Assembly: GCF_003634585.1 (NCBI RefSeq) | Contig: NZ_RBLG01000001.1 | Location: 620,001 to 684,000, forward strand | Direction of reading: 5' to 3' | Origin: Gillisia mitskevichiae | Lineage (GTDB): Bacteria > Bacteroidota > Bacteroidia > Flavobacteriales > Flavobacteriaceae | DNA length: 64,000 nucleotides | In this document: in pieces, positions 1-64,000 of the stretch | Layout of the letters: every line of letters starts with the position of its first letter | Numbering within the stretch: position 1 is the first letter of the stretch | Position numbers and translations under genes: made by a program | The notes under the pieces: generated by a model | What the model was told of the DNA's origin: nothing | Database searches by the model: none | The model's input: only the letters and a program-made list of their open reading frames with translations

Positions 1-1757
1 AGACCATCGCCGACATATTCGGACATTACGTGCAAGAAGCTCGTGACATTGAAGTAGTCGGGATGGATTTTAAGAGTGTCAAGTAGATTTTCTTGGCTTT
101 TTTCTATAAAGCTGTAAAAACCATCTAACGAGTGATTTTCAGAAGTACTATCATAATAATGGCGCAGTATCTTTTTAACGGAAACCGATTGTGCTTTCGT
201 AACTTTTAAATCTGAAGCAAAGAGTTCAAATAGAAAAACGGATAAGTCTTCCAATCGCTCTGGTGTTAAGTCATCTTGATGACTGATGTAAAATGGATTG
301 ATACCCAAGTTCTTTCCGCTTTCGTAGCGAAGCACCGTATATTTTTCAGGATAGAGCTTTGCGAATTTGGTGTACGAGCCACCTAAGTCGATAATGACCA
401 AGCGAACGCCACTTTCAAAATACTGGCGCAGAATGTTATTTGCTAAAAAGGATTTTCCTTCGCCAGTTGGGGCGAAAATGGCAAAGTTTCGTGCCTTGAT
501 GCGTTTCTTCTTTTCATCCCAAACATCCTTTAGAACAGGAATGTTATGTTCACGGTCATTAAAGATGATTCCGGTATTATCGCTTTTATAGTTGGTGTTA
601 TTGATGAACAAGCAGAGCGCGTGTTTTAAATCGGTTACATATAAATCGTTGTTTGAAAAGTTGGATGAAAAGCAGCAGTAACTATTTAGAATATAGTTTT
701 TACGTTCTTCGCCTCGTGGGTAATACGGGATGATATCCAATTCCTTAAATTCAGTCTTTATTTTTGAAGTTATCTTGTCGAGCTCTTTAGCTTCCTTTGC
801 CCAATACACGATATTAAGATGACCACGAATAATCCGTGCGTTATCATCGGCATTGATTTGGTCAAGAATGTGCTGAATTTTGCCAAGAACCACTTTATTC
901 TGCGAACCGAAGTTGGAACTTTTGTTGAGTTCCTCAATCTTCTTGTCGAGCAGCTTGCGCCACTTTTGTTTATCATCGAGATAGATTATCTGGTTGACGA
1001 TATGATTTTCATTAAGCGTAAGCCCAAGACCATCAATAAACCCTTGATGAAACACAAAATCATCTGAAGTGAATTTCTCATTGGTTTTGCTACTCTGTAC
1101 ACTTTCGCCAAAGCACAGTTCGCTATTGATGGCAAGGGCATCAAAATGGTTTTCGCCAATATTGACGCTTTTCTTTTCCAGTATTATGTCAGTATCAAAG
1201 CCTTCGTTGAAGCCATTAAAATAGCCACTTGTGAGCTTCTGAATATCTTCCGTTTTAAGGGGAAGGAACGCCATTTTTCGGCTATTGTTTATAAAGGAAA
1301 CAGAGTCGCTTACCGAGTTGACGAAGCTTTTAATGTTGTCATCCAGTTCTTGTACAATTCCCTTTGAAGCTTTTCGGAACGGATTGACATATTTTGGGTT
1401 GTTAAGCGCCTTGTTTTTAGTGAGGATGAAGAACAGATAACATTTATGTTCAATATGTCCCCGACCCTTAAAATGCTCGTGTGTTGCTTTCTCTAAAAAA
1501 GTTTTATTGGGAAGCTGTTCCGAAGAATAGGATTTCTTCAGGTAGATATCCTGTTTGTGAACCACTGTCCCAACAGGCAAAGATTTTAAAGCCTGAAACC
1601 AAGCACCGTGCATATCTTCAAAATCCTTTTCGGACAAAGAATAGATTTCGGGTAGGTTTCCTTCAAAACACAATACCACATTGCCATTATTTGCAAATAC
1701 GATATTATCTTGAATATCCGTAATGGGTTGATATGCCGAAAGATTAATCTTGTTCAT
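1..1757 (-). CDS. traG: TraG family conjugation ATPase (VirB4-like), 3' end outside window
   Basis: Energises the mating-pair-formation apparatus at the inner membrane. About 585 codons are present, starting with ATG at 1757 (MNKINLSAYQPITDI) and reading open to the window edge; the family is usually over 800 residues. A Walker A motif (APTGEGKS) lies near residue 430. The first 319 residues align closely with the truncated gene at 26603-27652. It overlaps traF by 14 bp, as in the second copy, so traE-traF-traG form a tight operon. No internal stop or frameshift was seen in the part present. Assignment to TraG rests on gene order, on the N-terminal match to the other copy and on the Walker motif. 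Confidence 0.9.
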   Translation of the reverse strand, partial: MNKINLSAYQPITDIQDNIVFANNGNVVLCFEGNLPEIYSLSEKDFEDMHGAWFQALKSLPVGTVVHKQDIYLKKSYSSEQLPNKTFLEKATHEHFKGRGHIEHKCYLFFILTKNKALNNPKYVNPFRKASKGIVQELDDNIKSFVNSVSDSVSFINNSRKMAFLPLKTEDIQKLTSGYFNGFNEGFDTDIILEKKSVNIGENHFDALAINSELCFGESVQSSKTNEKFTSDDFVFHQGFIDGLGLTLNENHIVNQIIYLDDKQKWRKLLDKKIEELNKSSNFGSQNKVVLGKIQHILDQINADDNARIIRGHLNIVYWAKEAKELDKITSKIKTEFKELDIIPYYPRGEERKNYILNSYCCFSSNFSNNDLYVTDLKHALCLFINNTNYKSDNTGIIFNDREHNIPVLKDVWDEKKKRIKARNFAIFAPTGEGKSFLANNILRQYFESGVRLVIIDLGGSYTKFAKLYPEKYTVLRYESGKNLGINPFYISHQDDLTPERLEDLSVFLFELFASDLKVTKAQSVSVKKILRHYYDSTSENHSLDGFYSFIEKSQENLLDTLKIHPDYFNVTSFLHVMSEYVGDG

Positions 1758-2028
1758 AATCGAAGCCTGAATTTCTTTTGTTACTGATAATTTTTGGGAA
1801 GGCTTTCGCCATTTGGAAAAGCTGCGGATTGTGGTTTATTCGAGTCAAGGCGACATATAATGCAGCATTGAATACCAATATCCCTATAATTATCCCAAAG
1901 CTGAAAGAGAAAATAATTACTAACAGCGATGCAAGTATGGAAACCATCATCAAGGCAAACAGGGAAATGGGCAGCCCAAATATGACCGCCCGTTTCCTAA
2001 TGTTTTTATAGACCTCGAACCGTTTCAT
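1744..2028 (-). CDS. traF: TraF-type (DUF4133) conjugal transfer membrane protein
   Basis: Small inner-membrane component of the conjugation channel, thought to correspond to VirB3. It has 94 residues with a short cytoplasmic N-terminus (MKRFEVYKNIRKRAVIFGLP) and two hydrophobic segments at about 20-40 and 43-62. It lies directly after traE and overlaps the start of traG by 14 bp, the usual traEFG order in Bacteroidota elements. The second copy at 27639-27923 differs at only a few residues. The ATG at 2028 abuts the traE stop at 2029. Confidence 0.88.
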   Translation of the reverse strand: MKRFEVYKNIRKRAVIFGLPISLFALMMVSILASLLVIIFSFSFGIIIGILVFNAALYVALTRINHNPQLFQMAKAFPKIISNKRNSGFDYEQD

Positions 2029-2316
2029 TTATACTACGATTCCTATTAGGTAAGTGAAGATGCCTACGACTGCGCCTGCAATCAAAACAAATACGAGAAC
2101 CCTTGTGATTCCTTTTTTGAGGTCAGCATTTTCCCCAAAGAAATGTCCTGCATTAAATAGGAAACCAACTAGGAAAATAACCCCTAAAATGATGGGAAAA
2201 ATGGTTCGGATGGTGTTTGAAACATCATCGACCGAATCTTCAATTCCCCCAATTTGAGCAAAAAGTGATGTTGAGAGCAACGACAAAAAAGTTGCCAAAT
2301 AAATTGATTTTTTCAT
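2029..2316 (-). CDS. traE: TraE-type (DUF4134) conjugal transfer protein
   Basis: Small secreted or inner-membrane subunit, comparable in size and topology to VirB2-type pilins. It has 95 residues: a signal peptide (about 1-20, ending SLFAQ), an acidic stretch, then two transmembrane helices at about 38-57 and 70-93. It is the first gene of traEFG. Upstream lies a short divergent intergenic region with a palindrome shared with the second copy. Its duplicate at 27957-28244 differs by a single conservative residue (Val/Ile) despite many silent base changes, which points to strong purifying selection on the protein. Confidence 0.88.
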   Translation of the reverse strand: MKKSIYLATFLSLLSTSLFAQIGGIEDSVDDVSNTIRTIFPIILGVIFLVGFLFNAGHFFGENADLKKGITRVLVFVLIAGAVVGIFTYLIGIVV

Positions 2317-2390
2317 AGCGTAACAGTTTAGAATTTTGTGTTGTTTTCGTTATTGGAAATTTACATATATTTGTTCATAAATAACTGATT

Positions 2391-2422
2391 ATCAAATATT
2401 TGTGAATAAAATATTATTTGAT
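2391..2422. promoter_or_regulatory. Palindromic operator candidate between traE and amidase
   Basis: An inverted repeat with arms ATCAAATA and TATTTGAT separated by 16 bp lies between the divergent traE and amidase genes. The whole 32-bp block is identical at 28319-28350 in the second copy, although flanking bases differ. On the plus strand TATATTTG at 2366-2373 fits the Bacteroidota -7 consensus TAnnTTTG, but the second copy has TATATTTA there, so the promoter call is weaker than the palindrome. Confidence 0.5.
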
Positions 2423-2505
2423 TTAGTTTGAATTCGTTTGTTATTATTTGGCATCAAATTCTATGGATTTTAGAAAGTAAATTGTTGATAACCCAAAAAT
2501 TGAAA

Positions 2506-3147
2506 ATGAAAAAAGTGCTCAAAAACGTCAGTTTTGTGATTTTGCTCTTAAAAATGTGCATCATTTTTGGACAGGAAACGACTGCTCAAAAAAGAATTGT
2601 GATTGATGTTGGACACGGTGGAAAAGATTCTGGTGCAATCGGAATAAATGGCATCCAAGAAAAGGATGTGGTTTTGGATGTTGCAAATGCCATTTTGAAT
2701 CTAAATAATGAAATGGATAAGCCTTTGGATATTTATTTGACCAGGTATAGTGATACGCTCATTTCGCTATCGGATAGAACCAAGCTGGCCAAAGCCTTAA
2801 ATGCTGATTTGTTTGTGTCTTTGCATTGCAATCATTCTGATAATCCAGAAGCAAGCGGGATTGAGGTTTATTCTTCAAAGAAACAAGGGGAATATTCTAA
2901 AGAATCCGTTTTCATTGGTTATCAAATTGAAAAAGTATTTTGTGAAACAATAGGCTATCAAAGTAGAGGTGTGAAGTTTGCGAACTTTCAGGTACTTCGA
3001 GAAACTGTTGAGTATTGCACATCAATACTATTGGAATTGGGCTTTTTATCCAATTGGGATGAGGGAAGCTATATTTTAGATAACAACAATATTGAACGCA
3101 TCGCACTATCAATATTAATATCCATTAAAAAATCCATAAAATTATGA
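2506..3147 (+). CDS. N-acetylmuramoyl-L-alanine amidase (Amidase_3), secreted
   Basis: Predicted zinc amidase that cleaves the peptide stem from N-acetylmuramic acid, probably opening the wall for the conjugation apparatus. The ATG at 2506 (MKKVLKNVSFVILLLKM) is chosen over the 26-codon upstream extension because it gives a signal peptide and matches the second copy. Family motifs are VIDVGHGG (first zinc His), SLHCNHSDN (second His) and LLELGFLSN (catalytic Glu). It runs opposite to traE. The N-terminal half is nearly identical to the copy at 28434-29081 while the C-terminal half is much more divergent, suggesting recombination or relaxed constraint there. A small ORF overlaps its stop by ATGA. 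Confidence 0.85.
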   Translation: MKKVLKNVSFVILLLKMCIIFGQETTAQKRIVIDVGHGGKDSGAIGINGIQEKDVVLDVANAILNLNNEMDKPLDIYLTRYSDTLISLSDRTKLAKALNADLFVSLHCNHSDNPEASGIEVYSSKKQGEYSKESVFIGYQIEKVFCETIGYQSRGVKFANFQVLRETVEYCTSILLELGFLSNWDEGSYILDNNNIERIALSILISIKKSIKL

Positions 3148-3227
3148 AAGATATTTTTTTAGAGTTAACAAAGAGCTTGAAGGCTATAGTAGAGCAGTTT
3201 ATTTCAGAAATAATTTTGCTGTATTAA
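3144..3227 (+). CDS. Small conserved ORF coupled to amidase (27 aa)
   Basis: A 27-codon ORF starts inside the amidase stop (ATGA overlap) and begins MKDIFLELTKSLKAIVEQF. At the same place after the second amidase copy there is a 34-codon ORF beginning MKDLFIETIKSIREVLKVF. Start position, overlap and amphipathic helical character are kept while the bases differ, so it is probably translated. No family is recognised. It could be a small partner or localisation peptide for the amidase. Nothing else separates it from the convergent ATPase gene (16 bp). Confidence 0.5.
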   Translation: MKDIFLELTKSLKAIVEQFISEIILLY

Positions 3228-3243
3228 TCCTTCAAAAGTTGAG

Positions 3244-3906
3244 TTACTTGCGTTTATCTTCAGCCCCTTTATCAAAGGCAACCAAATTAAAAAGTTCACG
3301 CATTCGGCTACGTACCCGATTCCCATAGCGTTCTTCCAGTTCCTCTGCGTTGAGATTGGTAGTTGCGTGGGTTTTTACCTTGCCTTTGGTCTGAACAAAT
3401 AATTCATAGCGCGATAGCAAAACTTCGCCCATAACGTTTAGGTCTTTGCCATAAAACCGACCTGCGGGTTCGACACCTAAATCGTCGAAACAGTAAAACT
3501 TCGTGTTGCCATATTCTTCAACGGTTTTGAAACCTAAATGGTTAAAACTGAAGGTTACATTCCGGCAGGGAATCATTTCATAGGGGCGTTGCAGCGGTAC
3601 AATGTGGCGCAGTAATTTCATTAAACTTGTTTTGCCACATCCCACGGGTCCGGAAAGCAAAATGCCTTTTTCTGGGTCGATGCCGTTCTTTTTGCAGTTT
3701 TCTTTATCGCGGACAAAATAATTGCAAAGCTTCAGGACTATTGCTTCATCTTGGTCGTAGATTTTAAATTTATCGCCAAAAAGCAGCTTCCCTTTTGCGT
3801 TCAGGTAAATTAAAATTTTTGGGAAATCGTAGAGAATGCTTTTGCCATCAAAGTTCCCGAGCGCATATTCAACGCCACCTTCGGTTATTTTAGAGGGGTT
3901 GTCCAT
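3244..3906 (-). CDS. DnaC/IstB-like AAA+ ATPase, probable helicase loader
   Basis: AAA+ ATPase of about 220 residues. Walker A is GPVGCGKTS at about residue 97, Walker B is YCFDDLG, and a C-terminal RVRSRMRELFNLVAF segment resembles the arginine-finger region of DnaC-like loaders. The ATG at 3906 (MDNPSKITEGG) is preferred over an open frame reaching 4122 because the second copy starts at exactly this Met. It overlaps the end of the rep-like gene by 17 bp in both copies. The pairing of a DnaD-like initiator with a DnaC-like loader suggests a replication function for the element. It could instead serve a targeting role of the IstB kind, but no transposase is present. Confidence 0.75.
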   Translation of the reverse strand: MDNPSKITEGGVEYALGNFDGKSILYDFPKILIYLNAKGKLLFGDKFKIYDQDEAIVLKLCNYFVRDKENCKKNGIDPEKGILLSGPVGCGKTSLMKLLRHIVPLQRPYEMIPCRNVTFSFNHLGFKTVEEYGNTKFYCFDDLGVEPAGRFYGKDLNVMGEVLLSRYELFVQTKGKVKTHATTNLNAEELEERYGNRVRSRMRELFNLVAFDKGAEDKRK

Positions 3907-4642
3907 AGTCTTTGTTTTTACTGGTTCGCAGGTTGTCCTTGATTTGGGACGCTTGTTTTTTGTTTGGTTTGTTTTCCTCGGCATATAATTCTGTTCTGTC
4001 CATCCAGTTTGTGGCCAAGGCACGCCAATCTCTAATTTCATTTCCATCACTCGTTTGCCAGTTCCGGGTTTCATAATGCTCAAAGAATTTTTTTCCTTCA
4101 TCAGCATTAAAACCTTTTTCAATAAAAAAATCTATTACCGCCTGCCAGCCCTTTGGTTGTTTTATATTGTTTACTTGTTTGGTATTGTTTATAGTAGATA
4201 CCAATGCTTGTCCACTGGTGGGACGGTGCGAGTCCACAGCTTGTCCATTATTGGGATGGTGCTGGTACACTACTGGTTCTTCAATGGGACGGTAGTGTTC
4301 CGCAAGCTGTTCTAATTTGGGACTGTACCGTCCCGTATCAGGTTCATCACTTGTCCCCAGAATGGCCATCTTGATTTTGCTGCCCTTATACGGATTGTTG
4401 GAAGGGAAGTACGATAGGTATTGCCAAGAATCTAATTCCACAATGCATCTATGATATGTGGACTTAGAGCCTATTTTGGCACAACGCATCAAGTCTCTAC
4501 GGTTTACGTAGAATTCATCCATAAATCGGCAACTGTTCCATTCTTGGAACAGTGCCATATAAAGGCTTATGTGCGTTGGATTGAGGCGGTCATCAAAAAA
4601 GAACTTTTCAAAAGCCGCATTTAGTAGCTTTATATAGTTCAT
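3890..4642 (-). CDS. Rep-like protein with central 11-residue repeats
   Basis: A 250-residue protein in three parts. Residues 1-100 look like a winged-helix DNA-binding domain (FYVNRRDLMRCAKIGSKSTYHR). Residues 105-148 are four tandem 11-residue repeats with pattern x-[YH]-x-P-x-x-x-[QP]-x-x-x. Residues 160-225 (WQAVIDFFIEKGF, DWRALATNWMDR) resemble a DnaD-type C-terminus. It is followed by a DnaC-like ATPase with a 17-bp overlap and preceded 3 bp upstream by an HTH gene. The architecture recalls RepA_N-type initiators of Gram-positive plasmids, in which the origin lies inside rep; that comparison is inference. A transcriptional regulator is the alternative. Confidence 0.55.
   Translation of the reverse strand: MNYIKLLNAAFEKFFFDDRLNPTHISLYMALFQEWNSCRFMDEFYVNRRDLMRCAKIGSKSTYHRCIVELDSWQYLSYFPSNNPYKGSKIKMAILGTSDEPDTGRYSPKLEQLAEHYRPIEEPVVYQHHPNNGQAVDSHRPTSGQALVSTINNTKQVNNIKQPKGWQAVIDFFIEKGFNADEGKKFFEHYETRNWQTSDGNEIRDWRALATNWMDRTELYAEENKPNKKQASQIKDNLRTSKNKDYGQPL
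4206..4338. repeat. Four 33-bp-period repeats inside rep-like gene
   Basis: GGGAYKGT boxes occur at 4220-4227, 4253-4260, 4286-4293 and 4319-4326, each exactly 33 bp after the last. They are embedded in units that often begin GCTTGTCC or a variant. The last box is part of an imperfect palindrome, GGGACTGTACCGTCCC (4319-4334). On the coding strand they yield the 11-residue repeats of the protein. The second copy keeps four boxes with the same spacing. Iteron-like in appearance. Confidence 0.7.
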
Positions 4643-4645
4643 CTT

Positions 4646-4930
4646 TTAAGAATTTTGCTTGTGCTGCACTCGATTTGAGTTCATTACATCTTGAATTTCC
4701 TCTGCATCATAGTAGATAATGCCCCCAACTTTTGTGTATGGCAACGTTCCATTGATGCGAAGATTCTGTAATGTACCTGGACTGACTTGAAGCAAGTCCA
4801 TTACCTCGGAAGATTTTAAATATTTCTTGAGTTTTCCAGTTGCTTGTTTAGATAGAAGATTCTTGATGTCATCGAGCAATTCCATTTTAAATTCTCGAAG
4901 GTCGTCGGTGGTAATAATATTTGCTGGCAT
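4646..4930 (-). CDS. Helix-turn-helix (excisionase/MerR-like HTH_17) protein
   Basis: A 94-residue DNA-binding protein. Residues about 40-90 (YLKSSEVMDLLQVSPGTLQNL, then TLPYTKVGGIIYYDAEEI) form the HTH_17 fold typical of excisionase-like and small accessory regulators of Bacteroidota elements. The N-terminal part is a charged helix (DDLREFKMELLDDIKNLL). It is the first gene after the conserved noncoding region and a hairpin, and it ends 3 bp before the rep-like gene, so it probably begins the HTH-rep-ATPase transcript. The function could be excision, control of replication, or both; the sequence does not decide. Confidence 0.75.
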   Translation of the reverse strand: MPANIITTDDLREFKMELLDDIKNLLSKQATGKLKKYLKSSEVMDLLQVSPGTLQNLRINGTLPYTKVGGIIYYDAEEIQDVMNSNRVQHKQNS

Positions 4931-4951
4931 AATAGAACGGTTTTAAAGAAA

Positions 4952-4989
4952 GGGACTATCGTATCGATTTCAACTAATTTGATAGTCCC
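4952..4989. promoter_or_regulatory. Long inverted repeat upstream of HTH gene
   Basis: Perfect 9-bp arms GGGACTATC (4952-4960) and GATAGTCCC (4981-4989) are separated by 20 bp, ending 22 bp before the HTH start. In the second copy the arms change together (GGGCTA at 34369 and TAGCCC at 34399). The coupled change argues for a paired structure, either a leader hairpin or a protein-bound cruciform. Role unknown. Confidence 0.5.
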
Positions 4990-5000
4990 TGACCTGATTT

Positions 5001-5209
5001 GACTTTCGTTCTACAAATTTGGGATGGTTTATTGGATTTTAATCCCAAGTTGTACCCAAGTAGGGTGTTTTTATTTGCTCATTTTCAATGGTTTAAATTG
5101 GTTTGATTTAGAGGTGTCACTTTAAATCATCTATGCCAAATGATAATAGATAAAATTAATTTTATTTTTTCCCAAGTTAGACCCAACTTGGGAAAAAATT
5201 TAACATTTT
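5001..5209. promoter_or_regulatory. Highly conserved noncoding segment between rteC and HTH gene
   Basis: These 209 bp match 34417-34625 with four base differences by eye, whereas the adjacent HTH genes differ at many positions. No ORF spans it. It contains CCCAAGT direct repeats 11 bp apart (5044 and 5055), a third CCCAAGT at 5171 facing ACTTGGG at 5186, the 16-bp palindrome ATAAAATTAATTTTAT (5150-5165), and a terminator-like inverted repeat. It may hold an origin, a transfer origin or a dense operator array. Confidence 0.6.
5165..5198. terminator. Bidirectional terminator-like hairpin downstream of rteC
   Basis: Perfect 14-bp arms TTTTTTCCCAAGTT and AACTTGGGAAAAAA around a 6-base loop, 26 bp beyond the rteC stop. 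A stem flanked by T and A runs is the form of an intrinsic terminator working in both directions. The second copy (34581-34610) keeps the CCCAAGT/ACTTGGG stem with changes at its edges. It could also be an operator. Confidence 0.55.
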
Positions 5210-5223
5210 AAAAGCTCAAAATA

Positions 5224-6075
5224 TTAACCGTCCGTTTCTTCCATTCGCCTTAAAAGTGTGGCTTTTAGTCTATCGATAAACTTGGTTTGGTCGATTTTTC
5301 GTTCTCTAATTTCTAGAAAAGTTCTATATACATTTCCAAGTTTAAGTTCGAAAATGTCTTCACAAGCTGAAGCCATTTCTTTAATACCAGCTGTACCGCT
5401 TTTTATCGCTCCAGAAGCCTGTAAGGCATAAATCAATTCAATCAGGTCAGTTTTTGAAGCCGTCCAGCCAAGGCGCTCACCATTGGCTAAAGTGTTTAGT
5501 TTATTTGAAATACCGTAGGACTGATCTCTTAAATAACTTAATTCCTGAACGTAGTGATTTATTAAGAGGTCATAGGCCATAATTTTAGCAATTGCGTTAT
5601 CGTGACTTGTAGAAAATTCAGCATCAGTATAGAAATGGGAAGTGTCCGAAACCAGACTAATTTTATCTTTACCTCTTATAAAGTAAAATTCATCTAAAAC
5701 CGTAGATTCCTCCCGGTAATATTTAATAAAGTCGATATTCCGGCGATTACTTTCTTGAAGTTTTTGAATTTCTTCGTCTATAAAGATCTGTTGAGATTGA
5801 ATCGTTCCCGCCGGGCGATTAATCAAAAAATTATACAGTTTAGCATAGAATTTCAACCTGCTATAAACATACGGCTTGTGCTTTTTGAAAAATGTTATTT
5901 CATTTTCTTTATTTTTGAAATTATTATCTCTAATACATAGCCGAAGTTTTTGTAAATATTTCCTTGAGATTGTAATTCCCTTTTCAACTACATTGAAATC
6001 ATTAACGTTGGACTCCTCTATTTCTAATATTTCATTTTTGAAATCTTCTATTATTTTAAGTAAATCTTTTTCCAA
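5224..6075 (-). CDS. rteC: RteC-like regulatory protein
   Basis: Homolog of RteC, which in Bacteroides CTnDOT-type elements activates excision and transfer genes by DNA binding. No ATG is available near the N-terminus. A TTG at 6075 aligns with the TTG at 35491 of the second copy and gives 283 residues in both; an upstream GTG at 6114 would add 13 residues not conserved in copy 2. The central and C-terminal parts (HFYTDAEFSTSHDNAIAKIM; NGERLGWTASKTDLIELIYA) are nearly identical between copies. It lies upstream of the conserved noncoding region and the HTH gene, as expected for a regulator of element functions. A non-ATG start would keep expression low. Confidence 0.75.
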   Translation of the reverse strand: MEKDLLKIIEDFKNEILEIEESNVNDFNVVEKGITISRKYLQKLRLCIRDNNFKNKENEITFFKKHKPYVYSRLKFYAKLYNFLINRPAGTIQSQQIFIDEEIQKLQESNRRNIDFIKYYREESTVLDEFYFIRGKDKISLVSDTSHFYTDAEFSTSHDNAIAKIMAYDLLINHYVQELSYLRDQSYGISNKLNTLANGERLGWTASKTDLIELIYALQASGAIKSGTAGIKEMASACEDIFELKLGNVYRTFLEIRERKIDQTKFIDRLKATLLRRMEETDG

Positions 6076-6352
6076 ATTTAATCTGGGTTTAAATGTTAAT
6101 AAAATAAAACCCACATTATTGACAACTGTAATTTTGGGGTTTAAGAAATCGCATTTTGCATCTTAACATCGTTTCCAATACGACTTAATACAAAACACCT
6201 AAATCATTTGGTGTCATAAAGAGAGACTAGTTAAAATACACGCTCTATAAATGTTACTTTATTACCATTATTAGGCTTTTTAATTCGTTAGGTTTATTAT
6301 TACATTATATTCAAGCCTGTAAAAGTTTGAGGAACTCAAGTCTACGCATCTC

Positions 6353-8308
6353 TTATTTAACTTGAATAGCCTTATTTCTATGATTGCTAACATAATACAA
6401 CAGTAAAAGAAACCCTAACAAGACCACTTGTGCCATTAGAGTTTCATTTGTAGGATACACGCCCAACCAATCTATCTTAAGGGAAATAGGGAAACTAGTG
6501 ACTGATACCCAGCCTGCCTCTTGGACGGCGTGAACCCCTTTCCCAATCAAGATTATCGCAAGTAAGGTTATTACCCAAGATGAGTATCTAAAAAGTTGCC
6601 TTACTGGAATTCTTTTGGAATATTTTACAAAAATAACGGCAAGCAATGCTATCAGTGTAAAAGCAGCAATTACGCCCAAACCTATGGAAGACCCATCGCC
6701 AGTTTTGGTCTCTAAGCTAATGGCCTGTAAAAAAAGGATGGATTCGAAGGCTTCCCTAAATACTACCATAAAAGAAAATACGGCCAATCCTAACATTTTC
6801 TCCCCTCTTAGTTGTTTGCCTATCTTTTTTTCTATAAATTCTTTCCACTTTTTTGAATGGGAATGATTATGCAACCAAAACCCAACAAATGCTAACACTA
6901 TTACCGCTATTAAAGAAATTAATCCCTCCATAATCTCACGGTTCTTACCACTAATACCTATTATCCAATCTGAAAGGAACCATCCTGCAATACCTATTAA
7001 AATGGCCATAATCCACCCTCCGTGTACATACGGGAGCGCTTTTTTTGTGCCTGAAGTTTTTATTAAAGCCAGAATCAGGGCAATGATAAGGAATGCTTCA
7101 AGCCCCTCGCGCAACATAATAGATGCTGCCAAGAAAAAAGAAAGCCAATAGTTGAGCTTCGTATCCCTCATCAATTGGTCTGCACGGTCTATCATTGATA
7201 GCGCATTAGCGATTTCAGCTTGTACTGTGGAGATGCTTTTAGAGCTCTCTATAGCTTGTCTAACCGCCATCATTTGCTGCTCTAGGTGTGAGGTAAATTC
7301 TGGGTCGTTGGCTTTCAAGCGTACCTCCACTGGTTCAATACCTTCGAGATACGCATTTAAGGCGTTTTGACGTGCCGATTTTTTATTGCCCTCCTTATAA
7401 TCTAACAGAACAGCGTTCAGGTAATTTCTTGCAACAACAAGACTATTTTCGGTCGAGGTCTCGTGAAGAGAAAAAATTCTTAAAGCTTTCATTTTTTTAT
7501 AAGTAACGGAATCTTCGTAACCCAACTTTTGAATCAATTCCTTATCGGATAGAGTAGCCACATCTTTTAAGGAAACTTCATTAGAGACTTTGTCAAATAT
7601 TTCCTTTAGCTCAAGCGAATCCGCAAAAGTGGCATTAAACCTCAGGGATTTGATATAAAAGGAAAGATCCCATACTTCTTTATCGCTCAACATACCGAAA
7701 CTTTGCATTGCAGTACCTTCTACGCCAAGTTTAATAGTATTGTAGGCCTGGAACGGGGACACCTCACGCATAATGGTATCGTTCAAAAAATTTGTGGGTG
7801 CTGGATTTAAACCCACCGCCAGTTTGCCCTTTCCATTGCCGCTTGCTCCGTGACATTGTATGCAATTGTTCAGGAATAGCTTCTGTCCATTATCAATATT
7901 TGGCCAATTAAGTGGGCTAATTTCGAATTCCGTAAAATTGATAATAGCCCACTTGACCTTTGAAGTGACAGCTTTTATTTTTTGATGGGAAACCTTGTTT
8001 AGTACATTTGCTTTCAAATCCATCAAATTCCTCTGTATCTGATTCGCCTGCTTTTTAGTGAGCTCAAGTTTCTTGCTTAAAGAGAGGATGGTTTCACTAA
8101 ATTCTTTCATTTCAAGATATTCACCTTCATCTATTATAACCCCATTTTTAACTGCTGCGGGATAATCTTTTGAGAGATAATCCAATAAATGGATTATAGT
8201 CTGAATGTTGGATTCGTCTTTTATCGTCGTAGCATAGATGTTTGAATAACTCAATAGAGCAATGAGACCCACTATAAAATTGTATAAATAACGCTTGTGT
8301 TGTAACAT
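6353..8308 (-). CDS. Cytochrome c-FTR1 iron permease fusion
   Basis: A 651-residue fusion. Residues 1-27 form a signal peptide. A class I cytochrome c domain follows, with heme motif CIQCH at 149-153 and a likely distal Met near FGMLSDKEVW. A linker leads to seven or so membrane helices of the FTR1/EfeU permease family from about residue 385. Both acidic iron-binding motifs are present, REGLEAF near 397 and REAFES further on. The known model for FTR1 proteins is oxidation-coupled import of iron; here the fused heme domain could supply that redox step. A 17-bp palindrome sits 28 bp upstream of the start. It is the last gene of the metal cargo before rteC. Confidence 0.88.
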   Translation of the reverse strand: MLQHKRYLYNFIVGLIALLSYSNIYATTIKDESNIQTIIHLLDYLSKDYPAAVKNGVIIDEGEYLEMKEFSETILSLSKKLELTKKQANQIQRNLMDLKANVLNKVSHQKIKAVTSKVKWAIINFTEFEISPLNWPNIDNGQKLFLNNCIQCHGASGNGKGKLAVGLNPAPTNFLNDTIMREVSPFQAYNTIKLGVEGTAMQSFGMLSDKEVWDLSFYIKSLRFNATFADSLELKEIFDKVSNEVSLKDVATLSDKELIQKLGYEDSVTYKKMKALRIFSLHETSTENSLVVARNYLNAVLLDYKEGNKKSARQNALNAYLEGIEPVEVRLKANDPEFTSHLEQQMMAVRQAIESSKSISTVQAEIANALSMIDRADQLMRDTKLNYWLSFFLAASIMLREGLEAFLIIALILALIKTSGTKKALPYVHGGWIMAILIGIAGWFLSDWIIGISGKNREIMEGLISLIAVIVLAFVGFWLHNHSHSKKWKEFIEKKIGKQLRGEKMLGLAVFSFMVVFREAFESILFLQAISLETKTGDGSSIGLGVIAAFTLIALLAVIFVKYSKRIPVRQLFRYSSWVITLLAIILIGKGVHAVQEAGWVSVTSFPISLKIDWLGVYPTNETLMAQVVLLGFLLLLYYVSNHRNKAIQVK

Positions 8309-8335
8309 AAAAATCTTTTATAATAATTACTATTT

Positions 8336-8352
8336 TTATTTAGACTAAATAA
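8336..8352. promoter_or_regulatory. DtxR-like palindrome upstream of the FTR1 fusion
   Basis: The 17-bp sequence TTATTTAGACTAAATAA is a perfect palindrome around a central A. Its core TTAGnCTAA equals the centre of the DtxR/IdeR consensus. It ends 28 bp before the FTR1 start, a suitable place for an iron-dependent repressor. No DtxR gene is in the window; two Fur paralogs are. Which regulator binds is inference. Confidence 0.55.
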
Positions 8353-8416
8353 AAACAAAAATACACTTAAAAATCAATCCATTCGAAAAAGAGTGGTTAA
8401 AAAAATTCTCACTGAG

Positions 8417-8572
8417 TTACTTCAGTGCGAAATCTTTTAAAAAGAAATGGAACAAGAGGATAGCTGCGATAAAAATTACTATTAGGGCTATAGATGCCAA
8501 TAACTTATCTCTTTTGGTTATTTTACTCTTAGACCTTTTCTCCCTTCTTCTTATCCTTCGGTTTAACGACAT
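8417..8572 (-). CDS. Small basic single-pass membrane protein (51 aa)
   Basis: A 51-codon ORF starting MSLNRRIRRREKRSKSKITK, a very basic N-terminus followed by one hydrophobic segment (LLASIALIVIFIAAILLFHF). The layout and the motif KITKRDKLL resemble the 61-residue protein at 8765-8950 (TITKKDRLYGILALAGIF), so the two appear to be paralogs or relatives. No named family is recognised. It lies between the FTR1 fusion and a heavy-metal ATPase; an accessory role in those membrane systems is possible but not shown. Confidence 0.55.
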   Translation of the reverse strand: MSLNRRIRRREKRSKSKITKRDKLLASIALIVIFIAAILLFHFFLKDFALK

Positions 8573-8764
8573 AATTTAATTACAAGCATTTCAAGACACG
8601 GTTTACCTTGCAAAAGAGACAGTCCCCCTGAATAATGCAAACTTTCTATCCTTAAATGGAATACGATATCATCTAAAGAAATCATTTAGTTAAACATTAA
8701 ATTTTCAACTCCCACTATTATTAGATAAATTAAAAGCCTTTAACTTTTATTCATTATTTCAACT

Positions 8765-8950
8765 TTATTTATTCGAAAAGAGCAGGTAAAAGAAATAAAA
8801 AATGGCTTCAAAGAAATAAAAAATAAGTACTACAGTAAAGATTCCGGCAAGTGCTAAGATGCCATACAGTCTGTCTTTCTTCGTTATGGTACTTTCTACA
8901 GGTCTTTCATCCTTTTTTCTCTGCCTTCTCTTTCTTCGATTTTGAGACAT
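8765..8950 (-). CDS. Small basic membrane protein (61 aa)
   Basis: A 61-residue protein with an extremely basic first 28 residues (MSQNRRKRRQRKKDER) and a hydrophobic aromatic-rich helix (YGILALAGIFTVVLIFYFF). Positive-inside topology puts the N-terminus in the cytoplasm. It resembles the 51-residue protein downstream. The gene follows the P-type ATPase after 33 bp and is likely co-transcribed with it. No function is assigned; a small regulatory subunit of the neighbouring ATPase is one possibility. Confidence 0.6.
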   Translation of the reverse strand: MSQNRRKRRQRKKDERPVESTITKKDRLYGILALAGIFTVVLIFYFFEAIFYFFYLLFSNK

Positions 8951-8983
8951 TTTTTCATTTTTTTTGCTTCTTGAAATTTTAAA

Positions 8984-10936
8984 TTATTTCCAATTCATTT
9001 TCTGTAATCGAATGGCATTAAGTATTGCCAGAAAGGCCACTCCAACATCTGCAAAAACAGCCTCCCACATTGTAGCCATCCCCATTGCACCCAAAATCAT
9101 AACAATGATTTTTACACCAAAGGCCAAACCAATATTCTGCCAGACGATACGACGTGTAGAACGACCGATTTTTATTGCTCTTGCAATTTTTGAAGGTTGG
9201 TCGGTCTGGATGATAACATCTGCCGTTTCAATGGCCACATCGCTGCCCAAGCCACCCATTGCGATGCCAACATCGCTCGCTGCCAATACGGGGGCATCGT
9301 TGATACCATCACCAATAAAGGCTACTTTAGTGCCAACCTGTTTTTTTAAGGCCTCTACTTCGTTTAACTTATCTTCAGGAAGCAGTCCGCCTTTTGCCCA
9401 ATCAACACCCATTTCTTTTGCCACTTGTTGGGTTATGGAATCCTTGTCTCCAGATAGCATTATGATTTTGGAAATACCCGATTCCCGAATCTGCTTTATT
9501 GCTTCGTGGGCATCTTCTTTCAGTTCATCCGCAATGGTTATATAGCCGGCAAAATTGCCATCAATAGCGACCATAACGATTGATTCTACTATTGTATCGG
9601 TTTCCGCAGGAACTTCTATTTTATTGGCTGTCATCAAAGCCTTATTTCCTGCCAAGACCATTTTTCCGTTAACGGTACCCTTGAGGCCTTTGCCTGCTAT
9701 TTCCGTTACTTTCGTGGCGCTGAATTTTTTTATTGGTAATTCGTACTGCATAACGGCACGGGCAATGGGGTGTGTGGATTGCTCTTCCATTGCAAGTAGA
9801 TAGTTCATAAACTCTTTTTCTGCAAAAGCAGAACTTACAATTTGCTTGATTTTAAAAACCCCGTGGGTTACGGTTCCGGTTTTATCCATAACCACGGTAT
9901 TCACTTGGGTCATTGTATCCAAAAAGGACGCACCTTTGAAGAGAATACCATTTCGGGATGCAGCACCCAATCCGCCGAAATAACCCAGAGGAATGGAAAT
10001 GACCAACGCACAGGGACAGGATATTACAAGGAAAATCAATGCCCTGTACAACCAATCACTAAATACATAATTTTCAACAATAAAATAGGGCAGGACCGTT
10101 AAGCAAATAGCCAAAAAAACTACGATAGGGGTGTAAATGCGAGCGAATTTTCTAATGAACAATTCGGTCTTTGATTTACGAGCGGTCGCATTCTGCACCA
10201 TATCCAGGATCCGGGCTATGGAACTGTCCTTGAATTCTTTTGTTGACTGAATCTCGATAACACCTTCTAGATTTATGCTTCCTGCAAATACCTTGTCACC
10301 CTTTGAAATTGCATCGGGCTTGCTTTCTCCCGTAATGGCAGCAGTGTTTACCGATGCCTTTTGAGAAAGTAGCACTCCATCCAAAGGAATTTTTTCCCCT
10401 ACCCGGATTTGAACTTTTTCCCCAATTTCTACAGTTTCAGGGTCAACCGAAACATAATCGCCGTTCCGATAGACCAAAGCCGTATTGGGTCTTACATCCA
10501 ATAGTGCCTTTATGTTGCCCTTAGCTCTTTTTACGGCTGCGTTTTGGAACAGTTCGCCTACGGCATAAAAAAGCATTACCGCAACGCCTTCAGGATATTC
10601 GCCAATGGCAAAAGCTCCTAAGGTTGCAATGGACATCAAAAAAAATTCGGTAAAGAAATCCCCCTGTTTAATACTTTCCCAACCCTCTTTTATTACAGGA
10701 AATCCAACTGGGATATACGCAACCACGTACCAGAGGATGCGGATCCAGCCCGAAAATTGGGGAAATGTTTCAAAATAGTCAAAAAGGATGCCTGCTATCA
10801 GCATTACAAAACTGAATATGGAAGGTATATATTCCCTAATGCTCAGCTGTGATGAAACTTTGTTATTCATAGAATTTTCCTTTTTGCCGCTATCATCGAC
10901 CTTGAGATCCCTTAAGTTTAATTTTTTCTTTTTCAT
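8984..10936 (-). CDS. zntA: P1B-type Zn/Cd/Pb-exporting ATPase
   Basis: A 650-residue heavy-metal pump that expels divalent soft metals from the cytoplasm. TGES is at 202-205, the metal-site motif CPC at 307-309, phosphorylation motif DKTGT at 351-355, the HP motif within STHPIARAV, and GDGIND in the hinge. CPC with no N-terminal HMA domain fits the P1B-2 (Zn/Cd/Pb) group or a Cu variant; the lspA and CDF neighbours favour Zn/Cd/Pb. The N-terminus is only a short basic tail. The HMA-like function may be provided by the domain at the start of the CDF protein. Gene order CDF-lspA-zntA reads as one operon. Confidence 0.88.
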   Translation of the reverse strand: MKKKKLNLRDLKVDDSGKKENSMNNKVSSQLSIREYIPSIFSFVMLIAGILFDYFETFPQFSGWIRILWYVVAYIPVGFPVIKEGWESIKQGDFFTEFFLMSIATLGAFAIGEYPEGVAVMLFYAVGELFQNAAVKRAKGNIKALLDVRPNTALVYRNGDYVSVDPETVEIGEKVQIRVGEKIPLDGVLLSQKASVNTAAITGESKPDAISKGDKVFAGSINLEGVIEIQSTKEFKDSSIARILDMVQNATARKSKTELFIRKFARIYTPIVVFLAICLTVLPYFIVENYVFSDWLYRALIFLVISCPCALVISIPLGYFGGLGAASRNGILFKGASFLDTMTQVNTVVMDKTGTVTHGVFKIKQIVSSAFAEKEFMNYLLAMEEQSTHPIARAVMQYELPIKKFSATKVTEIAGKGLKGTVNGKMVLAGNKALMTANKIEVPAETDTIVESIVMVAIDGNFAGYITIADELKEDAHEAIKQIRESGISKIIMLSGDKDSITQQVAKEMGVDWAKGGLLPEDKLNEVEALKKQVGTKVAFIGDGINDAPVLAASDVGIAMGGLGSDVAIETADVIIQTDQPSKIARAIKIGRSTRRIVWQNIGLAFGVKIIVMILGAMGMATMWEAVFADVGVAFLAILNAIRLQKMNWK

Positions 10937-10999
10937 ATTTCTGTATTATTATTTGCCCGAATCCAATGAAATAGCCTCAAACTGATTTAAATACGTTCA

Positions 11000-11683
11000 T
11001 TATTGATCGTTGTTTAAAACTGTTCCGTTACCTTCAATATATTTCGACTTTTTCTTATTCGATATTTTTAGGTCTTTACGCCGTTTATTTTGAAAAATCA
11101 GGAGTGAAATCACGCCCGTACTGATCCAAACATCCGCAGTATTGAATACCGGGTCAAAAAACGTAAATTTGTTACCTCCCCATTGCGGCAACCAATCCGG
11201 AAGCCTTGTATCTATAATCGGAAAGAACCACATATCCACTACATTGCCATTTAAAAATCCAGAATAACCACCGCCTGACGGGAATATTTTTGCAATGTTC
11301 TGAAGCGCTGGATCGCTTTTTTCAAAAATAATCCCGTAGAAAGCTCCATCAATCAAATTGCCCAGCGCACCTGCGTATATAAATGCTGCACAGATTATAA
11401 AAATCTTGGCATATCCCTTGCTAATCATCTTTTTGATATAAAAAGTTCCCCAAACAATGGCGGCTAATCGGAATAAGATTAAAACAACCTTGGCTAGATA
11501 TCCTTCACCAAACTTTAATCCCCAGGCCATCCCGGGGTTTTCCAAGAAATGTAAGCGAAACCAATTCTGGCCAAATACATAGTATTCCTCTCCATAATAG
11601 AAATGGGTCTTCACATATATCTTTATTGCCTGGTCTATAGCCAACAACAGTAAAATCAATAAGACTATATTTCTTTTCTTCAT
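11000..11683 (-). CDS. lspA: LspA-like signal peptidase II in metal operon
   Basis: Prolipoprotein signal peptidase family, an inner-membrane aspartyl protease cutting lipoprotein signals before the lipidated Cys. The ATG at 11683 (MKKRNIVLLILLLLAI) is preferred to a GTG at 11722 since it starts right before the first membrane helix. The catalytic Asp motifs are visible as GNLID and FNTADVWIS. At 227 residues it is longer than a standard LspA, mainly through loops and a basic tail. It sits between a CDF transporter and a heavy-metal ATPase. An lspA homolog (pbrC) also occurs in the lead-resistance operon of Cupriavidus metallidurans, so a resistance role is plausible. Confidence 0.85.
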   Translation of the reverse strand: MKKRNIVLLILLLLAIDQAIKIYVKTHFYYGEEYYVFGQNWFRLHFLENPGMAWGLKFGEGYLAKVVLILFRLAAIVWGTFYIKKMISKGYAKIFIICAAFIYAGALGNLIDGAFYGIIFEKSDPALQNIAKIFPSGGGYSGFLNGNVVDMWFFPIIDTRLPDWLPQWGGNKFTFFDPVFNTADVWISTGVISLLIFQNKRRKDLKISNKKKSKYIEGNGTVLNNDQ

Positions 11684-11729
11684 AATTGTCTTGGTGTCAC
11701 CCAATGCTTTGCGAAAACGCACATTTAAA

Positions 11730-12521
11730 TTACTTGGACAATTTTAAAATCTTAATCGCTCCCTGCATAACAAACGTGAAAACAATAGCTCCAATAACCA
11801 AATCTGGCCATTTACTATCTAAAAAATACACCAAGGTTCCCGCTAATATGACACCTCCGTTTACTATAATATCGTTGGAGGTAAAAATTGCGCTCGCCTG
11901 CATATGCGCTTCCTTACTTTTGGCTTTGTTAATCAACCAAAGTGAAATAAGATTACCAAGTAAGGCAAATATGGAAACAATGATCATCCATTGGAATAAA
12001 GGTGTTTCGCTTTCAGTAAAAAACCTTCTCAATACTTCCATAAATCCAAGTGTCGCTAGGGCCATCTGAAAGTATCCGCTGAATTTCGCCACTTTCTTTT
12101 TTCTAGCAATAGCACCGCCGACCGCAAAAAGACTCAACGCATACACGATGGAGTCTGCCAACATATCCAACGAATCTGCAATAAGACCCATAGAAGAAGA
12201 AATCCAACCCGTGGTCATTTCGATGACGAAAAAGCCAAAATTGATTCCCAAGACCCACCAAAGAATCTTTTTTTGTTTGGATTGGTCTTCCATTACAGGA
12301 GGTTCGGCTTCTTCGGTTCCCTGAAGTGTTTCATTGAACTTTAATTCGGCAATTGATGAACGTATCTCCTCGATCGCATCTAAATGGTACACTTCCAATT
12401 TTCTGTTGGGTATATCAAAATCCAAGTATTTAACTTGGGTGTAAGTCTCTAATTTCATCCGAATCATCTGCTCTTCTGATGGACAGTCCATTTTACTTAT
12501 TATGAAAGTGCTTTTCTTCAT
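11730..12521 (-). CDS. CDF family cation transporter with N-terminal HMA-like domain
   Basis: A 263-residue membrane protein. Residues 1-65 have the fold pattern of a heavy-metal-associated domain (TFIISKMDCPSEEQMIRMKL), but only one Cys of the usual CxxC is kept. Residues 85-262 form the six-helix CDF transporter domain, with metal-site candidates in LIADSLDMLADSIVY and IFTSNDIIVNGG. The usual C-terminal cytoplasmic domain of CDF proteins is absent, so the N-terminal domain may replace it. It is the first gene of the CDF-lspA-zntA group and most likely exports Zn, Cd or related cations. Confidence 0.85.
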   Translation of the reverse strand: MKKSTFIISKMDCPSEEQMIRMKLETYTQVKYLDFDIPNRKLEVYHLDAIEEIRSSIAELKFNETLQGTEEAEPPVMEDQSKQKKILWWVLGINFGFFVIEMTTGWISSSMGLIADSLDMLADSIVYALSLFAVGGAIARKKKVAKFSGYFQMALATLGFMEVLRRFFTESETPLFQWMIIVSIFALLGNLISLWLINKAKSKEAHMQASAIFTSNDIIVNGGVILAGTLVYFLDSKWPDLVIGAIVFTFVMQGAIKILKLSK

Positions 12522-12598
12522 TATTATGTGCTACTGGGTTATTTAATTTAAAGCCTGATTACTTGCTATTTGAAATATTCAAGTTTGCTCCACTTTTG

Positions 12599-12847
12599 TT
12601 AAGATCTACTATTTTTAATTTTTTCTTTAATATATGTCTCGGCTTCGCCTAGGGTAGTTATTTTTTCTGCTTCATCATCTGAAATGGCTATATTAAACTC
12701 ATTTTCAAACTCTAGCATCAATTCCACCATATCCAAAATATCCGCCCCGAGGTCTTCACTAAAATTTACTTCTGGTCTCAACAAATTTGGATGTCTTCCA
12801 AATTTATTGGTCAGGAGCTTGTTGAACCTTTTTTTAAAATCTTCCAT
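12599..12847 (-). CDS. Acyl-carrier-protein-like protein lacking the phosphopantetheine serine
   Basis: An 82-residue protein with the four-helix ACP pattern, including NFSEDLGAD and VELMLEFENEF. In ACPs the invariant GADSL serine carries 4'-phosphopantetheine. Here residue 37 is Ile (GADILDM; codon ATT), so the prosthetic group cannot be attached in the normal way. Ile could arise from Ser by one base change (AGT to ATT). The gene precedes the zntA group and follows a 68-residue protein and a lipoamide dehydrogenase. It may have been recruited as a binding scaffold, or it may be decaying. The rest of the protein shows no damage. Confidence 0.8.
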   Translation of the reverse strand: MEDFKKRFNKLLTNKFGRHPNLLRPEVNFSEDLGADILDMVELMLEFENEFNIAISDDEAEKITTLGEAETYIKEKIKNSRS

Positions 12848-12858
12848 CTGTTCTTCAT

Positions 12859-13065
12859 TTATTTATGCGATTCTATATATCTTTCCAAGATTGACTTTAA
12901 ACTATCTAGATATTCAGAGAATGAGTTAACGGTAAGCTCGGATTGATCACTATAGGAAATGGTAATTGGGTTTTCATCAAGATATTGGTATAGTTCAGGG
13001 TAGTCCTGTTCAATCCTCAATGTCAATTCGTTAATTTCCTTGGTCAATTGCTGAAGCTTCTTCAT
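12859..13065 (-). CDS. Hypothetical protein, 68 aa, predicted helical
   Basis: A short acidic protein beginning MKKLQQLTKEINELTLRIEQ, with heptad-like helices at both ends and a beta-like middle (NPITISYSDQSELTV). No family recognised. It lies 11 bp upstream of the ACP-like gene and 35 bp downstream of the lipoamide dehydrogenase gene, all on the minus strand, so the three are probably co-expressed. Its composition suggests a cytoplasmic dimer or an adaptor for the ACP-like protein. Confidence 0.6.
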   Translation of the reverse strand: MKKLQQLTKEINELTLRIEQDYPELYQYLDENPITISYSDQSELTVNSFSEYLDSLKSILERYIESHK

Positions 13066-13100
13066 TCTTTTTAATTTTATTGTGCCAGTTTTTGTAAAAA

Positions 13101-14504
13101 TTAAATATGCAATGCCCTATCATCGGTAGCAGCCAGACACGCCTCCTTAAAGGTCTCTGAAAAAGTGGGGTGCCCGTGTGACATCCTTGCAATATCTTCG
13201 GCAGATGCCCTAAATTCCATCGCTACCACCGCTTCGGTATAACTATCTGCAATGCGAGGCCCTATCATATGTACACCCAATATCTCATCGGTCTGCTTAT
13301 CTGCGATTACCTTGATAAAACCATCGGTATCCATACTAATTTTTGCCCTTGCATTAGCCTTAAATGGAAAAGAGCCTGTTTTTATACTTCTATTGTCCTT
13401 CTTTAGTTCTTCTTCGGTCAAGCCTACGCCGGCAACCTCTGGCTGGGTGTAAATAATATTGGGTATCAGCGAATAATTGATATGTGGCTTTTGGCCGACA
13501 ATTTTTTCGGCTACAAAAACACCCTCTTCACTGGCCTTATGGGCAAGCATTGCTCCCCGAATTACGTCTCCTATGGCATATACCCCTTTGACATTGGTTT
13601 CAAGGTTTTCGTCTACTGATATCTGTCCTTTTTCATTGATTTCCACTCCTATATTCTCAAGTCCTAAATTGGCGGTGTACGGGTTACGACCAATGGCCAT
13701 AAGGCAAAAATCGCCTTCTAAACTCATTTCTTTTTTATTGGAAAGGTTTTCTGCTTTCAATTCCACTTTGTTGTCCATCGTTGTTGCTTCCGTAACCTTG
13801 TGTTCCAAATAAAATTCGATACCCTGTTTTCTTAAGGAACGGTGCAATTGATGTCCCAAAGAGCTATCCATACTGGCTATGAGACTATCAAAATATTCTA
13901 CAATAGAAACCTTTGAACCCAAGCGGGAGAATACGGAACCTATCTCTACACCGATAACCCCGCCGCCAACGACCAATAAATGTTTGGGGATTTCTTTTAA
14001 GGCAAGGGCTTCGGTAGAAGAGATGATGCGCTTTTTGTCGATTTTAATATTGGGCAATGAAGCGGGTTTCGACCCTGTGGCAATGATGATTTTATCGGTT
14101 GCTATGGTTTCCGTTTTATCTCCGCCCTTAATCTCAATCGTATTTTTGTCCTTAATACTGCCGTGGCCTTCATATACGGTAACTTTGTTCTTTTTCATCA
14201 AATAGTCAACTCCATTGATGATTTCCTTTACTACGTCCTGAACCCTTTGGTTCATTTTTACGATATCGACATTTGCTTCTTTTACATCAATCCCAAAATT
14301 TTCAAATTGATGTTTGAGTTTGTAATAATGTTCAGAGGCTTCCAACCAAGCTTTTGACGGAATACAGCCCACATTAAGACAGGTGCCGCCCAGGGTGCTA
14401 TACCTTTCAATAATGGCCACTTTTAAACCTAATTGGGCACAGCGGATGGCACCTACATACCCGCCCGGGCCAGATCCTATAATAGTTACATCAAATTTTT
14501 CCAT
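13101..14504 (-). CDS. lpdA: Dihydrolipoyl dehydrogenase
   Basis: FAD-dependent disulfide oxidoreductase of 467 residues, reoxidising dihydrolipoamide with NAD+ in the classic reaction. FAD motif is GSGPGGYVGAI, the redox disulfide is GGTCLNVGCIPSK (Cys42, Cys47), the NAD motif is VVGGGVIGVEIG, and the C-terminal active site is HGHPTFSET. The ATG at 14504 (MEKFDVTIIG) is preferred to the TTG two codons upstream. No partner 2-oxoacid dehydrogenase genes are near, so a separate role with metals is possible: relatives in this superfamily include mercuric reductase. It lacks the MerA C-terminal Cys pair. A strong inverted repeat lies upstream. Confidence 0.9.
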   Translation of the reverse strand: MEKFDVTIIGSGPGGYVGAIRCAQLGLKVAIIERYSTLGGTCLNVGCIPSKAWLEASEHYYKLKHQFENFGIDVKEANVDIVKMNQRVQDVVKEIINGVDYLMKKNKVTVYEGHGSIKDKNTIEIKGGDKTETIATDKIIIATGSKPASLPNIKIDKKRIISSTEALALKEIPKHLLVVGGGVIGVEIGSVFSRLGSKVSIVEYFDSLIASMDSSLGHQLHRSLRKQGIEFYLEHKVTEATTMDNKVELKAENLSNKKEMSLEGDFCLMAIGRNPYTANLGLENIGVEINEKGQISVDENLETNVKGVYAIGDVIRGAMLAHKASEEGVFVAEKIVGQKPHINYSLIPNIIYTQPEVAGVGLTEEELKKDNRSIKTGSFPFKANARAKISMDTDGFIKVIADKQTDEILGVHMIGPRIADSYTEAVVAMEFRASAEDIARMSHGHPTFSETFKEACLAATDDRALHI

Positions 14505-14530
14505 ATTCAAATATTTTTTAAGTTAGAGAA

Positions 14531-14591
14531 GGTGGAAGATACCTGAACCTGACCATTGGGCGCAATGGTTCAGGGATCTGGAACTCCCACC
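14531..14591. terminator. Large imperfect hairpin between fur-like gene and lpdA
   Basis: Outer arms GGTGG (14531) and CCACC (14587-14591); inner arms CCTGAA (14542-14547) with TTCAGG (14569-14574); core stem CCATTG and CAATGG around GGCG. It fills the gap between the fur-like stop and the lpdA start on the minus strand. It may terminate fur transcription or act as a leader structure for lpdA. The trailing sequence is AT-rich but lacks a clean T run. Confidence 0.5.
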
Positions 14592-14593
14592 TG

Positions 14594-15028
14594 TTATTTT
14601 CCCCTGCATTTTTCACATATTCCTTTCAATACCACGTTCACATCGCTCACTTCATAATCGCCTGGCAAGCTTTCTTCCGATATTTTATTCGGTAGACAGA
14701 TTGTTTCTCCACAATTGGTACAATGAAAGTGCATATGTAAATCTGTACCGTATTTACCTTTGGCATTGTCATCAGAAATTGCAAATTTTGCCACTCCAGT
14801 CCCATCGTTAATTTGATGAATCAGCCCTTTGTCATCAAAAGTCTTTAGGTTGCGATAAAAGGTAGTTCTATTTGCTGTTTTGTTTTTTTGACTTTTGGCG
14901 ATAAAGACTTTGTGCATTTCCTTTAAGGTTACGGCATAGGTCTTTCTCTTGAGGTATTTGTAAATTTTCAACCTCATTACAGTAGGGCGTATCCCTTTGG
15001 CAAATAATATTTTTTCCGTTGTTGTCAT
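14594..15028 (-). CDS. Fur family metalloregulator (copy 1)
   Basis: A 144-residue Fur/Zur/PerR-type repressor. The winged helix covers about residues 1-90 (RPTVMRLKIYKYLK; RTTFYRNLKTF). The dimerisation domain has the metal ligands HMHFHCTNCGET and a second CxxC pair, ICEKC, for structural zinc. The ATG at 15028 (MTTTEKIL) replaces a TTG at 15043. It lies downstream of the multicopper oxidase and upstream of lpdA. A second paralog is at 17649-18080. Which metal it senses is not decided by the sequence; the location between copper and zinc/lead genes suggests local control of the cargo. Confidence 0.85.
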   Translation of the reverse strand: MTTTEKILFAKGIRPTVMRLKIYKYLKRKTYAVTLKEMHKVFIAKSQKNKTANRTTFYRNLKTFDDKGLIHQINDGTGVAKFAISDDNAKGKYGTDLHMHFHCTNCGETICLPNKISEESLPGDYEVSDVNVVLKGICEKCRGK

Positions 15029-15089
15029 AGCAAAACTCTTCAAAAATCGATTTTATAAAAGGCCGGCCAGTACTATGCCTGTTCACCTT

Positions 15090-16736
15090 TTATTCAATTT
15101 TAAAGTTGCGCATCATTCCCATATCTTCGTGTTCCAGATTATGGCAGTGGTATAAAAAGAGCCCTTTAAAGTCTTCAAAGCGCATTATTAATTTAACACT
15201 CATACCTGGCATTAACAGAACCGTGTCTTGCCAACCCTCATCTATAAATCCATCCTTAACCGAATTCCAAATCCTGCTGTCCACTTTAGAAACGTCCCTT
15301 TCAAGAATATTAAATTGTAAATGATGAATATGAAAAGGGTGCGGCATTTGCATTCCCCCGCCCATCATTCCTTTGTCTCCTTCCATTTCTCCACGGTCTC
15401 GCATTCGACCTCTTTCTCCCATCATATTACCATTGCCCATCATTCCACCACCACTATTTACGATTTCCCAAATTTCAGTTGTATCTAATTTTACCGTTTC
15501 TTCTTCGGTAACCCCCGTCATTTCCCAAGTTCGTCCGTTGATTGTCCATTGCATTCGCCTCATAAAGAAGCGGAACGTTCTTGGATTGTTTCTATTAACG
15601 GCAGTGGCAGGATCAAGTTTATTGAATACTGCCAGTTTTTGTGGGAGCTGGAAGTTGTTGCTTCCTGCTTTATCGATGGAAATTTTCAATATTTCATACT
15701 CACTGCCTAGGGGAAGGTTGTTTCGACCCCTGCCCATCATTCCACCCATCATCCCCATCATCCCGGGAAAGAACGACAAACTTTTCATAATCATTTGGGA
15801 GCCTTGAGGTTTGTTCCTTAAATCGAGCCATACATCGATTCTTTCCGCAACGCCCAACATTATATAGGGTTTAGATTTAGGACTATCCAGTAAACTCCCA
15901 TCCTTACCTATAATAACAAGGGGAGTGCCGTCTTCCCACGCCAACTTATAAAAGCGCGAATTGGAACCGTTGAGAAAACGCAGTCGATAGACGCATCCAT
16001 TTTTAAAAGAAAGTTCCCTATCCGGATTTCCATTGACAAGAATACGGTTGCCCAAAAAACCGTTCATCCTATCCATACGTCCACGGTTTAGATATACCAA
16101 TTGATTATTACCATCAAACTGGCGATCTTGCAGTACAACGGGAACGTCATATTCGCCTGATGGCAACTTCAACAATTGTTCCTCATCGTCCGTAACTATA
16201 AAAAGCCCTGCAAGTCCATTATATACTTGAGGTCCTGTGCGTCCGTGTGGATGGGGATGAAACCAATAGGTCCCTGCACGGTTCATTATTTCAAATTCAT
16301 ACACATAGGTATCACCGTTTCCTATTACATCTTTAGGATGGCCATCATCCTTTTCAGGGACGTGCATTCCGTGCCAATGCACGATACTTTCTTCGGGTAA
16401 TTGATTTATGAAACGGATTCTAATTTTCTGCCCTTTTTTTACACGAATCACAGGCCCTAAATAGCTCTCGCCCAATTTTTGGACTGCGGTTCCATCACCG
16501 GTCAGAACCTTTCCTTCAAACATCCAAACCTTGGTGGTATTTCCTTTGAACAATTGAACATTCGCCTCTTTGGCAGTCAGTTCTAAGTCCAAATCTGCTT
16601 GAAAATTGGGGTTGACTTTATCGTTTTCTGAAGCAAAACCGTTACAAGAACTTAAAAGTGGCCAAGTAATTACAACACTGGCACCTATGCTGCCTAGCTT
16701 TATAAAGTTCCTTCTATCAATTTTATTCTCTTCCAT
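15090..16736 (-). CDS. Multicopper oxidase, CueO/CotA type, Tat-exported and Met-rich
   Basis: A 548-residue oxidase, probably oxidising Cu(I) in the periplasm. The N-terminus has a Tat signal (DRRNFIKLGS) followed by a lipobox-like SSC. Copper ligands are seen in HWHGMH, FHPHPHG, HPFHIHHLQF and HCHNLEHEDMGM, giving the T1, T2 and T3 sites. Two Met-rich insertions (MMGMMGGMMGRGR and a longer one with GNMMGERGRMRDRGEMEGD) recall the Met-rich helix of CueO that binds Cu(I). It lies downstream of a Met/Cys-rich secreted protein and upstream of a Fur-type regulator. Copper tolerance is the likely job; iron oxidation for the FTR1 protein is possible. Confidence 0.9.
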   Translation of the reverse strand: MEENKIDRRNFIKLGSIGASVVITWPLLSSCNGFASENDKVNPNFQADLDLELTAKEANVQLFKGNTTKVWMFEGKVLTGDGTAVQKLGESYLGPVIRVKKGQKIRIRFINQLPEESIVHWHGMHVPEKDDGHPKDVIGNGDTYVYEFEIMNRAGTYWFHPHPHGRTGPQVYNGLAGLFIVTDDEEQLLKLPSGEYDVPVVLQDRQFDGNNQLVYLNRGRMDRMNGFLGNRILVNGNPDRELSFKNGCVYRLRFLNGSNSRFYKLAWEDGTPLVIIGKDGSLLDSPKSKPYIMLGVAERIDVWLDLRNKPQGSQMIMKSLSFFPGMMGMMGGMMGRGRNNLPLGSEYEILKISIDKAGSNNFQLPQKLAVFNKLDPATAVNRNNPRTFRFFMRRMQWTINGRTWEMTGVTEEETVKLDTTEIWEIVNSGGGMMGNGNMMGERGRMRDRGEMEGDKGMMGGGMQMPHPFHIHHLQFNILERDVSKVDSRIWNSVKDGFIDEGWQDTVLLMPGMSVKLIMRFEDFKGLFLYHCHNLEHEDMGMMRNFKIE

Positions 16737-16814
16737 AATTTTCTATTGATTATTCGTGAAATAGGGGATTTAATAGAACCCCAAAAAGATGAACACTACA
16801 TATTTATCATAGTA

Positions 16815-17231
16815 TCACTGTTCACCATCTTTGTTTTTATCCTTATTTTTATCATCATCATCCTTCATTTGGCATTGGCACTTCTCTTCCTCATCTTTAC
16901 ACTTACAGTCACACTCCATATCCTTGTTTTCTTTCATTGTGGCCATTTTTTCCTTCATCTTTTTTGACTTTATAGAGTCTTTTTCCATTCCCATCATCAT
17001 TTTTTCTTTCATCCCTTTCATCCCTTTCATCATCGTTGAATCTTTTTCCATCATCATTTTCATCATTTCCTTCCTCATTTCAGGATTGTTGCTAATGGCC
17101 GTCATAACCTGTTCCCTTTTTTCAGGGTCCTTCAAAATTTTGTCTGTTTTTTTTTGCTGTGCATTGCTTTGAAAGCTTATCATCAAAGCCACCAAAATCA
17201 TTAGAATACCTACATTTTTAATTTGTTTCAT
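16815..17231 (-). CDS. Secreted Met/Cys-rich putative copper-binding protein
   Basis: A 138-residue protein with a signal peptide (about 1-24, SFQSNA). The mature part is low complexity: a Met/Lys-rich region (MRKEMMKMMMEKDSTMMKGM), then a Cys cluster with alternating acidic residues (MECDCKCKDEEEKCQCQM) and a poly-Asp/Lys tail. Thioether and thiolate ligands of this kind bind Cu(I). It lies 78 bp upstream of the multicopper oxidase, so it may deliver or buffer its copper. No globular domain or named family is recognised. The composition can mislead homology searches. Confidence 0.65.
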   Translation of the reverse strand: MKQIKNVGILMILVALMISFQSNAQQKKTDKILKDPEKREQVMTAISNNPEMRKEMMKMMMEKDSTMMKGMKGMKEKMMMGMEKDSIKSKKMKEKMATMKENKDMECDCKCKDEEEKCQCQMKDDDDKNKDKNKDGEQ

Positions 17232-17265
17232 AATATCTGTTTTTCAATGTTTATTAATTTTCTGT

Positions 17266-17652
17266 TTAAACCTCAATCCACTCTTTGGCAGTAGCGGAAT
17301 CCTTACTATCAAAATACCTGATATGTGCTCTGGAAAAGGGCATTAGTAATCTGGTAAATTCTTCGTGGTATTTCGGAGTACTTACAATCGCAACCTTCTC
17401 AAGGTGTTTCTCTTTTTCAAGGTTCAGAAAATAATCTTTCTGAAATACCTCTGGTGTACAGCCTTGGCAATCCCCCATTTCAAAATAACAACGGAGATCT
17501 TTAGCAGTGTTGATTTGTCTATTCAACTCTGAAAAAAAGTTCGCACAGTCATTGTGGTCAAGTACTCCTTTAGCTATAAGGTAGAGGGTTTTGTTTTGTT
17601 TTGTTATTGTCATCATTTTGAAATCTTTTTCAATTTTATTCCTTAAAATCAT
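17266..17652 (-). CDS. SpoIIAA-like STAS domain protein
   Basis: A 128-residue protein of the STAS/SEC14-like (DUF3478) type, known from small cytoplasmic proteins of unknown function often found near stress genes. The pattern TLYLIAKGVLDHNDCANFF and the C-terminal FSRAHIRYFDSKDSATAKEW match that family. ATG at 17652 overlaps the stop of the upstream fur gene as ATGA, suggesting coupling; a later Met pair at 17616 is an alternative start. Two Cys at CQGC are unusual and could bind metal. Its role here is unknown. Confidence 0.6.
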   Translation of the reverse strand: MILRNKIEKDFKMMTITKQNKTLYLIAKGVLDHNDCANFFSELNRQINTAKDLRCYFEMGDCQGCTPEVFQKDYFLNLEKEKHLEKVAIVSTPKYHEEFTRLLMPFSRAHIRYFDSKDSATAKEWIEV

Positions 17653-18080
17653 AGTGAACCTTGACCTTCCTTCGCACACTTAACGCATATCCCCTGTACG
17701 ATCAAATTGATATTTTCTGCCTTAAAACCTTGGGGTAGGTTGATTTGGGGTATTTTATGGTCTGTGAGGCAAATTGTTTCATCGCATTTATTACAGTGAA
17801 AATGCAGATGAAGATCGTTGCCCACTTCACATTGACAATCTTTGCCACAAAGGGCATATTTGACAAGGCCAGTACCGTCTTCGATGGCGTGTACTAATTT
17901 ATTTTCCTCAAATGTTTTTATAGTACGGAAAAGTGTGCTACGCTCTGAACTTTTAAAATGTTTTTCGAGTTCGCCCAAACTTATTGCCACTTTCATTTTT
18001 GATAAATGTTTGTAAGTTAGCAGGCGCATAGCGGTAGGTTTAACGCCCTTATCTTCCATTTTTTTTACTATGTCTTCCAT
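17649..18080 (-). CDS. Fur family metalloregulator (copy 2)
   Basis: A 143-residue Fur-type repressor, paralogous to the one at 14594. Winged helix is about 1-80 (VKPTAMRLLTYKHL; RSTLFRTIKTFEEN). The sensing domain has HLHFHCNKCDETICL, a C-terminal ICVKC pair, and an extra Cys-rich loop (CGKDCQCEVG) absent from the first copy, which suggests a different metal or stoichiometry. ATG at 18080 (MEDIVKKMEDKG) is preferred to a TTG at 18104, leaving the near-palindrome at 18098-18111 upstream as a candidate operator. Its stop overlaps the STAS gene. Confidence 0.85.
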   Translation of the reverse strand: MEDIVKKMEDKGVKPTAMRLLTYKHLSKMKVAISLGELEKHFKSSERSTLFRTIKTFEENKLVHAIEDGTGLVKYALCGKDCQCEVGNDLHLHFHCNKCDETICLTDHKIPQINLPQGFKAENINLIVQGICVKCAKEGQGSL

Positions 18081-18097
18081 TTGTACATCAGGTTTGT

Positions 18098-18111
18098 GCA
18101 ACAATTATTGC
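18098..18111. promoter_or_regulatory. Candidate operator upstream of fur copy 2
   Basis: GCAACAATTATTGC is a palindrome apart from one mismatched pair and sits 18 bp before the fur start. The position suggests autoregulation. It does not match the classical E. coli Fur box, so the call rests on symmetry and location. Confidence 0.35.
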
Positions 18112-18150
18112 GCATTTTAGAAATAAACTTCGCAAGTCCAGAACCAACTG

Positions 18151-18170
18151 GAAAATCCTTGCGGATTTTC
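18151..18170. terminator. Perfect hairpin downstream of doxX-like gene
   Basis: GAAAATCCTTGCGGATTTTC has 8-bp arms and a 4-base loop. It lies 62 bp past the DoxX stop on the minus strand and before the fur promoter region, so it probably terminates doxX transcription. No T run follows, which weakens the call. CCTTGC and GCAAGG nearby could form an alternative stem. Confidence 0.45.
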
Positions 18171-18231
18171 CGAATAGGCAAGGACAAGTAATTACTTTTA
18201 CAAGCTGTTGTTGCGTCGTTATTATATTTGT

Positions 18232-18663
18232 TCAATTTTTCGGTTTAGAAATCAGACTGTCCAATTCCAAAAACTTCTCTTTCATAAGACTCAAAGCAAA
18301 AGCTCCGGCAGAAGCAATAAAAACAGAAAAGTCCAACGCTCCTTTAATTCCGGTTGAAAAAGTCATAGCCAAAGCAAATATCAACAACAGAAATCCGCTT
18401 AATTTTGCAAACAGTTCCGTTTTAAATCCTATTATCAAGAAAATCGCAAAAACAATTTCGGCTACGGTTGCCAAAATTCCGATTGTTGGGATTAGTGAAT
18501 TCGGAATCCAAGGATTTATCATTTGGGTATAACTCAAGAAACTGTCCCAATTTCCCCAAACAGAAACTTCTTTGCTCCAAATTCCAAATCTGTCGGCGAC
18601 CGCCGATAAAAAACCGATTGAAATTGCTAATCGCAAAAAGACTTTAATAAACTTGGCATCCAT
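18232..18663 (-). CDS. DoxX family membrane protein
   Basis: A 143-residue inner-membrane protein with four hydrophobic helices, roughly 8-28, 53-75, 82-100 and 105-125, and the DoxX-type pattern GILATVAEIVFAIFLIIGF. The family includes subunits of quinol oxidases and redox-stress membrane proteins, but most members have no proven function. It stands alone between a PII-like gene and a fur gene. A start beginning MDAKFIKVFLRLAI fits the first helix. Its base composition is like its neighbours. Confidence 0.7.
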   Translation of the reverse strand: MDAKFIKVFLRLAISIGFLSAVADRFGIWSKEVSVWGNWDSFLSYTQMINPWIPNSLIPTIGILATVAEIVFAIFLIIGFKTELFAKLSGFLLLIFALAMTFSTGIKGALDFSVFIASAGAFALSLMKEKFLELDSLISKPKN

Positions 18664-18723
18664 ATTTTTTTATTTTTACTTTCTAATTTCCGTAGAGTTT
18701 GGTCAAATACACAACAACAGGTT

Positions 18724-19062
18724 TTATAAGTCATACCTCTTGAGAGATTCACCAGTTTTGATTTTAAAGGCATCGTCTATACTGGTTATATAAATTATTC
18801 CGTCCCCCTTTTCCGGAGATTTGCCGTTTTCGGTTATAATATCTATAGCCTTTTGAGCCTCTTCGTTCTGGCAGACGAGTTCCAATTTTACCACGGGACT
18901 GTCCGTTATGTGAAAATCGAGTGACGGTCTAGCACCTTTCGCCTTAAATGCACCAGTGCCTTCTGCTTGCGACAGGGTCATACTTTTAAATCCGTTGTCC
19001 GATAGGGCTTCAATGACCCGTTGTATTCTGTTCGGTTTTACAAATGCTTTTATTTCTTTCAT
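18724..19062 (-). CDS. PII-like signalling protein of the efflux-linked group
   Basis: A 112-residue GlnB-fold protein. The start MKEIKAFVKPNRIQRVIEAL and the end GDGIIYITSIDDAFKIKTGE match PII, but the T-loop is altered (GAFKAKGARPSLDFHITD) and lacks the uridylylated Tyr of GlnB. PII relatives of this kind, termed PII-NG, are known to sit beside RND cation-efflux genes. It lies just downstream of the adaptor and pump genes here and may gate or sense for the efflux system. The ligand is unknown; a nitrogen-regulation role is unlikely without amtB or glnA nearby. Confidence 0.8.
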   Translation of the reverse strand: MKEIKAFVKPNRIQRVIEALSDNGFKSMTLSQAEGTGAFKAKGARPSLDFHITDSPVVKLELVCQNEEAQKAIDIITENGKSPEKGDGIIYITSIDDAFKIKTGESLKRYDL

Positions 19063-19169
19063 AATTATTTATTGCTAATTGATTTTGAACCGAGCCTGTT
19101 TTTTAATTTTTAACTAACTAATTAAGACGATAAACAAACTCGGAATCAAAACCATTGTTATATTTTGGT

Positions 19170-20390
19170 CTAATCGTCGTCGCCCAATTCAGCTTTAATC
19201 ATCTCGGAAGAGAGAATGTATGCTCCCTTTGTAACAATGGTTATATCTTTAGATATACCTGAAGGAAGGCTTATTTCCACATAGCCCAAATCACTTATCC
19301 CTATATTTACAGGAACCATATTGAACCGTAGTTTATTTTCTTCTTTCTTGTCATTATCCTTTACGAAAATGAACGTTTTTTCACCATTTTTGACAATTGC
19401 ATCCTCTGGTACTGCCAAGACCATTTTTTCACCTTGTACTATTCTACCTTCCACATACATTCCAGGAAGTAATTCTTTATCTTCATTGTGAATGTCTGCG
19501 TGCACGTGAACGGCTTTTGGATCGGTTTCAAATGTTTTGCCTATTGCGTGAATTTTTGCCTTTATAAGCTGATCTGGCTTTGATGCTACGGTAAAATAGA
19601 TTTGTTGACCTTCCTTTACTTTATAAATATCTTTTTCATACACTTTAAAATCGGCGTGAATTTCCGAATTATCACTTACCGCAAACATTTTGGTCTGGGG
19701 AGCTACATAGTCACCAAGACTTACCATAACTTCATCAACAAACCCACCAATTGGCGATGTAATGGGCACAGCGGGAAAGATTTCCCCCTTGGCTATTTTA
19801 TCAAGATTAAAACCTAATAGCTTTAATTTTGCACTTAAAGCATTAACACTGGACGTGGTACTTCGGAATTTTGACTGCGCCATTTGAAAATCCTTGGCCG
19901 ACGAAACCCCTTTATCATATAGAGTCTGCTTACGTTCAAAATCCTGTTTTAAGAAGACGAGTTCATCGTTCTTTTCCTGAAATTCCTGTTGCATACTTAT
20001 AATATCAGGATGCTGTAAATATGCCAATACCTGCCCTCTTCGAACCTCATCTCCTTCAATTACTTGTATCGAGCTAACATTACCCCCTACAAAAGGACTA
20101 ATATTGGCCTTATATTGAGGGTAAAGTTCCAAGATGCCAGTTACCTTTACACTGTTGCCTAGACTTTTTTCTTCAATCTGATTCAACTCAAGACCTATAG
20201 TTTCAGCTTGCTCACTGGTAATTTCTACAACACCCTCTTCACCTTCTTCATTTTCCCCTGCCTCAGTATTTTGAAAATTTTCTGAAAGTTCGTTGGCTTT
20301 TTTATTCCCGACTTCCGAGTTTGATTTCCCATTACAGCCTATTAAAATTATAGTTAGTATAAGGGTACTTATTATTGCGATTTTCTTCAT
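19170..20390 (-). CDS. RND efflux periplasmic adaptor (CusB/CzcB type), lipoprotein
   Basis: Membrane-fusion protein of 406 residues linking an RND pump to its outer-membrane channel. ATG at 20390 gives a lipoprotein signal (MKKIAIISTLILTIILIGC), so the 36-codon upstream extension is dropped. It contains the barrel-sandwich lipoyl domain (VSSIQVIEGDEVRRGQVLAYL), an alpha-helical hairpin (QQEFQEKNDELVFLKQDFER) and beta-barrel domains. An acidic linker (NEEGEEGVVEIT) follows the signal. No CusB-type N-terminal Met cluster is obvious, in line with a divalent-metal rather than Cu(I) substrate. It starts 16 bp after the pump gene. Confidence 0.9.
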   Translation of the reverse strand: MKKIAIISTLILTIILIGCNGKSNSEVGNKKANELSENFQNTEAGENEEGEEGVVEITSEQAETIGLELNQIEEKSLGNSVKVTGILELYPQYKANISPFVGGNVSSIQVIEGDEVRRGQVLAYLQHPDIISMQQEFQEKNDELVFLKQDFERKQTLYDKGVSSAKDFQMAQSKFRSTTSSVNALSAKLKLLGFNLDKIAKGEIFPAVPITSPIGGFVDEVMVSLGDYVAPQTKMFAVSDNSEIHADFKVYEKDIYKVKEGQQIYFTVASKPDQLIKAKIHAIGKTFETDPKAVHVHADIHNEDKELLPGMYVEGRIVQGEKMVLAVPEDAIVKNGEKTFIFVKDNDKKEENKLRFNMVPVNIGISDLGYVEISLPSGISKDITIVTKGAYILSSEMIKAELGDDD

Positions 20391-20406
20391 TTTTACTTTT
20401 TTTAGT

Positions 20407-23400
20407 TTAAAGGTTTCCCATTTGATATTGTAATTCAATGGCCTGTTGATTATACTGATTGATATATTGCAAATGATTCTGTTTAATTTTAATGGCACTA
20501 TTAAGGATAGTGATGTAGTTTACATAATCTATTTCCCCTTCTTGGGATGCCAACTCGGCGGTAGTGATTTGCTCTTCAGCCAATAGCAATGCGCCCTCCT
20601 GATAATAGTTTAGGATTTTTTGTGTTTTTTCCAGCGATTTTATTAGCTGTGAGACCGTGCTTTCGGTCATCGCTTTTTGTTCCAAATATTGATTTTCTGC
20701 CACCATTGCATCTGCCTTGGCAGCCTTTACCCTTGATTTCTGGGGAAAGAACCAAAGCGGTATGCTAATACCTGCTTGATAGGTGTTAAAGCCCGAAACA
20801 TCGTCCACGATCTGTCTTCCATAGGTCAAGTTGAACTTGGGCAGGAACTGTGCTTTTTCCACACCGATGTTCGCTTTGCTTACTTCCGCATTCTGCATTG
20901 AGTACTGCAATATTGGATTGTTGGCCACTGAAGCTGAATCCAGAACGCCCATAAAACTAATTGTGTCATAGGGCAGCCCAACCGTTTCTATTTCTTGGTC
21001 GATACCCAAATATTGCTTCAGTGCTCTTTTGGCGATTTCAATATCGTCATAGGCCTGTTGTCGTAATACCTGAATTTGCTGATATTCCGAAGAGGCGGCG
21101 ATAAATTCCAGTTTACCAGTTTCTCCAGTGTCATAGCGCAATTGGGCAGCTGTCCTAAAGTTGGTGTAAACACTGTCCAACTGTTCCGCAAAGCGCAGCT
21201 GTGCCTTGTTATAATTGATACGGTCATAGGCCTGCATCACATTTCGGATCAATTGCTGCTCGTTCACAGCATAGAACTTTTCGCCCAAAACCTCACGTTG
21301 TTTGTAAAATTTCAATTTTGAAAAACCCGAAAGCAAATCGATATTTTGCTGTTGCACACCAATAGTGGTCTGGACACCGGGAAGGTTATTGCTGTATTCT
21401 TCTTTTCCTGTAAATACCTGTGTATTTCCCAAGTCGAAACTGGTGCCTTTCATCGCCTGTTCTCGCTCAATAAAAGCTTGACTTTCCCTTAGGGAAGGAT
21501 AATTTTTCTTGGCCATTGTTATGGCTTCTTCCAAAGTAATTGTTTGGGCCATTTGGCTATTCTGCGCAGCTGCCGAATTTGAGGTCAGAAATCCTCCCAA
21601 GCTAAAAAGCACAATAATGACGGTGGTACTTTTCTTGATGTAACTGGTTTCGCTACCATTGCCTTTGCGCTCTTTACGGGATTCCAGCCAATTATACAGA
21701 ACGGGAACCACGACCAATGTTAAGAAAGTGGCCGTTATCAGTCCACCGATTACCACTGTCGCCAAGGGACGTTGTACTTCTGCGCCTCCCGAAGTGGACA
21801 CTGCCATTGGTATAAAGCCCATAATGGCGGCAGTTGCCGTTAAGAGTATGGGACGTAGCCGCTCGTGGGTGGCTTCATAAATTCTATCTTTTATATTTGT
21901 CATACCGCTTTCTTTTAGTTCATTGAATTTATTGATAAGCACAAGTCCATTTAATACCGCAACCCCAAAGAGCACGATAAAACCGACCCCAGCGGAAATA
22001 CTGAATGGCATTCCCCTAATCCAAAGGGCGAACACCCCACCAATGGCGGCCAAGGGTACGGCCATATAGATCATTACCGATTGTGAAAATGAGTTAAGTG
22101 CGAAATAGAGCAAAATGAAGATTAAGAAAAGTGCAATAGGCACTACAATCATTAAACGGTCTGTAGCGCGCTGAAGGTTTTCGAAAGAACCACCGTAGGT
22201 AATATAGTAGCCAGGGGGAAGATTTAATTGGGCATCCAGTTTTTGCTGAATTTCCTCTACCATCGATTTTACATCACGTCCCCTTACATTGACACCGACC
22301 GAAATTCGTCGGTAGGTATTGTCCCGCGAAATTTGCATAGGTCCGGGTTTATAACTAATATCGGCCACTTCTTTAAGAGGAACTTGTGCACCATTGGGAA
22401 GGTCGATATATAAATTCTTTAGACTATTAATGTCTTGACGGAATGACTCCGCAAGACGAATGACAACATCAAATCTTTTTTCTCCTTCAAAAACAACACT
22501 TGCCTTTTCCCCGGCAAATGATGCGCTTACATAATCGTTCAACTTGTCAATTGTCACTCCGTACTGAGCCATTTTAGCTCTGTTATATTCCACGGTCATC
22601 TGAGGAAGCCCACTGGTTGCCTCCGCTCGAACATCACCGGCTCCGGGGACAGTTTTTATAATTGAAGCCATTTCGTTTGCCTTCTCCGACAGCACGTCCA
22701 AATTTTCTCCATAAAGCTTTATTGCCACATCTTCTCGTACACCTGTGAGCAGTTCGTTAAAACGAAGTTCTACGGGTTGTGTGAATACAAAGTTCACACC
22801 TGGAATCACAGAAATACTCTCTTGAATTTTTTCGATAAGTTCTTCCTTAGTGTCTGCACTCGTCCATTTGCTTTTGTCTTTTTCAAGTATGATATAACTA
22901 TCAGCAATATCCATAGGCATTGGATCGGTGGGTATTTCTGCCACACCAATTCTAGAAATCATTGTTTTGACTTCGGGAAACTTTGTAATGATATTCTGTA
23001 GCTTTTTTGAAGCTTCAATTGATTCGGTAAGACTACTACCTGGTTTAATAAGAGCTTGCATTGCGATATCGCCCTCATCAAATTTCGGGATGAATTCACC
23101 ACCCATATTACTGAATATAAAGCCGGCTATCAATAATAAAGCAACAGCACTTATGATTACTCCGGCTTTAAATCTGAGGGCGAATGAAAGTAGGGGTCTA
23201 TATACCTTATTAAGACCGGCCATAATACGGTCACTAAACCTGTCAATCTTATTTTCAAACTTTGCGAACCAGCTATCTGGATTTCTTGCAGGTTTAAGGA
23301 ATAGTGCGGAAATCATTGGGACGTAGGTAAGGCAAAGGATAATGGCTCCAAGAACCGCGAAACCAAAGGTAAATGCCATTGGACGGAACATTTTGCCTTC

Positions 23401-24810
23401 AACGCCCGTTAGGAATAAAATTGGGGTAAATACAATAAGGATTATTAATTGGCCAAAGAATGCGGAGTTCATCATTGTACTTGCAGATTCATAGGCGATT
23501 TCATCCATTTCTGCCTGATTGACAAGCTTGGTGGACTTTTTCATTCTTTGATGAATGTGGAAAACCATTCCCTCAACGATAATTACGGCACCATCCACGA
23601 TAATCCCGAAATCAATGGCACCAAGTGACATTAGGTTTGCCCAAACGCCAAACTGTTTCATTAAAATAAAGGCGAATAAAAGCGATAAAGGAATTACAGA
23701 TGCAGTAATCAATCCACCGCGTAAGCTTCCCAACAAGAGAACGAGGACAAATATCACAATCAGTGAGCCTTCGACCAAATTCTTTTCTACTGTGCTGGTC
23801 GTTCTTCCAATAAGCTCGCTTCTGCTCAAAAAGGGTTCAATATAAACACCTTCAGGAAGGGATTTTTGAATTTCCTTTATTCGACTTTGTACATTGTTTA
23901 TTACGTTATTGGCACTTTGCCCCTTAAGCATAAGAATTTGTCCGCCAACGGTTTCCTTTCCGTCTTGGGTAAACGCCCCATACCGTATTTGGCTCCCATA
24001 ACCTACTTTTTCAGCCACGTCCCTTATTAATACTGGGGTGCCATTTTGTGTAATAACCACTGTGTTCTCTAAATCTTCAAGACTACGTGCCAGGCCTTCT
24101 CCCCTTATAAAATTGGCCTGATGATTTTTTTCGATATAAGCTCCTCCAGTATTGGCGTTGTTCATTTTAAGGGCTTCAAACACTTCGCTCATCGTAATGC
24201 CAAAACTTTTGAGTTTATCCGGATTAAGAGCTATCTCATATTGCTTTACATATCCGCCAAAAGCATTGACTTCCACAACACCGGGGACGAGCGCCATTTG
24301 CCGTTTTACAATCCAATCCTGTATGGTGCGAAGCTCCATAGCATCATACTGGTCTTCATAGCCCTCCTTAATTTTTAAGGTGTATTGAAATATTTCCCCC
24401 AATCCTGTGGTAATGGGAGCCATAAAAGGCGACCCAAAACCTTCTGGTATTTCTTCACTGACCTCCGCTAACTTTTCTTGTACCAGTTGGCGAGGAAGAT
24501 AGGTGCCTGCCTCATCGTCAAAAACGATGGTAACCACAGAAAGACCAAAGCGTGATACAGAACGTAGTTCTATGACATTAGGCAAGTTGGCCATTGCGAG
24601 TTCCACAGGGTAGGTCACAAATTGCTCGATGTCTTCCGTACCCAAGTTTGGGGCAGTGGTTATTACTTGCACTTGATTATTGGTTATATCTGGAACGGAA
24701 CCCAGATTAATAGTGGCCATTGACCAAACGCCTGTACCTACAAGGGCTACTATTAACAGACCAATAATAAATTTATTATTGATTGAAAATGAAATGATTT
24801 TATTAATCAT
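20407..24810 (-). CDS. CzcA/CusA heavy-metal RND pump fused to a TolC-like channel
   Basis: A 1467-residue fusion. Residues 1 to about 1035 are an RND transporter with twelve helices; the TM4 motif DFGIIVDGAVIIVE is the signature of CzcA-type Zn/Co/Cd pumps and differs from the CusA type. After a basic linker (SRKERKGNGSETSYIKKS), a second signal-like helix leads into about 400 residues of TolC/CzcC-like outer-membrane factor (TITLEEAITMAKKNYPSLRE). The ATG at 24810 (MINKIISFSINNKF) is chosen over an upstream GTG or TTG extension. Such fusions are common in Bacteroidota. Processing between the two parts is likely, since they belong in different membranes. Confidence 0.9.
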   Translation of the reverse strand: MINKIISFSINNKFIIGLLIVALVGTGVWSMATINLGSVPDITNNQVQVITTAPNLGTEDIEQFVTYPVELAMANLPNVIELRSVSRFGLSVVTIVFDDEAGTYLPRQLVQEKLAEVSEEIPEGFGSPFMAPITTGLGEIFQYTLKIKEGYEDQYDAMELRTIQDWIVKRQMALVPGVVEVNAFGGYVKQYEIALNPDKLKSFGITMSEVFEALKMNNANTGGAYIEKNHQANFIRGEGLARSLEDLENTVVITQNGTPVLIRDVAEKVGYGSQIRYGAFTQDGKETVGGQILMLKGQSANNVINNVQSRIKEIQKSLPEGVYIEPFLSRSELIGRTTSTVEKNLVEGSLIVIFVLVLLLGSLRGGLITASVIPLSLLFAFILMKQFGVWANLMSLGAIDFGIIVDGAVIIVEGMVFHIHQRMKKSTKLVNQAEMDEIAYESASTMMNSAFFGQLIILIVFTPILFLTGVEGKMFRPMAFTFGFAVLGAIILCLTYVPMISALFLKPARNPDSWFAKFENKIDRFSDRIMAGLNKVYRPLLSFALRFKAGVIISAVALLLIAGFIFSNMGGEFIPKFDEGDIAMQALIKPGSSLTESIEASKKLQNIITKFPEVKTMISRIGVAEIPTDPMPMDIADSYIILEKDKSKWTSADTKEELIEKIQESISVIPGVNFVFTQPVELRFNELLTGVREDVAIKLYGENLDVLSEKANEMASIIKTVPGAGDVRAEATSGLPQMTVEYNRAKMAQYGVTIDKLNDYVSASFAGEKASVVFEGEKRFDVVIRLAESFRQDINSLKNLYIDLPNGAQVPLKEVADISYKPGPMQISRDNTYRRISVGVNVRGRDVKSMVEEIQQKLDAQLNLPPGYYITYGGSFENLQRATDRLMIVVPIALFLIFILLYFALNSFSQSVMIYMAVPLAAIGGVFALWIRGMPFSISAGVGFIVLFGVAVLNGLVLINKFNELKESGMTNIKDRIYEATHERLRPILLTATAAIMGFIPMAVSTSGGAEVQRPLATVVIGGLITATFLTLVVVPVLYNWLESRKERKGNGSETSYIKKSTTVIIVLFSLGGFLTSNSAAAQNSQMAQTITLEEAITMAKKNYPSLRESQAFIEREQAMKGTSFDLGNTQVFTGKEEYSNNLPGVQTTIGVQQQNIDLLSGFSKLKFYKQREVLGEKFYAVNEQQLIRNVMQAYDRINYNKAQLRFAEQLDSVYTNFRTAAQLRYDTGETGKLEFIAASSEYQQIQVLRQQAYDDIEIAKRALKQYLGIDQEIETVGLPYDTISFMGVLDSASVANNPILQYSMQNAEVSKANIGVEKAQFLPKFNLTYGRQIVDDVSGFNTYQAGISIPLWFFPQKSRVKAAKADAMVAENQYLEQKAMTESTVSQLIKSLEKTQKILNYYQEGALLLAEEQITTAELASQEGEIDYVNYITILNSAIKIKQNHLQYINQYNQQAIELQYQMGNL

Positions 24811-24884
24811 AAAAAAAGAAAGGTTTAATTCAGTGAAACTTATCGACACGAATTTGCCTTGAGCAAAATCATATCAAATTAGAA

Positions 24885-24925
24885 TTGACCTCAAGAAAAA
24901 GGTCAAAGTAGGATATAACTATCCT
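24885..24925. promoter_or_regulatory. Two inverted repeats upstream of the RND pump
   Basis: TTGACC (24885-24890) pairs with GGTCAA (24901-24906), and AGGATA with TATCCT forms a 16-bp hairpin at 24910-24925. They occupy the gap between the DUF6660 stop and the pump start. One may terminate the small upstream gene and the other may be an operator; neither matches a known site. Confidence 0.4.
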
Positions 24926-24937
24926 ATAAAAACTGAA

Positions 24938-25249
24938 TTAAACACGTGGAGGTTGGAATAGGGAGTGAGGAATATCTTCTCCCGAACCATTAAAATGAAA
25001 AAATATTTCAGAGGAAATATCAAATGTTGGCACAGAGAATGTCAATATATCGACATTCACAATATTTACGTGACAACCACTGCATAGACAAAAATTGACG
25101 CATACGGGCTGTTCGGTATTATCTGAATTATGATCTAACTGCGTCAGTAAGTCATTTTGAAAATCGTATAAACTAACTTCACTATCATCACAGGGCACAC
25201 CGTTGAGTACCAAAAAGTAAAGGGATAATATGATAGTTAATATTTTCAC
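24938..25249 (-). CDS. DUF6660 family small Cys-rich protein
   Basis: A 103-residue exported protein if the GTG at 25249 is used (VKILTIILSLYFLVLNGVPC), which gives a normal signal peptide; the longer frame from 25315 would begin with a non-signal sequence and overlap the integrase stop. The mature part has Cys residues in CVNFCLCSGCHVN, a possible metal site. Members of this family recur upstream of CusA/CzcA-type pump genes in Bacteroidota. It may bind or sense the exported metal in the periplasm. The function is not established. Confidence 0.65.
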   Translation of the reverse strand: MKILTIILSLYFLVLNGVPCDDSEVSLYDFQNDLLTQLDHNSDNTEQPVCVNFCLCSGCHVNIVNVDILTFSVPTFDISSEIFFHFNGSGEDIPHSLFQPPRV

Positions 25250-25311
25250 TCTGCAAAGATAAGAAAATTGTGATGCACAGGTTGTGCAAAGATGATTTAG
25301 AATTTCAGAAA

Positions 25312-26526
25312 TCAAAAATTAATGACGCTATCCAAGGCATTATCTGCATCTCTATGCATAAAGTTAGATTGATAATTTATTGTGGTAGTAATCGAAGAAT
25401 GTCTGTATAATTTTTGGAGCATATTAATTGGGATTTTATCTTCCGATATATTCCCAAATGTATGTCTTGCAATGTGCATCGTTACTTTTTTTGAAATTTT
25501 TGCTTTCTCAGCTACCGTAACTAAATATTTATTGAATTTCTTGTTGGCCGTTTTTGTTTTAGCATAGACATCTTTTGCATCTTGTAAATTTGCCTTTTTC
25601 ATTTCCGGAAATATAAAATCATCATCATTTTGTTTAATGTCCTGATAGTATTCCAAAATCGGAAATATTTTATCTGGGATTTTAAGGGATAACAATTTTG
25701 AATTCTTGTTCATTCGATAATGAAGCCGGGCGTCATAAATATCGGTCCAACGAATTTTCAATACGTCAGCTACCCGAATTCCGGCAAAATAAAAACTAAA
25801 AAGCCAAACATTTCTAGCGTGAGTTTCGTGGTCAGTCAAATTTTCAACGGATTCAAGTTTTATAACCTCATTTTTGGTAAGGCCTATTTTTTCGGTTTCA
25901 GGGAACTTAATCCGTATTTTATCTGAACCGAAGGGGTAGAGTTTTCTATCTACTATGCCCAATTTAATAGCTCTATTATAGATAGTTCTAATTACAATAA
26001 GATTATTTACTATCGACCTTTCTGACAGGTTGTGTTTTTTGCGGAGGTATGTTTTAAATCTCTTTAAAAAATTTTCATCAATTTCTTGAAAGGTAAGCTG
26101 CTTTGATGTGGAAAATTTTAAAACGTGATTAATTCTTGCTTTATCTGTTGAAAGCCTTGACAGCTTCTCGTTTGCCTCTAAATCATCAAGAAAATCTTGT
26201 GCCACTTCGAAAAAAGTAACTGATTCGGAAGAAGCATAAAGTTTCTCTTTTATTTGATTGGCCGAAATATCTTTTTTGCTCGACTGCAAATCAATCAGCA
26301 TTTTATTCGCCTCAGCTAATTTAGTACTAAGCAAACCATTTAATCTATCTGAGTAAGGGTGTGATTTTCTAACTCTAATATTTTTCCCATCCCAATCATT
26401 AGGATCAATATTATGACCTATATAATGATAATTTGAGCGACGGTTTTTTGTAATACGAATACAAAGAGGACAATGCCCTTCTTTATTAGGCTTTTTCCGA
26501 AGTACTATTTTTGCGTTTGATGCCAT
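25312..26526 (-). CDS. int: Tyrosine recombinase (integrase) of element A
   Basis: A 404-residue site-specific integrase. The N-terminus is an arm-DNA-binding domain (residues 1-100), residues 105-200 form a SAM-like core-binding domain, and the catalytic domain holds Arg251 (FAGIRVADVL), HIARH at 351-355, His376 (YRHSS) and the nucleophile Tyr385. It resembles integrases of Bacteroidota transposons and ICEs. It lies next to a truncated traG and immediately left of the inferred element end, with phased direct repeats upstream of the start, all typical of the integration module. The gene appears intact. Confidence 0.92.
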   Translation of the reverse strand: MASNAKIVLRKKPNKEGHCPLCIRITKNRRSNYHYIGHNIDPNDWDGKNIRVRKSHPYSDRLNGLLSTKLAEANKMLIDLQSSKKDISANQIKEKLYASSESVTFFEVAQDFLDDLEANEKLSRLSTDKARINHVLKFSTSKQLTFQEIDENFLKRFKTYLRKKHNLSERSIVNNLIVIRTIYNRAIKLGIVDRKLYPFGSDKIRIKFPETEKIGLTKNEVIKLESVENLTDHETHARNVWLFSFYFAGIRVADVLKIRWTDIYDARLHYRMNKNSKLLSLKIPDKIFPILEYYQDIKQNDDDFIFPEMKKANLQDAKDVYAKTKTANKKFNKYLVTVAEKAKISKKVTMHIARHTFGNISEDKIPINMLQKLYRHSSITTTINYQSNFMHRDADNALDSVINF

Positions 26527-26562
26527 ATCTTAAGTATTGAGAATATAAAGATAATCATTTTT

Positions 26563-26582
26563 GGTACAACATAGGTACAACA
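26563..26582. repeat. Phased direct repeats near integrase (arm-site candidates)
   Basis: Two perfect 9-bp repeats GGTACAACA at 26563 and 26574, 11 bp apart (one helical turn), 37 bp upstream of the integrase start. This is the form expected of arm-type sites bound by the N-terminal domain of a tyrosine recombinase. Integrase autoregulation is another use. Confidence 0.45.
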
Positions 26583-26602
26583 AATTATGATTTTAAACGA
26601 TA

Positions 26603-27652
26603 TCAATTGACATTATATAAAATTAAATATATGTTAATCAGTTGATTATAATATGACTTACGGAAATTTGGTAGTAAATACGCTGGATTCTTGTCCCAGT
26701 AAACAATATTTAAATGACCACGGATAATCCGCGCATTGTCATCGGCATTGATCTGGTCAAGGATGTGCTGGATTTTTCCGAGTACCACTTTGTTCTGCGA
26801 ACCAAAGTTGGAGCTTTTGTTCAGTTCCTCTACTTTCTTATCGAGCAGCTTGCGCCATTTTTGTTTATCGTCCAGATATAGAATCTGATTGACAATGTGG
26901 TTCTCGTTTAGCGTAAGCCCTAAACCATCAATAAACCCTTGATGAAATACAAAATCGTCAGAAGTGAATTTCTCATTGGTCTTGCTGCTCTGTACACTTT
27001 CGCCAAAGCACAGTTCGCTGTTGATGGCTAGGGCATCAAAATAATTTTCGCCTATATTGACGTTTTTTCTTTCAAGTAAAATATCCGTATCAAAGCCTTC
27101 ATTGAAGCCATTGAAATAGCCATTCGTTAGATTTTGAATTGAATCCGCATCAAGTGGAGAAAATTCCATTTTACGGCTATTGTTGATAAAGGAAACCGAA
27201 TCGCTGACCGAGCCGATAAAGCGTCGCACGTTATCATCAAGTTCCCGGATAATGCTCTTGGAAACCTTTCGGAAGGGGTTGACATATTTGGGACTGTTAA
27301 GCGCTTTGTTCTTGGTCAGGATAAAGAACAGGAAACAGCGGTGCTCCATATATTCACGCCCTTTAAAATGATCGTGGGTCGCTTTTTCCAAAAAGGTTTT
27401 ATTGGGCAGTTGTTGCGAAGAATAGGATTTTTTCAAATAAATATCCTGCTTATGAACTACAGTTCCCACCGGCAACGACTTCAAAGCCTGAAACCAAGCC
27501 CCGTGCATATCCTCAAAATCCTTTTCGGACAAGGAATAGATCTCGGGCAGGTTGCCTTGGTAGCATAAGACCACATTGCCATTGTTGGCAAAAATGATAT
27601 TGTCCTGGATATCCGCGATGGGTCGGTATGCCGAAAGGTTAATCTTGTTCAT
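26603..27652 (-). pseudogene. traG: Truncated TraG (N-terminal 319 residues plus junction tail)
   Basis: Codons 1-319 match the intact traG at 1-1757 through the shared segment NIVYW. The next 30 codons (beginning DKNPAYLLPNFRK) have no similarity to that gene and end at a TGA in AT-rich DNA beside the integrase. The Walker A motif and everything after it are missing, so the product cannot drive conjugation. The overlap with traF (14 bp) is unchanged. Interruption by the integrating element is the most direct explanation; the missing 3' part would be expected beyond the left end of the inner element. Confidence 0.88.
26635..26648. other. Short inverted repeat near element boundary
   Basis: TAATCA and TGATTA flank a 2-bp centre, about 50 bp inside the point where traG homology resumes. 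It may be a recombinase or accessory-protein site near the element end. Its AT-rich nature makes chance occurrence possible. Confidence 0.25.
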
Positions 27653-27923
27653 AATCGATGCCGGAGTTTCTTTTGTTACTGATGATTTTTGGGAAGGCTT
27701 TTGCCATTTGGAAAAGCTGTGGATTGCTTGTTATCCGGGTCAAAGCGATATAGAAGGCTGAATTAAGAACTATTACGCCGATGATAATCCCGAAACTGAA
27801 AGAAAAGATGATGACCAATAGCGAAGCAAGTATGGAAACCATCATTATGGCAAACAGGGAAATGGGCAGCCCGAAAATGACAGCCCGCTTCCTGATGTTT
27901 TTATAAACCTCGAATTTTTTCAT
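27639..27923 (-). CDS. traF: TraF-type (DUF4133) conjugal transfer protein, second copy
   Basis: 94 residues, same length as the first copy and differing at about a dozen positions, mostly in the second hydrophobic segment (VIVLNSAFYIALTRITSNPQ). Two membrane helices and the VirB3-like layout are kept. It overlaps the truncated traG by 14 bp. With traG broken, this copy is useful only if it works with the traG of element A or another element in trans. Confidence 0.87.
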   Translation of the reverse strand: MKKFEVYKNIRKRAVIFGLPISLFAIMMVSILASLLVIIFSFSFGIIIGVIVLNSAFYIALTRITSNPQLFQMAKAFPKIISNKRNSGIDYEQD

Positions 27924-27956
27924 ATCACATATTTTTTTAAAATGCCTCTTAGAGGC

Positions 27957-28244
27957 TTAGACTACGATTCCGATTAGGTAAGTGAAAATGCCGACCACAG
28001 CTCCTGCAATCAATACAAAAACGAGAACACGGGTAATCCCTTTTTTGAGATCGGCGTTTTCCCCGAAGAAATGTCCCGCGTTGAACAGGAAACCGATTAG
28101 GAATATTACACCAAGGATTATTGGAAAAATTGTCCTGATGGTGTTGGAAACATCGTCAACTGAATCTTCGATTCCTCCAATTTGTGCAAAAAGCGATGTT
28201 GAGAGCAACGAAAGAAAAGTTGCCAAGTAGATTGATTTTTTCAT
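27957..28244 (-). CDS. traE: TraE-type (DUF4134) conjugal transfer protein, second copy
   Basis: 95 residues with signal peptide and two membrane helices. It differs from the copy at 2029-2316 by one conservative residue although many codons differ silently. Unlike the first copy, 33 bp separate it from traF. The near-identity of the protein suggests that both copies were under selection until recently. Confidence 0.87.
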   Translation of the reverse strand: MKKSIYLATFLSLLSTSLFAQIGGIEDSVDDVSNTIRTIFPIILGVIFLIGFLFNAGHFFGENADLKKGITRVLVFVLIAGAVVGIFTYLIGIVV

Positions 28245-28318
28245 AACGGAATAGTTTAAGTTTTTGATTCGTTTTCGTTAAGGGAAAAGTACATATATTT
28301 ATATTCAAACACCTGAAA

Positions 28319-28350
28319 ATCAAATATTTGTGAATAAAATATTATTTGAT
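28319..28350. promoter_or_regulatory. Palindromic operator candidate, second copy
   Basis: Same 32-bp inverted repeat as at 2391-2422 (arms ATCAAATA and TATTTGAT), identical across all 32 positions while bases on both sides differ. It lies between divergent traE and amidase. Confidence 0.5.
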
Positions 28351-28433
28351 AGTAATTGAATTCCGTTGCCATTATTTGACATCAAATTCTATGGATTTTG
28401 GAAGACGAGTTGTTAATAACCCGAAAAGTGAAA

Positions 28434-29081
28434 ATGAAAAAAGTGCTCAAAAACGTCAGTTTTGTGATTTTGCTTCTAAAAATGTGTTTCATTTTTGGTC
28501 AAGAAACGAGTGCTCAAAAACGAATTGTAATTGATGTTGGACACGGTGGAAAAGATTCTGGTGCAATTGGAAAAAATGGTATCCAAGAAAAGGATGTGGC
28601 TTTGGATATTTCAAACGCCATTTTAAAGCTGAATAATGAATTGGAAAAACCTTTGGATATTTATTTGACCAGGTATAGTGATACGCTTATTTCGTTATCT
28701 GATCGAACTAAATTGGCCAATGCTTTAGATACGGATGTATTTATTTCCTTGCATTGCAATCATTCAGATAATGCTAACGTAAGAGGCATTGAAGTTTATG
28801 TGGCAAATACTAAATCTCAGTTTTCAGACCTTTCAACCTTGCTTGCTTATCTGTTGCAGGCTTATTTTAAAAAAGAATTGGGTTTTGAGAGTAGAGGCGT
28901 GAAGTTTGCGAATTTTCAGGTGCTACGGGAAAATGTTGATTACCGCCCTGCTGTTTTAGTAGAAGTTGGATTTCTTACCAACGAAGATGAAGGATTCTAT
29001 TTTTTGCAGCCTCCTAAAATCAAGGCCGTGGCGATGGCTATTTTAAAAGGAATCTATAACTACTCAAATAAACGATTATGA
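28434..29081 (+). CDS. N-acetylmuramoyl-L-alanine amidase, second copy
   Basis: 215 residues with signal peptide (MKKVLKNVSFVILLLKM) and the zinc-amidase motifs VIDVGHGG, SLHCNHSDN and VEVGFLTN. The first half is close to the copy at 2506, but between residues about 115 and 165 and at the C-terminus they are barely alike (for example NTKSQFSDLSTLLAYLLQAY here). VEVGFLTNEDEG is the more typical family ending, so this copy looks closer to the ancestral form. It drives into the small ORF by ATGA overlap. Confidence 0.85.
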   Translation: MKKVLKNVSFVILLLKMCFIFGQETSAQKRIVIDVGHGGKDSGAIGKNGIQEKDVALDISNAILKLNNELEKPLDIYLTRYSDTLISLSDRTKLANALDTDVFISLHCNHSDNANVRGIEVYVANTKSQFSDLSTLLAYLLQAYFKKELGFESRGVKFANFQVLRENVDYRPAVLVEVGFLTNEDEGFYFLQPPKIKAVAMAILKGIYNYSNKRL

Positions 29082-29182
29082 AAGACTTATTCATCGAAAC
29101 AATTAAAAGCATCCGAGAAGTATTGAAAGTTTTTTTGTCAGAAGTTCTAAGGCAGATTTATGACCTAAAAAATAAGAAATGA
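29078..29182 (+). CDS. Small conserved ORF coupled to amidase (34 aa)
   Basis: Starts at the amidase stop by ATGA overlap and reads MKDLFIETIKSIREVLKVFL, seven residues longer than the counterpart at 3144-3227. The shared MKD-F-E-K-S pattern and amphipathic helix support a translated product. A basic tail (DLKNKK) is unique to this copy. The mer cargo begins right after it. Confidence 0.5.
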   Translation: MKDLFIETIKSIREVLKVFLSEVLRQIYDLKNKK

Positions 29183-29224
29183 GTATTTTTATACATCAAG
29201 TTCATCACCAGATAAAAAAGCATA

Positions 29225-29881
29225 ATGGAAACTCAAATGTACGGAACAAAGGAAGAACAGGAAAACGCTATTCGTTACTACGATAAGCTTTCCGTCATTT
29301 ACGATTACATCTCAAATTGGTATTATAAAAAAGCCAGGAACTATGCCATCAAAGAGCTTCAACTCAAAAATGGACAGACCTTATTAAACGTGCCCTGCGG
29401 AACAGGGGTCAACTTTAAATATTTCAACGAATATTTGAACAATACAGGACTTATCATTGGCATTGACCTGTCGAGTGGAATGCTTGATAAGGCCAAACAA
29501 AAAATAGAAAAAAACGGTTGGAAGAATATCGAAACGGAATTAAACGATGCTACTAAAATTGACCGAAATTGGCTTGATTATCGAAACGAACAAATTACCG
29601 TTGACGCTGTTTTTTGCGACCTTGGTTTGTCAGGGCTGCCCGAATGGCGAAACATAATCGACAATATGATTTCAATTTTAAAACCAAACGGTAGAATTGT
29701 TATTCTGGACTGGTATCTTGAAAAACCAAGTTTGAAGGGCGATTTTGTAAAATGGATTGGGAAAGGCGAAGTGGACAGACCAATATACCAATATTTAGAG
29801 ACGAAGGTTTCCAATTTTAAAGTGGATGATAGTTTTAATTATGGAGGTGTATTTGTCGCTTCCGGTAGTAAACCCGAATAA
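29225..29881 (+). CDS. Class I SAM-dependent methyltransferase
   Basis: A 218-residue methyltransferase of the Rossmann type. Motif I is LLNVPCGTGVNFKYF, motif II region LIIGIDLSSGMLDKAK, and a later AVFCDLGLSGLPEW and ILKPNGRIVILDWYL match UbiE/COQ5-like enzymes. It opens the plus-strand mer-type cluster, 150 bp before the ArsR gene, so it may have its own promoter. A role in methylating a metal or metalloid is possible, but the three Cys expected for arsenite methyltransferase are not present, so the substrate is unknown. Confidence 0.75.
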   Translation: METQMYGTKEEQENAIRYYDKLSVIYDYISNWYYKKARNYAIKELQLKNGQTLLNVPCGTGVNFKYFNEYLNNTGLIIGIDLSSGMLDKAKQKIEKNGWKNIETELNDATKIDRNWLDYRNEQITVDAVFCDLGLSGLPEWRNIIDNMISILKPNGRIVILDWYLEKPSLKGDFVKWIGKGEVDRPIYQYLETKVSNFKVDDSFNYGGVFVASGSKPE

Positions 29882-30035
29882 ACCCTATACACTGTTTATG
29901 AAAAACCATTCACCTTAAATTTACTTTTTTGTATCACCAGCCTACTCAAAAGCTATCAAATTAAAAAATCTAAGTTTTTTTTGTACTTCATTAGTTTAGT
30001 GTTTGCTTAAATAAGAAATAAATGTATATTTGGCT

Positions 30036-30410
30036 ATGGAAAATAATTCTTGCATAAGACAACAAGCCGATATTGAACAAATAAATCGTTGCAAAGACAC
30101 GGTTTCAGAATTAAATGAATCGTTCGACTATTTAGCGAATGGACTTTCATTGGTCGGGAATAGCGTAAGACTTAAAATACTTTATCTACTCTTTGAGGAA
30201 AAAAGACTTTGCGTTTGTGATTTAAGCGATATTCTCGGAATGAATATTTCTGCCATTTCTCAACATTTAAGAAAAATGAAAGACCGAAATCTATTAGAAA
30301 CCGATAGAGAAGCCCAAACGATTTTTTACTCACTCACAGCTGAATACGAAAAAATGCTAAACCCATTTTTTGAGATACTTGATAAAAACAAAATTTTAGA
30401 AACGATATGA
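30036..30410 (+). CDS. ArsR/SmtB family metalloregulator
   Basis: A 124-residue winged-helix repressor. The recognition helix region reads LGMNISAISQHLRKMKDRNL, and the metal site is probably the CVCDLSD at the third helix with N-terminal Cys, as in ArsR and CmtR types. ATG at 30036 is preferred over a TTG at 30030. It overlaps the MerTP gene by ATGA. A TTTG at 30002 and TATATTTG at 30025 have Bacteroidota promoter spacing but would leave almost no leader, so the promoter is uncertain. It likely controls the mer-type operon in place of MerR. Confidence 0.85.
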   Translation: MENNSCIRQQADIEQINRCKDTVSELNESFDYLANGLSLVGNSVRLKILYLLFEEKRLCVCDLSDILGMNISAISQHLRKMKDRNLLETDREAQTIFYSLTAEYEKMLNPFFEILDKNKILETI

Positions 30411-31009
30411 AAAGTGACAACAAATTAATTGGTGCAGGTTTGTTAACTGCAATTACAGCTTCATTATGTTGTATTACGCCAGTATTGGCTCTAATCGCAG
30501 GAACAAGCGGAATTGCTTCAACATTTTCTTGGATAGAACCTTTTAGACCTTATCTAATTGGAATGACAATTTTAGTTCTTGCTTTTGCTTGGTATAAAAA
30601 ACTAAAACCTCAAAAAGAAATTGACTGTGAATGCGAAACGGAAGAGAAACCAAAATTCATTCAATCAAAAACCTTTTTAGGAATTGTAACTGCATTTGCA
30701 ATTATAATGTTGGCTTTCCCGTACTATTCAGGAATTTTTTACCCAAACACGGAAAAGCAAATAATCGTAGTTGACAAATCGGATATTAAAACAACAGAAT
30801 TTACAATCAGCGGAATGACCTGTGTCAGTTGTGAAGAACACGTCAAACACGAAGTAAATAAACTAAACGGAATTGTAGATACAAAAGCGTCCTACGAGAA
30901 TGGAAACGCAATCATTGAATTTGACAAATCCAAATCTAATGAAACGGAAATCGAGAAAGCAATTAACTCAACAGGTTATAAAGTAACCGACAAAAAAGAA
31001 ATCAATTAG
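30407..31009 (+). CDS. merT: MerTP-type mercuric transport fusion protein
   Basis: A 200-residue fusion. Residues 1-65 and 90-115 are membrane helices of the MerT type with the vicinal pair Cys21-Cys22 (LCCITPVLALIAG) that binds Hg(II). A Cys-bearing loop (DCECETEE) sits at about 73-80. Residues 130-200 are a MerP-like HMA domain with GMTCVSC at 136-142. It would carry mercuric ion inward to the reductase encoded next. It overlaps arsR by ATGA and is one base from the following gene. Confidence 0.88.
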   Translation: MKSDNKLIGAGLLTAITASLCCITPVLALIAGTSGIASTFSWIEPFRPYLIGMTILVLAFAWYKKLKPQKEIDCECETEEKPKFIQSKTFLGIVTAFAIIMLAFPYYSGIFYPNTEKQIIVVDKSDIKTTEFTISGMTCVSCEEHVKHEVNKLNGIVDTKASYENGNAIIEFDKSKSNETEIEKAINSTGYKVTDKKEIN

Positions 31010-31010
31010 T

Positions 31011-32357
31011 ATGAAAGAATATGATGTATTTATAATTGGTTCGGGAATGGCAGGAATGACCATCGCAAATAAATGTGCCTCAAAAGGGCTAAAAGTAGGA
31101 ATAACGGATGAATTACCTTATGGTGGCACCTGTGCTTTGAGAGGTTGTGACCCAAAAAAAGTGATTATAGGCGCTACGGAAGTTCGAGACTTTGCTAATA
31201 GGCTTAAAGGAAATGGTATTGATACCATACCTAAAGTCAATTGGAAGGACATTATGGCCTTTAAACAATCCTTTGTGGATGAAATGCCACCAAAAATTGA
31301 AAAAGGATATAAAAAGAACGGAATAGACACCTTTCATAGTTCAGCAAAATTCCTGTCAGAAAACACATTGGAAGTTGGAACAGACAAAATAAAGGCTAAC
31401 AAAATTGTAATCGCATCGGGTTCCAAGCCAAGGGTTTTAGAATTTGAAGGTGGTCATTATGCAAAATCCAGTACCGATTTCTTGAATTTAGCAAAATTGC
31501 CAAAATCTTTAGTATTCATCGGTGGTGGATATATCGCTTTTGAGTTTGCACATATAGCGGCTCGATGCGGAGCAGAAGTCACTATTGTTCATCGTAGAGA
31601 AAATCCCTTGGAAAATTTTGAACAGGATATTGTAAAACATCTTGTTTCTGCCACAAAAGAGTTAGGCATAAAACTCATTCTTAATACAGATGTTACGGCT
31701 ATTGAGAAAGTGGATAGCCAGTATCGAGTAAAAGGTAAATCTCAAGAGAAAACAGCATATTTTGAAGCTGAAGCTGTTTTTAACTCTGCCGGACGACCAC
31801 CAGCCATATTTGATTTGGAATTAGACAAAGCGAACATAGCCTTTACTAATAAAGGTGTTACAGTGAACAAATACTTGCAAAGTACTTCAAACCCTCATAT
31901 TTATGCAGCAGGCGATGCTGCAGATTCAGAAGGTTTGCCCTTAACGCCAGTTGCAGTTCTGGAAGGTCATACGGTTGCTTCAAATATTATTAAAGGCAAT
32001 TCTAAAGAAATAAGTTATCCGCCAATGCCAACAGTGGTGTTTACGTTACCAACTATGGCTTCTGTTGGATGTACTGAATCGAAAGCGAAAGAGCTGAATT
32101 ACAATATTCGAATTAATTATAAGGAGGTTGGTAATTGGTTCAATGCCAAGCGTTTGAATGTAGAAGAATATGCGTTCAAAACTATTATTGACGAAGAAAC
32201 TCAAACAATTTTGGGAGCGCATTTAATCGGACCACATACAGAAGAAACAATAAATCTCTTTGCAATGGCCATAAAAACAAAGATGAAGGTTAATGATATT
32301 AGAACAATGATTTTCTCATATCCAACTTTGGCTTCGGACATACCACATATGCTATAA
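31011..32357 (+). CDS. MerA-like FAD/NAD(P) disulfide oxidoreductase
   Basis: A 448-residue flavoprotein. FAD site is GSGMAGMTIANKC, redox disulfide Cys41/Cys46 in GGTCALRGCDPKK, NAD(P) site FIGGGYIAFEFAHIAARCG, and a C-terminal dimerisation domain ending TLASDIPHML. Compared with classic MerA it lacks both the N-terminal HMA domain and the C-terminal Cys pair that hands Hg(II) to the active site; also the usual VGCVPSK is RGCDPKK, and the catalytic HxxxxE of lipoamide dehydrogenase is missing. The neighbours make mercury the likely substrate. A related glutathione-reductase-like activity cannot be excluded. Confidence 0.75.
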   Translation: MKEYDVFIIGSGMAGMTIANKCASKGLKVGITDELPYGGTCALRGCDPKKVIIGATEVRDFANRLKGNGIDTIPKVNWKDIMAFKQSFVDEMPPKIEKGYKKNGIDTFHSSAKFLSENTLEVGTDKIKANKIVIASGSKPRVLEFEGGHYAKSSTDFLNLAKLPKSLVFIGGGYIAFEFAHIAARCGAEVTIVHRRENPLENFEQDIVKHLVSATKELGIKLILNTDVTAIEKVDSQYRVKGKSQEKTAYFEAEAVFNSAGRPPAIFDLELDKANIAFTNKGVTVNKYLQSTSNPHIYAAGDAADSEGLPLTPVAVLEGHTVASNIIKGNSKEISYPPMPTVVFTLPTMASVGCTESKAKELNYNIRINYKEVGNWFNAKRLNVEEYAFKTIIDEETQTILGAHLIGPHTEETINLFAMAIKTKMKVNDIRTMIFSYPTLASDIPHML

Positions 32358-32369
32358 TAAAAAAATTGA

Positions 32370-32576
32370 ATGGAAATTATATTAAAATCAGAAATTACTT
32401 GTCCAAACTGCGGACATAAAAAAGTAGAAGATATGCCAACAAACGCTTGTCAATTCTTTTACGAGTGTGAGAATTGTAAAACGGTTCTAAAACCAAACGA
32501 AGGAGATTGTTGTGTTTATTGCTCTTATGGAACTGTACCTTGTCCGCCAATTCAAGAAAACAAAAGTTGTTGCTAA
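32370..32576 (+). CDS. GDCCVxC domain protein
   Basis: A 68-residue Cys-rich protein (11 Cys). It has a zinc-ribbon-like start (CPNCGHKK), a second pair (CENCK), the name-giving GDCCVYC at 45-51 and a CC end. All positions use Cys codons, so this is not the selenoprotein form known in some bacteria. Such proteins occur in mer-type operons of Bacteroidota and are thought to bind metal. It ends the plus-strand cargo and faces the ATPase gene 82 bp away. Confidence 0.85.
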   Translation: MEIILKSEITCPNCGHKKVEDMPTNACQFFYECENCKTVLKPNEGDCCVYCSYGTVPCPPIQENKSCC

Positions 32577-32658
32577 AAAATTCGCCGACTCTGACCGCCA
32601 AATAGTATATAGATGCCCAGGCACAAAGAAAGTACTCTTTGAAAAAAATATTTTAAGT

Positions 32659-33321
32659 TCACTTTCTTTTATCCCCAGCCCCTTCATCAAAGGCTATCAA
32701 ATTAAACAGTTCCCGCATCCGGCTACGGACACGGTTTCCGTAACGTTCTTCCAGTTCCTCAGCGTTTAGGTTTGTAGTTGCGTGAGTTTTGATTTTATGC
32801 TTGGTTTGAAGGTAAAGTTCATATCTCGAAAGTAAGACTTCACCCATCACATTCAGGTCTTTACCGTAGAACCTTCCGGCAGGTTCTACGCCCAGATCGT
32901 CAAAACAGAAAAACTTCGTATTTCCATAGTCTTCAATGGTTTTAAAACCAAGATGATTAAAACTGAATGCCACATTTCGGCAGGGGATCATTTCATAAGG
33001 TCTTTGCAATGGCACTAAATGCCGTAAAAGTTTCAATAAACTGGTTTTCCCGCACCCTACTGGGCCCGAAAGTAAAATACCTTTGTCAACATCGATCTGA
33101 AATTTTTGGCAGTTTTCCTTGTCCTTGATGAAGTAGGAACAGAGCTTTAGCAAAATATCCTTGTCCTCTTCATAAATTTTGAATTTCTTTCCAAAGAGGA
33201 GCTTTCCCTTGGCATTCAGATAAATTAGTATTCTCGGGAAATCGTAAAGCACGCATTTCCCGTCAAATTTGCCGAGCGAATATTCCACGCCGCCTTCGGT
33301 TATTTTAGAGGGGTTGTCCAT
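32659..33321 (-). CDS. DnaC/IstB-like AAA+ ATPase, second copy
   Basis: 220 residues, ATG at 33321 (MDNPSKITEGG), the Met that fixed the start of the first copy. Walker A GPVGCGKTS, Walker B FCFDDLG and the RVRSRMRELFNLIAF end are conserved; differences cluster at residues 45-75. It overlaps the rep-like gene by 17 bp. In this copy the mer-type operon lies downstream instead of the amidase end. Confidence 0.75.
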   Translation of the reverse strand: MDNPSKITEGGVEYSLGKFDGKCVLYDFPRILIYLNAKGKLLFGKKFKIYEEDKDILLKLCSYFIKDKENCQKFQIDVDKGILLSGPVGCGKTSLLKLLRHLVPLQRPYEMIPCRNVAFSFNHLGFKTIEDYGNTKFFCFDDLGVEPAGRFYGKDLNVMGEVLLSRYELYLQTKHKIKTHATTNLNAEELEERYGNRVRSRMRELFNLIAFDEGAGDKRK

Positions 33322-34057
33322 AATCCTTGGTTTTAGTGGTTTTAAGGTTGTCCCGATTTTGGGACGCTCCCTTTTTGTTTGGTTTGTTTTCTTCGGTAAA
33401 TAATTCGGTTCTATCCATCCAATTTTTGGCTAGAGCCCGCCAATCACGTATTATTTTTCCATCGCTTGTTTTCCAATTGTTGGCTTCATAGTGCGCAAAG
33501 AATTTTTTTCCTTCATCAGCATTAAAATTTTTTTCAACAAAAAAATCTAAAACGGCCTGCCTGCCCTTTGGTTGTTTATTAATGTTTACTTGTTTGGTAT
33601 TGTTTATATTAGATACCAATGCTTGTCCACTCAAGGGACGGTGCGGGTACACAGCTTGTCCGTTGGTGGGATGGTGTTGGTACACTACTGGTTCACGTAT
33701 GGGATGGTACCGTTCCGCAAGCTGTTCCAATTCGGGATTGTACCGTCCCATATCCGGTTCATCACTTGTCCCGATAATGGACATCTTGATTTTGCTACCT
33801 TTGTAAGGATTGTTCGATGGAAAATAAGATAGATAGTTCCACGAGTGCAGGTCGGTAACACAGCGATGATAGGTCGATTTAGAACCTATTTTAGCCACGC
33901 GCATCAACTCTCGACGGTTCACAAAAAACTCATCGGCAAAACGGCTGCTGTTCCACTCTTGGAACAGCGCCATATACAGGCTGATATGGGTCGGGTTCAA
34001 GCGGTCATCGAAAAAGAATTTTTCAAAAGCCGCGTTGAGTAGCTTTATATAATTCAT
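33305..34057 (-). CDS. Rep-like protein with central 11-residue repeats, second copy
   Basis: 250 residues, exactly the length of copy 1. The N-terminal HTH part and the C-terminal DnaD-like part (RQAVLDFFVEKNF, DWRALAKNWMDR) are well conserved, and the repeats read RYNPELEQLAE, RYHPIREPVVY, QHHPTNGQAVY and PHRPLSGQALV. The spacing of the repeats in DNA (33 bp) is unchanged. Conservation of a tandem repeat length in a linker between two domains is unusual if it were only a flexible spacer. Replication initiator is the favoured but unproven role. Confidence 0.55.
   Translation of the reverse strand: MNYIKLLNAAFEKFFFDDRLNPTHISLYMALFQEWNSSRFADEFFVNRRELMRVAKIGSKSTYHRCVTDLHSWNYLSYFPSNNPYKGSKIKMSIIGTSDEPDMGRYNPELEQLAERYHPIREPVVYQHHPTNGQAVYPHRPLSGQALVSNINNTKQVNINKQPKGRQAVLDFFVEKNFNADEGKKFFAHYEANNWKTSDGKIIRDWRALAKNWMDRTELFTEENKPNKKGASQNRDNLKTTKTKDYGQPL
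33621..33752. repeat. Four 33-bp-period repeats inside rep-like gene, second copy
   Basis: GGGAYKGT boxes (the last box is GGGATTGT) start at 33635, 33668, 33701 and 33734, each 33 bp apart, as in copy 1. Bases between the boxes vary more than the boxes. The last one again lies in an imperfect palindrome (GGGATTGTACCGTCCC). Confidence 0.7.
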
Positions 34058-34060
34058 CGC

Positions 34061-34345
34061 TTAAGAATTTAATCCGTGCTGCACACGGTTTGCAGACATT
34101 ACATTCTGGATTTCTTCGGCATCGTAATAGATGATACCGCCCACTTTCGTGTATGGCAATGTGCCATTGACACGAAGATTTTGAAGTGTTCCCGGACTGA
34201 CCTGAAGCAGTTCCATTACATCGGAAGATTTCAGGTACTTTTTAAGTTTACCGGTTGCTTGTCGGGATAGGAGCTTTTTAATGTCATCGAGCAATTCCAT
34301 TTTGAATTCCCGAAGATCGTCTGTGGTAATGATACTTGTTGGCAT
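34061..34345 (-). CDS. Helix-turn-helix (excisionase/MerR-like) protein, second copy
   Basis: 94 residues with the same HTH_17 core (YLKSSDVMELLQVSPGTLQNL) as the copy at 4646-4930. Many silent changes and a few replacements near the C-terminus separate the two. It again precedes the rep-like gene by 3 bp. Two active copies could cross-regulate both elements because the recognition helices are identical. Confidence 0.75.
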   Translation of the reverse strand: MPTSIITTDDLREFKMELLDDIKKLLSRQATGKLKKYLKSSDVMELLQVSPGTLQNLRVNGTLPYTKVGGIIYYDAEEIQNVMSANRVQHGLNS

Positions 34346-34368
34346 AATAGAACGGTTTTAAATGAAAA

Positions 34369-34404
34369 GGGCTACCGCCTCAGTCTAAACTAATTTGATA
34401 GCCC
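34369..34404. promoter_or_regulatory. Inverted repeat upstream of HTH gene, second copy
   Basis: Arms GGGCTA (34369-34374) and TAGCCC (34399-34404). Compared with copy 1 both arms have changed in step, keeping the pairing, while the stem is shorter. Confidence 0.45.
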
Positions 34405-34416
34405 CTCGCAGGATTT

Positions 34417-34625
34417 GACTTTCGTTCTACAAATTTGGGATGGTTTATTGGATTTTAATCCCAAGTTGTACCCAAGTAGGGTGTTTTTATTTACTCATTT
34501 TCAATGGTTTAAATTGGTTTGATTTAGAGGTGTCACTTAAAATCATCTATGCCAAATGATAATAGATAAAATTAATTTTATTTTTTCCCAAGTAAGACCC
34601 AACTTGGGAAGAAATTTAACATTTT
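34417..34625. promoter_or_regulatory. Highly conserved noncoding segment, second copy
   Basis: Counterpart of 5001-5209 with four differences in 209 bp. It keeps the phased CCCAAGT repeats, the ATAAAATTAATTTTAT palindrome and the CCCAAGT/ACTTGGG stem (34587-34608) that may terminate rteC. Confidence 0.6.
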
Positions 34626-34639
34626 TAAAAATGAAAATA

Positions 34640-35491
34640 TCAACCGTCCGTTTCTTCCATTCGCCTTAAAAGTGTTGCTTTTAGTCTATCAATAAACTTG
34701 GTTTGGTCGATTTTCCGTTCTCTTATTTCGAGAAAAGTTCTATAAACGTTACCAAGATTAAGTTCAAAAATATCTTCACAAGCTGATGCCATTTCTTTAA
34801 TACCAGCTGTACCACTTTTTATTGCGCCAGATGCCTGTAATGCATAAATTAACTCAATTAGGTCTGTTTTTGAAGCAGTCCAACCAAGTCGCTCACCGTT
34901 TGATAGAGTATTCAGCTTATTCGGTATGCCGTATGACAAATCCCTTAAATTACTTAACTCTTCAACGTAATGGCTTATTAATAGGTCATAGGCCATAATT
35001 TTGGCAATTGCATTATCGTGGCTTGTGGAAAATTCAGCATCTGTATAAAAATGAGAAGTGTTTGATACCAAGCTAATTTTATCATTTCCTCGCAGAAAAT
35101 AGAATTCATCCAGAAGTTCAGAATCCTCTCTATAATATTTAATGAAATCTATATTCCGTCGATTACTTTCTTGTAGCCTATTTATTTCTGAATCAATAAA
35201 TTCCTGTTGAGATTTTATTGTTCCCGCAGGTCTATTTATCAAGAAATTGTAGAGTTTGGCATAAAATTTCAGTCTGCTATAGATGTAAGGTTTATGCTTT
35301 TTAAAGAATATTATTTCATTCTTTTTATCTACGAATTCATTTTCCCTTACACAGATGCGTAATTTCTGCAAGTATTGTCTTGAAATAGAAATACCTTGTT
35401 CAACATTGTTGAAATCGTTTAGATTAGATTCCTCAACTACTTTTATTTCCTCTTTGTAATTGTCTAGTATTATATGAATTAACTTATGCAA
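34640..35491 (-). CDS. rteC: RteC-like regulatory protein, second copy
   Basis: 283 residues from a TTG start at 35491 (read as MHKLIHIILDNYKEEI). No ATG is in frame upstream before a stop, and the TTG aligns with a TTG in copy 1. The last 150 residues are almost the same in both copies, while the N-terminal 80 differ more. It is followed by the conserved noncoding segment. It ends the conjugation module; the cargo with MFS and copper genes lies upstream. Confidence 0.75.
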   Translation of the reverse strand: MHKLIHIILDNYKEEIKVVEESNLNDFNNVEQGISISRQYLQKLRICVRENEFVDKKNEIIFFKKHKPYIYSRLKFYAKLYNFLINRPAGTIKSQQEFIDSEINRLQESNRRNIDFIKYYREDSELLDEFYFLRGNDKISLVSNTSHFYTDAEFSTSHDNAIAKIMAYDLLISHYVEELSNLRDLSYGIPNKLNTLSNGERLGWTASKTDLIELIYALQASGAIKSGTAGIKEMASACEDIFELNLGNVYRTFLEIRERKIDQTKFIDRLKATLLRRMEETDG

Positions 35492-35555
35492 AATATTTTT
35501 GGGGCTTTAGATTTGGGTTAATTATCAATAAGTAATGTTTGTATGTTATATCTTT

Positions 35556-36770
35556 TTATGGGGGATTTTTAAAAAAGAACAGACAACCAATAGCGAGCAA
35601 AACAATGCTACCAGCAATTATGAAAGGATAGTAAAAACCGCCTGCAATCAGCCAAGTTCCTAAAACGGGGCCTAGAATCTGACCAATACTATTGGTCGAA
35701 CTCTGAATAGAAATATTCCTGCCAGTATTTTTCTTTGATATTAATGAAACCGCAGAGAGCAAATTTGGTGTTACCATAGCGCCTCCAGCAGCAAAAACAA
35801 CGATTAATCCATAGACTAAAAATTCATTGTTAAAAAATGGAAAGGCAATCAAGGATAAACCAGATATTAATAACCCTAAAGCAATTTGTTTCTTTGTTGA
35901 TAAAAACTTCTCTCCATAAGTAGCGAACACAGGTTGTAAAACAGCCATTATTGAACCACATAGCATAAAACCAATACCAACTTGATTACTATTAAATCCT
36001 AATTCATCTTTTCCGTAGATTGAAAAGACAGTTTCAAATAGCGTCACCACAAATTGGATAACAAACGATAGCACTAGTAATACGATAAAATATTTAGTAA
36101 ATGTGAACCGCAAACTCACTTTTCGTGTTGTGAACTTATGTACGCGAGCGGTGTTTTTTAACCATTTCATCACAACCAAAAGGACAATCAATCCTAGTAG
36201 TGCAGCGAATAAAAAGGGCACTGAAAATCGGTCTAAATGTAGCAGGCCTATTGTATATTTTATATGAATATCAGTTTGGGACAGAAAGCCGCCAATGACA
36301 GGGCCGAAAATAACACCAGAGCTAATGGCAACACCAGACCAGGCCATTATTTTTGTTCTACGTTTTTCAGATGTAATATCACTTAAATATGCATTGCTAA
36401 CTGGAATAACTGATGACGTAAAAATTCCACCAAAAATTCGAGCGATATATAGCATTGTCAAGGATGTGGCTAGGCCGGTAAGTAATTGCATAATTACAAA
36501 ACCGATTAGTCCACAAATGATAATAGGTTTCCTGCCGTATCTGTCCGATAGTTTTCCCCAAACCACTACGAATAGTAACTGAAAAAATGGATAAATGCTT
36601 GTGAGCAATCCAATATGGAAATTGATAAGGTCGGTGTCAAGATTGTCTTTTAAAGCTAATCTTTCGGTATAGTAAGGAAGGGTTGGCAATAATATACCAT
36701 AGCCCAACATCACTACAAACAAACTCAATAGAATTAAAAATATCCTGTTGAGTTTTTCTTTTCTATCCAT
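35556..36770 (-). CDS. MFS drug exporter, TetA-like
   Basis: A 404-residue major-facilitator antiporter with twelve predicted helices. Motif A is WGKLSDRYGRKP between helices 2 and 3, and motif C-like glycines (AISSGVIFGPVIGGFL) mark drug:H+ antiporters. Resemblance to the Tet(A) class is general, so tetracycline is one of several possible substrates. It abuts the copper ATPase stop (36771) without spacing, so it is co-transcribed with the copper gene. It is the last gene of the array before rteC. Confidence 0.8.
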   Translation of the reverse strand: MDRKEKLNRIFLILLSLFVVMLGYGILLPTLPYYTERLALKDNLDTDLINFHIGLLTSIYPFFQLLFVVVWGKLSDRYGRKPIIICGLIGFVIMQLLTGLATSLTMLYIARIFGGIFTSSVIPVSNAYLSDITSEKRRTKIMAWSGVAISSGVIFGPVIGGFLSQTDIHIKYTIGLLHLDRFSVPFLFAALLGLIVLLVVMKWLKNTARVHKFTTRKVSLRFTFTKYFIVLLVLSFVIQFVVTLFETVFSIYGKDELGFNSNQVGIGFMLCGSIMAVLQPVFATYGEKFLSTKKQIALGLLISGLSLIAFPFFNNEFLVYGLIVVFAAGGAMVTPNLLSAVSLISKKNTGRNISIQSSTNSIGQILGPVLGTWLIAGGFYYPFIIAGSIVLLAIGCLFFFKNPP

Positions 36771-38888
36771 TTATTTTTTACCGATTTTTCGCTTCAATAA
36801 TTGCGCATTAATAGCCACTATAATTGTACTCAAACTCATAAATACCGCTCCTACAGCTGGTCCTAAAACAAAGCCAGAAGAGTATAGAACACCTGCAGCT
36901 AATGGAATGGCCACCACATTATACCCAGTTGCCCATATTAGGTTCTGAATCATTTTATTGTACGTAGCCTTTCCGAACAAAATTAGGTTTGCAATATCTT
37001 GTGGATTGCTATTTACCAATATAATATCGGCTGTTTCGGCGGCTACATCAGTACCAGAACCAACAGCGATTCCTACATCAGCTTTGGCAAGTGCGGGCGC
37101 ATCGTTTACGCCGTCTCCAGTCATAGCCACAAACTCTCCTTTGTTTTGTAATTCTTCTACAATTTCTACTTTTTGGTGCGGTAGCACTTCGGCATAGTAG
37201 CCATCCAATCCTAATTTTTCACTCACAGCTTTGGCTGTTTTTTCGTTATCCCCAGTTGCCATCAAAACTTTGATATTATTCTTTTTAAATATTTTTATAG
37301 CTTCCGCAGATTCAGGTCTTATTTCATCAGCAAGCGCAATGTATCCTGCTAGTTGTCCTTCAATTAATACAAATACAACAGTTTCAGCAGCGTCACTATA
37401 AGCATCTTCAGGAATAGTTATTTTTTCATCCCTTAAATAACCAGGACTAACCACTTTTACTTGCTTTCCTTCTACATTTGCCTCTACACCTTTACCAGTG
37501 ATCGCATTAAAGTTTTCAGGCTTTGGGATTGTAATATTGTCTTCTTTAACTTTTTTAATAATCCCAACAGCAATTGGATGTTCTGAACTTTGTTCCAACG
37601 CACTTGACAGTCTTAAGATTTCATCGTTTGAATAGGACGCATTTACAGATTTGATTCGAGTAACGCCAAAGTCCCCTTTGGTCAAAGTCCCTGTTTTGTC
37701 AAATAGTAAGGCGGATATCTTACGTGATTCTTCAAAGGCAGTTCTATTACGGATTAATAATCCATTTTGTGCAGATACAGCAGTAGAAATGGCAACTACA
37801 AGAGGAATTGCAAGACCCAATGCGTGTGGACAAGCGATGACCATAACGGTAACCATTCTTTCTAATGCATACACAAACGGAAAGCCTAAAATCAGCCAAA
37901 CTGCCAACGTACCAAAACCAATAGCCAAAGCTATATAAGTCAACCATTTTGCTGCCCTATCGGAAAGGTTTTGCATTTTAGATTTGGTCTTTTGTGCTTC
38001 CTCAACCATCGTAATAACCTTATTGAGATAGCTGTCTTTTCCTGTATGTTCCACCTTTACCTTTAAAGTGCTATTGCCATTTACTGAACCACCTATTACC
38101 TTATCCTTTTCTTCTTTTTTTACAGGCTTGGACTCCCCTGTAAGCATTGATTCGTTTAAATAACTTGAACCTTCTACTATGATACCATCAGCTGGAACTT
38201 TCTCTCCTGGCTTTACCAAAATCACGTCATTTTTTAACAAATCTTCAAGTGGTATATCTTCAATAGTGTCGCCTTTTACCCTGTGAGCTTCGGCAGGCAT
38301 CATACTAACTAAAAGTTGTAATGCTTTTGAAGCGCCTAATACACTTTTCATTTCTATCCAATGACCAACAAGCATAATAGCAATTAGTGTTGACAGCTCC
38401 CAGAAAAAGTCAACTCCTCGTAAACCAAAGACAGTTGCAGAACTGTAGAAATAGGCGACACTTATTGCCATAGATATAAGTGTCATCATACCAGGTGCAC
38501 CATTCTTTATTTCGGAAACAAATCCTTTAAGAAAAGGCCAACCACCATAAAAATATACAACAGTGGAAAGTGCAAAAAGGATGTATGGATTTCCTGGAAG
38601 TAAAAATTCATAACCAAAAAATTCTTGAATCATTGGTGAGAAGAACAATATGGGGATGGTAAGCACGAGTGTTACCCAAAACCGTTTTCTAAAGTCTGCA
38701 ATCATCATTTTATGATGGTCGTGACCCATTTGTCCGTGACCCGGATTATGACCCGAATGGTCTCCACCTCCATTTCTCATCTTGGAATGATCCATTTTGG
38801 AATGATCTTCTTTTTCGTGGTTCATTTTAGAATGATCCATTTTCGAATGGTCCATTTCGTTGTTTTTGTGCTGCTCGTGATTTTCCAT
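36771..38888 (-). CDS. copB: CopB-type copper/silver P1B-3 ATPase with His/Met-rich N-terminus
   Basis: A 705-residue exporter. The first 62 residues are a His/Met-rich tail with several MDHSKM repeats (for example at 12-17, 18-23 and 32-37), a metal-binding region in place of HMA domains. The membrane metal motif is CPH at 353-355, the signature of the P1B-3 group (Cu(II)/Ag(I)). TGES is near 250 and DKTGT at 397-401, with MTGDGVNDAP in the hinge. It is followed by the MFS gene and preceded by a small hypothetical gene. Copper resistance is the likely role. Confidence 0.9.
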   Translation of the reverse strand: MENHEQHKNNEMDHSKMDHSKMNHEKEDHSKMDHSKMRNGGGDHSGHNPGHGQMGHDHHKMMIADFRKRFWVTLVLTIPILFFSPMIQEFFGYEFLLPGNPYILFALSTVVYFYGGWPFLKGFVSEIKNGAPGMMTLISMAISVAYFYSSATVFGLRGVDFFWELSTLIAIMLVGHWIEMKSVLGASKALQLLVSMMPAEAHRVKGDTIEDIPLEDLLKNDVILVKPGEKVPADGIIVEGSSYLNESMLTGESKPVKKEEKDKVIGGSVNGNSTLKVKVEHTGKDSYLNKVITMVEEAQKTKSKMQNLSDRAAKWLTYIALAIGFGTLAVWLILGFPFVYALERMVTVMVIACPHALGLAIPLVVAISTAVSAQNGLLIRNRTAFEESRKISALLFDKTGTLTKGDFGVTRIKSVNASYSNDEILRLSSALEQSSEHPIAVGIIKKVKEDNITIPKPENFNAITGKGVEANVEGKQVKVVSPGYLRDEKITIPEDAYSDAAETVVFVLIEGQLAGYIALADEIRPESAEAIKIFKKNNIKVLMATGDNEKTAKAVSEKLGLDGYYAEVLPHQKVEIVEELQNKGEFVAMTGDGVNDAPALAKADVGIAVGSGTDVAAETADIILVNSNPQDIANLILFGKATYNKMIQNLIWATGYNVVAIPLAAGVLYSSGFVLGPAVGAVFMSLSTIIVAINAQLLKRKIGKK

Positions 38889-38906
38889 TATAGTATTGTT
38901 TAAGTG

Positions 38907-39200
38907 TTATCGTAATTTTTTTCTCATTGCTTCCGATATGTTTTCGGCATAGACGCCATAAGCATCTACTAAAAGACCTTTAAGCCCTTTTTTGGAAGAT
39001 ATTGCATATAAAATGCTGTTATCATCGGTACTGCTCATTCCTTCAAAGCGATATATTTTATCCACTTTAAAATCTTCTGGTCGAATCTCAATTTTCAGGG
39101 AAGCACATTCCAGACATTCAGGTTTTAAGTTGAAATCATAAGGGTATTCGTTTGTCTGCAAATCGTTAATAGCTTCTGAAAGGGTGTCATAATTTTTCAT
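38907..39200 (-). CDS. Small conserved hypothetical protein (97 aa)
   Basis: A cytoplasmic protein of 97 residues beginning MKNYDTLSEAINDLQTNEY, with ECLECASLKIEI and DDNSILYAISSKKGLKGLLV. Proteins of this type are common in Bacteroidota and sometimes carry the label PRPP synthetase, but this one is far too short and lacks the PRPP-binding loop; the label may stem from their proximity to prs genes. It sits two genes downstream of prs here. No function is assigned. Confidence 0.65.
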   Translation of the reverse strand: MKNYDTLSEAINDLQTNEYPYDFNLKPECLECASLKIEIRPEDFKVDKIYRFEGMSSTDDNSILYAISSKKGLKGLLVDAYGVYAENISEAMRKKLR

Positions 39201-39206
39201 TTATTT

Positions 39207-39851
39207 TTATTTATAAGTCATTGTAAAATAACTGTTGTCTTCTTCTGTAAATTTTTGAAAGGTCAATAGACCTTGTGCATTTAATTTCTCGTTAACAGTA
39301 TAATTGAGTTGCTTAATGCGAATTCCCAAGGCATAGGCCTTAATGTTAATTTTTGAATTAATATTATTTTCGCTATTATTAAATTTTCGGTCGTAAATTT
39401 TTATGGTACTTTTTGAGCCAAAAAAATTCAACAAGCCCGAATCAAAACTCATTTCCAGTTCTATATTTTCAAGATTTTTCAAGTCGTAGAGTTCTTTAAA
39501 TTTTTTAGAAGTGGTATTAATTTCGGTTTCTTTTGATTTTGGGTTTGAAAATGGAAATGCCATTACCATTATACTGGCTTCATCAGGCTTACAGCGATAG
39601 GTTGTGGTGTATTTATCGGTCGCTATTTTGTCTTTATCAAACAATTCCGTAACCACCTCAATTTCATAGTATCCATTTTTCTTTATTGTTTCACCAGCTT
39701 CAAAAGTTTGTTTGTTTAGAAAAGAGCCTTCTTCATCAAAATTTTCTCGAATAACAACTCTACCTGAAATCTGCCCAATGAGCATTTCAGTTTGTGCATT
39801 TATTGTGATACTGAATAATATAAATAGTACTATGAAGCCTTGTTTTCTCAT
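39207..39851 (-). CDS. Secreted hypothetical protein (TapB/DUF3108-like)
   Basis: A 214-residue protein with an N-terminal signal peptide (about 1-19, SITINA). The remainder is predicted beta-rich, with patterns such as YYEIEVVTELFDKDKI and KYTTTYRCKPDEASIMVM resembling DUF3108/TapB-like periplasmic domains. The start overlaps the prs stop by ATGA, so translation is coupled to prs. Its link to nucleotide metabolism is unclear; it may be an envelope stress protein. Confidence 0.6.
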   Translation of the reverse strand: MRKQGFIVLFILFSITINAQTEMLIGQISGRVVIRENFDEEGSFLNKQTFEAGETIKKNGYYEIEVVTELFDKDKIATDKYTTTYRCKPDEASIMVMAFPFSNPKSKETEINTTSKKFKELYDLKNLENIELEMSFDSGLLNFFGSKSTIKIYDRKFNNSENNINSKINIKAYALGIRIKQLNYTVNEKLNAQGLLTFQKFTEEDNSYFTMTYK

Positions 39852-40741
39852 ATGTGATGCATTAATTTTTTGACCTCTTTTGCCATAATATCGCTTAAAT
39901 CAATAGCATTTGAAGGGTGCGGGATGGTATTGCACGTCACTATTTTTTCCACTCCGGAATCCAATAAATCTTGATAGGCATTTCCTGAAAAAACGGCGTG
40001 AATACCTACGCAAATAGGTGGTTTCATTCCTGCTTTTTTCAGATGTTGTACGGTTTCAATCATTGTACGTGCTGTCGAAATAATATCATCTACCAAAATG
40101 GGAGTAGCATCTTTGTATTTATCCACATCGGGAACAGAGACTTCTACATCACGGTCGCCGTGACGCACCTTTTGTAATACTGTAAATGGTGCTCCGGCAT
40201 TTTTGGCGACTTCAGAAACCCATTGTTCACTTTCCGAATCGGGTCCAATAAGTACCGGATTTTCGATATTTTCTTTAATCCATTCTGAAATAGCATCGGC
40301 AGCGTGAATCACTTTATTTGGAATTTGATACACTTCTCCTAAAGAACTAATTCTATGCAAATGAGGGTCAACCGTGGTAATGCTATCCGCAAAACCTGAA
40401 ATCAATTTTCCAAAGAAACCAGAAGTTACCCCTTCACCCTCATTAAAGACTTTGTCCTGACGCATATAAGCCAAATAGGGCGCTACTAAACAGGTACACA
40501 TTGCTCCCAACGATTTGGCTGTATGGCTTAGAAAATAGAGTGGCAAGAGTTTTGCATCTGGTTCGTGCAAGGTGCATACCAGTACCACACATTTGTCTTT
40601 AACATCAGATAATATGCGCGTGTATGATTCTCCGTCAGGGAATTTCCGTAAAGTGGCTTTGCCCACTTCAGCTTCCATTTTTGTAGCCATTAGTTCTGTG
40701 AGTTCTTCATTTCCGGGAAGACTGAATAATATTGTTTTCAT
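39848..40741 (-). CDS. prs: Ribose-phosphate pyrophosphokinase (PRPP synthetase)
   Basis: A 297-residue enzyme making PRPP from ribose-5-phosphate and ATP. Recognisable are FPDGESYTRI, PYLAYMRQDKVF (ATP-binding loop), VDPHLHR and the PRPP loop LVDDIISTARTMIET. It is shorter than the usual bacterial Prs of about 310 and lacks part of the allosteric insert, more like archaeal-type forms. The gene lies 6 bp downstream of the AMP-phosphorylase-type gene, suggesting one pathway: phosphorolysis of AMP and return of ribose to PRPP or to sugar phosphates. It is probably not the housekeeping prs. Confidence 0.88.
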   Translation of the reverse strand: MKTILFSLPGNEELTELMATKMEAEVGKATLRKFPDGESYTRILSDVKDKCVVLVCTLHEPDAKLLPLYFLSHTAKSLGAMCTCLVAPYLAYMRQDKVFNEGEGVTSGFFGKLISGFADSITTVDPHLHRISSLGEVYQIPNKVIHAADAISEWIKENIENPVLIGPDSESEQWVSEVAKNAGAPFTVLQKVRHGDRDVEVSVPDVDKYKDATPILVDDIISTARTMIETVQHLKKAGMKPPICVGIHAVFSGNAYQDLLDSGVEKIVTCNTIPHPSNAIDLSDIMAKEVKKLMHHI

Positions 40742-40747
40742 AGTTTT

Positions 40748-42250
40748 TTAAATTATAGTTATGATATCGTTATGGTTGTTTTTATATTCCAGGGCATAGT
40801 TGAGTTCGCCTTTGGATTCAGCATATATAGTATAAAGCAATTGGTTCTCCTCAATTTGTTCTCCCAAATGAACATTTAGAAGAATCCCTGCGGACTTGGA
40901 TTGAGGCGCTCCGGAAAGCTTGGCGAGTTTTGCGATTTTTCGGTTATCAATTCGCTTTAAAACCCCAGGGGTTTCTGCTCTAATTTCGGTTTTATAGGGT
41001 GCTAAAACAGGTTTTGAAAAGCGACCTTGCGCATTACAAATAGCAAGGAATTTTTTATAAGCCTGACCAGATGTGAGAATTTGATGTGCGGTTTCTAACC
41101 CTTTCCCTTTTTCTACTTTGCCAGAAAGCTCTATTAGTTCAGCGGCTAAAAGCAATGCTCTTTCTGTTAGGTCTTTTGGTGCATCTGCTTCATTTTTCAA
41201 AACTTTTAAAATATCAATGGCTTCTAAAGTGGGGCCGATACCCCTTCCGACAGGTTGTGAGCCATCTGTAATGACAACTTTTACATTCAAGCCAACAGAT
41301 GTCCCAACGGTTTCCATATGATTTTTTAGTTTTTGAGCCATTTCGGTACTACGAACCTTGGCGGTTTCACCCACGGGAATATCAATGACCACGTGAGTGG
41401 AACCAGCTGCTGCTTTTTTAGAGAGTACCGAAGCAATGAGCTGCCCTTCACTATCAATATCCAAGGCTTTTTCAATTTTGATGAGCACATCATCCGCAGG
41501 ACTTAATTGGGCTGTTCCGCCCCAAACAAAACAACCGCCTTCTTTTTCTACCACGGTCTTTATTTCTTCTAAAGAAAGCGTCACATTGGTAAGTACTTCC
41601 ATTGTATCTGCTGTGCCTGCTGGCGAAGTGATTGCCCGTGAGGATGTTTTTGGCATAGTAAGCCCATATGCGGCAACAATGGCAACGACTAACGGTGTTG
41701 TTCTATTTCCAGGCAATCCGCCAATACAATGTTTGTCCACCACGATATCTTTGTTCCAGTTCAGTTGCTTACCAGAAGCAATCATTGCTTTGGTAAGGTC
41801 AGATATTTCATCAATATCCATTCGGTCACCTGCGCAGGCAGTTATGAATGCCGAAAGGTGGATGTTGGAATAATCGCCTTCAACGATATCGGTTATGATG
41901 TTGTTATATGCATTGTAATCCAGCTTTTGATTGTAGATTTTTGCCCTGACGTGGCTTAAAGATTCAATTGGTTCTAAATGGGAAACATATAATGTATCAT
42001 TTGGGGAAACATTCAGTTTTTTCGCAGCAGCATCTGATAGTCCGATTTCATTGGGCAACAGAATATCAGAATTCAGGACATTAAGACTTGCTACGATTGA
42101 TTTATTTGCATTGGATATTCTTATTCGGGTAAGTGCCTCAAACCCTTCTGAAATACAGACGTGGCAATCTTCGCGCATATACACTACATTTTCGTTTTGG
42201 GTATAGATTCCGAGATGTTTATATTTTAATATGTTTGAGTGTGTGTCCAT
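40748..42250 (-). CDS. AMP-phosphorylase-type thymidine phosphorylase family enzyme
   Basis: A 500-residue enzyme of the nucleoside phosphorylase II family. The N-terminal extension of about 90 residues and the motif KTSSRAITSPAGTADTMEV (201-219) are the hallmarks of archaeal AMP phosphorylase rather than thymidine phosphorylase (about 440 residues). The expected reaction is AMP plus phosphate to adenine plus ribose 1,5-bisphosphate. In Archaea the product goes to R15P isomerase and type III RuBisCO; neither is in this window. The pairing with prs suggests a different fate for ribose. Database labels may read thymidine phosphorylase. Confidence 0.85.
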   Translation of the reverse strand: MDTHSNILKYKHLGIYTQNENVVYMREDCHVCISEGFEALTRIRISNANKSIVASLNVLNSDILLPNEIGLSDAAAKKLNVSPNDTLYVSHLEPIESLSHVRAKIYNQKLDYNAYNNIITDIVEGDYSNIHLSAFITACAGDRMDIDEISDLTKAMIASGKQLNWNKDIVVDKHCIGGLPGNRTTPLVVAIVAAYGLTMPKTSSRAITSPAGTADTMEVLTNVTLSLEEIKTVVEKEGGCFVWGGTAQLSPADDVLIKIEKALDIDSEGQLIASVLSKKAAAGSTHVVIDIPVGETAKVRSTEMAQKLKNHMETVGTSVGLNVKVVITDGSQPVGRGIGPTLEAIDILKVLKNEADAPKDLTERALLLAAELIELSGKVEKGKGLETAHQILTSGQAYKKFLAICNAQGRFSKPVLAPYKTEIRAETPGVLKRIDNRKIAKLAKLSGAPQSKSAGILLNVHLGEQIEENQLLYTIYAESKGELNYALEYKNNHNDIITII

Positions 42251-42278
42251 ATTTTATTGATTGTTGTGATTTTTCGAT

Positions 42279-43655
42279 TTATTCTATTTCTTCAATATTA
42301 TAGAGCTGTGGGATTTCTGCATCCCACCCATAGGTTTCCTTCATTCCTTTTTGAAGGGCTTCGGCACCTTCTTTTTCTCCGTGCACAATAAAAATTCGGG
42401 CTGGTTTATTTTTTATTTTGCTCATCCAGTCTATAAGTTCAGCGTGGTCTGCGTGTGCCGAGAGGCCTTGAATTTCGGCTACTTCCATTTGAAAGGATAC
42501 CGTTTTCCCATACACTTTTAATTCCTTGTCGCCTTCCAATAGTTTTCTTCCACGAGTGCCTTCAGCTTGATAGCCTACAAAAAGTAAGGTGTTATTTGGG
42601 TTTTGCGCTTGGGTTTCGAGATAGTTGAGCATTCTTCCACCTGTAAGCATTCCACTTCCAGCAATCACGATTTTTGGTTTGTTGTCTGTTCTTAATTCCA
42701 TTGTTTCACGATAACTGCTTACGACCGTAAAGTGAGAACACATTTCATCACATTCATTGTCCTCCAGTCTGTGCCAATCACGAGTTCTATGAAACAATTC
42801 CAATACGTTGGCACCCATCGGACTGTCCATAATCATTTGAACTTTTGGAATTTTCTTTTCTTTCAATAATTTCCAAAAGATGAGCATCATTAGCTGGGCA
42901 CGTTCTACCGAAAAGCTTGGGACAAATAGACTGCCCCCTCTATTAATGGTGTCGTTGACCAATTTTTCAATTTGCGGAAGTGCTTCCACTTCGTCAGGAT
43001 GAAGCCTTCCACCATAAGTAGATTCTATAAAAAGTACATCCACTTTTTTTGGTTTTAGGGGTGGATATAGCAATAAATCATTGGTTCTACCAATGTCTCC
43101 TGAAAAGACAAAACGTTTTCCGTGCACATCCAACTCAATATAGGTTGCACCCAGAATATGTCCGTTGTATTGGAAGCGAACTCTAATACCGTCAAATAAT
43201 GGAATCCATTGTGATTGTGGAATTCCTTTAAAGTGTGGGATAGTTTTTTCTACATCCTTTAAATCGTATAATGGTTCTGCGGGACTATGTTTGGAATAGC
43301 CTTCCTTATTGGCACGTTCGGCTTCTTGCTCCTGTATTTTTGCACTATCATTCAAAATGATTTTTGCAATGTCCAAAGTAGGATTCGTACCATAAATGGG
43401 ACCATTGAAGCCTTGTTTTACCAATCTGGGTAAATAACCTGTATGGTCCATATGACCGTGGGTAAGCAAAACAGCATCAATATCACCTACATTAACAGGT
43501 GGGTACTCCCAGTTTTTAAGACGCAATTCCTTTAACCCTTGAAAAAGTCCACAGTCTATAAGTATCTTTCTATCTCCTGTATCCACTAGATATTTTGAGC
43601 CGGTTACTGTACCTGCCGCTCCTAGAAAGTGGATGTTTATTTTATTGTTTTTCAT
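42279..43655 (-). CDS. MBL-fold RNA exonuclease/endonuclease (beta-CASP)
   Basis: A 458-residue protein with the metallo-beta-lactamase fold (LLTHGHMDHTG, HxHxDH at 66-71), a beta-CASP domain and an RMMBL-type end (GLSAHADHAEL; RIFIVHGEKEGAEAL). The family includes CPSF-73/Ysh1-type and bacterial RNA nucleases. It is 29 bp downstream of the AMP phosphorylase start region in the same array, so the RNA degraded by it may feed NMPs into the phosphorolysis step. That link is inference. It is 16 bp after an 84-residue Cys-tailed protein. Confidence 0.88.
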   Translation of the reverse strand: MKNNKINIHFLGAAGTVTGSKYLVDTGDRKILIDCGLFQGLKELRLKNWEYPPVNVGDIDAVLLTHGHMDHTGYLPRLVKQGFNGPIYGTNPTLDIAKIILNDSAKIQEQEAERANKEGYSKHSPAEPLYDLKDVEKTIPHFKGIPQSQWIPLFDGIRVRFQYNGHILGATYIELDVHGKRFVFSGDIGRTNDLLLYPPLKPKKVDVLFIESTYGGRLHPDEVEALPQIEKLVNDTINRGGSLFVPSFSVERAQLMMLIFWKLLKEKKIPKVQMIMDSPMGANVLELFHRTRDWHRLEDNECDEMCSHFTVVSSYRETMELRTDNKPKIVIAGSGMLTGGRMLNYLETQAQNPNNTLLFVGYQAEGTRGRKLLEGDKELKVYGKTVSFQMEVAEIQGLSAHADHAELIDWMSKIKNKPARIFIVHGEKEGAEALQKGMKETYGWDAEIPQLYNIEEIE

Positions 43656-43670
43656 CTTTATGTTATTTGT

Positions 43671-43925
43671 TTAATGTCCACCACAACAGGAAGGCGTATT
43701 TCCTTTTTCTTGGTTTGATTTGCTCAATTCCGCTATTTCATTATATAGATTGCGGGAATCCTCTTTGATTAAGAGTGCCAACTTCTTTACGGATTTAGGC
43801 TCGAAGTGTACCATACCCAATAATATTTCAAGGGCTTCCTCAAGTAGTTTTGGGTCATCTTCCAATGCTTGGTAAAATGGCTCTAGGTCAATTTTTTTCT
43901 GTTCTTGCAGTTCATCTGTTTTCAT
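43671..43925 (-). CDS. Small helical protein with Cys tail (84 aa)
   Basis: 84 residues, predicted all-helical (KIDLEPFYQALEDDPKLLEE) with the C-terminal tail PSCCGGH. The vicinal Cys and terminal His could bind a metal. No family recognised. It is immediately upstream of the MBL nuclease and is probably an accessory or regulator of it. A start at MKTDELQEQKK is the only one in frame. A 132-bp gap without an ORF precedes it. Confidence 0.6.
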   Translation of the reverse strand: MKTDELQEQKKIDLEPFYQALEDDPKLLEEALEILLGMVHFEPKSVKKLALLIKEDSRNLYNEIAELSKSNQEKGNTPSCCGGH

Positions 43926-44057
43926 CTGTTTAAATTTTATTGTTTTTTATCGGTCAGATGTAATTCGCCATTAAAAATCTCGGTTGTTATCAAGAATCGC
44001 TATGGCTCATTTCATAATTTTTGTTTTAAGATTGTTGAACTTTTATATTATTAATTC

Positions 44058-44900
44058 TCAAGAGCTTTTACATAGCGCTTCTGAATCTTCTAAAATCTTT
44101 TTGTGTCTTTTTTTATCAATTCCTATCTTTTCCAATAACACAGGTTTTTCGTGAAGCTCCTTGCAGAGCACGATACCTTCATCTAATAACTTTGTTTTTT
44201 CAGCTTTGGTTAGGGTAGTTAATGCGGTTAAAGGGTGCAGTCCCAACTTATCTATTCTGTCTTTTAAACCGTCACCAATTGGATAATCCCAACTTGTCAA
44301 TAGTAGCTCTACGCATTTACCATATTGCACCGCATCACTTGTAAATCGTGTATTGGTGTACACGCCTCCTTTATGAAGCTTGGCTTCGTGACCTTTTTGT
44401 CGTTCCCATTGTTTTTCAACATCTAAAAATCTTGAGTGGATATATAAGGGAATTTTCACGTTGCAAAACCTACCTTGGTCACTGTGGTATTTACATTCAA
44501 TCATATAATGGGTATTGTCTTTTTGGGCTATCACATCCACTTCGTGCTGAACGCAATTGCCTTGAACTATGACACCAACCTGTGTTGAAAATCCTTCGTG
44601 CGCCAATAGTTTGCCTACCAACTTCTCAAATGGGAAGCCAGAAGGACCAAATTCCATCAGGGCTTTTTTGAGTTTGTATTTTGAAGCACTTACTCTCGAC
44701 TTACCTTTTAGCATTTTAAATGCCATTTGATAGATTTTTTTTGTGGTAATACCATCGTATAATTGGTCTTCAACTTGCCCTACTATTTGCTGAATCAATT
44801 CTTCACTTGCTTGCGAACGTCTTAATGAATTGATAAGTTTATCCACATCAAAGGCTACCACGTCGCCCGAATATTTTACTATGTTTATTGGATGTTTCAT
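44058..44900 (-). CDS. ATP-cone / Mrr-type nuclease fusion protein
   Basis: A 280-residue fusion. Residues 5-88 look like an ATP-cone (IVKYSGDVVAFDVDKLINSL), the nucleotide sensor of ribonucleotide reductases. Residues 90-200 are a PD-(D/E)xK nuclease of the Mrr type, with Glu92, Asp122 and Glu135-x-Lys137 (HEVDVIA; MIECKYH). A helical C-terminus (about 225-280) follows. This suggests a DNA or RNA nuclease gated by ATP/dATP levels. The start overlaps the Usp stop by ATGA. Similar fusions exist in databases, but their targets are unknown. All putative active residues are present. Confidence 0.8.
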   Translation of the reverse strand: MKHPINIVKYSGDVVAFDVDKLINSLRRSQASEELIQQIVGQVEDQLYDGITTKKIYQMAFKMLKGKSRVSASKYKLKKALMEFGPSGFPFEKLVGKLLAHEGFSTQVGVIVQGNCVQHEVDVIAQKDNTHYMIECKYHSDQGRFCNVKIPLYIHSRFLDVEKQWERQKGHEAKLHKGGVYTNTRFTSDAVQYGKCVELLLTSWDYPIGDGLKDRIDKLGLHPLTALTTLTKAEKTKLLDEGIVLCKELHEKPVLLEKIGIDKKRHKKILEDSEALCKSS

Positions 44901-45733
44901 TTTTTAATATGTATGGTCATTACAGGAAGTTCTGAATGATTGGTTACACCTTCGGCAATACTTTTTGAAAATAGGCTCAAAAAACCTGTCTTTCCGTGGG
45001 TACTCATCGCAATTAAATCTGCTGGCTGATGTTTTAAAAATGTATTAATACCTGCCTCTACTGAAGATTCGTTATGAACACTCATAGAAAAGTTTTTTAA
45101 GGCGGGAAACTTTTCAAGAAATTGCTTGACAGGGTTTAATCCAGCGTTGATACTATTAAAGTCTGTTTCTGTATTTATACGTAACAAATGAATTTTAGCA
45201 TCGCATTTTTCAGCTATTGAAAGCACCGCTTGAAACGGATGACTCACATCTTCTTCAAAATTTGATACGAACAGAATGTCCTTAAAGGGAAATGTTACTT
45301 CCTCTTCTTTGACCACAATAATCGGGGCATTAGCCTTTCGGACAATTTTCTCAACATTACTGCCTGTTATCTCCCGTACACGACCCTTTGTTCCGCTACT
45401 ACCTGTAATGATAAAGTCGTGATGAAAATGGCCAGAATGTTCCAGAATATCTTTTTGTCCTGAATCGAACTGAAGAAAGGTTCGGCATTTAAGACCTTCG
45501 TGTTCTGCTATTTTTTCGAGTTCACGTAAATTAGCCTTTGCAGCACCTATCTGCTTTAAGGTTTCTGGATAACGCTTTTCTTTAAGTTTGTCTAATTTTA
45601 CCCAATCCACAGGTGTTGTCATTTGATGTAGAAAGTGTATTTCTGCATTGTATGTTTTTGCCATTTTAATCCCGAGATGTGCAGCTTTAGTACAGTTTTC
45701 AGAGAAATCGGTAGGTACAAGTATGTTTTTCAT
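44897..45733 (-). CDS. Universal stress protein, tandem Usp domains
   Basis: 278 residues made of two UspA domains in tandem (1-140 and 150-278). The second ends IAMSTHGKTGFLSLFSKSIAEGV, the ATP-binding pattern G-x2-G-x9-G(S/T) being visible in the first as GSSGTKGRVREITGSN. The single-domain Usps of this window (61099 and 61611) are distinct. It couples to the ATP-cone nuclease by ATGA overlap. Both would read adenine nucleotide status, which gives the pair a common theme. Confidence 0.88.
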   Translation of the reverse strand: MKNILVPTDFSENCTKAAHLGIKMAKTYNAEIHFLHQMTTPVDWVKLDKLKEKRYPETLKQIGAAKANLRELEKIAEHEGLKCRTFLQFDSGQKDILEHSGHFHHDFIITGSSGTKGRVREITGSNVEKIVRKANAPIIVVKEEEVTFPFKDILFVSNFEEDVSHPFQAVLSIAEKCDAKIHLLRINTETDFNSINAGLNPVKQFLEKFPALKNFSMSVHNESSVEAGINTFLKHQPADLIAMSTHGKTGFLSLFSKSIAEGVTNHSELPVMTIHIKK

Positions 45734-45757
45734 AATTTTTTGTTTTAGGGTAGTTTG

Positions 45758-46531
45758 TTATTGTGCGGTATAGCCACCATCGATTACCAATTCAGAACCA
45801 GTCATAAACTTGGATTCATCCGAAGCTAGATAGACGACTCCATAGCCTATATCATCAGGCTCTCCCAAATGGCCAACAGGATGCAAACTTTCTAATTGCT
45901 TTTTGCCTTCTTCTACATCACCTTGAGCTTTCAGAAAATTTTCTACCATTGGTGTCCAGATATAAGCAGGATGTATAGAATTGATACGGATTCCGTAGCC
46001 TTGTCTTGCACAATGCAGGGCAGCAGATTTCGTGAATATGGTAACACCGCCTTTGCTTGCGTTATAAGCAGGTAGGTTAGGGTCCCCGATAAGTCCTTCA
46101 ATGGAAGAGAAGTTGATAATGGAACCACCTTCTCCAGTTTCCTTCATACCCTTTATACCATACTGAGTACCTAAAAAAGTGCCATTTAGGTTTACATCTA
46201 TGAGGTTTTTCCAATCTTCAAGGGTAACTTCTTCTACAGTTCCACCTAATCCTATTCCGGCAGAATTAGCTAATATGTGTAATTTTCCGAAAGTTTTGAG
46301 CGTGGTCTCAATGACATTTTTCCATTCATCTTCTTTGGATACATCTTGTTTAATGAATATAGCCTCCCCACCGTTAGCTTTGATTTGTTGGACTACCTTT
46401 TTTCCATCTTCTTCATCTATATCTGTAACAACGATTTTTGCTCCTTCACGTGCTAATAAAATAGCACTTGATTTCCCTAGACCAGAGGCACCTCCTGTGA
46501 CAATGGCTACTTTATTTTTTACTCGATTCAT
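45758..46531 (-). CDS. Short-chain dehydrogenase/reductase
   Basis: 257-residue classical SDR. NAD(P) motif is TGGASGLGKSS, the active site YNASKGG with Ser in FSSIEG, and an Asp after beta-2 (VTDIDEED), favouring NAD+ over NADP+. Similar proteins are labelled glucose 1-dehydrogenase or 3-oxoacyl reductase, but the substrate cannot be fixed from sequence. It follows the D-2-hydroxyacid dehydrogenase by 42 bp, so a NADH-linked redox role in fermentation-like metabolism fits. Length is normal. Confidence 0.85.
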   Translation of the reverse strand: MNRVKNKVAIVTGGASGLGKSSAILLAREGAKIVVTDIDEEDGKKVVQQIKANGGEAIFIKQDVSKEDEWKNVIETTLKTFGKLHILANSAGIGLGGTVEEVTLEDWKNLIDVNLNGTFLGTQYGIKGMKETGEGGSIINFSSIEGLIGDPNLPAYNASKGGVTIFTKSAALHCARQGYGIRINSIHPAYIWTPMVENFLKAQGDVEEGKKQLESLHPVGHLGEPDDIGYGVVYLASDESKFMTGSELVIDGGYTAQ

Positions 46532-46573
46532 AATTTTAAGATTTAAGTGTTACTACTATTTTTTGCTTCTTAA

Positions 46574-47563
46574 TCAAGAAACTTCATTTCCTGAAACTTT
46601 GCCTTTTTCAAAACAATCCAGATTATATATTGTGGTTTCAGCAATATTTGTCAATGCAGTTTCGGTTAAAAAGGCCTGATGACTGGTTATCAAAACATTG
46701 TTGAAGGTCATTAATCGGGCAATCACATCGTCTTGCAAAATGTCATCGGAATGGTCTTCAAAGAACAATCCTTCTTCTTCCTCATACACATCTATTCCGA
46801 AATACCCAATTTTTTTAGTTTTCAATCCTTCGATAACAGCTTTGGTATCGACCAATCCTCCACGACTTGTATTGATAAGCATTACGCCTTGCTTCATTAA
46901 TGAAATATGTTTTGCATCAATCAAGTGTTTCGTTGAAGACGTTAGTGGTACGTGTAAGCTTATGATATCGGACTGCTTACAAATAGTTTCACAATTGGTA
47001 TAGATTACATTGTAGGAATTGATTAAATTTTCATCCACAATGACATCCTGAACAAGTATTTTACAACCAAAACCGTGTAGTATTTTTACCAATACAGACC
47101 CAATTTTTCCAGTCCCGATAACGCCGACGGTTTTTCCATTGAGGTCGAAACCGGTAAGACCGTTCAATGAGAAATTCTGGTCACGAACCCTGTTATGTGC
47201 TTTAATCAATTTTCGGTTTAATGCAAGTATGAGTGCCATTGTATGCTCTGCAATGGCATAAGGGGAATAGGCTGGAACACGTGCCACCTTCATATCCAGT
47301 TCAGCTGCTTTTGCTAAATCCACGTGATTGAATCCTGCTGAACGCAGAGCAATATATTTTACGCCAAAAGCATTGAATTTTTCAAGAATGTGTGCCGAGG
47401 CATCATCGCCCGTAAATAGACTTACTGCTTTAGAACCCGTTGCGAGAATAGCAGTTTCTTGAGTTAAACGACTCTCAAGCAACTTTAATTGATGCTTACC
47501 ATCATTCGCTTTTACGAGATACGGCTCTTCAAACTTATGCGTGCTGAATACTGTTGTTTTCAT
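46574..47563 (-). CDS. ldhA: D-2-hydroxyacid dehydrogenase, D-lactate type
   Basis: 329 residues of the D-LDH family that reduces pyruvate to D-lactate with NADH. The Rossmann motif is GVIGTGKIGSVLVKIL, the catalytic Arg sits in LINTSRGGLVD, Glu in the EEEEGLFFED region, and His in ITSHQAFLTETAL. The N-terminus (MKTTVFSTHKFEEPYL) resembles E. coli LdhA. In a block with PFK, aldolase and GAPDH it would close a fermentative route from sugar phosphate to lactate with NADH recycling. The assignment to lactate rather than another 2-oxoacid is from overall similarity. Confidence 0.85.
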   Translation of the reverse strand: MKTTVFSTHKFEEPYLVKANDGKHQLKLLESRLTQETAILATGSKAVSLFTGDDASAHILEKFNAFGVKYIALRSAGFNHVDLAKAAELDMKVARVPAYSPYAIAEHTMALILALNRKLIKAHNRVRDQNFSLNGLTGFDLNGKTVGVIGTGKIGSVLVKILHGFGCKILVQDVIVDENLINSYNVIYTNCETICKQSDIISLHVPLTSSTKHLIDAKHISLMKQGVMLINTSRGGLVDTKAVIEGLKTKKIGYFGIDVYEEEEGLFFEDHSDDILQDDVIARLMTFNNVLITSHQAFLTETALTNIAETTIYNLDCFEKGKVSGNEVS

Positions 47564-47573
47564 TTCACTTTTT

Positions 47574-48842
47574 TTAATTTCCTAACTGTATTAAAATATA
47601 TACTAACCCTACGATGACAACAGTTCCAAAAATTAGCATCACGAGTTTCCCGGTCTTTTTAGAACCTTTGAAATAGGTAATACCAAGTTTTACAATCATA
47701 TTGCTTATGGTTGCTGTTATAATGACATTGGTGGCCAGCGTGAGTTTTTCTTCCAATGACCCAAATTTTGCCATACTGATAGTTATCGCATCCGTATCTG
47801 CCAATCCTGCAATTAGGGCTGAATAGTATAAACCGCTTTCGCCAAAAAATTGATTTCCATAAAAAACTGCAAACAGGATGACCACATAAATACCACCAAA
47901 CCCAAGAGCGTTCCAAATATTGAGCGGATTACCCAGATTGATAGCTGTTTTTGTGACATCTGTATTCTTTTTGATGAATAAGAGTGCGCTTATCAAGCAG
48001 ATAAGGGTAAGAATAGTAAATGGAATGACTAAATTTAAAAGTATGGCACTATTGAAAATATAGGCCAGAATCGCAAGTCTGGGAAACATAATTGCGGAAG
48101 CTATAATGATACCCGCAGCATATTCTTTTGAAAGTTCTGGCGATTCTTTACTTCGCGAAGCATATATCCAAGCTACTGCGGTACTTGAAATCAATCCACC
48201 TAAAATAGCAGTAAGCAGAATACCACGTTTAGAACCTACATATTTTACAAGAAAATAGCCGATGAAATTCAGAAAAGATACTATTACTATTATCGCTCCA
48301 ATCTCAAAAGGGTTTAGCAAACCTTCTGGACCATAATCTTGATTTGGTAAGAAAGGCAAAATAAGAAGCGCAATAATTGAAAACTTAATAAAAGCAAAGA
48401 GCTCTTCAGAAGTAATATTCTTAATGAATGTATTAAAGGTCGTTTTCAATGATAACAGCGTAACCACGACTACTGCGGTCGCAACTGCTTCCTTATGCAA
48501 ATGATTGGCAACCATAACACCCAAAATTAGCGTAGCGAACAAGGCCATATTGGTGGTAATACCAGTCATAATATGCTTTTGTACTATGGAAAGATGACTC
48601 AAAGACAGAAACAAAAGAAATGCTGCCGCAATGATAATGACCAACCAAGGTGTATAGGTTGTGGAAAGATTTCCCAATATAAAACCAATAATGGCAACAA
48701 TTGGGAAGGTTCTTATACCTGCAAAGCCTTGTTCTTCCTTCAATTTATCATATTCACGTTCCAACCCAAGAATAAGGCCAATGCCCAGACTGATGAGCAG
48801 TCCAAGGATGAAAGGGTTGATATTTTTAAAGGCCTCGGTCAT
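47574..48842 (-). CDS. MgtC/SapB-DUF4010 family membrane protein
   Basis: A 422-residue membrane protein. The N-terminal helices (LISLGIGLILGLEREYDKLK) are the MgtC/SapB signature, the remainder (about 180-420) is the DUF4010 domain with eight or so helices. MgtC relatives modulate Mg/ATP homeostasis and are linked to survival under low phosphate or magnesium. The gene is 10 bp upstream of ldhA and 35 bp past the glycosyltransferase gene. Its transport function is unproven. Confidence 0.85.
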   Translation of the reverse strand: MTEAFKNINPFILGLLISLGIGLILGLEREYDKLKEEQGFAGIRTFPIVAIIGFILGNLSTTYTPWLVIIIAAAFLLFLSLSHLSIVQKHIMTGITTNMALFATLILGVMVANHLHKEAVATAVVVVTLLSLKTTFNTFIKNITSEELFAFIKFSIIALLILPFLPNQDYGPEGLLNPFEIGAIIVIVSFLNFIGYFLVKYVGSKRGILLTAILGGLISSTAVAWIYASRSKESPELSKEYAAGIIIASAIMFPRLAILAYIFNSAILLNLVIPFTILTLICLISALLFIKKNTDVTKTAINLGNPLNIWNALGFGGIYVVILFAVFYGNQFFGESGLYYSALIAGLADTDAITISMAKFGSLEEKLTLATNVIITATISNMIVKLGITYFKGSKKTGKLVMLIFGTVVIVGLVYILIQLGN

Positions 48843-48877
48843 AACTACTTTTTTATTGCTTGGTAGGATTAAAATCG

Positions 48878-51223
48878 CTAACTGTTTGATACATTTCGTT
48901 CTATTTTTAAACTTTTACCGATGCACTTTTCTTGGATGATCTTTTTGCCACGTTTTGAAGCCGAGTCCATCTTTAAACTTAAATCTAATTTATTTTCTTT
49001 AAGACCAACCTCCAAAGGGTAACCCTCAACAACTAAACGCGCCATTACGTAGCACAAGCTGGATTCCGCACCTTGATTTATATTAATATTTTCTTTTTCA
49101 AGACCATCATAACAGGCACCATTAACAGGGTTGTACATAATTTGCTTGAGATGGTTATTGCCTAAAAACCAATTAAATGCGGTATGAAGCTGTTTGGAGT
49201 ATTTCTTTTTATGGGTAACTTTACAGAATAGGTCCAATGAAAGAATGGTATAAGCCACCTCAATGGGTTGTTCGCCGTGAAAGGTACGTTTGTTTCTTTT
49301 GTGAAACCATCCGTCATTAGAAATGACTTTAATTTGCCCTTTCATAAAATATTGTGATAATAAAAAGTCAAAAGTAGTTTCGGCAACGTCCTTGTATTTT
49401 TTATTTTTTGTGATTAGCCAAGCATAAAAAAGCGCTTCTGGCAATATACTATTGGCATAGGTCAGGTAATCTTCAAACCATTCCCATTTTTTATCACTGG
49501 TAATATTAAAAATGCGCAAGAGCTCTTGGGCCAATGTATCTGCTAACTGATTATATTGGGTTTTAGGCTCATTTTCTTGATAATAATAAAGTCCTTTTAA
49601 TATAAAGCCAATGGCTCGTGGGGATTTGAAATCCGCTACATTTCGTATGACGTTTTTAAAACAGTTTTCTGCTTTGGCTACTAAACTTTTTGGCAGGTTT
49701 TCTGTATCAGACAATACATAGCCAAGTGCCCAAATGGCCCTGCCATTGGAATCTTCCAGGTTCACTTCGGTATTCTGATTGGTAAATTGCTTTTCATAAT
49801 CCACATAATTATAGAACAGTCCATCGTCCTGTTGGCAAAACACAATAAAGTCCATATAAATTTCAATGAGCCGCAGGACTTTGTCATTTCTTTTTTTCTT
49901 ATAATACATAAGCATTGCTATAAGCGCCCTTGCATTATCATCAAGTGTATAACCAAAAGACGTATCCGGGACACTAAAATTTGAAAATTGAAGCATCCCA
50001 AAGTCAGTAGTCATATCTTCAATATGGTCTGTTTTTATGGGTGGTAAACTAAAATCCAAAGAATTATTATGTTGCAAATAATCCTGAAAAATATCGGAAT
50101 AGGAAATGGCTACATTTTCCCAACTAAAAGCACGCATTTTAAGAAAAGCATTTTTTCCCATTGATGTTGCTATTAGCGGTTGTTCCAACAAATCGATAAC
50201 AGCGTTACTAATTTCTATGGGATCTTCAAAATCATTCAATAAAATACCAGTACTGGAATCAAGGTATTCTTTAGAATGGGGAATAGGAGTTGATATAACA
50301 GGGTTTCCGCAACTCATGGCATAAGCAAAAGTGCCGCTAACGGCCTGGTTGGGATCTTTAGATGAGAATAAGTAAACATCGGACAAGGATAGGTATTCCA
50401 ACAATTTGGAAAGTTCCAAATATTCGTTTATAAAAATGACATGGTCTTTAATATCTAAATCATCGACTATTGTTAAAAGCGCATTTCTATATGTTTCGCC
50501 TTCTCTCTTTATTATATCAGGATGTGTTTTGCCTAAAACCAGATAAACTGTGTTAGGGAATTTTTGGAGTATTTTTGGCAATGCACGAAGGGCTGTTTCT
50601 ATATTTTTATTCTCACTTAATAAACCAAATGTGGAGAGCACATTTTTATTTTGAAAGCCATATCTATTTTTAAGCCGTTGTTTTTCTTTCCATAGTACAA
50701 TATGGGTGCCATGGGGTATGACAGCTATTTTGTTAGTATCAATATGATAATCACTTTCTAGTATTTCTGCGGATTTATTGGTAAGAACGATCAGTTTCTC
50801 GGAAAGATCACCCAACGCTTGCACTATTTTAGTTCTTTTTTCATCTGGATAGGGTAGCACGGTATGAAACACACAAGAAATAGGGATGTCTAACTTTAGC
50901 AGAAAAGCCACTAAATGGCCACCGTAGTCACCTCCAAACAGCCCAAACTCGTGTTGTATACAAACCATTCCAATATCGTCCCTTTCATTTAACTTATTAG
51001 CTACTTTGAAAAAGGAACTTAACTCTTGGGCATCTATTTTATATTTAACTTCCTCTGGATAATCATTAGCGTCGCAGCACTCATTTTCCAGAGCACAAAC
51101 CTCGATCTCTATGGTTGAGCCAAAGCATCTTTTCAAAGCCCGTATCAAATCTTGTGAAAAAGTAGCAATACCGCACTCGCGTGGAGGATATGAGCATACG
51201 AATAAAATTTTATGATTTTTCAT
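48878..51223 (-). CDS. GT4 glycosyltransferase with C-terminal helical domain
   Basis: 781 residues. Residues 1-390 are a GT-B fold glycosyltransferase (SYPPRECGIATFSQDLIRAL start; GT4 pattern FSSKDPNQAVSGTFAYAMSCGNPVI). Residues 420-745 look like an alpha/alpha-barrel (YTLDDNARALIAMLMYYKKK; KKWEWFEDYLTYANSILPEAL), typical of glycoside hydrolases or a binding domain. The start overlaps GH130 by ATGA, so synthesis and phosphorolysis of a mannoside are plausibly linked. Acceptor and sugar donor are unknown; the mannose-linked cupin points to GDP-mannose. Probably cytoplasmic. Confidence 0.75.
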   Translation of the reverse strand: MKNHKILFVCSYPPRECGIATFSQDLIRALKRCFGSTIEIEVCALENECCDANDYPEEVKYKIDAQELSSFFKVANKLNERDDIGMVCIQHEFGLFGGDYGGHLVAFLLKLDIPISCVFHTVLPYPDEKRTKIVQALGDLSEKLIVLTNKSAEILESDYHIDTNKIAVIPHGTHIVLWKEKQRLKNRYGFQNKNVLSTFGLLSENKNIETALRALPKILQKFPNTVYLVLGKTHPDIIKREGETYRNALLTIVDDLDIKDHVIFINEYLELSKLLEYLSLSDVYLFSSKDPNQAVSGTFAYAMSCGNPVISTPIPHSKEYLDSSTGILLNDFEDPIEISNAVIDLLEQPLIATSMGKNAFLKMRAFSWENVAISYSDIFQDYLQHNNSLDFSLPPIKTDHIEDMTTDFGMLQFSNFSVPDTSFGYTLDDNARALIAMLMYYKKKRNDKVLRLIEIYMDFIVFCQQDDGLFYNYVDYEKQFTNQNTEVNLEDSNGRAIWALGYVLSDTENLPKSLVAKAENCFKNVIRNVADFKSPRAIGFILKGLYYYQENEPKTQYNQLADTLAQELLRIFNITSDKKWEWFEDYLTYANSILPEALFYAWLITKNKKYKDVAETTFDFLLSQYFMKGQIKVISNDGWFHKRNKRTFHGEQPIEVAYTILSLDLFCKVTHKKKYSKQLHTAFNWFLGNNHLKQIMYNPVNGACYDGLEKENININQGAESSLCYVMARLVVEGYPLEVGLKENKLDLSLKMDSASKRGKKIIQEKCIGKSLKIERNVSNS

Positions 51224-52290
51224 GATATAGCTGTTTTTTTTAATTCATTCAATACTAGTTGTAGGCTTACTTTAGCTACCGCCGTATGTTTGTCGGCCGC
51301 TCCATAATATATATGAAGGTCGTCCCCGAACAATGCGGTCCCGGTAGGAAATACCACATGATCTACAACACCAAGCAGTTCCCATTCTTCGGTAGGGGAA
51401 AATAAGGGATAGGGCAATCGTCCAATTATTTTTATAGGGTCTTCAATATCCAGTAACGCAGCGGCGGCGTGATAGGTCTTTCCAATGTGGGTTTCACAAA
51501 CTCCGTGGTAAATCATCAGCCAACCATCCTTTGTTTCTATGGGAGGGCATCCGGCACCGAGATAATTCACTTCAAAATCGTAGAACGGATCCATAAGAAT
51601 ATGATCGTGAAGGTTCTTTATATGATTTTCCCAAAATTCTTTGGTAAGGTTTTCCCACTTTTCAAACTGTACTATTTGTATTCCTGGCCATATACGGTGG
51701 AGCATTACAAATTTACCGTTGATTTTTTTGGGGAACAGGACAATGTCCTTATCCCTCAGATACCTATGTTTTTCATCTGCCAATCCAATTTGTGCAAACA
51801 AGTTGTAGTAATAATAATACTTTGGATTCAATCTTTCCTGATTACAATGCTCCAAATGGTATTTATATTCTTTGTAGGTAATGAATGGTGTGATTATCCC
51901 CTTTTTCTCAAAATGTTTCAGGTCTTTTGAAGTTGCCAAAGCACCCATGGCATTGAACCCGTCATAAGCTGTATAAGTTAAATAATAGATATCTTCAATT
52001 TTAACAATACGAGCATCTTCCACACCATGTTTTTCATAATCAAAATCACGAGTTATTAACGGGCTTGATTTCCTTTCTATGAGATCTAAATGCTCATTGG
52101 TTTTGGCATATCCAATGGTAGAGTAATTGCCATCTTCCACCGCACGGTAAAAGATATGCACCTCTTCACCTTCTTGAGATATTCCAGGGTTTAAAACCCC
52201 ATTGCTCTCAAATTTCAATTTAGTGGGACTGAGCAGTATCCCTTTTTTCTCTATGGGTATTCTGGTATTAATTTGATGTGTATGTTCCAT
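51220..52290 (-). CDS. GH130 family beta-mannoside phosphorylase-like protein
   Basis: 356 residues with the five-bladed propeller pattern of GH130. Seen are HGVEDARIVKIEDIYYLTYTAY (the EDxRI motif), DKDIVLFPKKINGKFVMLHR, GAGCPPIETKDGWLMIYHG and the C-terminal LYPL-like PLFSPTEEWE. Members phosphorolyse beta-mannosides or mannosyl-GlcNAc to mannose 1-phosphate, an entry to glycolysis that saves ATP. Its neighbours (cupin and GT4) match a mannose-glycan cycle. The general acid is thought to be an Asp and cannot be picked here. Confidence 0.8.
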   Translation of the reverse strand: MEHTHQINTRIPIEKKGILLSPTKLKFESNGVLNPGISQEGEEVHIFYRAVEDGNYSTIGYAKTNEHLDLIERKSSPLITRDFDYEKHGVEDARIVKIEDIYYLTYTAYDGFNAMGALATSKDLKHFEKKGIITPFITYKEYKYHLEHCNQERLNPKYYYYYNLFAQIGLADEKHRYLRDKDIVLFPKKINGKFVMLHRIWPGIQIVQFEKWENLTKEFWENHIKNLHDHILMDPFYDFEVNYLGAGCPPIETKDGWLMIYHGVCETHIGKTYHAAAALLDIEDPIKIIGRLPYPLFSPTEEWELLGVVDHVVFPTGTALFGDDLHIYYGAADKHTAVAKVSLQLVLNELKKTAIS

Positions 52291-52300
52291 ATTGTAATAT

Positions 52301-52651
52301 TTATTTGGGGTCTTCCCTGTTGTATTTGTCCTTTAGCCTGACAATATCGTTTTCATCAAAATTTCCAAAAGCAATTTCAAGTACACTTACAGAAGAATCA
52401 GATGTTTTTATTTGATGTACGGTTTCCTTCGGGATAAAAAATTCGTCCCCTTTATGGCCAACTTTGGTATTGTCGCCAATTACGAAAGTTCCCGTTCCAT
52501 CTATTACTCTCCAGAATTCTTCCCTGTTATGGTGAAACTGTAGACTTAGCTCTTCGTTTGGATTAACCGTAAGTATTTTTACGGTGCTAATCTCGTTATG
52601 GGTAAAGCGTTCAAAGTTTCCCCAAGGTCTTTCCTCTATGTATGTTTTCAT
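52301..52651 (-). CDS. Cupin, phosphomannose isomerase type II C-terminal-like
   Basis: 116-residue cupin with RPWGNFERF at the start, the metal-binding pattern QFHHNREEFWRVIDG and later KETVHQI. It is the stand-alone form of the C-terminal domain of ManC-type mannose-6-phosphate isomerase/mannose-1-phosphate guanylyltransferase. It could interconvert mannose-6-phosphate and fructose-6-phosphate, linking GH130 products to PFK next upstream. Length and motifs are complete for a single cupin. Confidence 0.8.
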   Translation of the reverse strand: MKTYIEERPWGNFERFTHNEISTVKILTVNPNEELSLQFHHNREEFWRVIDGTGTFVIGDNTKVGHKGDEFFIPKETVHQIKTSDSSVSVLEIAFGNFDENDIVRLKDKYNREDPK

Positions 52652-52662
52652 TTTTCTCGTTT

Positions 52663-53637
52663 TTATTTTCCAAATAGTTCTAAGAGTTCGTGCAATTCTT
52701 TATTGACCTGATGTTGTTTGACCACTTCATTAAAAGGGGTTAAGTGCAATTGATTGTTTAAAATCCCGACCATTACATTCTTTTTACTTTGTAAAAGTGA
52801 TTTTACGGCTTCCACCCCAAGCCTAATACCCAACATCCTATCTAAAGCAGAAGGATTTCCACCTCGCTGAACGTGCCCAAGCCTCGTAATTCGTATATCG
52901 ACATTGGGATTGACTTCCTTTATTTTTGAGGAAACCAGTTCAGCGCCTATTTCATCACCTTCAGAAACCACGACAAGAAAAGCATCTTCGCTATCGTAAT
53001 TTTTAATCTTGTCCAATAGGTAAATAAAATCTTTTGCACTTTCAGGAATTAGTATGGCATCTGCACCTACCATTAATCCCGAATGAATAGCGATGTAGCC
53101 TGAATCCCTTCCCATTACTTCAACAATAAATACGCGGTTATGAGATTCGGCAGTGTCCTTTATTTTATCAATATTTTCAATAGCCGTGTTTACTGCGGAA
53201 TCAAAACCAAGGGTATAATCAGTACCAGATATATCGTTGTCAATAGTCCCGGGAATACCAATGAATGGGATGTCGCATATTTCTGAAAAAGCCAATAAAC
53301 CTTTAAAAGTGCCATCGCCACCAATAGCAATTAAAGCATCTATGTTGTTTGCTTTTAGAGTTTGCAATGCTTTTTTACGGCCCTCTAATTCCAGAAATCG
53401 TTTGCTTCTTGCTGTTTTTAGAATGGTACCGCCTTTTTGGGTTATTTTTTTTAGTTCGTGTGATGCTAATGGAACCAAATCACCGTCTATCAACCCTTCA
53501 TACCCTTTTCGAAAACCACTTACTTTTATACCCTTTACTTCAGCGGATTTTGCAATGGCGTACAATGCAGCGTTCATTCCAGGACTGTCGCCTCCTGAAG
53601 TAAATACGCCTATATGTTTAATTTTATTAGTGCTCAT
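52663..53637 (-). CDS. pfkA: ATP-dependent 6-phosphofructokinase
   Basis: 324 residues from ATG at 53637 (MSTNKIKHIGVFTSGGDSPG); an upstream extension to 53700 is dropped because it lies within the hydrolase gene. GGDGT at 106-110 and PGTIDND at 129-135 are the ATP-PFK forms, differing from the GGDD and PKTIDND of PPi enzymes. The active Asp lies in TIDND. It overlaps the alpha/beta hydrolase stop by 11 bp. With FbaB and GAPDH it gives a compact upper-to-middle glycolysis unit. Confidence 0.9.
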   Translation of the reverse strand: MSTNKIKHIGVFTSGGDSPGMNAALYAIAKSAEVKGIKVSGFRKGYEGLIDGDLVPLASHELKKITQKGGTILKTARSKRFLELEGRKKALQTLKANNIDALIAIGGDGTFKGLLAFSEICDIPFIGIPGTIDNDISGTDYTLGFDSAVNTAIENIDKIKDTAESHNRVFIVEVMGRDSGYIAIHSGLMVGADAILIPESAKDFIYLLDKIKNYDSEDAFLVVVSEGDEIGAELVSSKIKEVNPNVDIRITRLGHVQRGGNPSALDRMLGIRLGVEAVKSLLQSKKNVMVGILNNQLHLTPFNEVVKQHQVNKELHELLELFGK

Positions 53638-54544
53638 TAGATATGGTTTTTTGTAATTTTTTATCTGAAATAGTAAAATCTTGAATTGTGTTCCAAACAA
53701 ATTCTGCTTCTTTCAGAAAGAACTGATGGTCTCCTTCAGATGAAGTAATTAGTTGTGCGTTTTTAAATTCCTTTGATAATTTTAAGGCATTTTCTAAAGG
53801 TGCAGTGGTGTCTTTTTCTCCGTGAATAAAAAGCACGTCTTTATCCTTAATTTTCTTTGCAATCGCATATAAATCTGTTTTCAAGATGACCTTTGTAAGT
53901 GAATAATAATAACTCTGCCAATGATGCTTTTTTGCATCTTCATAAACATCATCTGTGAGGTTGTCAGGTTTGAATGCACTCGACATAAAAATGGGATGAA
54001 TCATACAAATGTATTTCGAGAATTTGCTTGTTGAAATCCTATCCACAAAGGAATGGGATGACATAATTTCTTTAAACTCATCAGCGTTCTTATAAACAGG
54101 TATGCTTATAAAAATTCCTGCCTTGAACCAAGTTGGTTGCTTTTCCAATAGTGCCAATGAAATCATAGCTCCCATAGAATGTCCCGCAATAATTGTTTTG
54201 CCATCATTGAATTCTTCTTTGTTTAAAATTAATTCAAGGGCTTGCAATTGTATTGAAAGGGAATAATCACTTTGTGGTTTTGGCGAATCACCAAAACCTA
54301 GCAGGTCGACTAAAAGTAGCTTATGTGTAGTTGTAATACTTTCTAAATTGCGTTTCCAATAATGCAATGAGCCTGTTAAACCGTGCAACAAAACAAGTTT
54401 GTTTTCTCCAGAGCCTATTATTTCATAATTCAACAGTGTTTCTTTGGCATCATAAGCTGGTTGCTTACCAATTTTGTAATGCTGATAGCTTGCTATAGCT
54501 ACAACAGGAAGAATGAACACTATGGATATGAGTAGTAATGTCAT
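53627..54544 (-). CDS. Alpha/beta hydrolase, membrane-anchored
   Basis: 305 residues. An N-terminal hydrophobic helix (LLLISIVFILPVVAIASYQH) anchors or exports it. The fold has HGLTGSLHYWKRN, nucleophile elbow AGHSMGAMIS, DLLGFGDSPKP and a late Asp/His pair (HGEKDTTAPLEN; EGDHQFFLKEAE). The substrate cannot be told; esters or lipids are typical. It overlaps both neighbours (symporter by ATGA, pfkA by 11 bp), so it is part of the translationally coupled chain. Confidence 0.8.
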   Translation of the reverse strand: MTLLLISIVFILPVVAIASYQHYKIGKQPAYDAKETLLNYEIIGSGENKLVLLHGLTGSLHYWKRNLESITTTHKLLLVDLLGFGDSPKPQSDYSLSIQLQALELILNKEEFNDGKTIIAGHSMGAMISLALLEKQPTWFKAGIFISIPVYKNADEFKEIMSSHSFVDRISTSKFSKYICMIHPIFMSSAFKPDNLTDDVYEDAKKHHWQSYYYSLTKVILKTDLYAIAKKIKDKDVLFIHGEKDTTAPLENALKLSKEFKNAQLITSSEGDHQFFLKEAEFVWNTIQDFTISDKKLQKTISNEH

Positions 54545-55899
54545 TGTTTTGAAATTGATTTATTATCCGTTTTCTCACTAACCAAGATTGGGGTTTTACC
54601 ATAGTATCTATTGAAAACCATACAGGCAGTCAAATCACCAGTTACATTTACCGCAGTCCTAAACATCCCCAAGAGTCTCTCTACACCAATAATAATAATG
54701 ATGCCTTCAGCGGGTATGCCGACACTTCCCAAAACAGAAGCGAGTATAACCACACCGCCTCCAGGAATGGCTGGTGTGCCAATGGAAGCAGCTACTATGG
54801 TTACGATGACCACTATAATATTGAGTAAGCTCATTTCCAGTCCATAGGCTTGGGCTATAAAAAGAGTCGTTATAGTTTGATAGAGCGCCGTTCCATCCAT
54901 ATTGACGGTTGCGCCAATAGGTATAATAAAATTGCTAATGCTCTTATCCACTTTCAGTTCTTCTTCCGCTGTTTTTAGTGACAAGGGCATTACAGCCGCA
55001 GAGCTCGTGGTTGAAAAGGCCAATAGTTGAACATCCCTTATTTTTTTTAGGAAATGCAATGGGTTTGTTTTTCCAAGAAGGACAACCAGTCCTAAATAGA
55101 AAAACACCAGTAACAATAGACCGAGTAACACCACCACAACATAGTAGGCTAGACCTGACAGAGAGCTCAAGCCAACACTAGAGGTAAGCTGTGCCATAAG
55201 CCCAAAAACAGCAACAGGTACTAACAACATAGACCATTTCACTACCGTCATACAGACTTCTTGAATGGCACTTAAGAGTATCTTTACTGGGCGCAATAAT
55301 GCTGCATTAAGTGAGAGCACAGCCACACCAATAATAATTGTAAAAATCACGATACTTAACATATCGGCATTTACCATAGACGCCAAAGGGTTTTCGGGAA
55401 GCAGGTTTGAAATGGCATCTGGAATATTTTCAAGCCCAAAAGAAAGTTCGGTATCCTCCGTAGAGGTGGTCATTATTTCGTTATGTTCGGATAGCGATTG
55501 TTGATGCAAAAAACGACCAGGTCTAAAAAGTTGTGATAGTATAACACCGAGACTTACCGAAACTATGGTAGTGCCCAGAAAATATAATAATACGCCACCA
55601 CCTAATTTTTTCAAACTATCCTTGTCATTACTGGCGATTCCTGTGATGATTGAAGCCACAATCAATGGAATCATAATCATTTGAACCAGCTTTAGAAAGA
55701 GTACGCCTGGCAATGCCAGCCAATTTCCTAAACCATCAGCTGTTTCTTTGGTAATTCAACCATTATGAGGACTTAACAACAACCCAAATCCAACACCTAA
55801 AAACAAGGCAATAATAACCTTAAGCCATAAGCGGCTTTCTACGAGTTTTACCAGATAGTGATTTAGTGACTTAAGTGATTTTACTTCTGTTTCGAACAT
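54541..55899 (-). pseudogene. Dicarboxylate/amino-acid:cation symporter with in-frame TGA
   Basis: Gene of 452 codons in the DAACS (GltP/DctA) family, interrupted by TGA at 55756-55758 (codon 48). The frame from ATG 55899 reads MFETEVKSLKSLNHYLVKLV, then a first helix, then stop, then directly ITKETADGLGNWLALPGVLF. Frame is kept on both sides and the second half (IIPIGATVNMDGTALYQ; GVERLLGMFRTAVNVTGD) is intact. The stop replaces what is usually an aromatic or Trp position (TGG to TGA). An isolated mutation, recoding or a sequence error are possible. A TTG at 55713 could start a shortened protein lacking the first helix. Confidence 0.85.
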
Positions 55900-55910
55900 T
55901 CTTTATTTTG

Positions 55911-56972
55911 TTATGCAATACTAATTTTATGGTCTAAATAAACTTTTTGAACGGATTGTAATACTTCCACACCTTCACCGAAGGGCTTTTGAAACGCCTT
56001 TCTTCCCATAATCAGCCCAGAACCGCCAGCTCTTTTATTAATTACTGCTGTAGTAATCGCTTCCACTAAATCAGACTCTCCTTTAGAGCCACCACCGGAA
56101 TTAATTAATCCGATCTTCCCCATATAGCAATTAGCCACTTGCAACCTGCATAGGTCAATGGGATGTTTTGTTGTCAGCGTTTCATACATTTCATCATCAT
56201 ATTTTCCAAATCCTATCTCCCTAAAACCAAAATTGTTTGTTGGCAATTTTTGTTTGATGATATCAGCTTGAATAGTAACACCCAAATGATTGGCCTGTCC
56301 AGTTACATCGGCAGCGGCGTGATAATCTTCTTTTTCGGTTTTAAAAGCTTCGTTTCGGGTATAGCACCATAAAATGGTAGCCATACCTAAATTATGGGCT
56401 TCTTCAAAAGCTTCAGCTATTTCTTTAAGCTGTCTGTTACTTTCTTCGGAACCAAAATAGATAGTTGCACCGACGGCAACTGCTCCCATATCCCACGCAG
56501 CTTTTACTTTGCCAAATAAGGTTTGGTCATATTTATTGGGATAGGTAAGTAGTTCGTTGTGGTTAATCTTTACGATAAAGGGAATTTTATGGGCATATTT
56601 TCTAGCGTTCAATCCCAATACACCAAAGGTGGAAGCCACGCCATTACAACCTGCTTCCATCGCTAATTTTATAATATTCTCTGGGTCAAAATAATCCGGA
56701 TTTTTATAGAAAGAAAAAGCTGCACTATGCTCGATACCTTGGTCTACAGGCAGGATGCTCAAGTAGCCTGTACCACCAAGATTTCCGTGGTTATACAATT
56801 GTGAAAGACTTCGTAGTACCTGCGGATTTCTATTACTTTGAGTAAATACCCTGTCTAGGCTTGTCTTACTAGGTGTTTGCAATTCGTCCTTGGTTATTTT
56901 TTCACAAACGTGATTCAAATAGAAGGACGCTTTTTCACCTAATAGTTCTGTAATATTTATATTTGTTTTCAT
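55911..56972 (-). CDS. fbaB: Class I fructose-bisphosphate aldolase, FbaB (DhnA) type
   Basis: 353 residues, close to the length of E. coli FbaB. Schiff-base lysine lies in ADIIKQKLP, with [11 protein letters not shown] near the N-terminus and [10 protein letters not shown] in the phosphate-binding end. The enzyme cleaves fructose 1,6-bisphosphate to DHAP and GAP without metal, typical of archaeal-type or anaplerotic aldolases. It lies 12 bp from GAPDH and 11 bp from the symporter gene. In the mobile array it joins PFK upstream of GAPDH. Confidence 0.9.
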
Positions 56973-56983
56973 TGGAATAAGAT

Positions 56984-57997
56984 TTAATGAATTCCTAAAC
57001 TTTCATTTGTTTTGGCGATGGATTTGGCACCATCTGTTTCAATTCCAGTAAGTGCTCTGATGGCATCAATCGTTTCTGGGATTACAATGGCTTGGTTATC
57101 GACCACGTAGGCATAAAAAAGTTCATCTCCCACTACCTTCAGCATATCTTCCCAAAGGGCTACTTCGTACATATCGCCCCAAGGTCTTCCCATATCCAAG
57201 AACATTTCTTTAATGGTGTTGTTTGAAACCAGGCCTTGGTCATATTGAATTAGTTTGATACGACTAGACGTTTTAAAAGCATTTAAGACTTCTTCTTTCG
57301 AGACTTGCTTTTTTAACTTCACGTTCCAATAGTGCATATGGCTTAATGTTTCTGGAACTTTTACTGCGGAAGTGATGACGTCCAAATCAGGATCTACGCT
57401 TTTAGCGTCAGGACCTTGATGGCTTGGAATATCTCTTTCTGGAAGCATTGTGTTCATAATTCCGCCCAAATGACTTTCCCAAGGATCTGTTGCTCTTCTT
57501 AAAAGTGTTCCTCTGGCATAATCCAATAAATCGGCTCTTTTTAAAGCGGTCAACGTCCTTAAAATAGAAGTGGTGTTGCAAGAAACAACTCTTGTAGCAT
57601 CTAGATTTAGAGCTGATTGATAATTGTTTTCAGCACTAAAGGAATGGCCTGTTGTTTCGTGTTTTTCGCCTCCGTGCAAAATAAATTTGATGTTTTGTTC
57701 TTTATAAATTGCGACATTTTGAGCCGCAATCTTTTTAGGGGTACAGTCCACGACGAGATCTGATTTTTTCAACAGGTCGTGCATATCGCCTTTTACTGAA
57801 ATACCTTCGGATTTCATTTTATCAGTTGCTTCTGGGGTGGCTGCATAGATATCGTACTCTTTTCTCACGGCATTTTGAATGCGCCAATCGCTAATGATAT
57901 CGCACACGCCCGAAAGCTTCATATCGTCCTGTAGATTGATGGCATCGGCCACTCTTTTTCCAATGACTCCGTATCCTATAACTGCTATATTTTTCAT
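56984..57997 (-). CDS. Type II (archaeal-type) glyceraldehyde-3-phosphate dehydrogenase
   Basis: 337 residues of the archaeal GAPDH class. The NAD(P) motif is [14 protein letters not shown], the catalytic Cys140 lies in [13 protein letters not shown], and [15 protein letters not shown] follows. Bacterial GapA has SCTTN instead. Archaeal enzymes accept both NAD+ and NADP+ and make 1,3-bisphosphoglycerate. It is the first gene of the fbaB-symporter-hydrolase-pfkA chain. Presence of an archaeal-type form in a Bacteroidota element points to horizontal acquisition. Confidence 0.9.
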
Positions 57998-58067
57998 TTT
58001 CTAGTTTATAAATATGTTGTTGAATAAATCTTAACTTTTTCTTTTACTCCGAGTTTTAATCAGGTTT

Positions 58068-58322
58068 TTAACTGCAACAGGATCCTCCTGATTTTTTTTG
58101 ATTTTTATCCCCTTCTGCGCCCGCGATACTATAACCACCTGCTTTTACCAAGGCTTGACTGAGTTGCGTTTTGCTTATAGATTCATTTGCTTCAATAACT
58201 GCTTGGGGTGGATTCAGACTTACTTCTACCGTTTGTACTCCCTCAATTTGTTTTAATGCTTCTTTAACATTTTTAACACAACCTCCGCAGGTCATTCCTG
58301 TAATTTCAATTTGTTGTTTCAT
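58068..58322 (-). CDS. HMA domain metallochaperone (84 aa)
   Basis: A CopZ/MerP-like protein with GMTCGGCVKNV near residue 9 and a second metal-site tail GGSCCS at the end. It would carry Cu(I) or another soft cation. No copper ATPase is adjacent (copB is 20 kb away in the same array), so partner assignment is open. It is 15 bp after the permease gene and precedes GAPDH by 70 bp. Related HMA at 63393. Confidence 0.85.
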   Translation of the reverse strand: MKQQIEITGMTCGGCVKNVKEALKQIEGVQTVEVSLNPPQAVIEANESISKTQLSQALVKAGGYSIAGAEGDKNQKKSGGSCCS

Positions 58323-58337
58323 TTTTTTGATTTTAAA

Positions 58338-59702
58338 TTAATTAACTTGATTTTCTATTATTTTTGATTTATCCTCGCCCATTCCCATTGGCATATTGCC
58401 ATCATCATCTGTATGCGAAATCATAAAAAAACGTTCCGCAACAAGAATCAGGATAATTCCAATTGCTGCTACGATGAGCACCATTGGATCATTCAGATAT
58501 TTTATATATAGAAAAGCTGATAGTACTGCTATATCCATTACAATGGCTATTAAAGGAATGATGGGTTTAAATTTTACCTCGTTCTTTAAGTGGCGAAAAA
58601 GCCCCCAATGGATAGCGATATCCATAATGAGATAGAAAATAGCGCCGATAGAAGCGATTCTTGTTAAATCGAAAAAGGAAGTGAGTAAAACGGCAAGGGC
58701 AACCGTAAATATGAGTGCTGGATTTTTAAAATTACCCATTTTTTTTAAAGAGGGTATTTGTTTCATATTACTCAACATCCCCAATAAGCGCGATGCCGAA
58801 AAGACACTGGCGATAACCCCTGAAAAGGTTGCTACAATAGCGATTGCTATAGTAAACCATAAACCCCATTCCCCAAAAACAGGTTCGGCTGCTGCTGCCA
58901 AAGCATAATCTTTTGCCTTTATTATTTCAGGGATACTCAAACCGCCTGCAACAGCAAGTGCCAAGGCCACATAGATAAGTGTGCAGATAAGAATAGAAAT
59001 CACAATGGATCTTCCAAGGTTTTTGTGTGGATTTTTGATGTCTCCACCTTGATTCGTGATTGTTGTGAACCCTTTATAGGCAAGGATTGATAATGCCAAT
59101 GCCGCTACAAAGCTTAGCCCTTGTGGTAGCGTTTCGGTATTTTGTGGGATATAGTCTCCTGTAATATCTGCAAATCCGGAAGCTACTAAACCTGCAATGG
59201 CGAGCAATGCAATACCACCTACTTTAATAATTGCTGTAAATGTGGCCGTTGCTCCAATCACTTTATTTCCTAGAATATTTATGACATACGCTGTTACCAA
59301 AAGTAGAATACCAAGAATGGATGCATAACCAGCATAACTTTCTGGGAATAATCGAAGGGTATATGCGCCAAAGGTTCCCGCGACCAAACTTTGTGCAACG
59401 ACCATTGAAACATACATTAGTAAAGAATAGACACCTGTGGTCGTTCCAGGTCCATAGGATTTATTGAAAAACTTAACCACCCCCCCAGATGACGGAAAGG
59501 CATTTGAGAACTTCACATAAGAATATGAACTAAAACCTACCACGATAGCACCTGCAATAAAAGCAATCGGAAATAAATCGCCTACCAATTCAGCTATTTG
59601 TCCCATAAGTACAAATATGCCAGCACCTATCATTACACCTGTACCAAGAGAGATGGAACCTATTAGGGAAAGCTTATCGTTTTCATTTGTGGTGTTTTTC
59701 AT
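58338..59702 (-). CDS. APC superfamily amino acid permease
   Basis: 454 residues from ATG at 59702 (MKNTTNENDKLSLIGSIS), preferred to the 59747 start that lies inside the NDH-2 gene. It has twelve helices and the APC motif SLGTGVMIGAGIFVLMG. Possible substrates include cationic amino acids or polyamines. A Met/Gly tail (DGNMPMGMGEDKSK) is present. It overlaps nothing but begins 8 bp after the NDH-2 stop, so it is in the same transcript. Confidence 0.85.
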   Translation of the reverse strand: MKNTTNENDKLSLIGSISLGTGVMIGAGIFVLMGQIAELVGDLFPIAFIAGAIVVGFSSYSYVKFSNAFPSSGGVVKFFNKSYGPGTTTGVYSLLMYVSMVVAQSLVAGTFGAYTLRLFPESYAGYASILGILLLVTAYVINILGNKVIGATATFTAIIKVGGIALLAIAGLVASGFADITGDYIPQNTETLPQGLSFVAALALSILAYKGFTTITNQGGDIKNPHKNLGRSIVISILICTLIYVALALAVAGGLSIPEIIKAKDYALAAAAEPVFGEWGLWFTIAIAIVATFSGVIASVFSASRLLGMLSNMKQIPSLKKMGNFKNPALIFTVALAVLLTSFFDLTRIASIGAIFYLIMDIAIHWGLFRHLKNEVKFKPIIPLIAIVMDIAVLSAFLYIKYLNDPMVLIVAAIGIILILVAERFFMISHTDDDGNMPMGMGEDKSKIIENQVN

Positions 59703-59709
59703 TTGTAAA

Positions 59710-61065
59710 TTATTTCTTTGTGTTATTAATTGAAGATTTTGGTTCAAAATTTCTAATAATTAGGCGATTGCTCTTTTCATAAGTGAAATAGCTTACCGCC
59801 CAATTAAAACCAACCATCAATCTATTTCTAAATCCGCTTATGGATAATAAGTGTACAATTGACCACAGCAACCAAGCGAAATAGCCTGCAAATTTAAATT
59901 TGCCTAAATCGGCAACCGCTCTGCGTTTTCCTACTGTTGCTAATGAGCCTTTGTCTTTATATTCAAAAGGGTTTACGCCCTCATTCTTAATAATTTTCAA
60001 TAATATATTACCCAAATACTTACCTTGCTGAATAGCTGTTTGTGCTACTTGCGGATGCCCCTTTGGCGTTTCTTCTGTAATTACAGCCGCTATGTCGCCT
60101 ATGGCAAAAATGTTGTCATAGCCTTCTACCATTAAAAATGAGTCGGTTTTTAAGCGATTGCCCCTAACCACGTGTTTTTCATCAATACCTTTTGGGAACT
60201 GTCCTTTAACACCCGCCGTCCAGATTAGGTTTTTGGCTAAAATGGTTTTTCCACTTTTGGTTGTTACTATTGAGCCGTCATAATCGCTTACCGATTCATT
60301 GAATAGTACCTTTACATCCAAGTCCTTCAAATATTTCAGGGTTTTCGTAGATGCTTTTTCAGACATCGTACTTAACAATTCATCAATGGCCTCTATCAAA
60401 TAAATGTTCATAATGGAAGAAGGGTACTCGGGATAATCCTTAGGAAGAATGTATTTACAGAATTCAGCCAAAGCTCCTGCCATTTCCACGCCAGCTGGAC
60501 CACCTCCAACGATGACGAAATTTGTTAAGGCATCACGTTCTTTGTCATCACAAGTGATTGCAGCTTGTTCTAAATTTTGCAGCATCATATGACGAATATT
60601 TAGAGAATCGCGAATGTCCTTCATCCCAAGACTATGGGACTCGACATTGTCCATACCAAAAAAATTAGTAGTTGTTCCCGTTGCCAATACGAGATAGTCG
60701 AAATGAACGCTTCCCTTATTGGTTATAATGGTGTTTGTAGAAGGTTGGATTTCTTCCACTTCAGCCAAACGAAACAATACGTTTTTATAGCCATTGATTT
60801 GTTTTCTAAATGGAAAAACAATACTGTCAGGCTCCAAAGCACTCGTTGCCACCTGATAAAATAATGGCTGAAACTGGTGGAAGTTATTTTTATCGAACAA
60901 TACTACCTGCACCTCTTTATGTTTTAATTTTTCAACCAATGCCAAACCTGCAAACCCACCACCTATAATAACAACACGAGGTAAATTAGTATCTGGAAGG
61001 CAGATTTCATCTGTTATCTTGCAAGCAGATTCTGTAATAGCAGTATTTGAATGGTTGACGTTCAT
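59710..61065 (-). CDS. ndh: Type II NADH dehydrogenase (NDH-2)
   Basis: 451-residue FAD enzyme oxidising NADH and reducing quinone without proton pumping. Seen are VIIGGGFAGLALVEKL (FAD), ATGTTTNFFGMDN, VVGGGPAGVEMAGALAEF (NADH) and the C-terminal amphipathic part (GYFAWLLWSIVHLLSISGFR) used for membrane attachment. In this array it could dispose of NADH from GAPDH and SDR when complex I is limiting. An NDH-2 with a longer C-terminal region is common in Bacteroidota. Confidence 0.88.
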   Translation of the reverse strand: MNVNHSNTAITESACKITDEICLPDTNLPRVVIIGGGFAGLALVEKLKHKEVQVVLFDKNNFHQFQPLFYQVATSALEPDSIVFPFRKQINGYKNVLFRLAEVEEIQPSTNTIITNKGSVHFDYLVLATGTTTNFFGMDNVESHSLGMKDIRDSLNIRHMMLQNLEQAAITCDDKERDALTNFVIVGGGPAGVEMAGALAEFCKYILPKDYPEYPSSIMNIYLIEAIDELLSTMSEKASTKTLKYLKDLDVKVLFNESVSDYDGSIVTTKSGKTILAKNLIWTAGVKGQFPKGIDEKHVVRGNRLKTDSFLMVEGYDNIFAIGDIAAVITEETPKGHPQVAQTAIQQGKYLGNILLKIIKNEGVNPFEYKDKGSLATVGKRRAVADLGKFKFAGYFAWLLWSIVHLLSISGFRNRLMVGFNWAVSYFTYEKSNRLIIRNFEPKSSINNTKK

Positions 61066-61098
61066 ATTTAGTTTTTATACATTGTTATTAGCCATAGA

Positions 61099-61560
61099 TT
61101 ATTTTGCATCCTTGTCTTTCAAAATCATTACTGAACATTTGGCTTGGGTTGCTAAATATTGTGAAACAGAACCCAATAAAAGACGTGAAAATGCCCCTTG
61201 ACCTTGTGACCCGACCACGATTAAATCTGCTCCGAACGATTCTGCTTTTTCTAAAATTTCTTTTTTTGGAAGACCGCTGATAACACTTGTTGTGATATTA
61301 AGCGATTCATTTTCTTCTTTTAATATCTTGATGGCTTCGGAAATAATTTTATCCCCTATTATTTGTGCATTTTTTATAGCTTCATCAGGGTATTTATAAA
61401 GTGTTGCTGTTGTTGAATGTAACCCTGATGTTGGCAACGCACGATACTCATAAACATTTATGATGCAAACTTCACTTTCCTTTGGTAATGGAAATTTTCC
61501 AAGTTCCTTAATGGCAACCTTGCTAAAATCAGAACTATCTATGGCTAACACTATTTTCAT
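61099..61560 (-). CDS. Universal stress protein (153 aa)
   Basis: Single-domain Usp with MKIVLAIDSSDFSK at the start and the nucleotide-binding motif VVGSQGQGAFSRLLLGSVSQ near the end. Close relative of the protein at 61611-62072, a tandem duplication. It is 33 bp upstream of the NDH-2 gene on the same strand. Function in ATP-dependent signalling under stress is known for the family but not the specific role. Confidence 0.9.
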   Translation of the reverse strand: MKIVLAIDSSDFSKVAIKELGKFPLPKESEVCIINVYEYRALPTSGLHSTTATLYKYPDEAIKNAQIIGDKIISEAIKILKEENESLNITTSVISGLPKKEILEKAESFGADLIVVGSQGQGAFSRLLLGSVSQYLATQAKCSVMILKDKDAK

Positions 61561-61610
61561 AATTTGAATGTTTTTAAAGATTAGATTGCTTGAAGCTCAT
61601 TTACAAATGC

Positions 61611-62072
61611 TTAAGCATTTTCTTTTTCTTTTACAATTAATACCGAGCATTTGGCGTGTGTTGCTAGATATTGTGAAACAGAACCTAATAAAAGACGTGA
61701 AAATGCTCCTTGCCCTTGCGAACCGACTACAATTAAATCGGCATCAAAAGATTCCGCTTTTTCCAAAATTTCTCTTTTTGGAAGACCGCTGATTACATTT
61801 GTTGTTATAAGAAGTGAGCGATTTTTTTCTTTCAATACTTTACCAGCTTCGGAAACAATCTTTTTCCCTATTTTTTCAGCATTGGCTATAAATTCTTGAT
61901 AATACACGTCAAGAGTTACTGTTGTGGATATGAGTTCTGGGGTTGACATCGCAGGATGTTCATAAACGTTTATTATACTAATTTCACTGCCCTGTGGTAA
62001 TGGAAATTTTGCAAGTTTCTTAATGGCAACCTTGCTAAAATCCGAGCCATCTACTGCTAATACTATTTTCAT
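61611..62072 (-). CDS. Universal stress protein (153 aa), tandem paralog
   Basis: 153 residues and very similar to the neighbouring Usp, with the same VVGSQGQGAFSRLLLGSVSQ motif; many replacements fall in residues 40-90. Same length suggests recent tandem duplication. It lies 50 bp upstream of the first paralog. Both could pair in heterodimers. Confidence 0.9.
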   Translation of the reverse strand: MKIVLAVDGSDFSKVAIKKLAKFPLPQGSEISIINVYEHPAMSTPELISTTVTLDVYYQEFIANAEKIGKKIVSEAGKVLKEKNRSLLITTNVISGLPKREILEKAESFDADLIVVGSQGQGAFSRLLLGSVSQYLATHAKCSVLIVKEKENA

Positions 62073-62117
62073 AATTTGAATGTTTTATTGATTAAATATC
62101 CTATGCTTTATTCTTTT

Positions 62118-62840
62118 TTATATAGGTTTAAATTGATTACTTGTTTTATTTGATTTTATGAGTTTCCGCCAATAGATGTGTTCATATAATCCAGACCAGA
62201 ACATCCCAAAAGTGAAGGCGAATAATAATTCTTCAATAGGAATGCCCAAGACAAGAATATGGGTCAGGTTGTCAAGATTCCAGTACAACTCCACATATTG
62301 AGGATAGAACGGAAGGATGCTTCCGAAATAAATGAAGTACAATACCGTAAACAGAATTCCCCCAACCCAAATCTTTCCTTTTAAATCTGGGCGACAATAA
62401 AGAGTCGCCAATCCACCTATGAACAAAGCTATAATGCCGCAATAAATGTGATTGAGCGACGTAAAAAGCGCCAGAATGATGAATACAGCTGCTGGTATAA
62501 AAAGTATAAAAATATGCAATCGGTGCCTGCTATGACTTCGTTCGCTATGCGGTATTTGGGCAAGTCCTCTTTTAAAAATAAGGTTGTAGAGTACAGTGCC
62601 AATGCCACCTATTGCGAAAGAGAAAATCAAACTTTCGATATCGAAGCCTGTTTTTTCGGCCAAATCAAAAAGCGAAGGTGGAAACCAATATTCTGGTACA
62701 AACAACGGTTCTGTTAAACCAAAGGGCATCGTAATCAGGCTCATTTTGAGCATTTCTTTTCTATGCCCTTTTTTTGAAAAATAGATTATTGCCCAAAGGG
62801 CAAGAATAATTAGTGACCATATAAACCAGACGTATTGCAT
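62118..62840 (-). CDS. Lycopene cyclase domain-like membrane protein
   Basis: 240 residues with about seven helices. It has the heterodimeric lycopene cyclase (CrtYc/CarR-type) fold features: a WNLDNLTHILVLGIPIEELLF segment with the paired acidic residues of the I/P-x-E-E motif, and an N-terminal half with a different domain (GIGTVLYNLIFKRG). No carotenoid genes are nearby. It may be a non-carotenoid member of the family. Function is unsure. Confidence 0.6.
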   Translation of the reverse strand: MQYVWFIWSLIILALWAIIYFSKKGHRKEMLKMSLITMPFGLTEPLFVPEYWFPPSLFDLAEKTGFDIESLIFSFAIGGIGTVLYNLIFKRGLAQIPHSERSHSRHRLHIFILFIPAAVFIILALFTSLNHIYCGIIALFIGGLATLYCRPDLKGKIWVGGILFTVLYFIYFGSILPFYPQYVELYWNLDNLTHILVLGIPIEELLFAFTFGMFWSGLYEHIYWRKLIKSNKTSNQFKPI

Positions 62841-62858
62841 AAATCCTAAAAGGTTTTT

Positions 62859-63137
62859 TTACTTTTTTATTTTTATTTGCGCATTATAAAAAGCGCCAAT
62901 AGAAGCGCCTATAAGCCACCAAAGGATAAAAGTTTGTACGATACCCATTAACACTTCTAATAGGGGAATATCCATTCTAATGATATTGGAAGTGTCCAAG
63001 CCGTGCAATAAGCTATTGAAAAAGATGATTGAACCTTCCCGTCCTGCTGTAGCCATTACTATCATACAGCCCAAATAAATTATGGTTCCTGTAAGACCGA
63101 AGGCAAATCCGAGTTTTTTTACGTTTAAGCGATGCAT
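62859..63137 (-). CDS. DUF5676-like small membrane protein (92 aa)
   Basis: 92 residues with two hydrophobic segments (FAFGLTGTIIYLGCMIVMAT and VLMGIVQTFILWWLIGASIG). The pattern resembles DUF5676 proteins found near metal and stress genes. It is followed by the lycopene cyclase-like gene. No catalytic residue is evident; the function is unknown. Confidence 0.65.
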   Translation of the reverse strand: MHRLNVKKLGFAFGLTGTIIYLGCMIVMATAGREGSIIFFNSLLHGLDTSNIIRMDIPLLEVLMGIVQTFILWWLIGASIGAFYNAQIKIKK

Positions 63138-63154
63138 AATTTTATAGTTTAAGA

Positions 63155-63373
63155 TTAGTTGTCCGAGTTTAAAATTTTTTTAGATTCTTCATAGTCTTCC
63201 TTGGATATTTCGCCTTTTGCATAGCGTTTTTTAAGAATATCCAGTGGGCTGTCCTTCATTGTTTTTTGATAGGGTATATCTGCTGGGATAAAGAATATCC
63301 AAGCAAGTAAGATGACCCATATAATCCACCATATTAGGTGCATTCCTCCAAAGTGTCCGTCGTATAAATGCAT
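63155..63373 (-). CDS. SHOCT domain membrane protein (72 aa)
   Basis: 72 residues: a short His/Gly-rich N-terminus (MHLYDGHFGGMHLIWW), one membrane helix, then the SHOCT motif (PLDILKKRYAKGEISKEDYE). SHOCT proteins are widespread and associated with oligomerisation or membrane stress. Neighbouring small membrane and HMA genes suggest a metal or envelope stress context. Function not known. Confidence 0.8.
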   Translation of the reverse strand: MHLYDGHFGGMHLIWWIIWVILLAWIFFIPADIPYQKTMKDSPLDILKKRYAKGEISKEDYEESKKILNSDN

Positions 63374-63392
63374 AGTTTTTAGGTTTTAATTG

Positions 63393-63611
63393 TTATTGAT
63401 TAAGTTCTGTGATTGTATATCCATTGAGCTCATCGAGTTGCTTTTGCAAGTCGGCAACCGAAAGTGCTTCATTCATCGTGATACGTGTAGCTCCTTTTGG
63501 TGCCAGAAAAATTTCTGCCTTTTCGATATTGGGATGTTCTTCCAAAGTCTTCTTGACCCTTGCTACACATCCACCACAACTAATTCCGTTTATTTGAAAT
63601 TTTTGTTTCAT
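63393..63611 (-). CDS. HMA domain metallochaperone (72 aa)
   Basis: 72-residue CopZ-type protein with GISCGGCVARVKKTLEEH. The Thr usual in GMTCxxC is Ser here. Paralogous in type to 58068, lacking its Cys tail. It would bind Cu(I) or similar. It precedes the SHOCT gene by 19 bp. Confidence 0.85.
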   Translation of the reverse strand: MKQKFQINGISCGGCVARVKKTLEEHPNIEKAEIFLAPKGATRITMNEALSVADLQKQLDELNGYTITELNQ

Positions 63612-63623
63612 TGTATATAGTTT

Positions 63624-63881
63624 TTAGTGATGTTGATGTCCTTTGTGTTCTTCTTTTGTTTCTTGTTCAGAATGATTGTGGTCGCTATCCTGATGCTTAT
63701 GATTATTGTGCCTTCCGTGTCCGTGTGAACCGTGGGGCATAAACAGATGGATGCCGAACATAAAAAGGATGAAAATAAATAGTGATGAACCACCTCCTAT
63801 ACCAAATGAGGGCGCTAAAAAGATGAACAATAGTGGTAGCCCACAACCTATGACCATCCAAATCCAGTGATTGTTTTTCAT
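63624..63881 (-). CDS. DUF2933-like His-rich membrane protein (85 aa)
   Basis: 85 residues with two hydrophobic segments (WMVIGCGLPLLFIFLAPSFG and LFIFILFMFGIHLFMP) and a His-rich tail (HGSHGHGRHNNHKHQDSDHN). Such tails bind metals. DUF2933 proteins occur beside copper and mercury genes. It is 12 bp upstream of the HMA gene. Confidence 0.7.
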   Translation of the reverse strand: MKNNHWIWMVIGCGLPLLFIFLAPSFGIGGGSSLFIFILFMFGIHLFMPHGSHGHGRHNNHKHQDSDHNHSEQETKEEHKGHQHH

Positions 63882-63906
63882 TGTTTTTGTATTTAGAAGT
63901 TAAAAA

Positions 63907-64000
63907 TTAATGATGCTCGGTATGATCCTGTTTGTTTGGACTATTCATATTCTGCATATCCATTCCTTTTTCGCCCATCATCTTTGAGCAAGATTCCATA
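63907..64000 (-). CDS. 3' end of a Met/His/Cys-rich protein (partial)
   Basis: The last 30 codons or so of a minus-strand gene that enters from the right. The visible end reads MESCSKMMGEKGMDMQNMNS then PNKQDHTEHH, rich in Met and His as in copper-binding tails. The Met at 63999 may be internal. It belongs to the same array, 26 bp before the DUF2933 gene. Too little is present to name a family. Confidence 0.6.
   Translation of the reverse strand, partial: MESCSKMMGEKGMDMQNMNSPNKQDHTEHH

Follow-up and report, generated by a model that had tools for sequence, protein, structure and literature searches.

A putative replication origin inside a rep-like gene carried by an RteC-type integrative and conjugative element in Gillisia mitskevichiae

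The window analysed here is a 64,000-nt stretch of the Gillisia mitskevichiae genome (NZ_RBLG01000001.1, positions 620,001-684,000; assembly GCF_003634585.1; genome 3.59 Mb), and coordinates below are counted from its first letter. It holds two copies of a module in which genes for an RteC regulator, a helix-turn-helix (HTH) protein, a rep-like protein (hereafter Rep) and a DnaC-like helicase loader follow one another on the minus strand:

3244-3906, minus strand: DnaC-like helicase loader gene, copy 1 (phrog_50, E 1.5e-19; start at ATG)
3890-4642, minus strand: rep-like putative initiator gene, copy 1 (250 aa; without a Pfam or NCBIfam family)
4646-4930, minus strand: HTH_17 (excisionase-like) gene, copy 1 (94 aa; 3 bp upstream of rep)
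5224-6114, minus strand: RteC regulator gene, copy 1 (PF09357, E 1.2e-73)
25312-26526, minus strand: tyrosine integrase gene, likely that of the first element
32659-33321, minus strand: loader gene, copy 2 (translation similar to copy 1)
33305-34057, minus strand: rep-like gene, copy 2 (250 aa)
34061-34345, minus strand: HTH gene, copy 2 (translation similar to copy 1)
34640-35491, minus strand: RteC gene, copy 2 (PF09357, E 1.5e-73)

The two rep-like proteins share 82% amino-acid identity. In copy 1, the loader gene lies downstream of rep and overlaps its end by 17 bp, and the phrog_50 match bears out the original prediction of a DnaC-like loader next door. The 94-aa HTH_17 protein has excisionase-like PHROG matches, and RteC comes next. 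Given the Tra-type genes and the tyrosine integrase at 25312-26526 farther off, we assign module 1 to an RteC-type integrative and conjugative element (ICE) of the kind found in Bacteroidota, with RteC, Tra genes and a tyrosine integrase all present. VirB2/VirB3-like genes (matches under Pfam cut-offs) lie farther from the module, and the ICE also has TraG, TraM, DUF4138, coupling-protein and DUF5712 genes (these last two in locus L180) and bears metal-related genes. Its interior includes an OLD-family TOPRIM ATPase/nuclease gene adjoining a UvrD-like helicase gene (L180:8712-10910 and L180:6829-8715), with an Eco57I-type methylase gene alongside; the OLD/UvrD-like pair, which we take to be Gabija-like, resembles a defence island.

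Module 2 looks like the remnant of a second, decayed ICE in tandem with the first. It is preceded by a short DUF3875 gene (26603-27652, 349 aa), presumably a TraG N-terminus, and by VirB2-like, amidase and mercury genes, and past it lie chromosomal-looking genes. This ICE-like block (26603-27652 plus 27957-35491) starts directly after the first element's integrase. An MFS efflux gene at 35556-36770 is tetracycline-transporter-like, yet far under cut-offs (171 of 475 bits).

Two features of the region upstream of the HTH gene are recorded here as separate observations. The gap between RteC and HTH carries two CCCAAGTT...-type repeats 127 bp apart in both copies (5038-5065 and 5165-5192; 34454-34481 and 34581-34608), one of which in copy 1 is a dyad with 15-bp perfect arms; both halves occur in 24/79 distinct upstream segments, and these repeats are likely regulator sites. 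In addition, the leader of the HTH gene (4951-4990) holds a 10-bp perfect hairpin, AGGGACTATC/GATAGTCCCT, and by eye the copy 2 leader has a seemingly similar hairpin with changed letters.

The rep family had matches in 126/397 genomes of the bacterial family and, some of them partial, in 53/395 across the phylum; 213 relatives come from named genomes, and among the 80 best of these flavobacterial names predominate (taxonomy by name). Its neighbourhood is very stable. Counting loci with room for the neighbour, and setting aside L001 and L002 (the window's own), L112 (same record as L153) and the far loci L155-L179, the loader is next to rep in 117/117 and 32/32 (149 in total), the HTH gene is beside it in 116/117 and 31/33, and RteC is in its neighbourhood in 78/86 and 29/33, with rep mostly downstream of RteC.

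Inside each rep-like gene, the plus strand carries three kinds of element:

4205-4338, plus strand: iteron-like array, copy 1 (33-bp period)
4220-4227, 4253-4260, 4286-4293 and 4319-4326, plus strand: GGGAYKGT boxes, copy 1
4207-4213 and 4240-4246, plus strand: CTTGTCC in the copy 1 array
4319-4334, plus strand: near-palindrome at box 4, GGGACTGTACCGTCCC, with a reverse-strand box at 4327-4334
4084-4204, plus strand: AT-rich stretch, copy 1, beside the array (73% and 67% AT in its halves; TGTTT repeats)
4157-4191: 18-bp repeat in the AT-rich stretch, copy 1
3933-3950, plus strand: distal box TTGTCC-N7-GGGAC, copy 1, near the 3' end of rep and beyond the AT-rich stretch
33620-33753, plus strand: array, copy 2 (boxes at 33635, 33668, 33701 and 33734)
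33499-33619, plus strand: AT-rich stretch, copy 2 (75% and 68% AT; 18-bp repeat at 33572-33606)
33348-33365, plus strand: distal box, copy 2, TTGTCCCGATTTTGGGAC

The original prediction had four GGGAYKGT boxes at 33-bp steps in both genes, and all eight are where it placed them, on the strand it gave. The window contains 18 GGGAYKGT sites against 4.5 expected, a number reached by 0/100 shuffles. Across the whole 3.59-Mb genome, GGGAYNGT pairs at exactly 33 bp occur six times, only in the two rep-like genes, and the reversed-pattern control gave none. Whole 33-bp units are moderately alike (64-76% identity to the reference copy), and a score threshold of 30 in Tandem Repeats Finder gave no 33-bp array, so we regard only the boxes and CTTGTCC as tight elements. 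On the plus strand, in the direction leading away from the AT-rich side, the unit approximates CTTGTCCA-N5-7-GGGAYGGTR, then GTCC. The boxes are partly palindromic and spaced by about three helix turns.

For comparisons between genes we used 85 distinct homologous genes, including the window's own two; the 75 that are 753 bp long were used for the unit consensus, an antisense-frame test and counts of boxes at the four places. In these full-length genes, GGGAYNGT stands at four places in 63, three in 10 and two in 2, and the stricter GGGAYKGT at four places in 50, three in 22 and two in 3. Seven of the 85 genes fall short of this length by exactly 33 bp and have an array of three boxes, so the 11-residue repeats of the original prediction are real units.

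For Rep, AlphaFold2 (56 sequences) predicts a winged helix and a helical C-terminus joined by a disordered linker. The N-terminal domain (residues 1-92) is confident, with block pLDDT of 77-94, the linker (98-158) is disordered, and the C-terminus (166-223) is moderately confident, with helices predicted at 166-175, 180-192 and 206-223. The predicted linker is encoded by the array together with the beginning of the AT-rich stretch. We call the N-terminal domain a winged helix because its listed Foldseek matches include initiators, origin-recognition-complex chains and MarR-type regulators, in agreement with the HTH domain originally predicted. Against the PDB, no Foldseek match reached E <= 0.001, and the initiators 4pql, 5kbj (titled 'Structure of Rep-DNA complex') and 4pt7 ('Structure of initiator'), which we take to be RepA_N proteins, were weak matches (E 0.07-0.22) in a list that holds many winged helices. 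By sequence, the PDB gave just three chance-level matches. No named family was found for Rep in Pfam (E up to 0.1) or NCBIfam, the RepA_N domain (PF06970) giving no match, and no O-type family was found in Pfam, NCBIfam or PHROGs. The C-terminus matches two PHROGs, both of the 'function unknown' class; the label DnaD-like, which the original prediction gave to this part, thus found no named profile and remains plausible.

Eight short homologs of 176-187 aa (L146, L147, L145, L124, L125, L123, L149 and L151) are without the C-terminal helical domain and retain the linker DNA and the final KNYxEPL-type residues. The overall count of homologs 'without' this domain, 12/141, is an upper bound because the crude pattern used overlooks intact domains (e.g., L114), and some loci are duplicated, so a few of the 141 genes are in the set twice.

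What is conserved in the array, the AT-rich stretch and the distal box is the DNA, and this conservation is independent of the protein. In the box codons the residue varies and the third base is fixed. For example, codon 107 is AAT in 64, AGT in 13, GAT in 4 and CAT in 4 of the 85 genes, and the codons listed for position 118 are CAT (48), CGT (25), TAT (8), TGT (1) and CTT (1). CCC is found at codon 108 in 85/85 genes, and codons 108 and 141 are invariably CCC where present. Relative to the amino-acid expectation, synonymous difference is 1.37 for codons 1-102, 0.41 for codons 103-146, 0.16 for codons 147-159 and 0.86 for codons 160-250.

The speed of synonymous sites in the boxes had been set beforehand as the test of the original prediction, and these sites proved to be slow. 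Parsimony on 83 genes (the 75 of 753 bp plus 8 divergent ones above 70%) gave 0.67 third-position steps per codon in the boxes versus 5.7 in other array codons, with 9.7 in codons 1-50 and 13.2 in codons 51-95. Linked genes were used as a control in 73 gene sets, drawn from the 75 genes of 753 bp. Third-position steps divided by first-plus-second-position steps give a ratio of 0.46 for the array versus 3.4-3.9 for the linked genes (HTH 3.43, loader 3.44-3.86) and 3.36 for rep codons 1-95. This ratio is lowest of all in codons 147-161 (0.32), which form the array-side end of the AT-rich stretch, and then rises to 0.64 in codons 162-180 and 1.69 in codons 181-225 before a second dip to 0.90 in codons 226-250. 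All 396 44-codon segments that avoid rep codons 99-182 have higher ratios than the array, the lowest being 1.11. Poor overall divergence does not explain the low ratio, since the array has more second-position steps (3.91) than rep codons 1-95 (1.01).

Synonymous-codon randomisation points the same way, with the caveat that the sequences are related and their counts non-independent, so null comparisons for the 85-gene set overstate significance: GGGAYKGT occurs 331 times versus 35 in the 85 genes (39 versus 6 in 40 divergent genes), CTTGTCC 197 versus 53 (49 versus 13) and the GRTACCANNGCTTGTCC junction 80 versus 1.8 (20 versus 0.6). Moreover, the coding-strand word GNACAAGY is used in two reading phases, encoding GQA-type and GTS-type residues (140 and 78; 56 and 19, with a single case in the third phase), which is unexpected under protein-level selection and therefore counts against selection on the protein only.

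The constraint is not confined to the array. Conserved third codon positions in the AT-rich stretch cover codons 147-180, and TTGTC-N6-8-GGGAC near the gene end, which coincides with the second ratio dip, is found in 77/85 genes (codon-randomised mean 1.2, maximum 4), in 13/56 non-core genes (null 0.5) and in 6/33 representatives (null 0.2). Altogether, constrained DNA spans ~3930 to ~4340; the interval of the original prediction, 4206-4338, is too small. The AT-rich region and the distal box both go beyond that prediction, as do the parallels with phages lambda and SPP1 drawn below. The AT-rich stretch is a candidate DNA unwinding element, its instability reaching only the 94.7-96.0th percentile in this AT-rich window.

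A fairer set for judging how far these elements extend is the 33 representatives below 70% identity; its counts of repeat excess, motifs and distal boxes omit far homologs <205 aa and L172/L173. Repeated linker 7-mers number 415 in this set versus 131 in synonymous randomisations (highest of 300: 178). Taken singly, 17/33 have a significant repeat excess (p < 0.05) and 16/33, including L169 and L175, have none. At least two RCTTGTNY words occur in 20/33 and the junction pattern in 18/33; CTTGT-type words are absent in 8/33, and 5/33 (L159, L168, L169, L175 and Freya) have neither a CTTGT-type word nor GGGAYNGT. Among these five, L168 and Freya each show their own repeats (p 0.003, the lowest value the test can give) and L159 is borderline (p 0.05). 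The L168 repeats are strong, of long period and of different sequence (score 59 versus 17, p 0.003), and L170:1437-2400, from another family of the same class, has a linker with five GGGAYNGT at different spacing.

Homologs at 29-77% identity mostly keep the AT-rich stretch and often a GRTACCANNGCTTGTCC-like junction. Their direct-repeat period varies between 33 bp, 45 bp and ~12 bp, the last seen by eye (the period script began at 15 bp and gave 24 and 36). The second refuting condition set for the original prediction, homologs with other periods and without box conservation, therefore holds only by half: below ~70% identity, periods of 45 bp or ~12 bp appear and many homologs are without GGGAYKGT, but the CTTGTCC core and its AT-rich neighbour persist in most, above the codon-randomised null.

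Related modules also occur on other replicons. The 25.3-kb Marivirga plasmid p1, typed as non-mobilizable, has a 29% homolog (annotated 'hypothetical protein') with an HTH gene before it and, after it, a loader-like frame that looks interrupted. In Polaribacter phage Freya_1, gene 55 (annotated 'transcriptional regulator') is a homolog of the Rep N-terminus at 50% identity and is followed by a 'DNA replication protein' with 26.5% loader similarity; in its linker DNA, 12-bp repeats resembling ACTACTATTATC adjoin AT-rich TTGTTTA repeats. All 11 phage records with matches are Polaribacter phage Freya, and no relative was found in the viral contigs searched.

We think it likely, from sequence evidence, that the repeat block serves as the part of an origin to which the initiator binds, and that this origin lies within the initiator gene of an RteC-type ICE. 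This reading is based on the DNA-level conservation of array, AT-rich stretch and distal box, the predicted disordered linker and the loader that is adjacent in all 149 loci with room, and it is further backed by the related modules in the Marivirga plasmid and Freya_1 and by an iteron number that varies as it does in lambdoid O genes. Counting against it, 16/33 representatives have no single repeat excess and the distal box occurs in just 6/33. After excision, Rep would bind the boxes via its winged helix, the AT-rich stretch would melt, and the Rep C-terminal domain together with the neighbouring loader would recruit the host replicative helicase. The excised circle would then replicate by theta mode before transfer or reintegration, and RteC would presumably switch the operon on along with excision. 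The resident ICE may be without any autonomous replication, and Bacteroides conjugative transposons are described as copied by rolling circle (PMC10865816).

The alternative that survives best, though we consider it unlikely, is an intragenic operator through which Rep or another element protein controls rep/loader transcription, with no origin function. Winged-helix proteins are often repressors, and GGGAYKGT occurs upstream of the HTH gene in 12/79 distinct segments (opposite orientation in 4/79). However, four phased boxes with AT-rich repeats, a distal box and a loader neighbour are an origin-like anatomy, and the upstream box is confined to that minority, so we rejected it as a general feature. 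An operator is also compatible with an origin because initiators frequently autoregulate.

It is far less probable that, instead of acting as a vegetative origin, the array is an oriT or some other site of transfer or recombination. It does sit in an ICE with transfer genes, but the DUF5712 and coupling-protein genes, likely the mobilisation locus, are ~17-20 kb off in L180, the array's neighbours are the loader, the HTH protein and RteC, and similar modules are found in a phage (Freya_1) and in a plasmid typed as non-mobilizable (Marivirga p1).

We give slightly less credence still to an RNA element, i.e., a structured mRNA or antisense RNA. Folding surpasses that of shuffled sequences on both strands of copy 1 (z -5.1 and -4.6) and less so on those of copy 2 (-1.8 and -3.9), which we attribute to boxes that are repeated and partly palindromic. 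The two window copies fold differently, however, the covariation term is -0.08 for the sense and -1.87 for the other strand (28 diverse arrays of 83), both partners have changed in just 1/19 pairs (sense) and 2/32 pairs (other strand), and there is no Rfam match at gathering scores.

Highly improbable, too, is a low-complexity protein linker shaped only by protein-level selection or codon bias: the linker is predicted to be disordered and is repetitive, but the codon-randomised nulls and the third-position ratio with its linked-gene controls rule this out, as does one DNA word read in two phases. An opposite-strand overlapping gene (ORF 4055-4315, 33572-33832) constraining third positions is barely credible, since this frame, open in both window copies, has internal stops in 33/75 genes and a TTG start in 55/75, and within codons 103-161 interruptions break the three antisense frames in 62, 44 and 74 of these 75 genes.

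With an intragenic origin as the preferred reading, a broader picture can be proposed, which we hold to be evenly poised between right and wrong. Many Bacteroidota ICEs would be transient theta replicons, in which the RteC operon couples excision to a two-sided intragenic origin (array, AT-rich stretch and distal box), and phages and plasmids of the phylum would have the module as well. Because the short homologs lose the C-terminal domain and keep the origin DNA, the gene may persist in them chiefly as an origin and DNA-binding domain, with the loader recruited otherwise.

If the intragenic-origin reading is right, the members of the Rep family are replication initiators that carry their own origins, and RteC-type ICEs would replicate as circles, with consequences for their copy number, stability and spread; small origins would also become available for the genetics of environmental Bacteroidota. 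Such intragenic origins can be found by locating where synonymous sites cease evolving. Intragenic origins and initiator/loader pairs are already known, and among the open-access PubMed Central matches listed (titles and abstract openings), neither the Rep family nor an intragenic origin in a Bacteroidota ICE is described.

Several known systems invite comparison. CTnDOT has an RteC regulator and is described as being nicked at oriT and then replicated (PMC10865816). The ICE here resembles CTnDOT-type Bacteroides ICEs in having RteC, and also conjugative-transposon TraM and DUF4138. CTnDOT likewise has TraM and DUF4138 genes. Integrative and mobilizable elements (IMEs) of Firmicutes such as Tn6104 carry a replisome organizer and DnaC pair, and their replication after excision had never been studied, according to one review (PMC5704250). 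They are similar as integrated mobile elements with an initiator and loader pair, and they differ in phylum and in that no intragenic origin is named in the passages of PMC5704250 on which this comparison draws.

The original prediction had likened the arrangement to RepA_N plasmids, a comparison that is apt as a way of working, while family membership is not supported by sequence and is only weakly suggested by structure. In the pSK41-type rep of staphylococci, four Rep boxes lie centrally, in the linker that joins a DNA-binding N-terminus to a DnaD-like C-terminus, and the linker protein is dispensable (PMC5703833). Here, too, the boxes lie where rep encodes the linker, and they are conserved at the DNA level. 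Unlike that Rep, the ICE protein has no RepA_N profile match (Foldseek likeness is weak, at E 0.07-0.22), and the ICE version has an adjacent loader gene on an element that integrates.

In phage SPP1, oriL consists of direct repeats and an AT-rich DNA unwinding element, with the repeats within gene 38 and the loader gene 39 next (PMC6316719). Intragenic repeats, an AT-rich part and a loader next door are shared with the ICE; SPP1 differs in having a second origin, oriR, elsewhere, and the comparison is by description, profile scans of the ICE Rep having given no named replisome organizer.

In phage lambda, iterons and an AT-rich tract lie in the middle of the initiator gene and the loader gene follows (PMC7466680, PMC6022878), and iteron number varies between the O genes of lambdoid phages (PMC7466680). 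The ICE matches lambda O/P in anatomy and DNA conservation, with iterons and an AT-rich tract inside the initiator gene and the loader directly downstream. It differs in its distal box beyond the AT-rich tract and in its proteins: the profile search for O-family membership of Rep was negative, and the loader is, we assume, an AAA+ DnaC-like protein rather than a lambda P. By analogy, the best reading is that the ICE origin would work like lambda O/ori, SPP1 oriL or pSK41 Rep.
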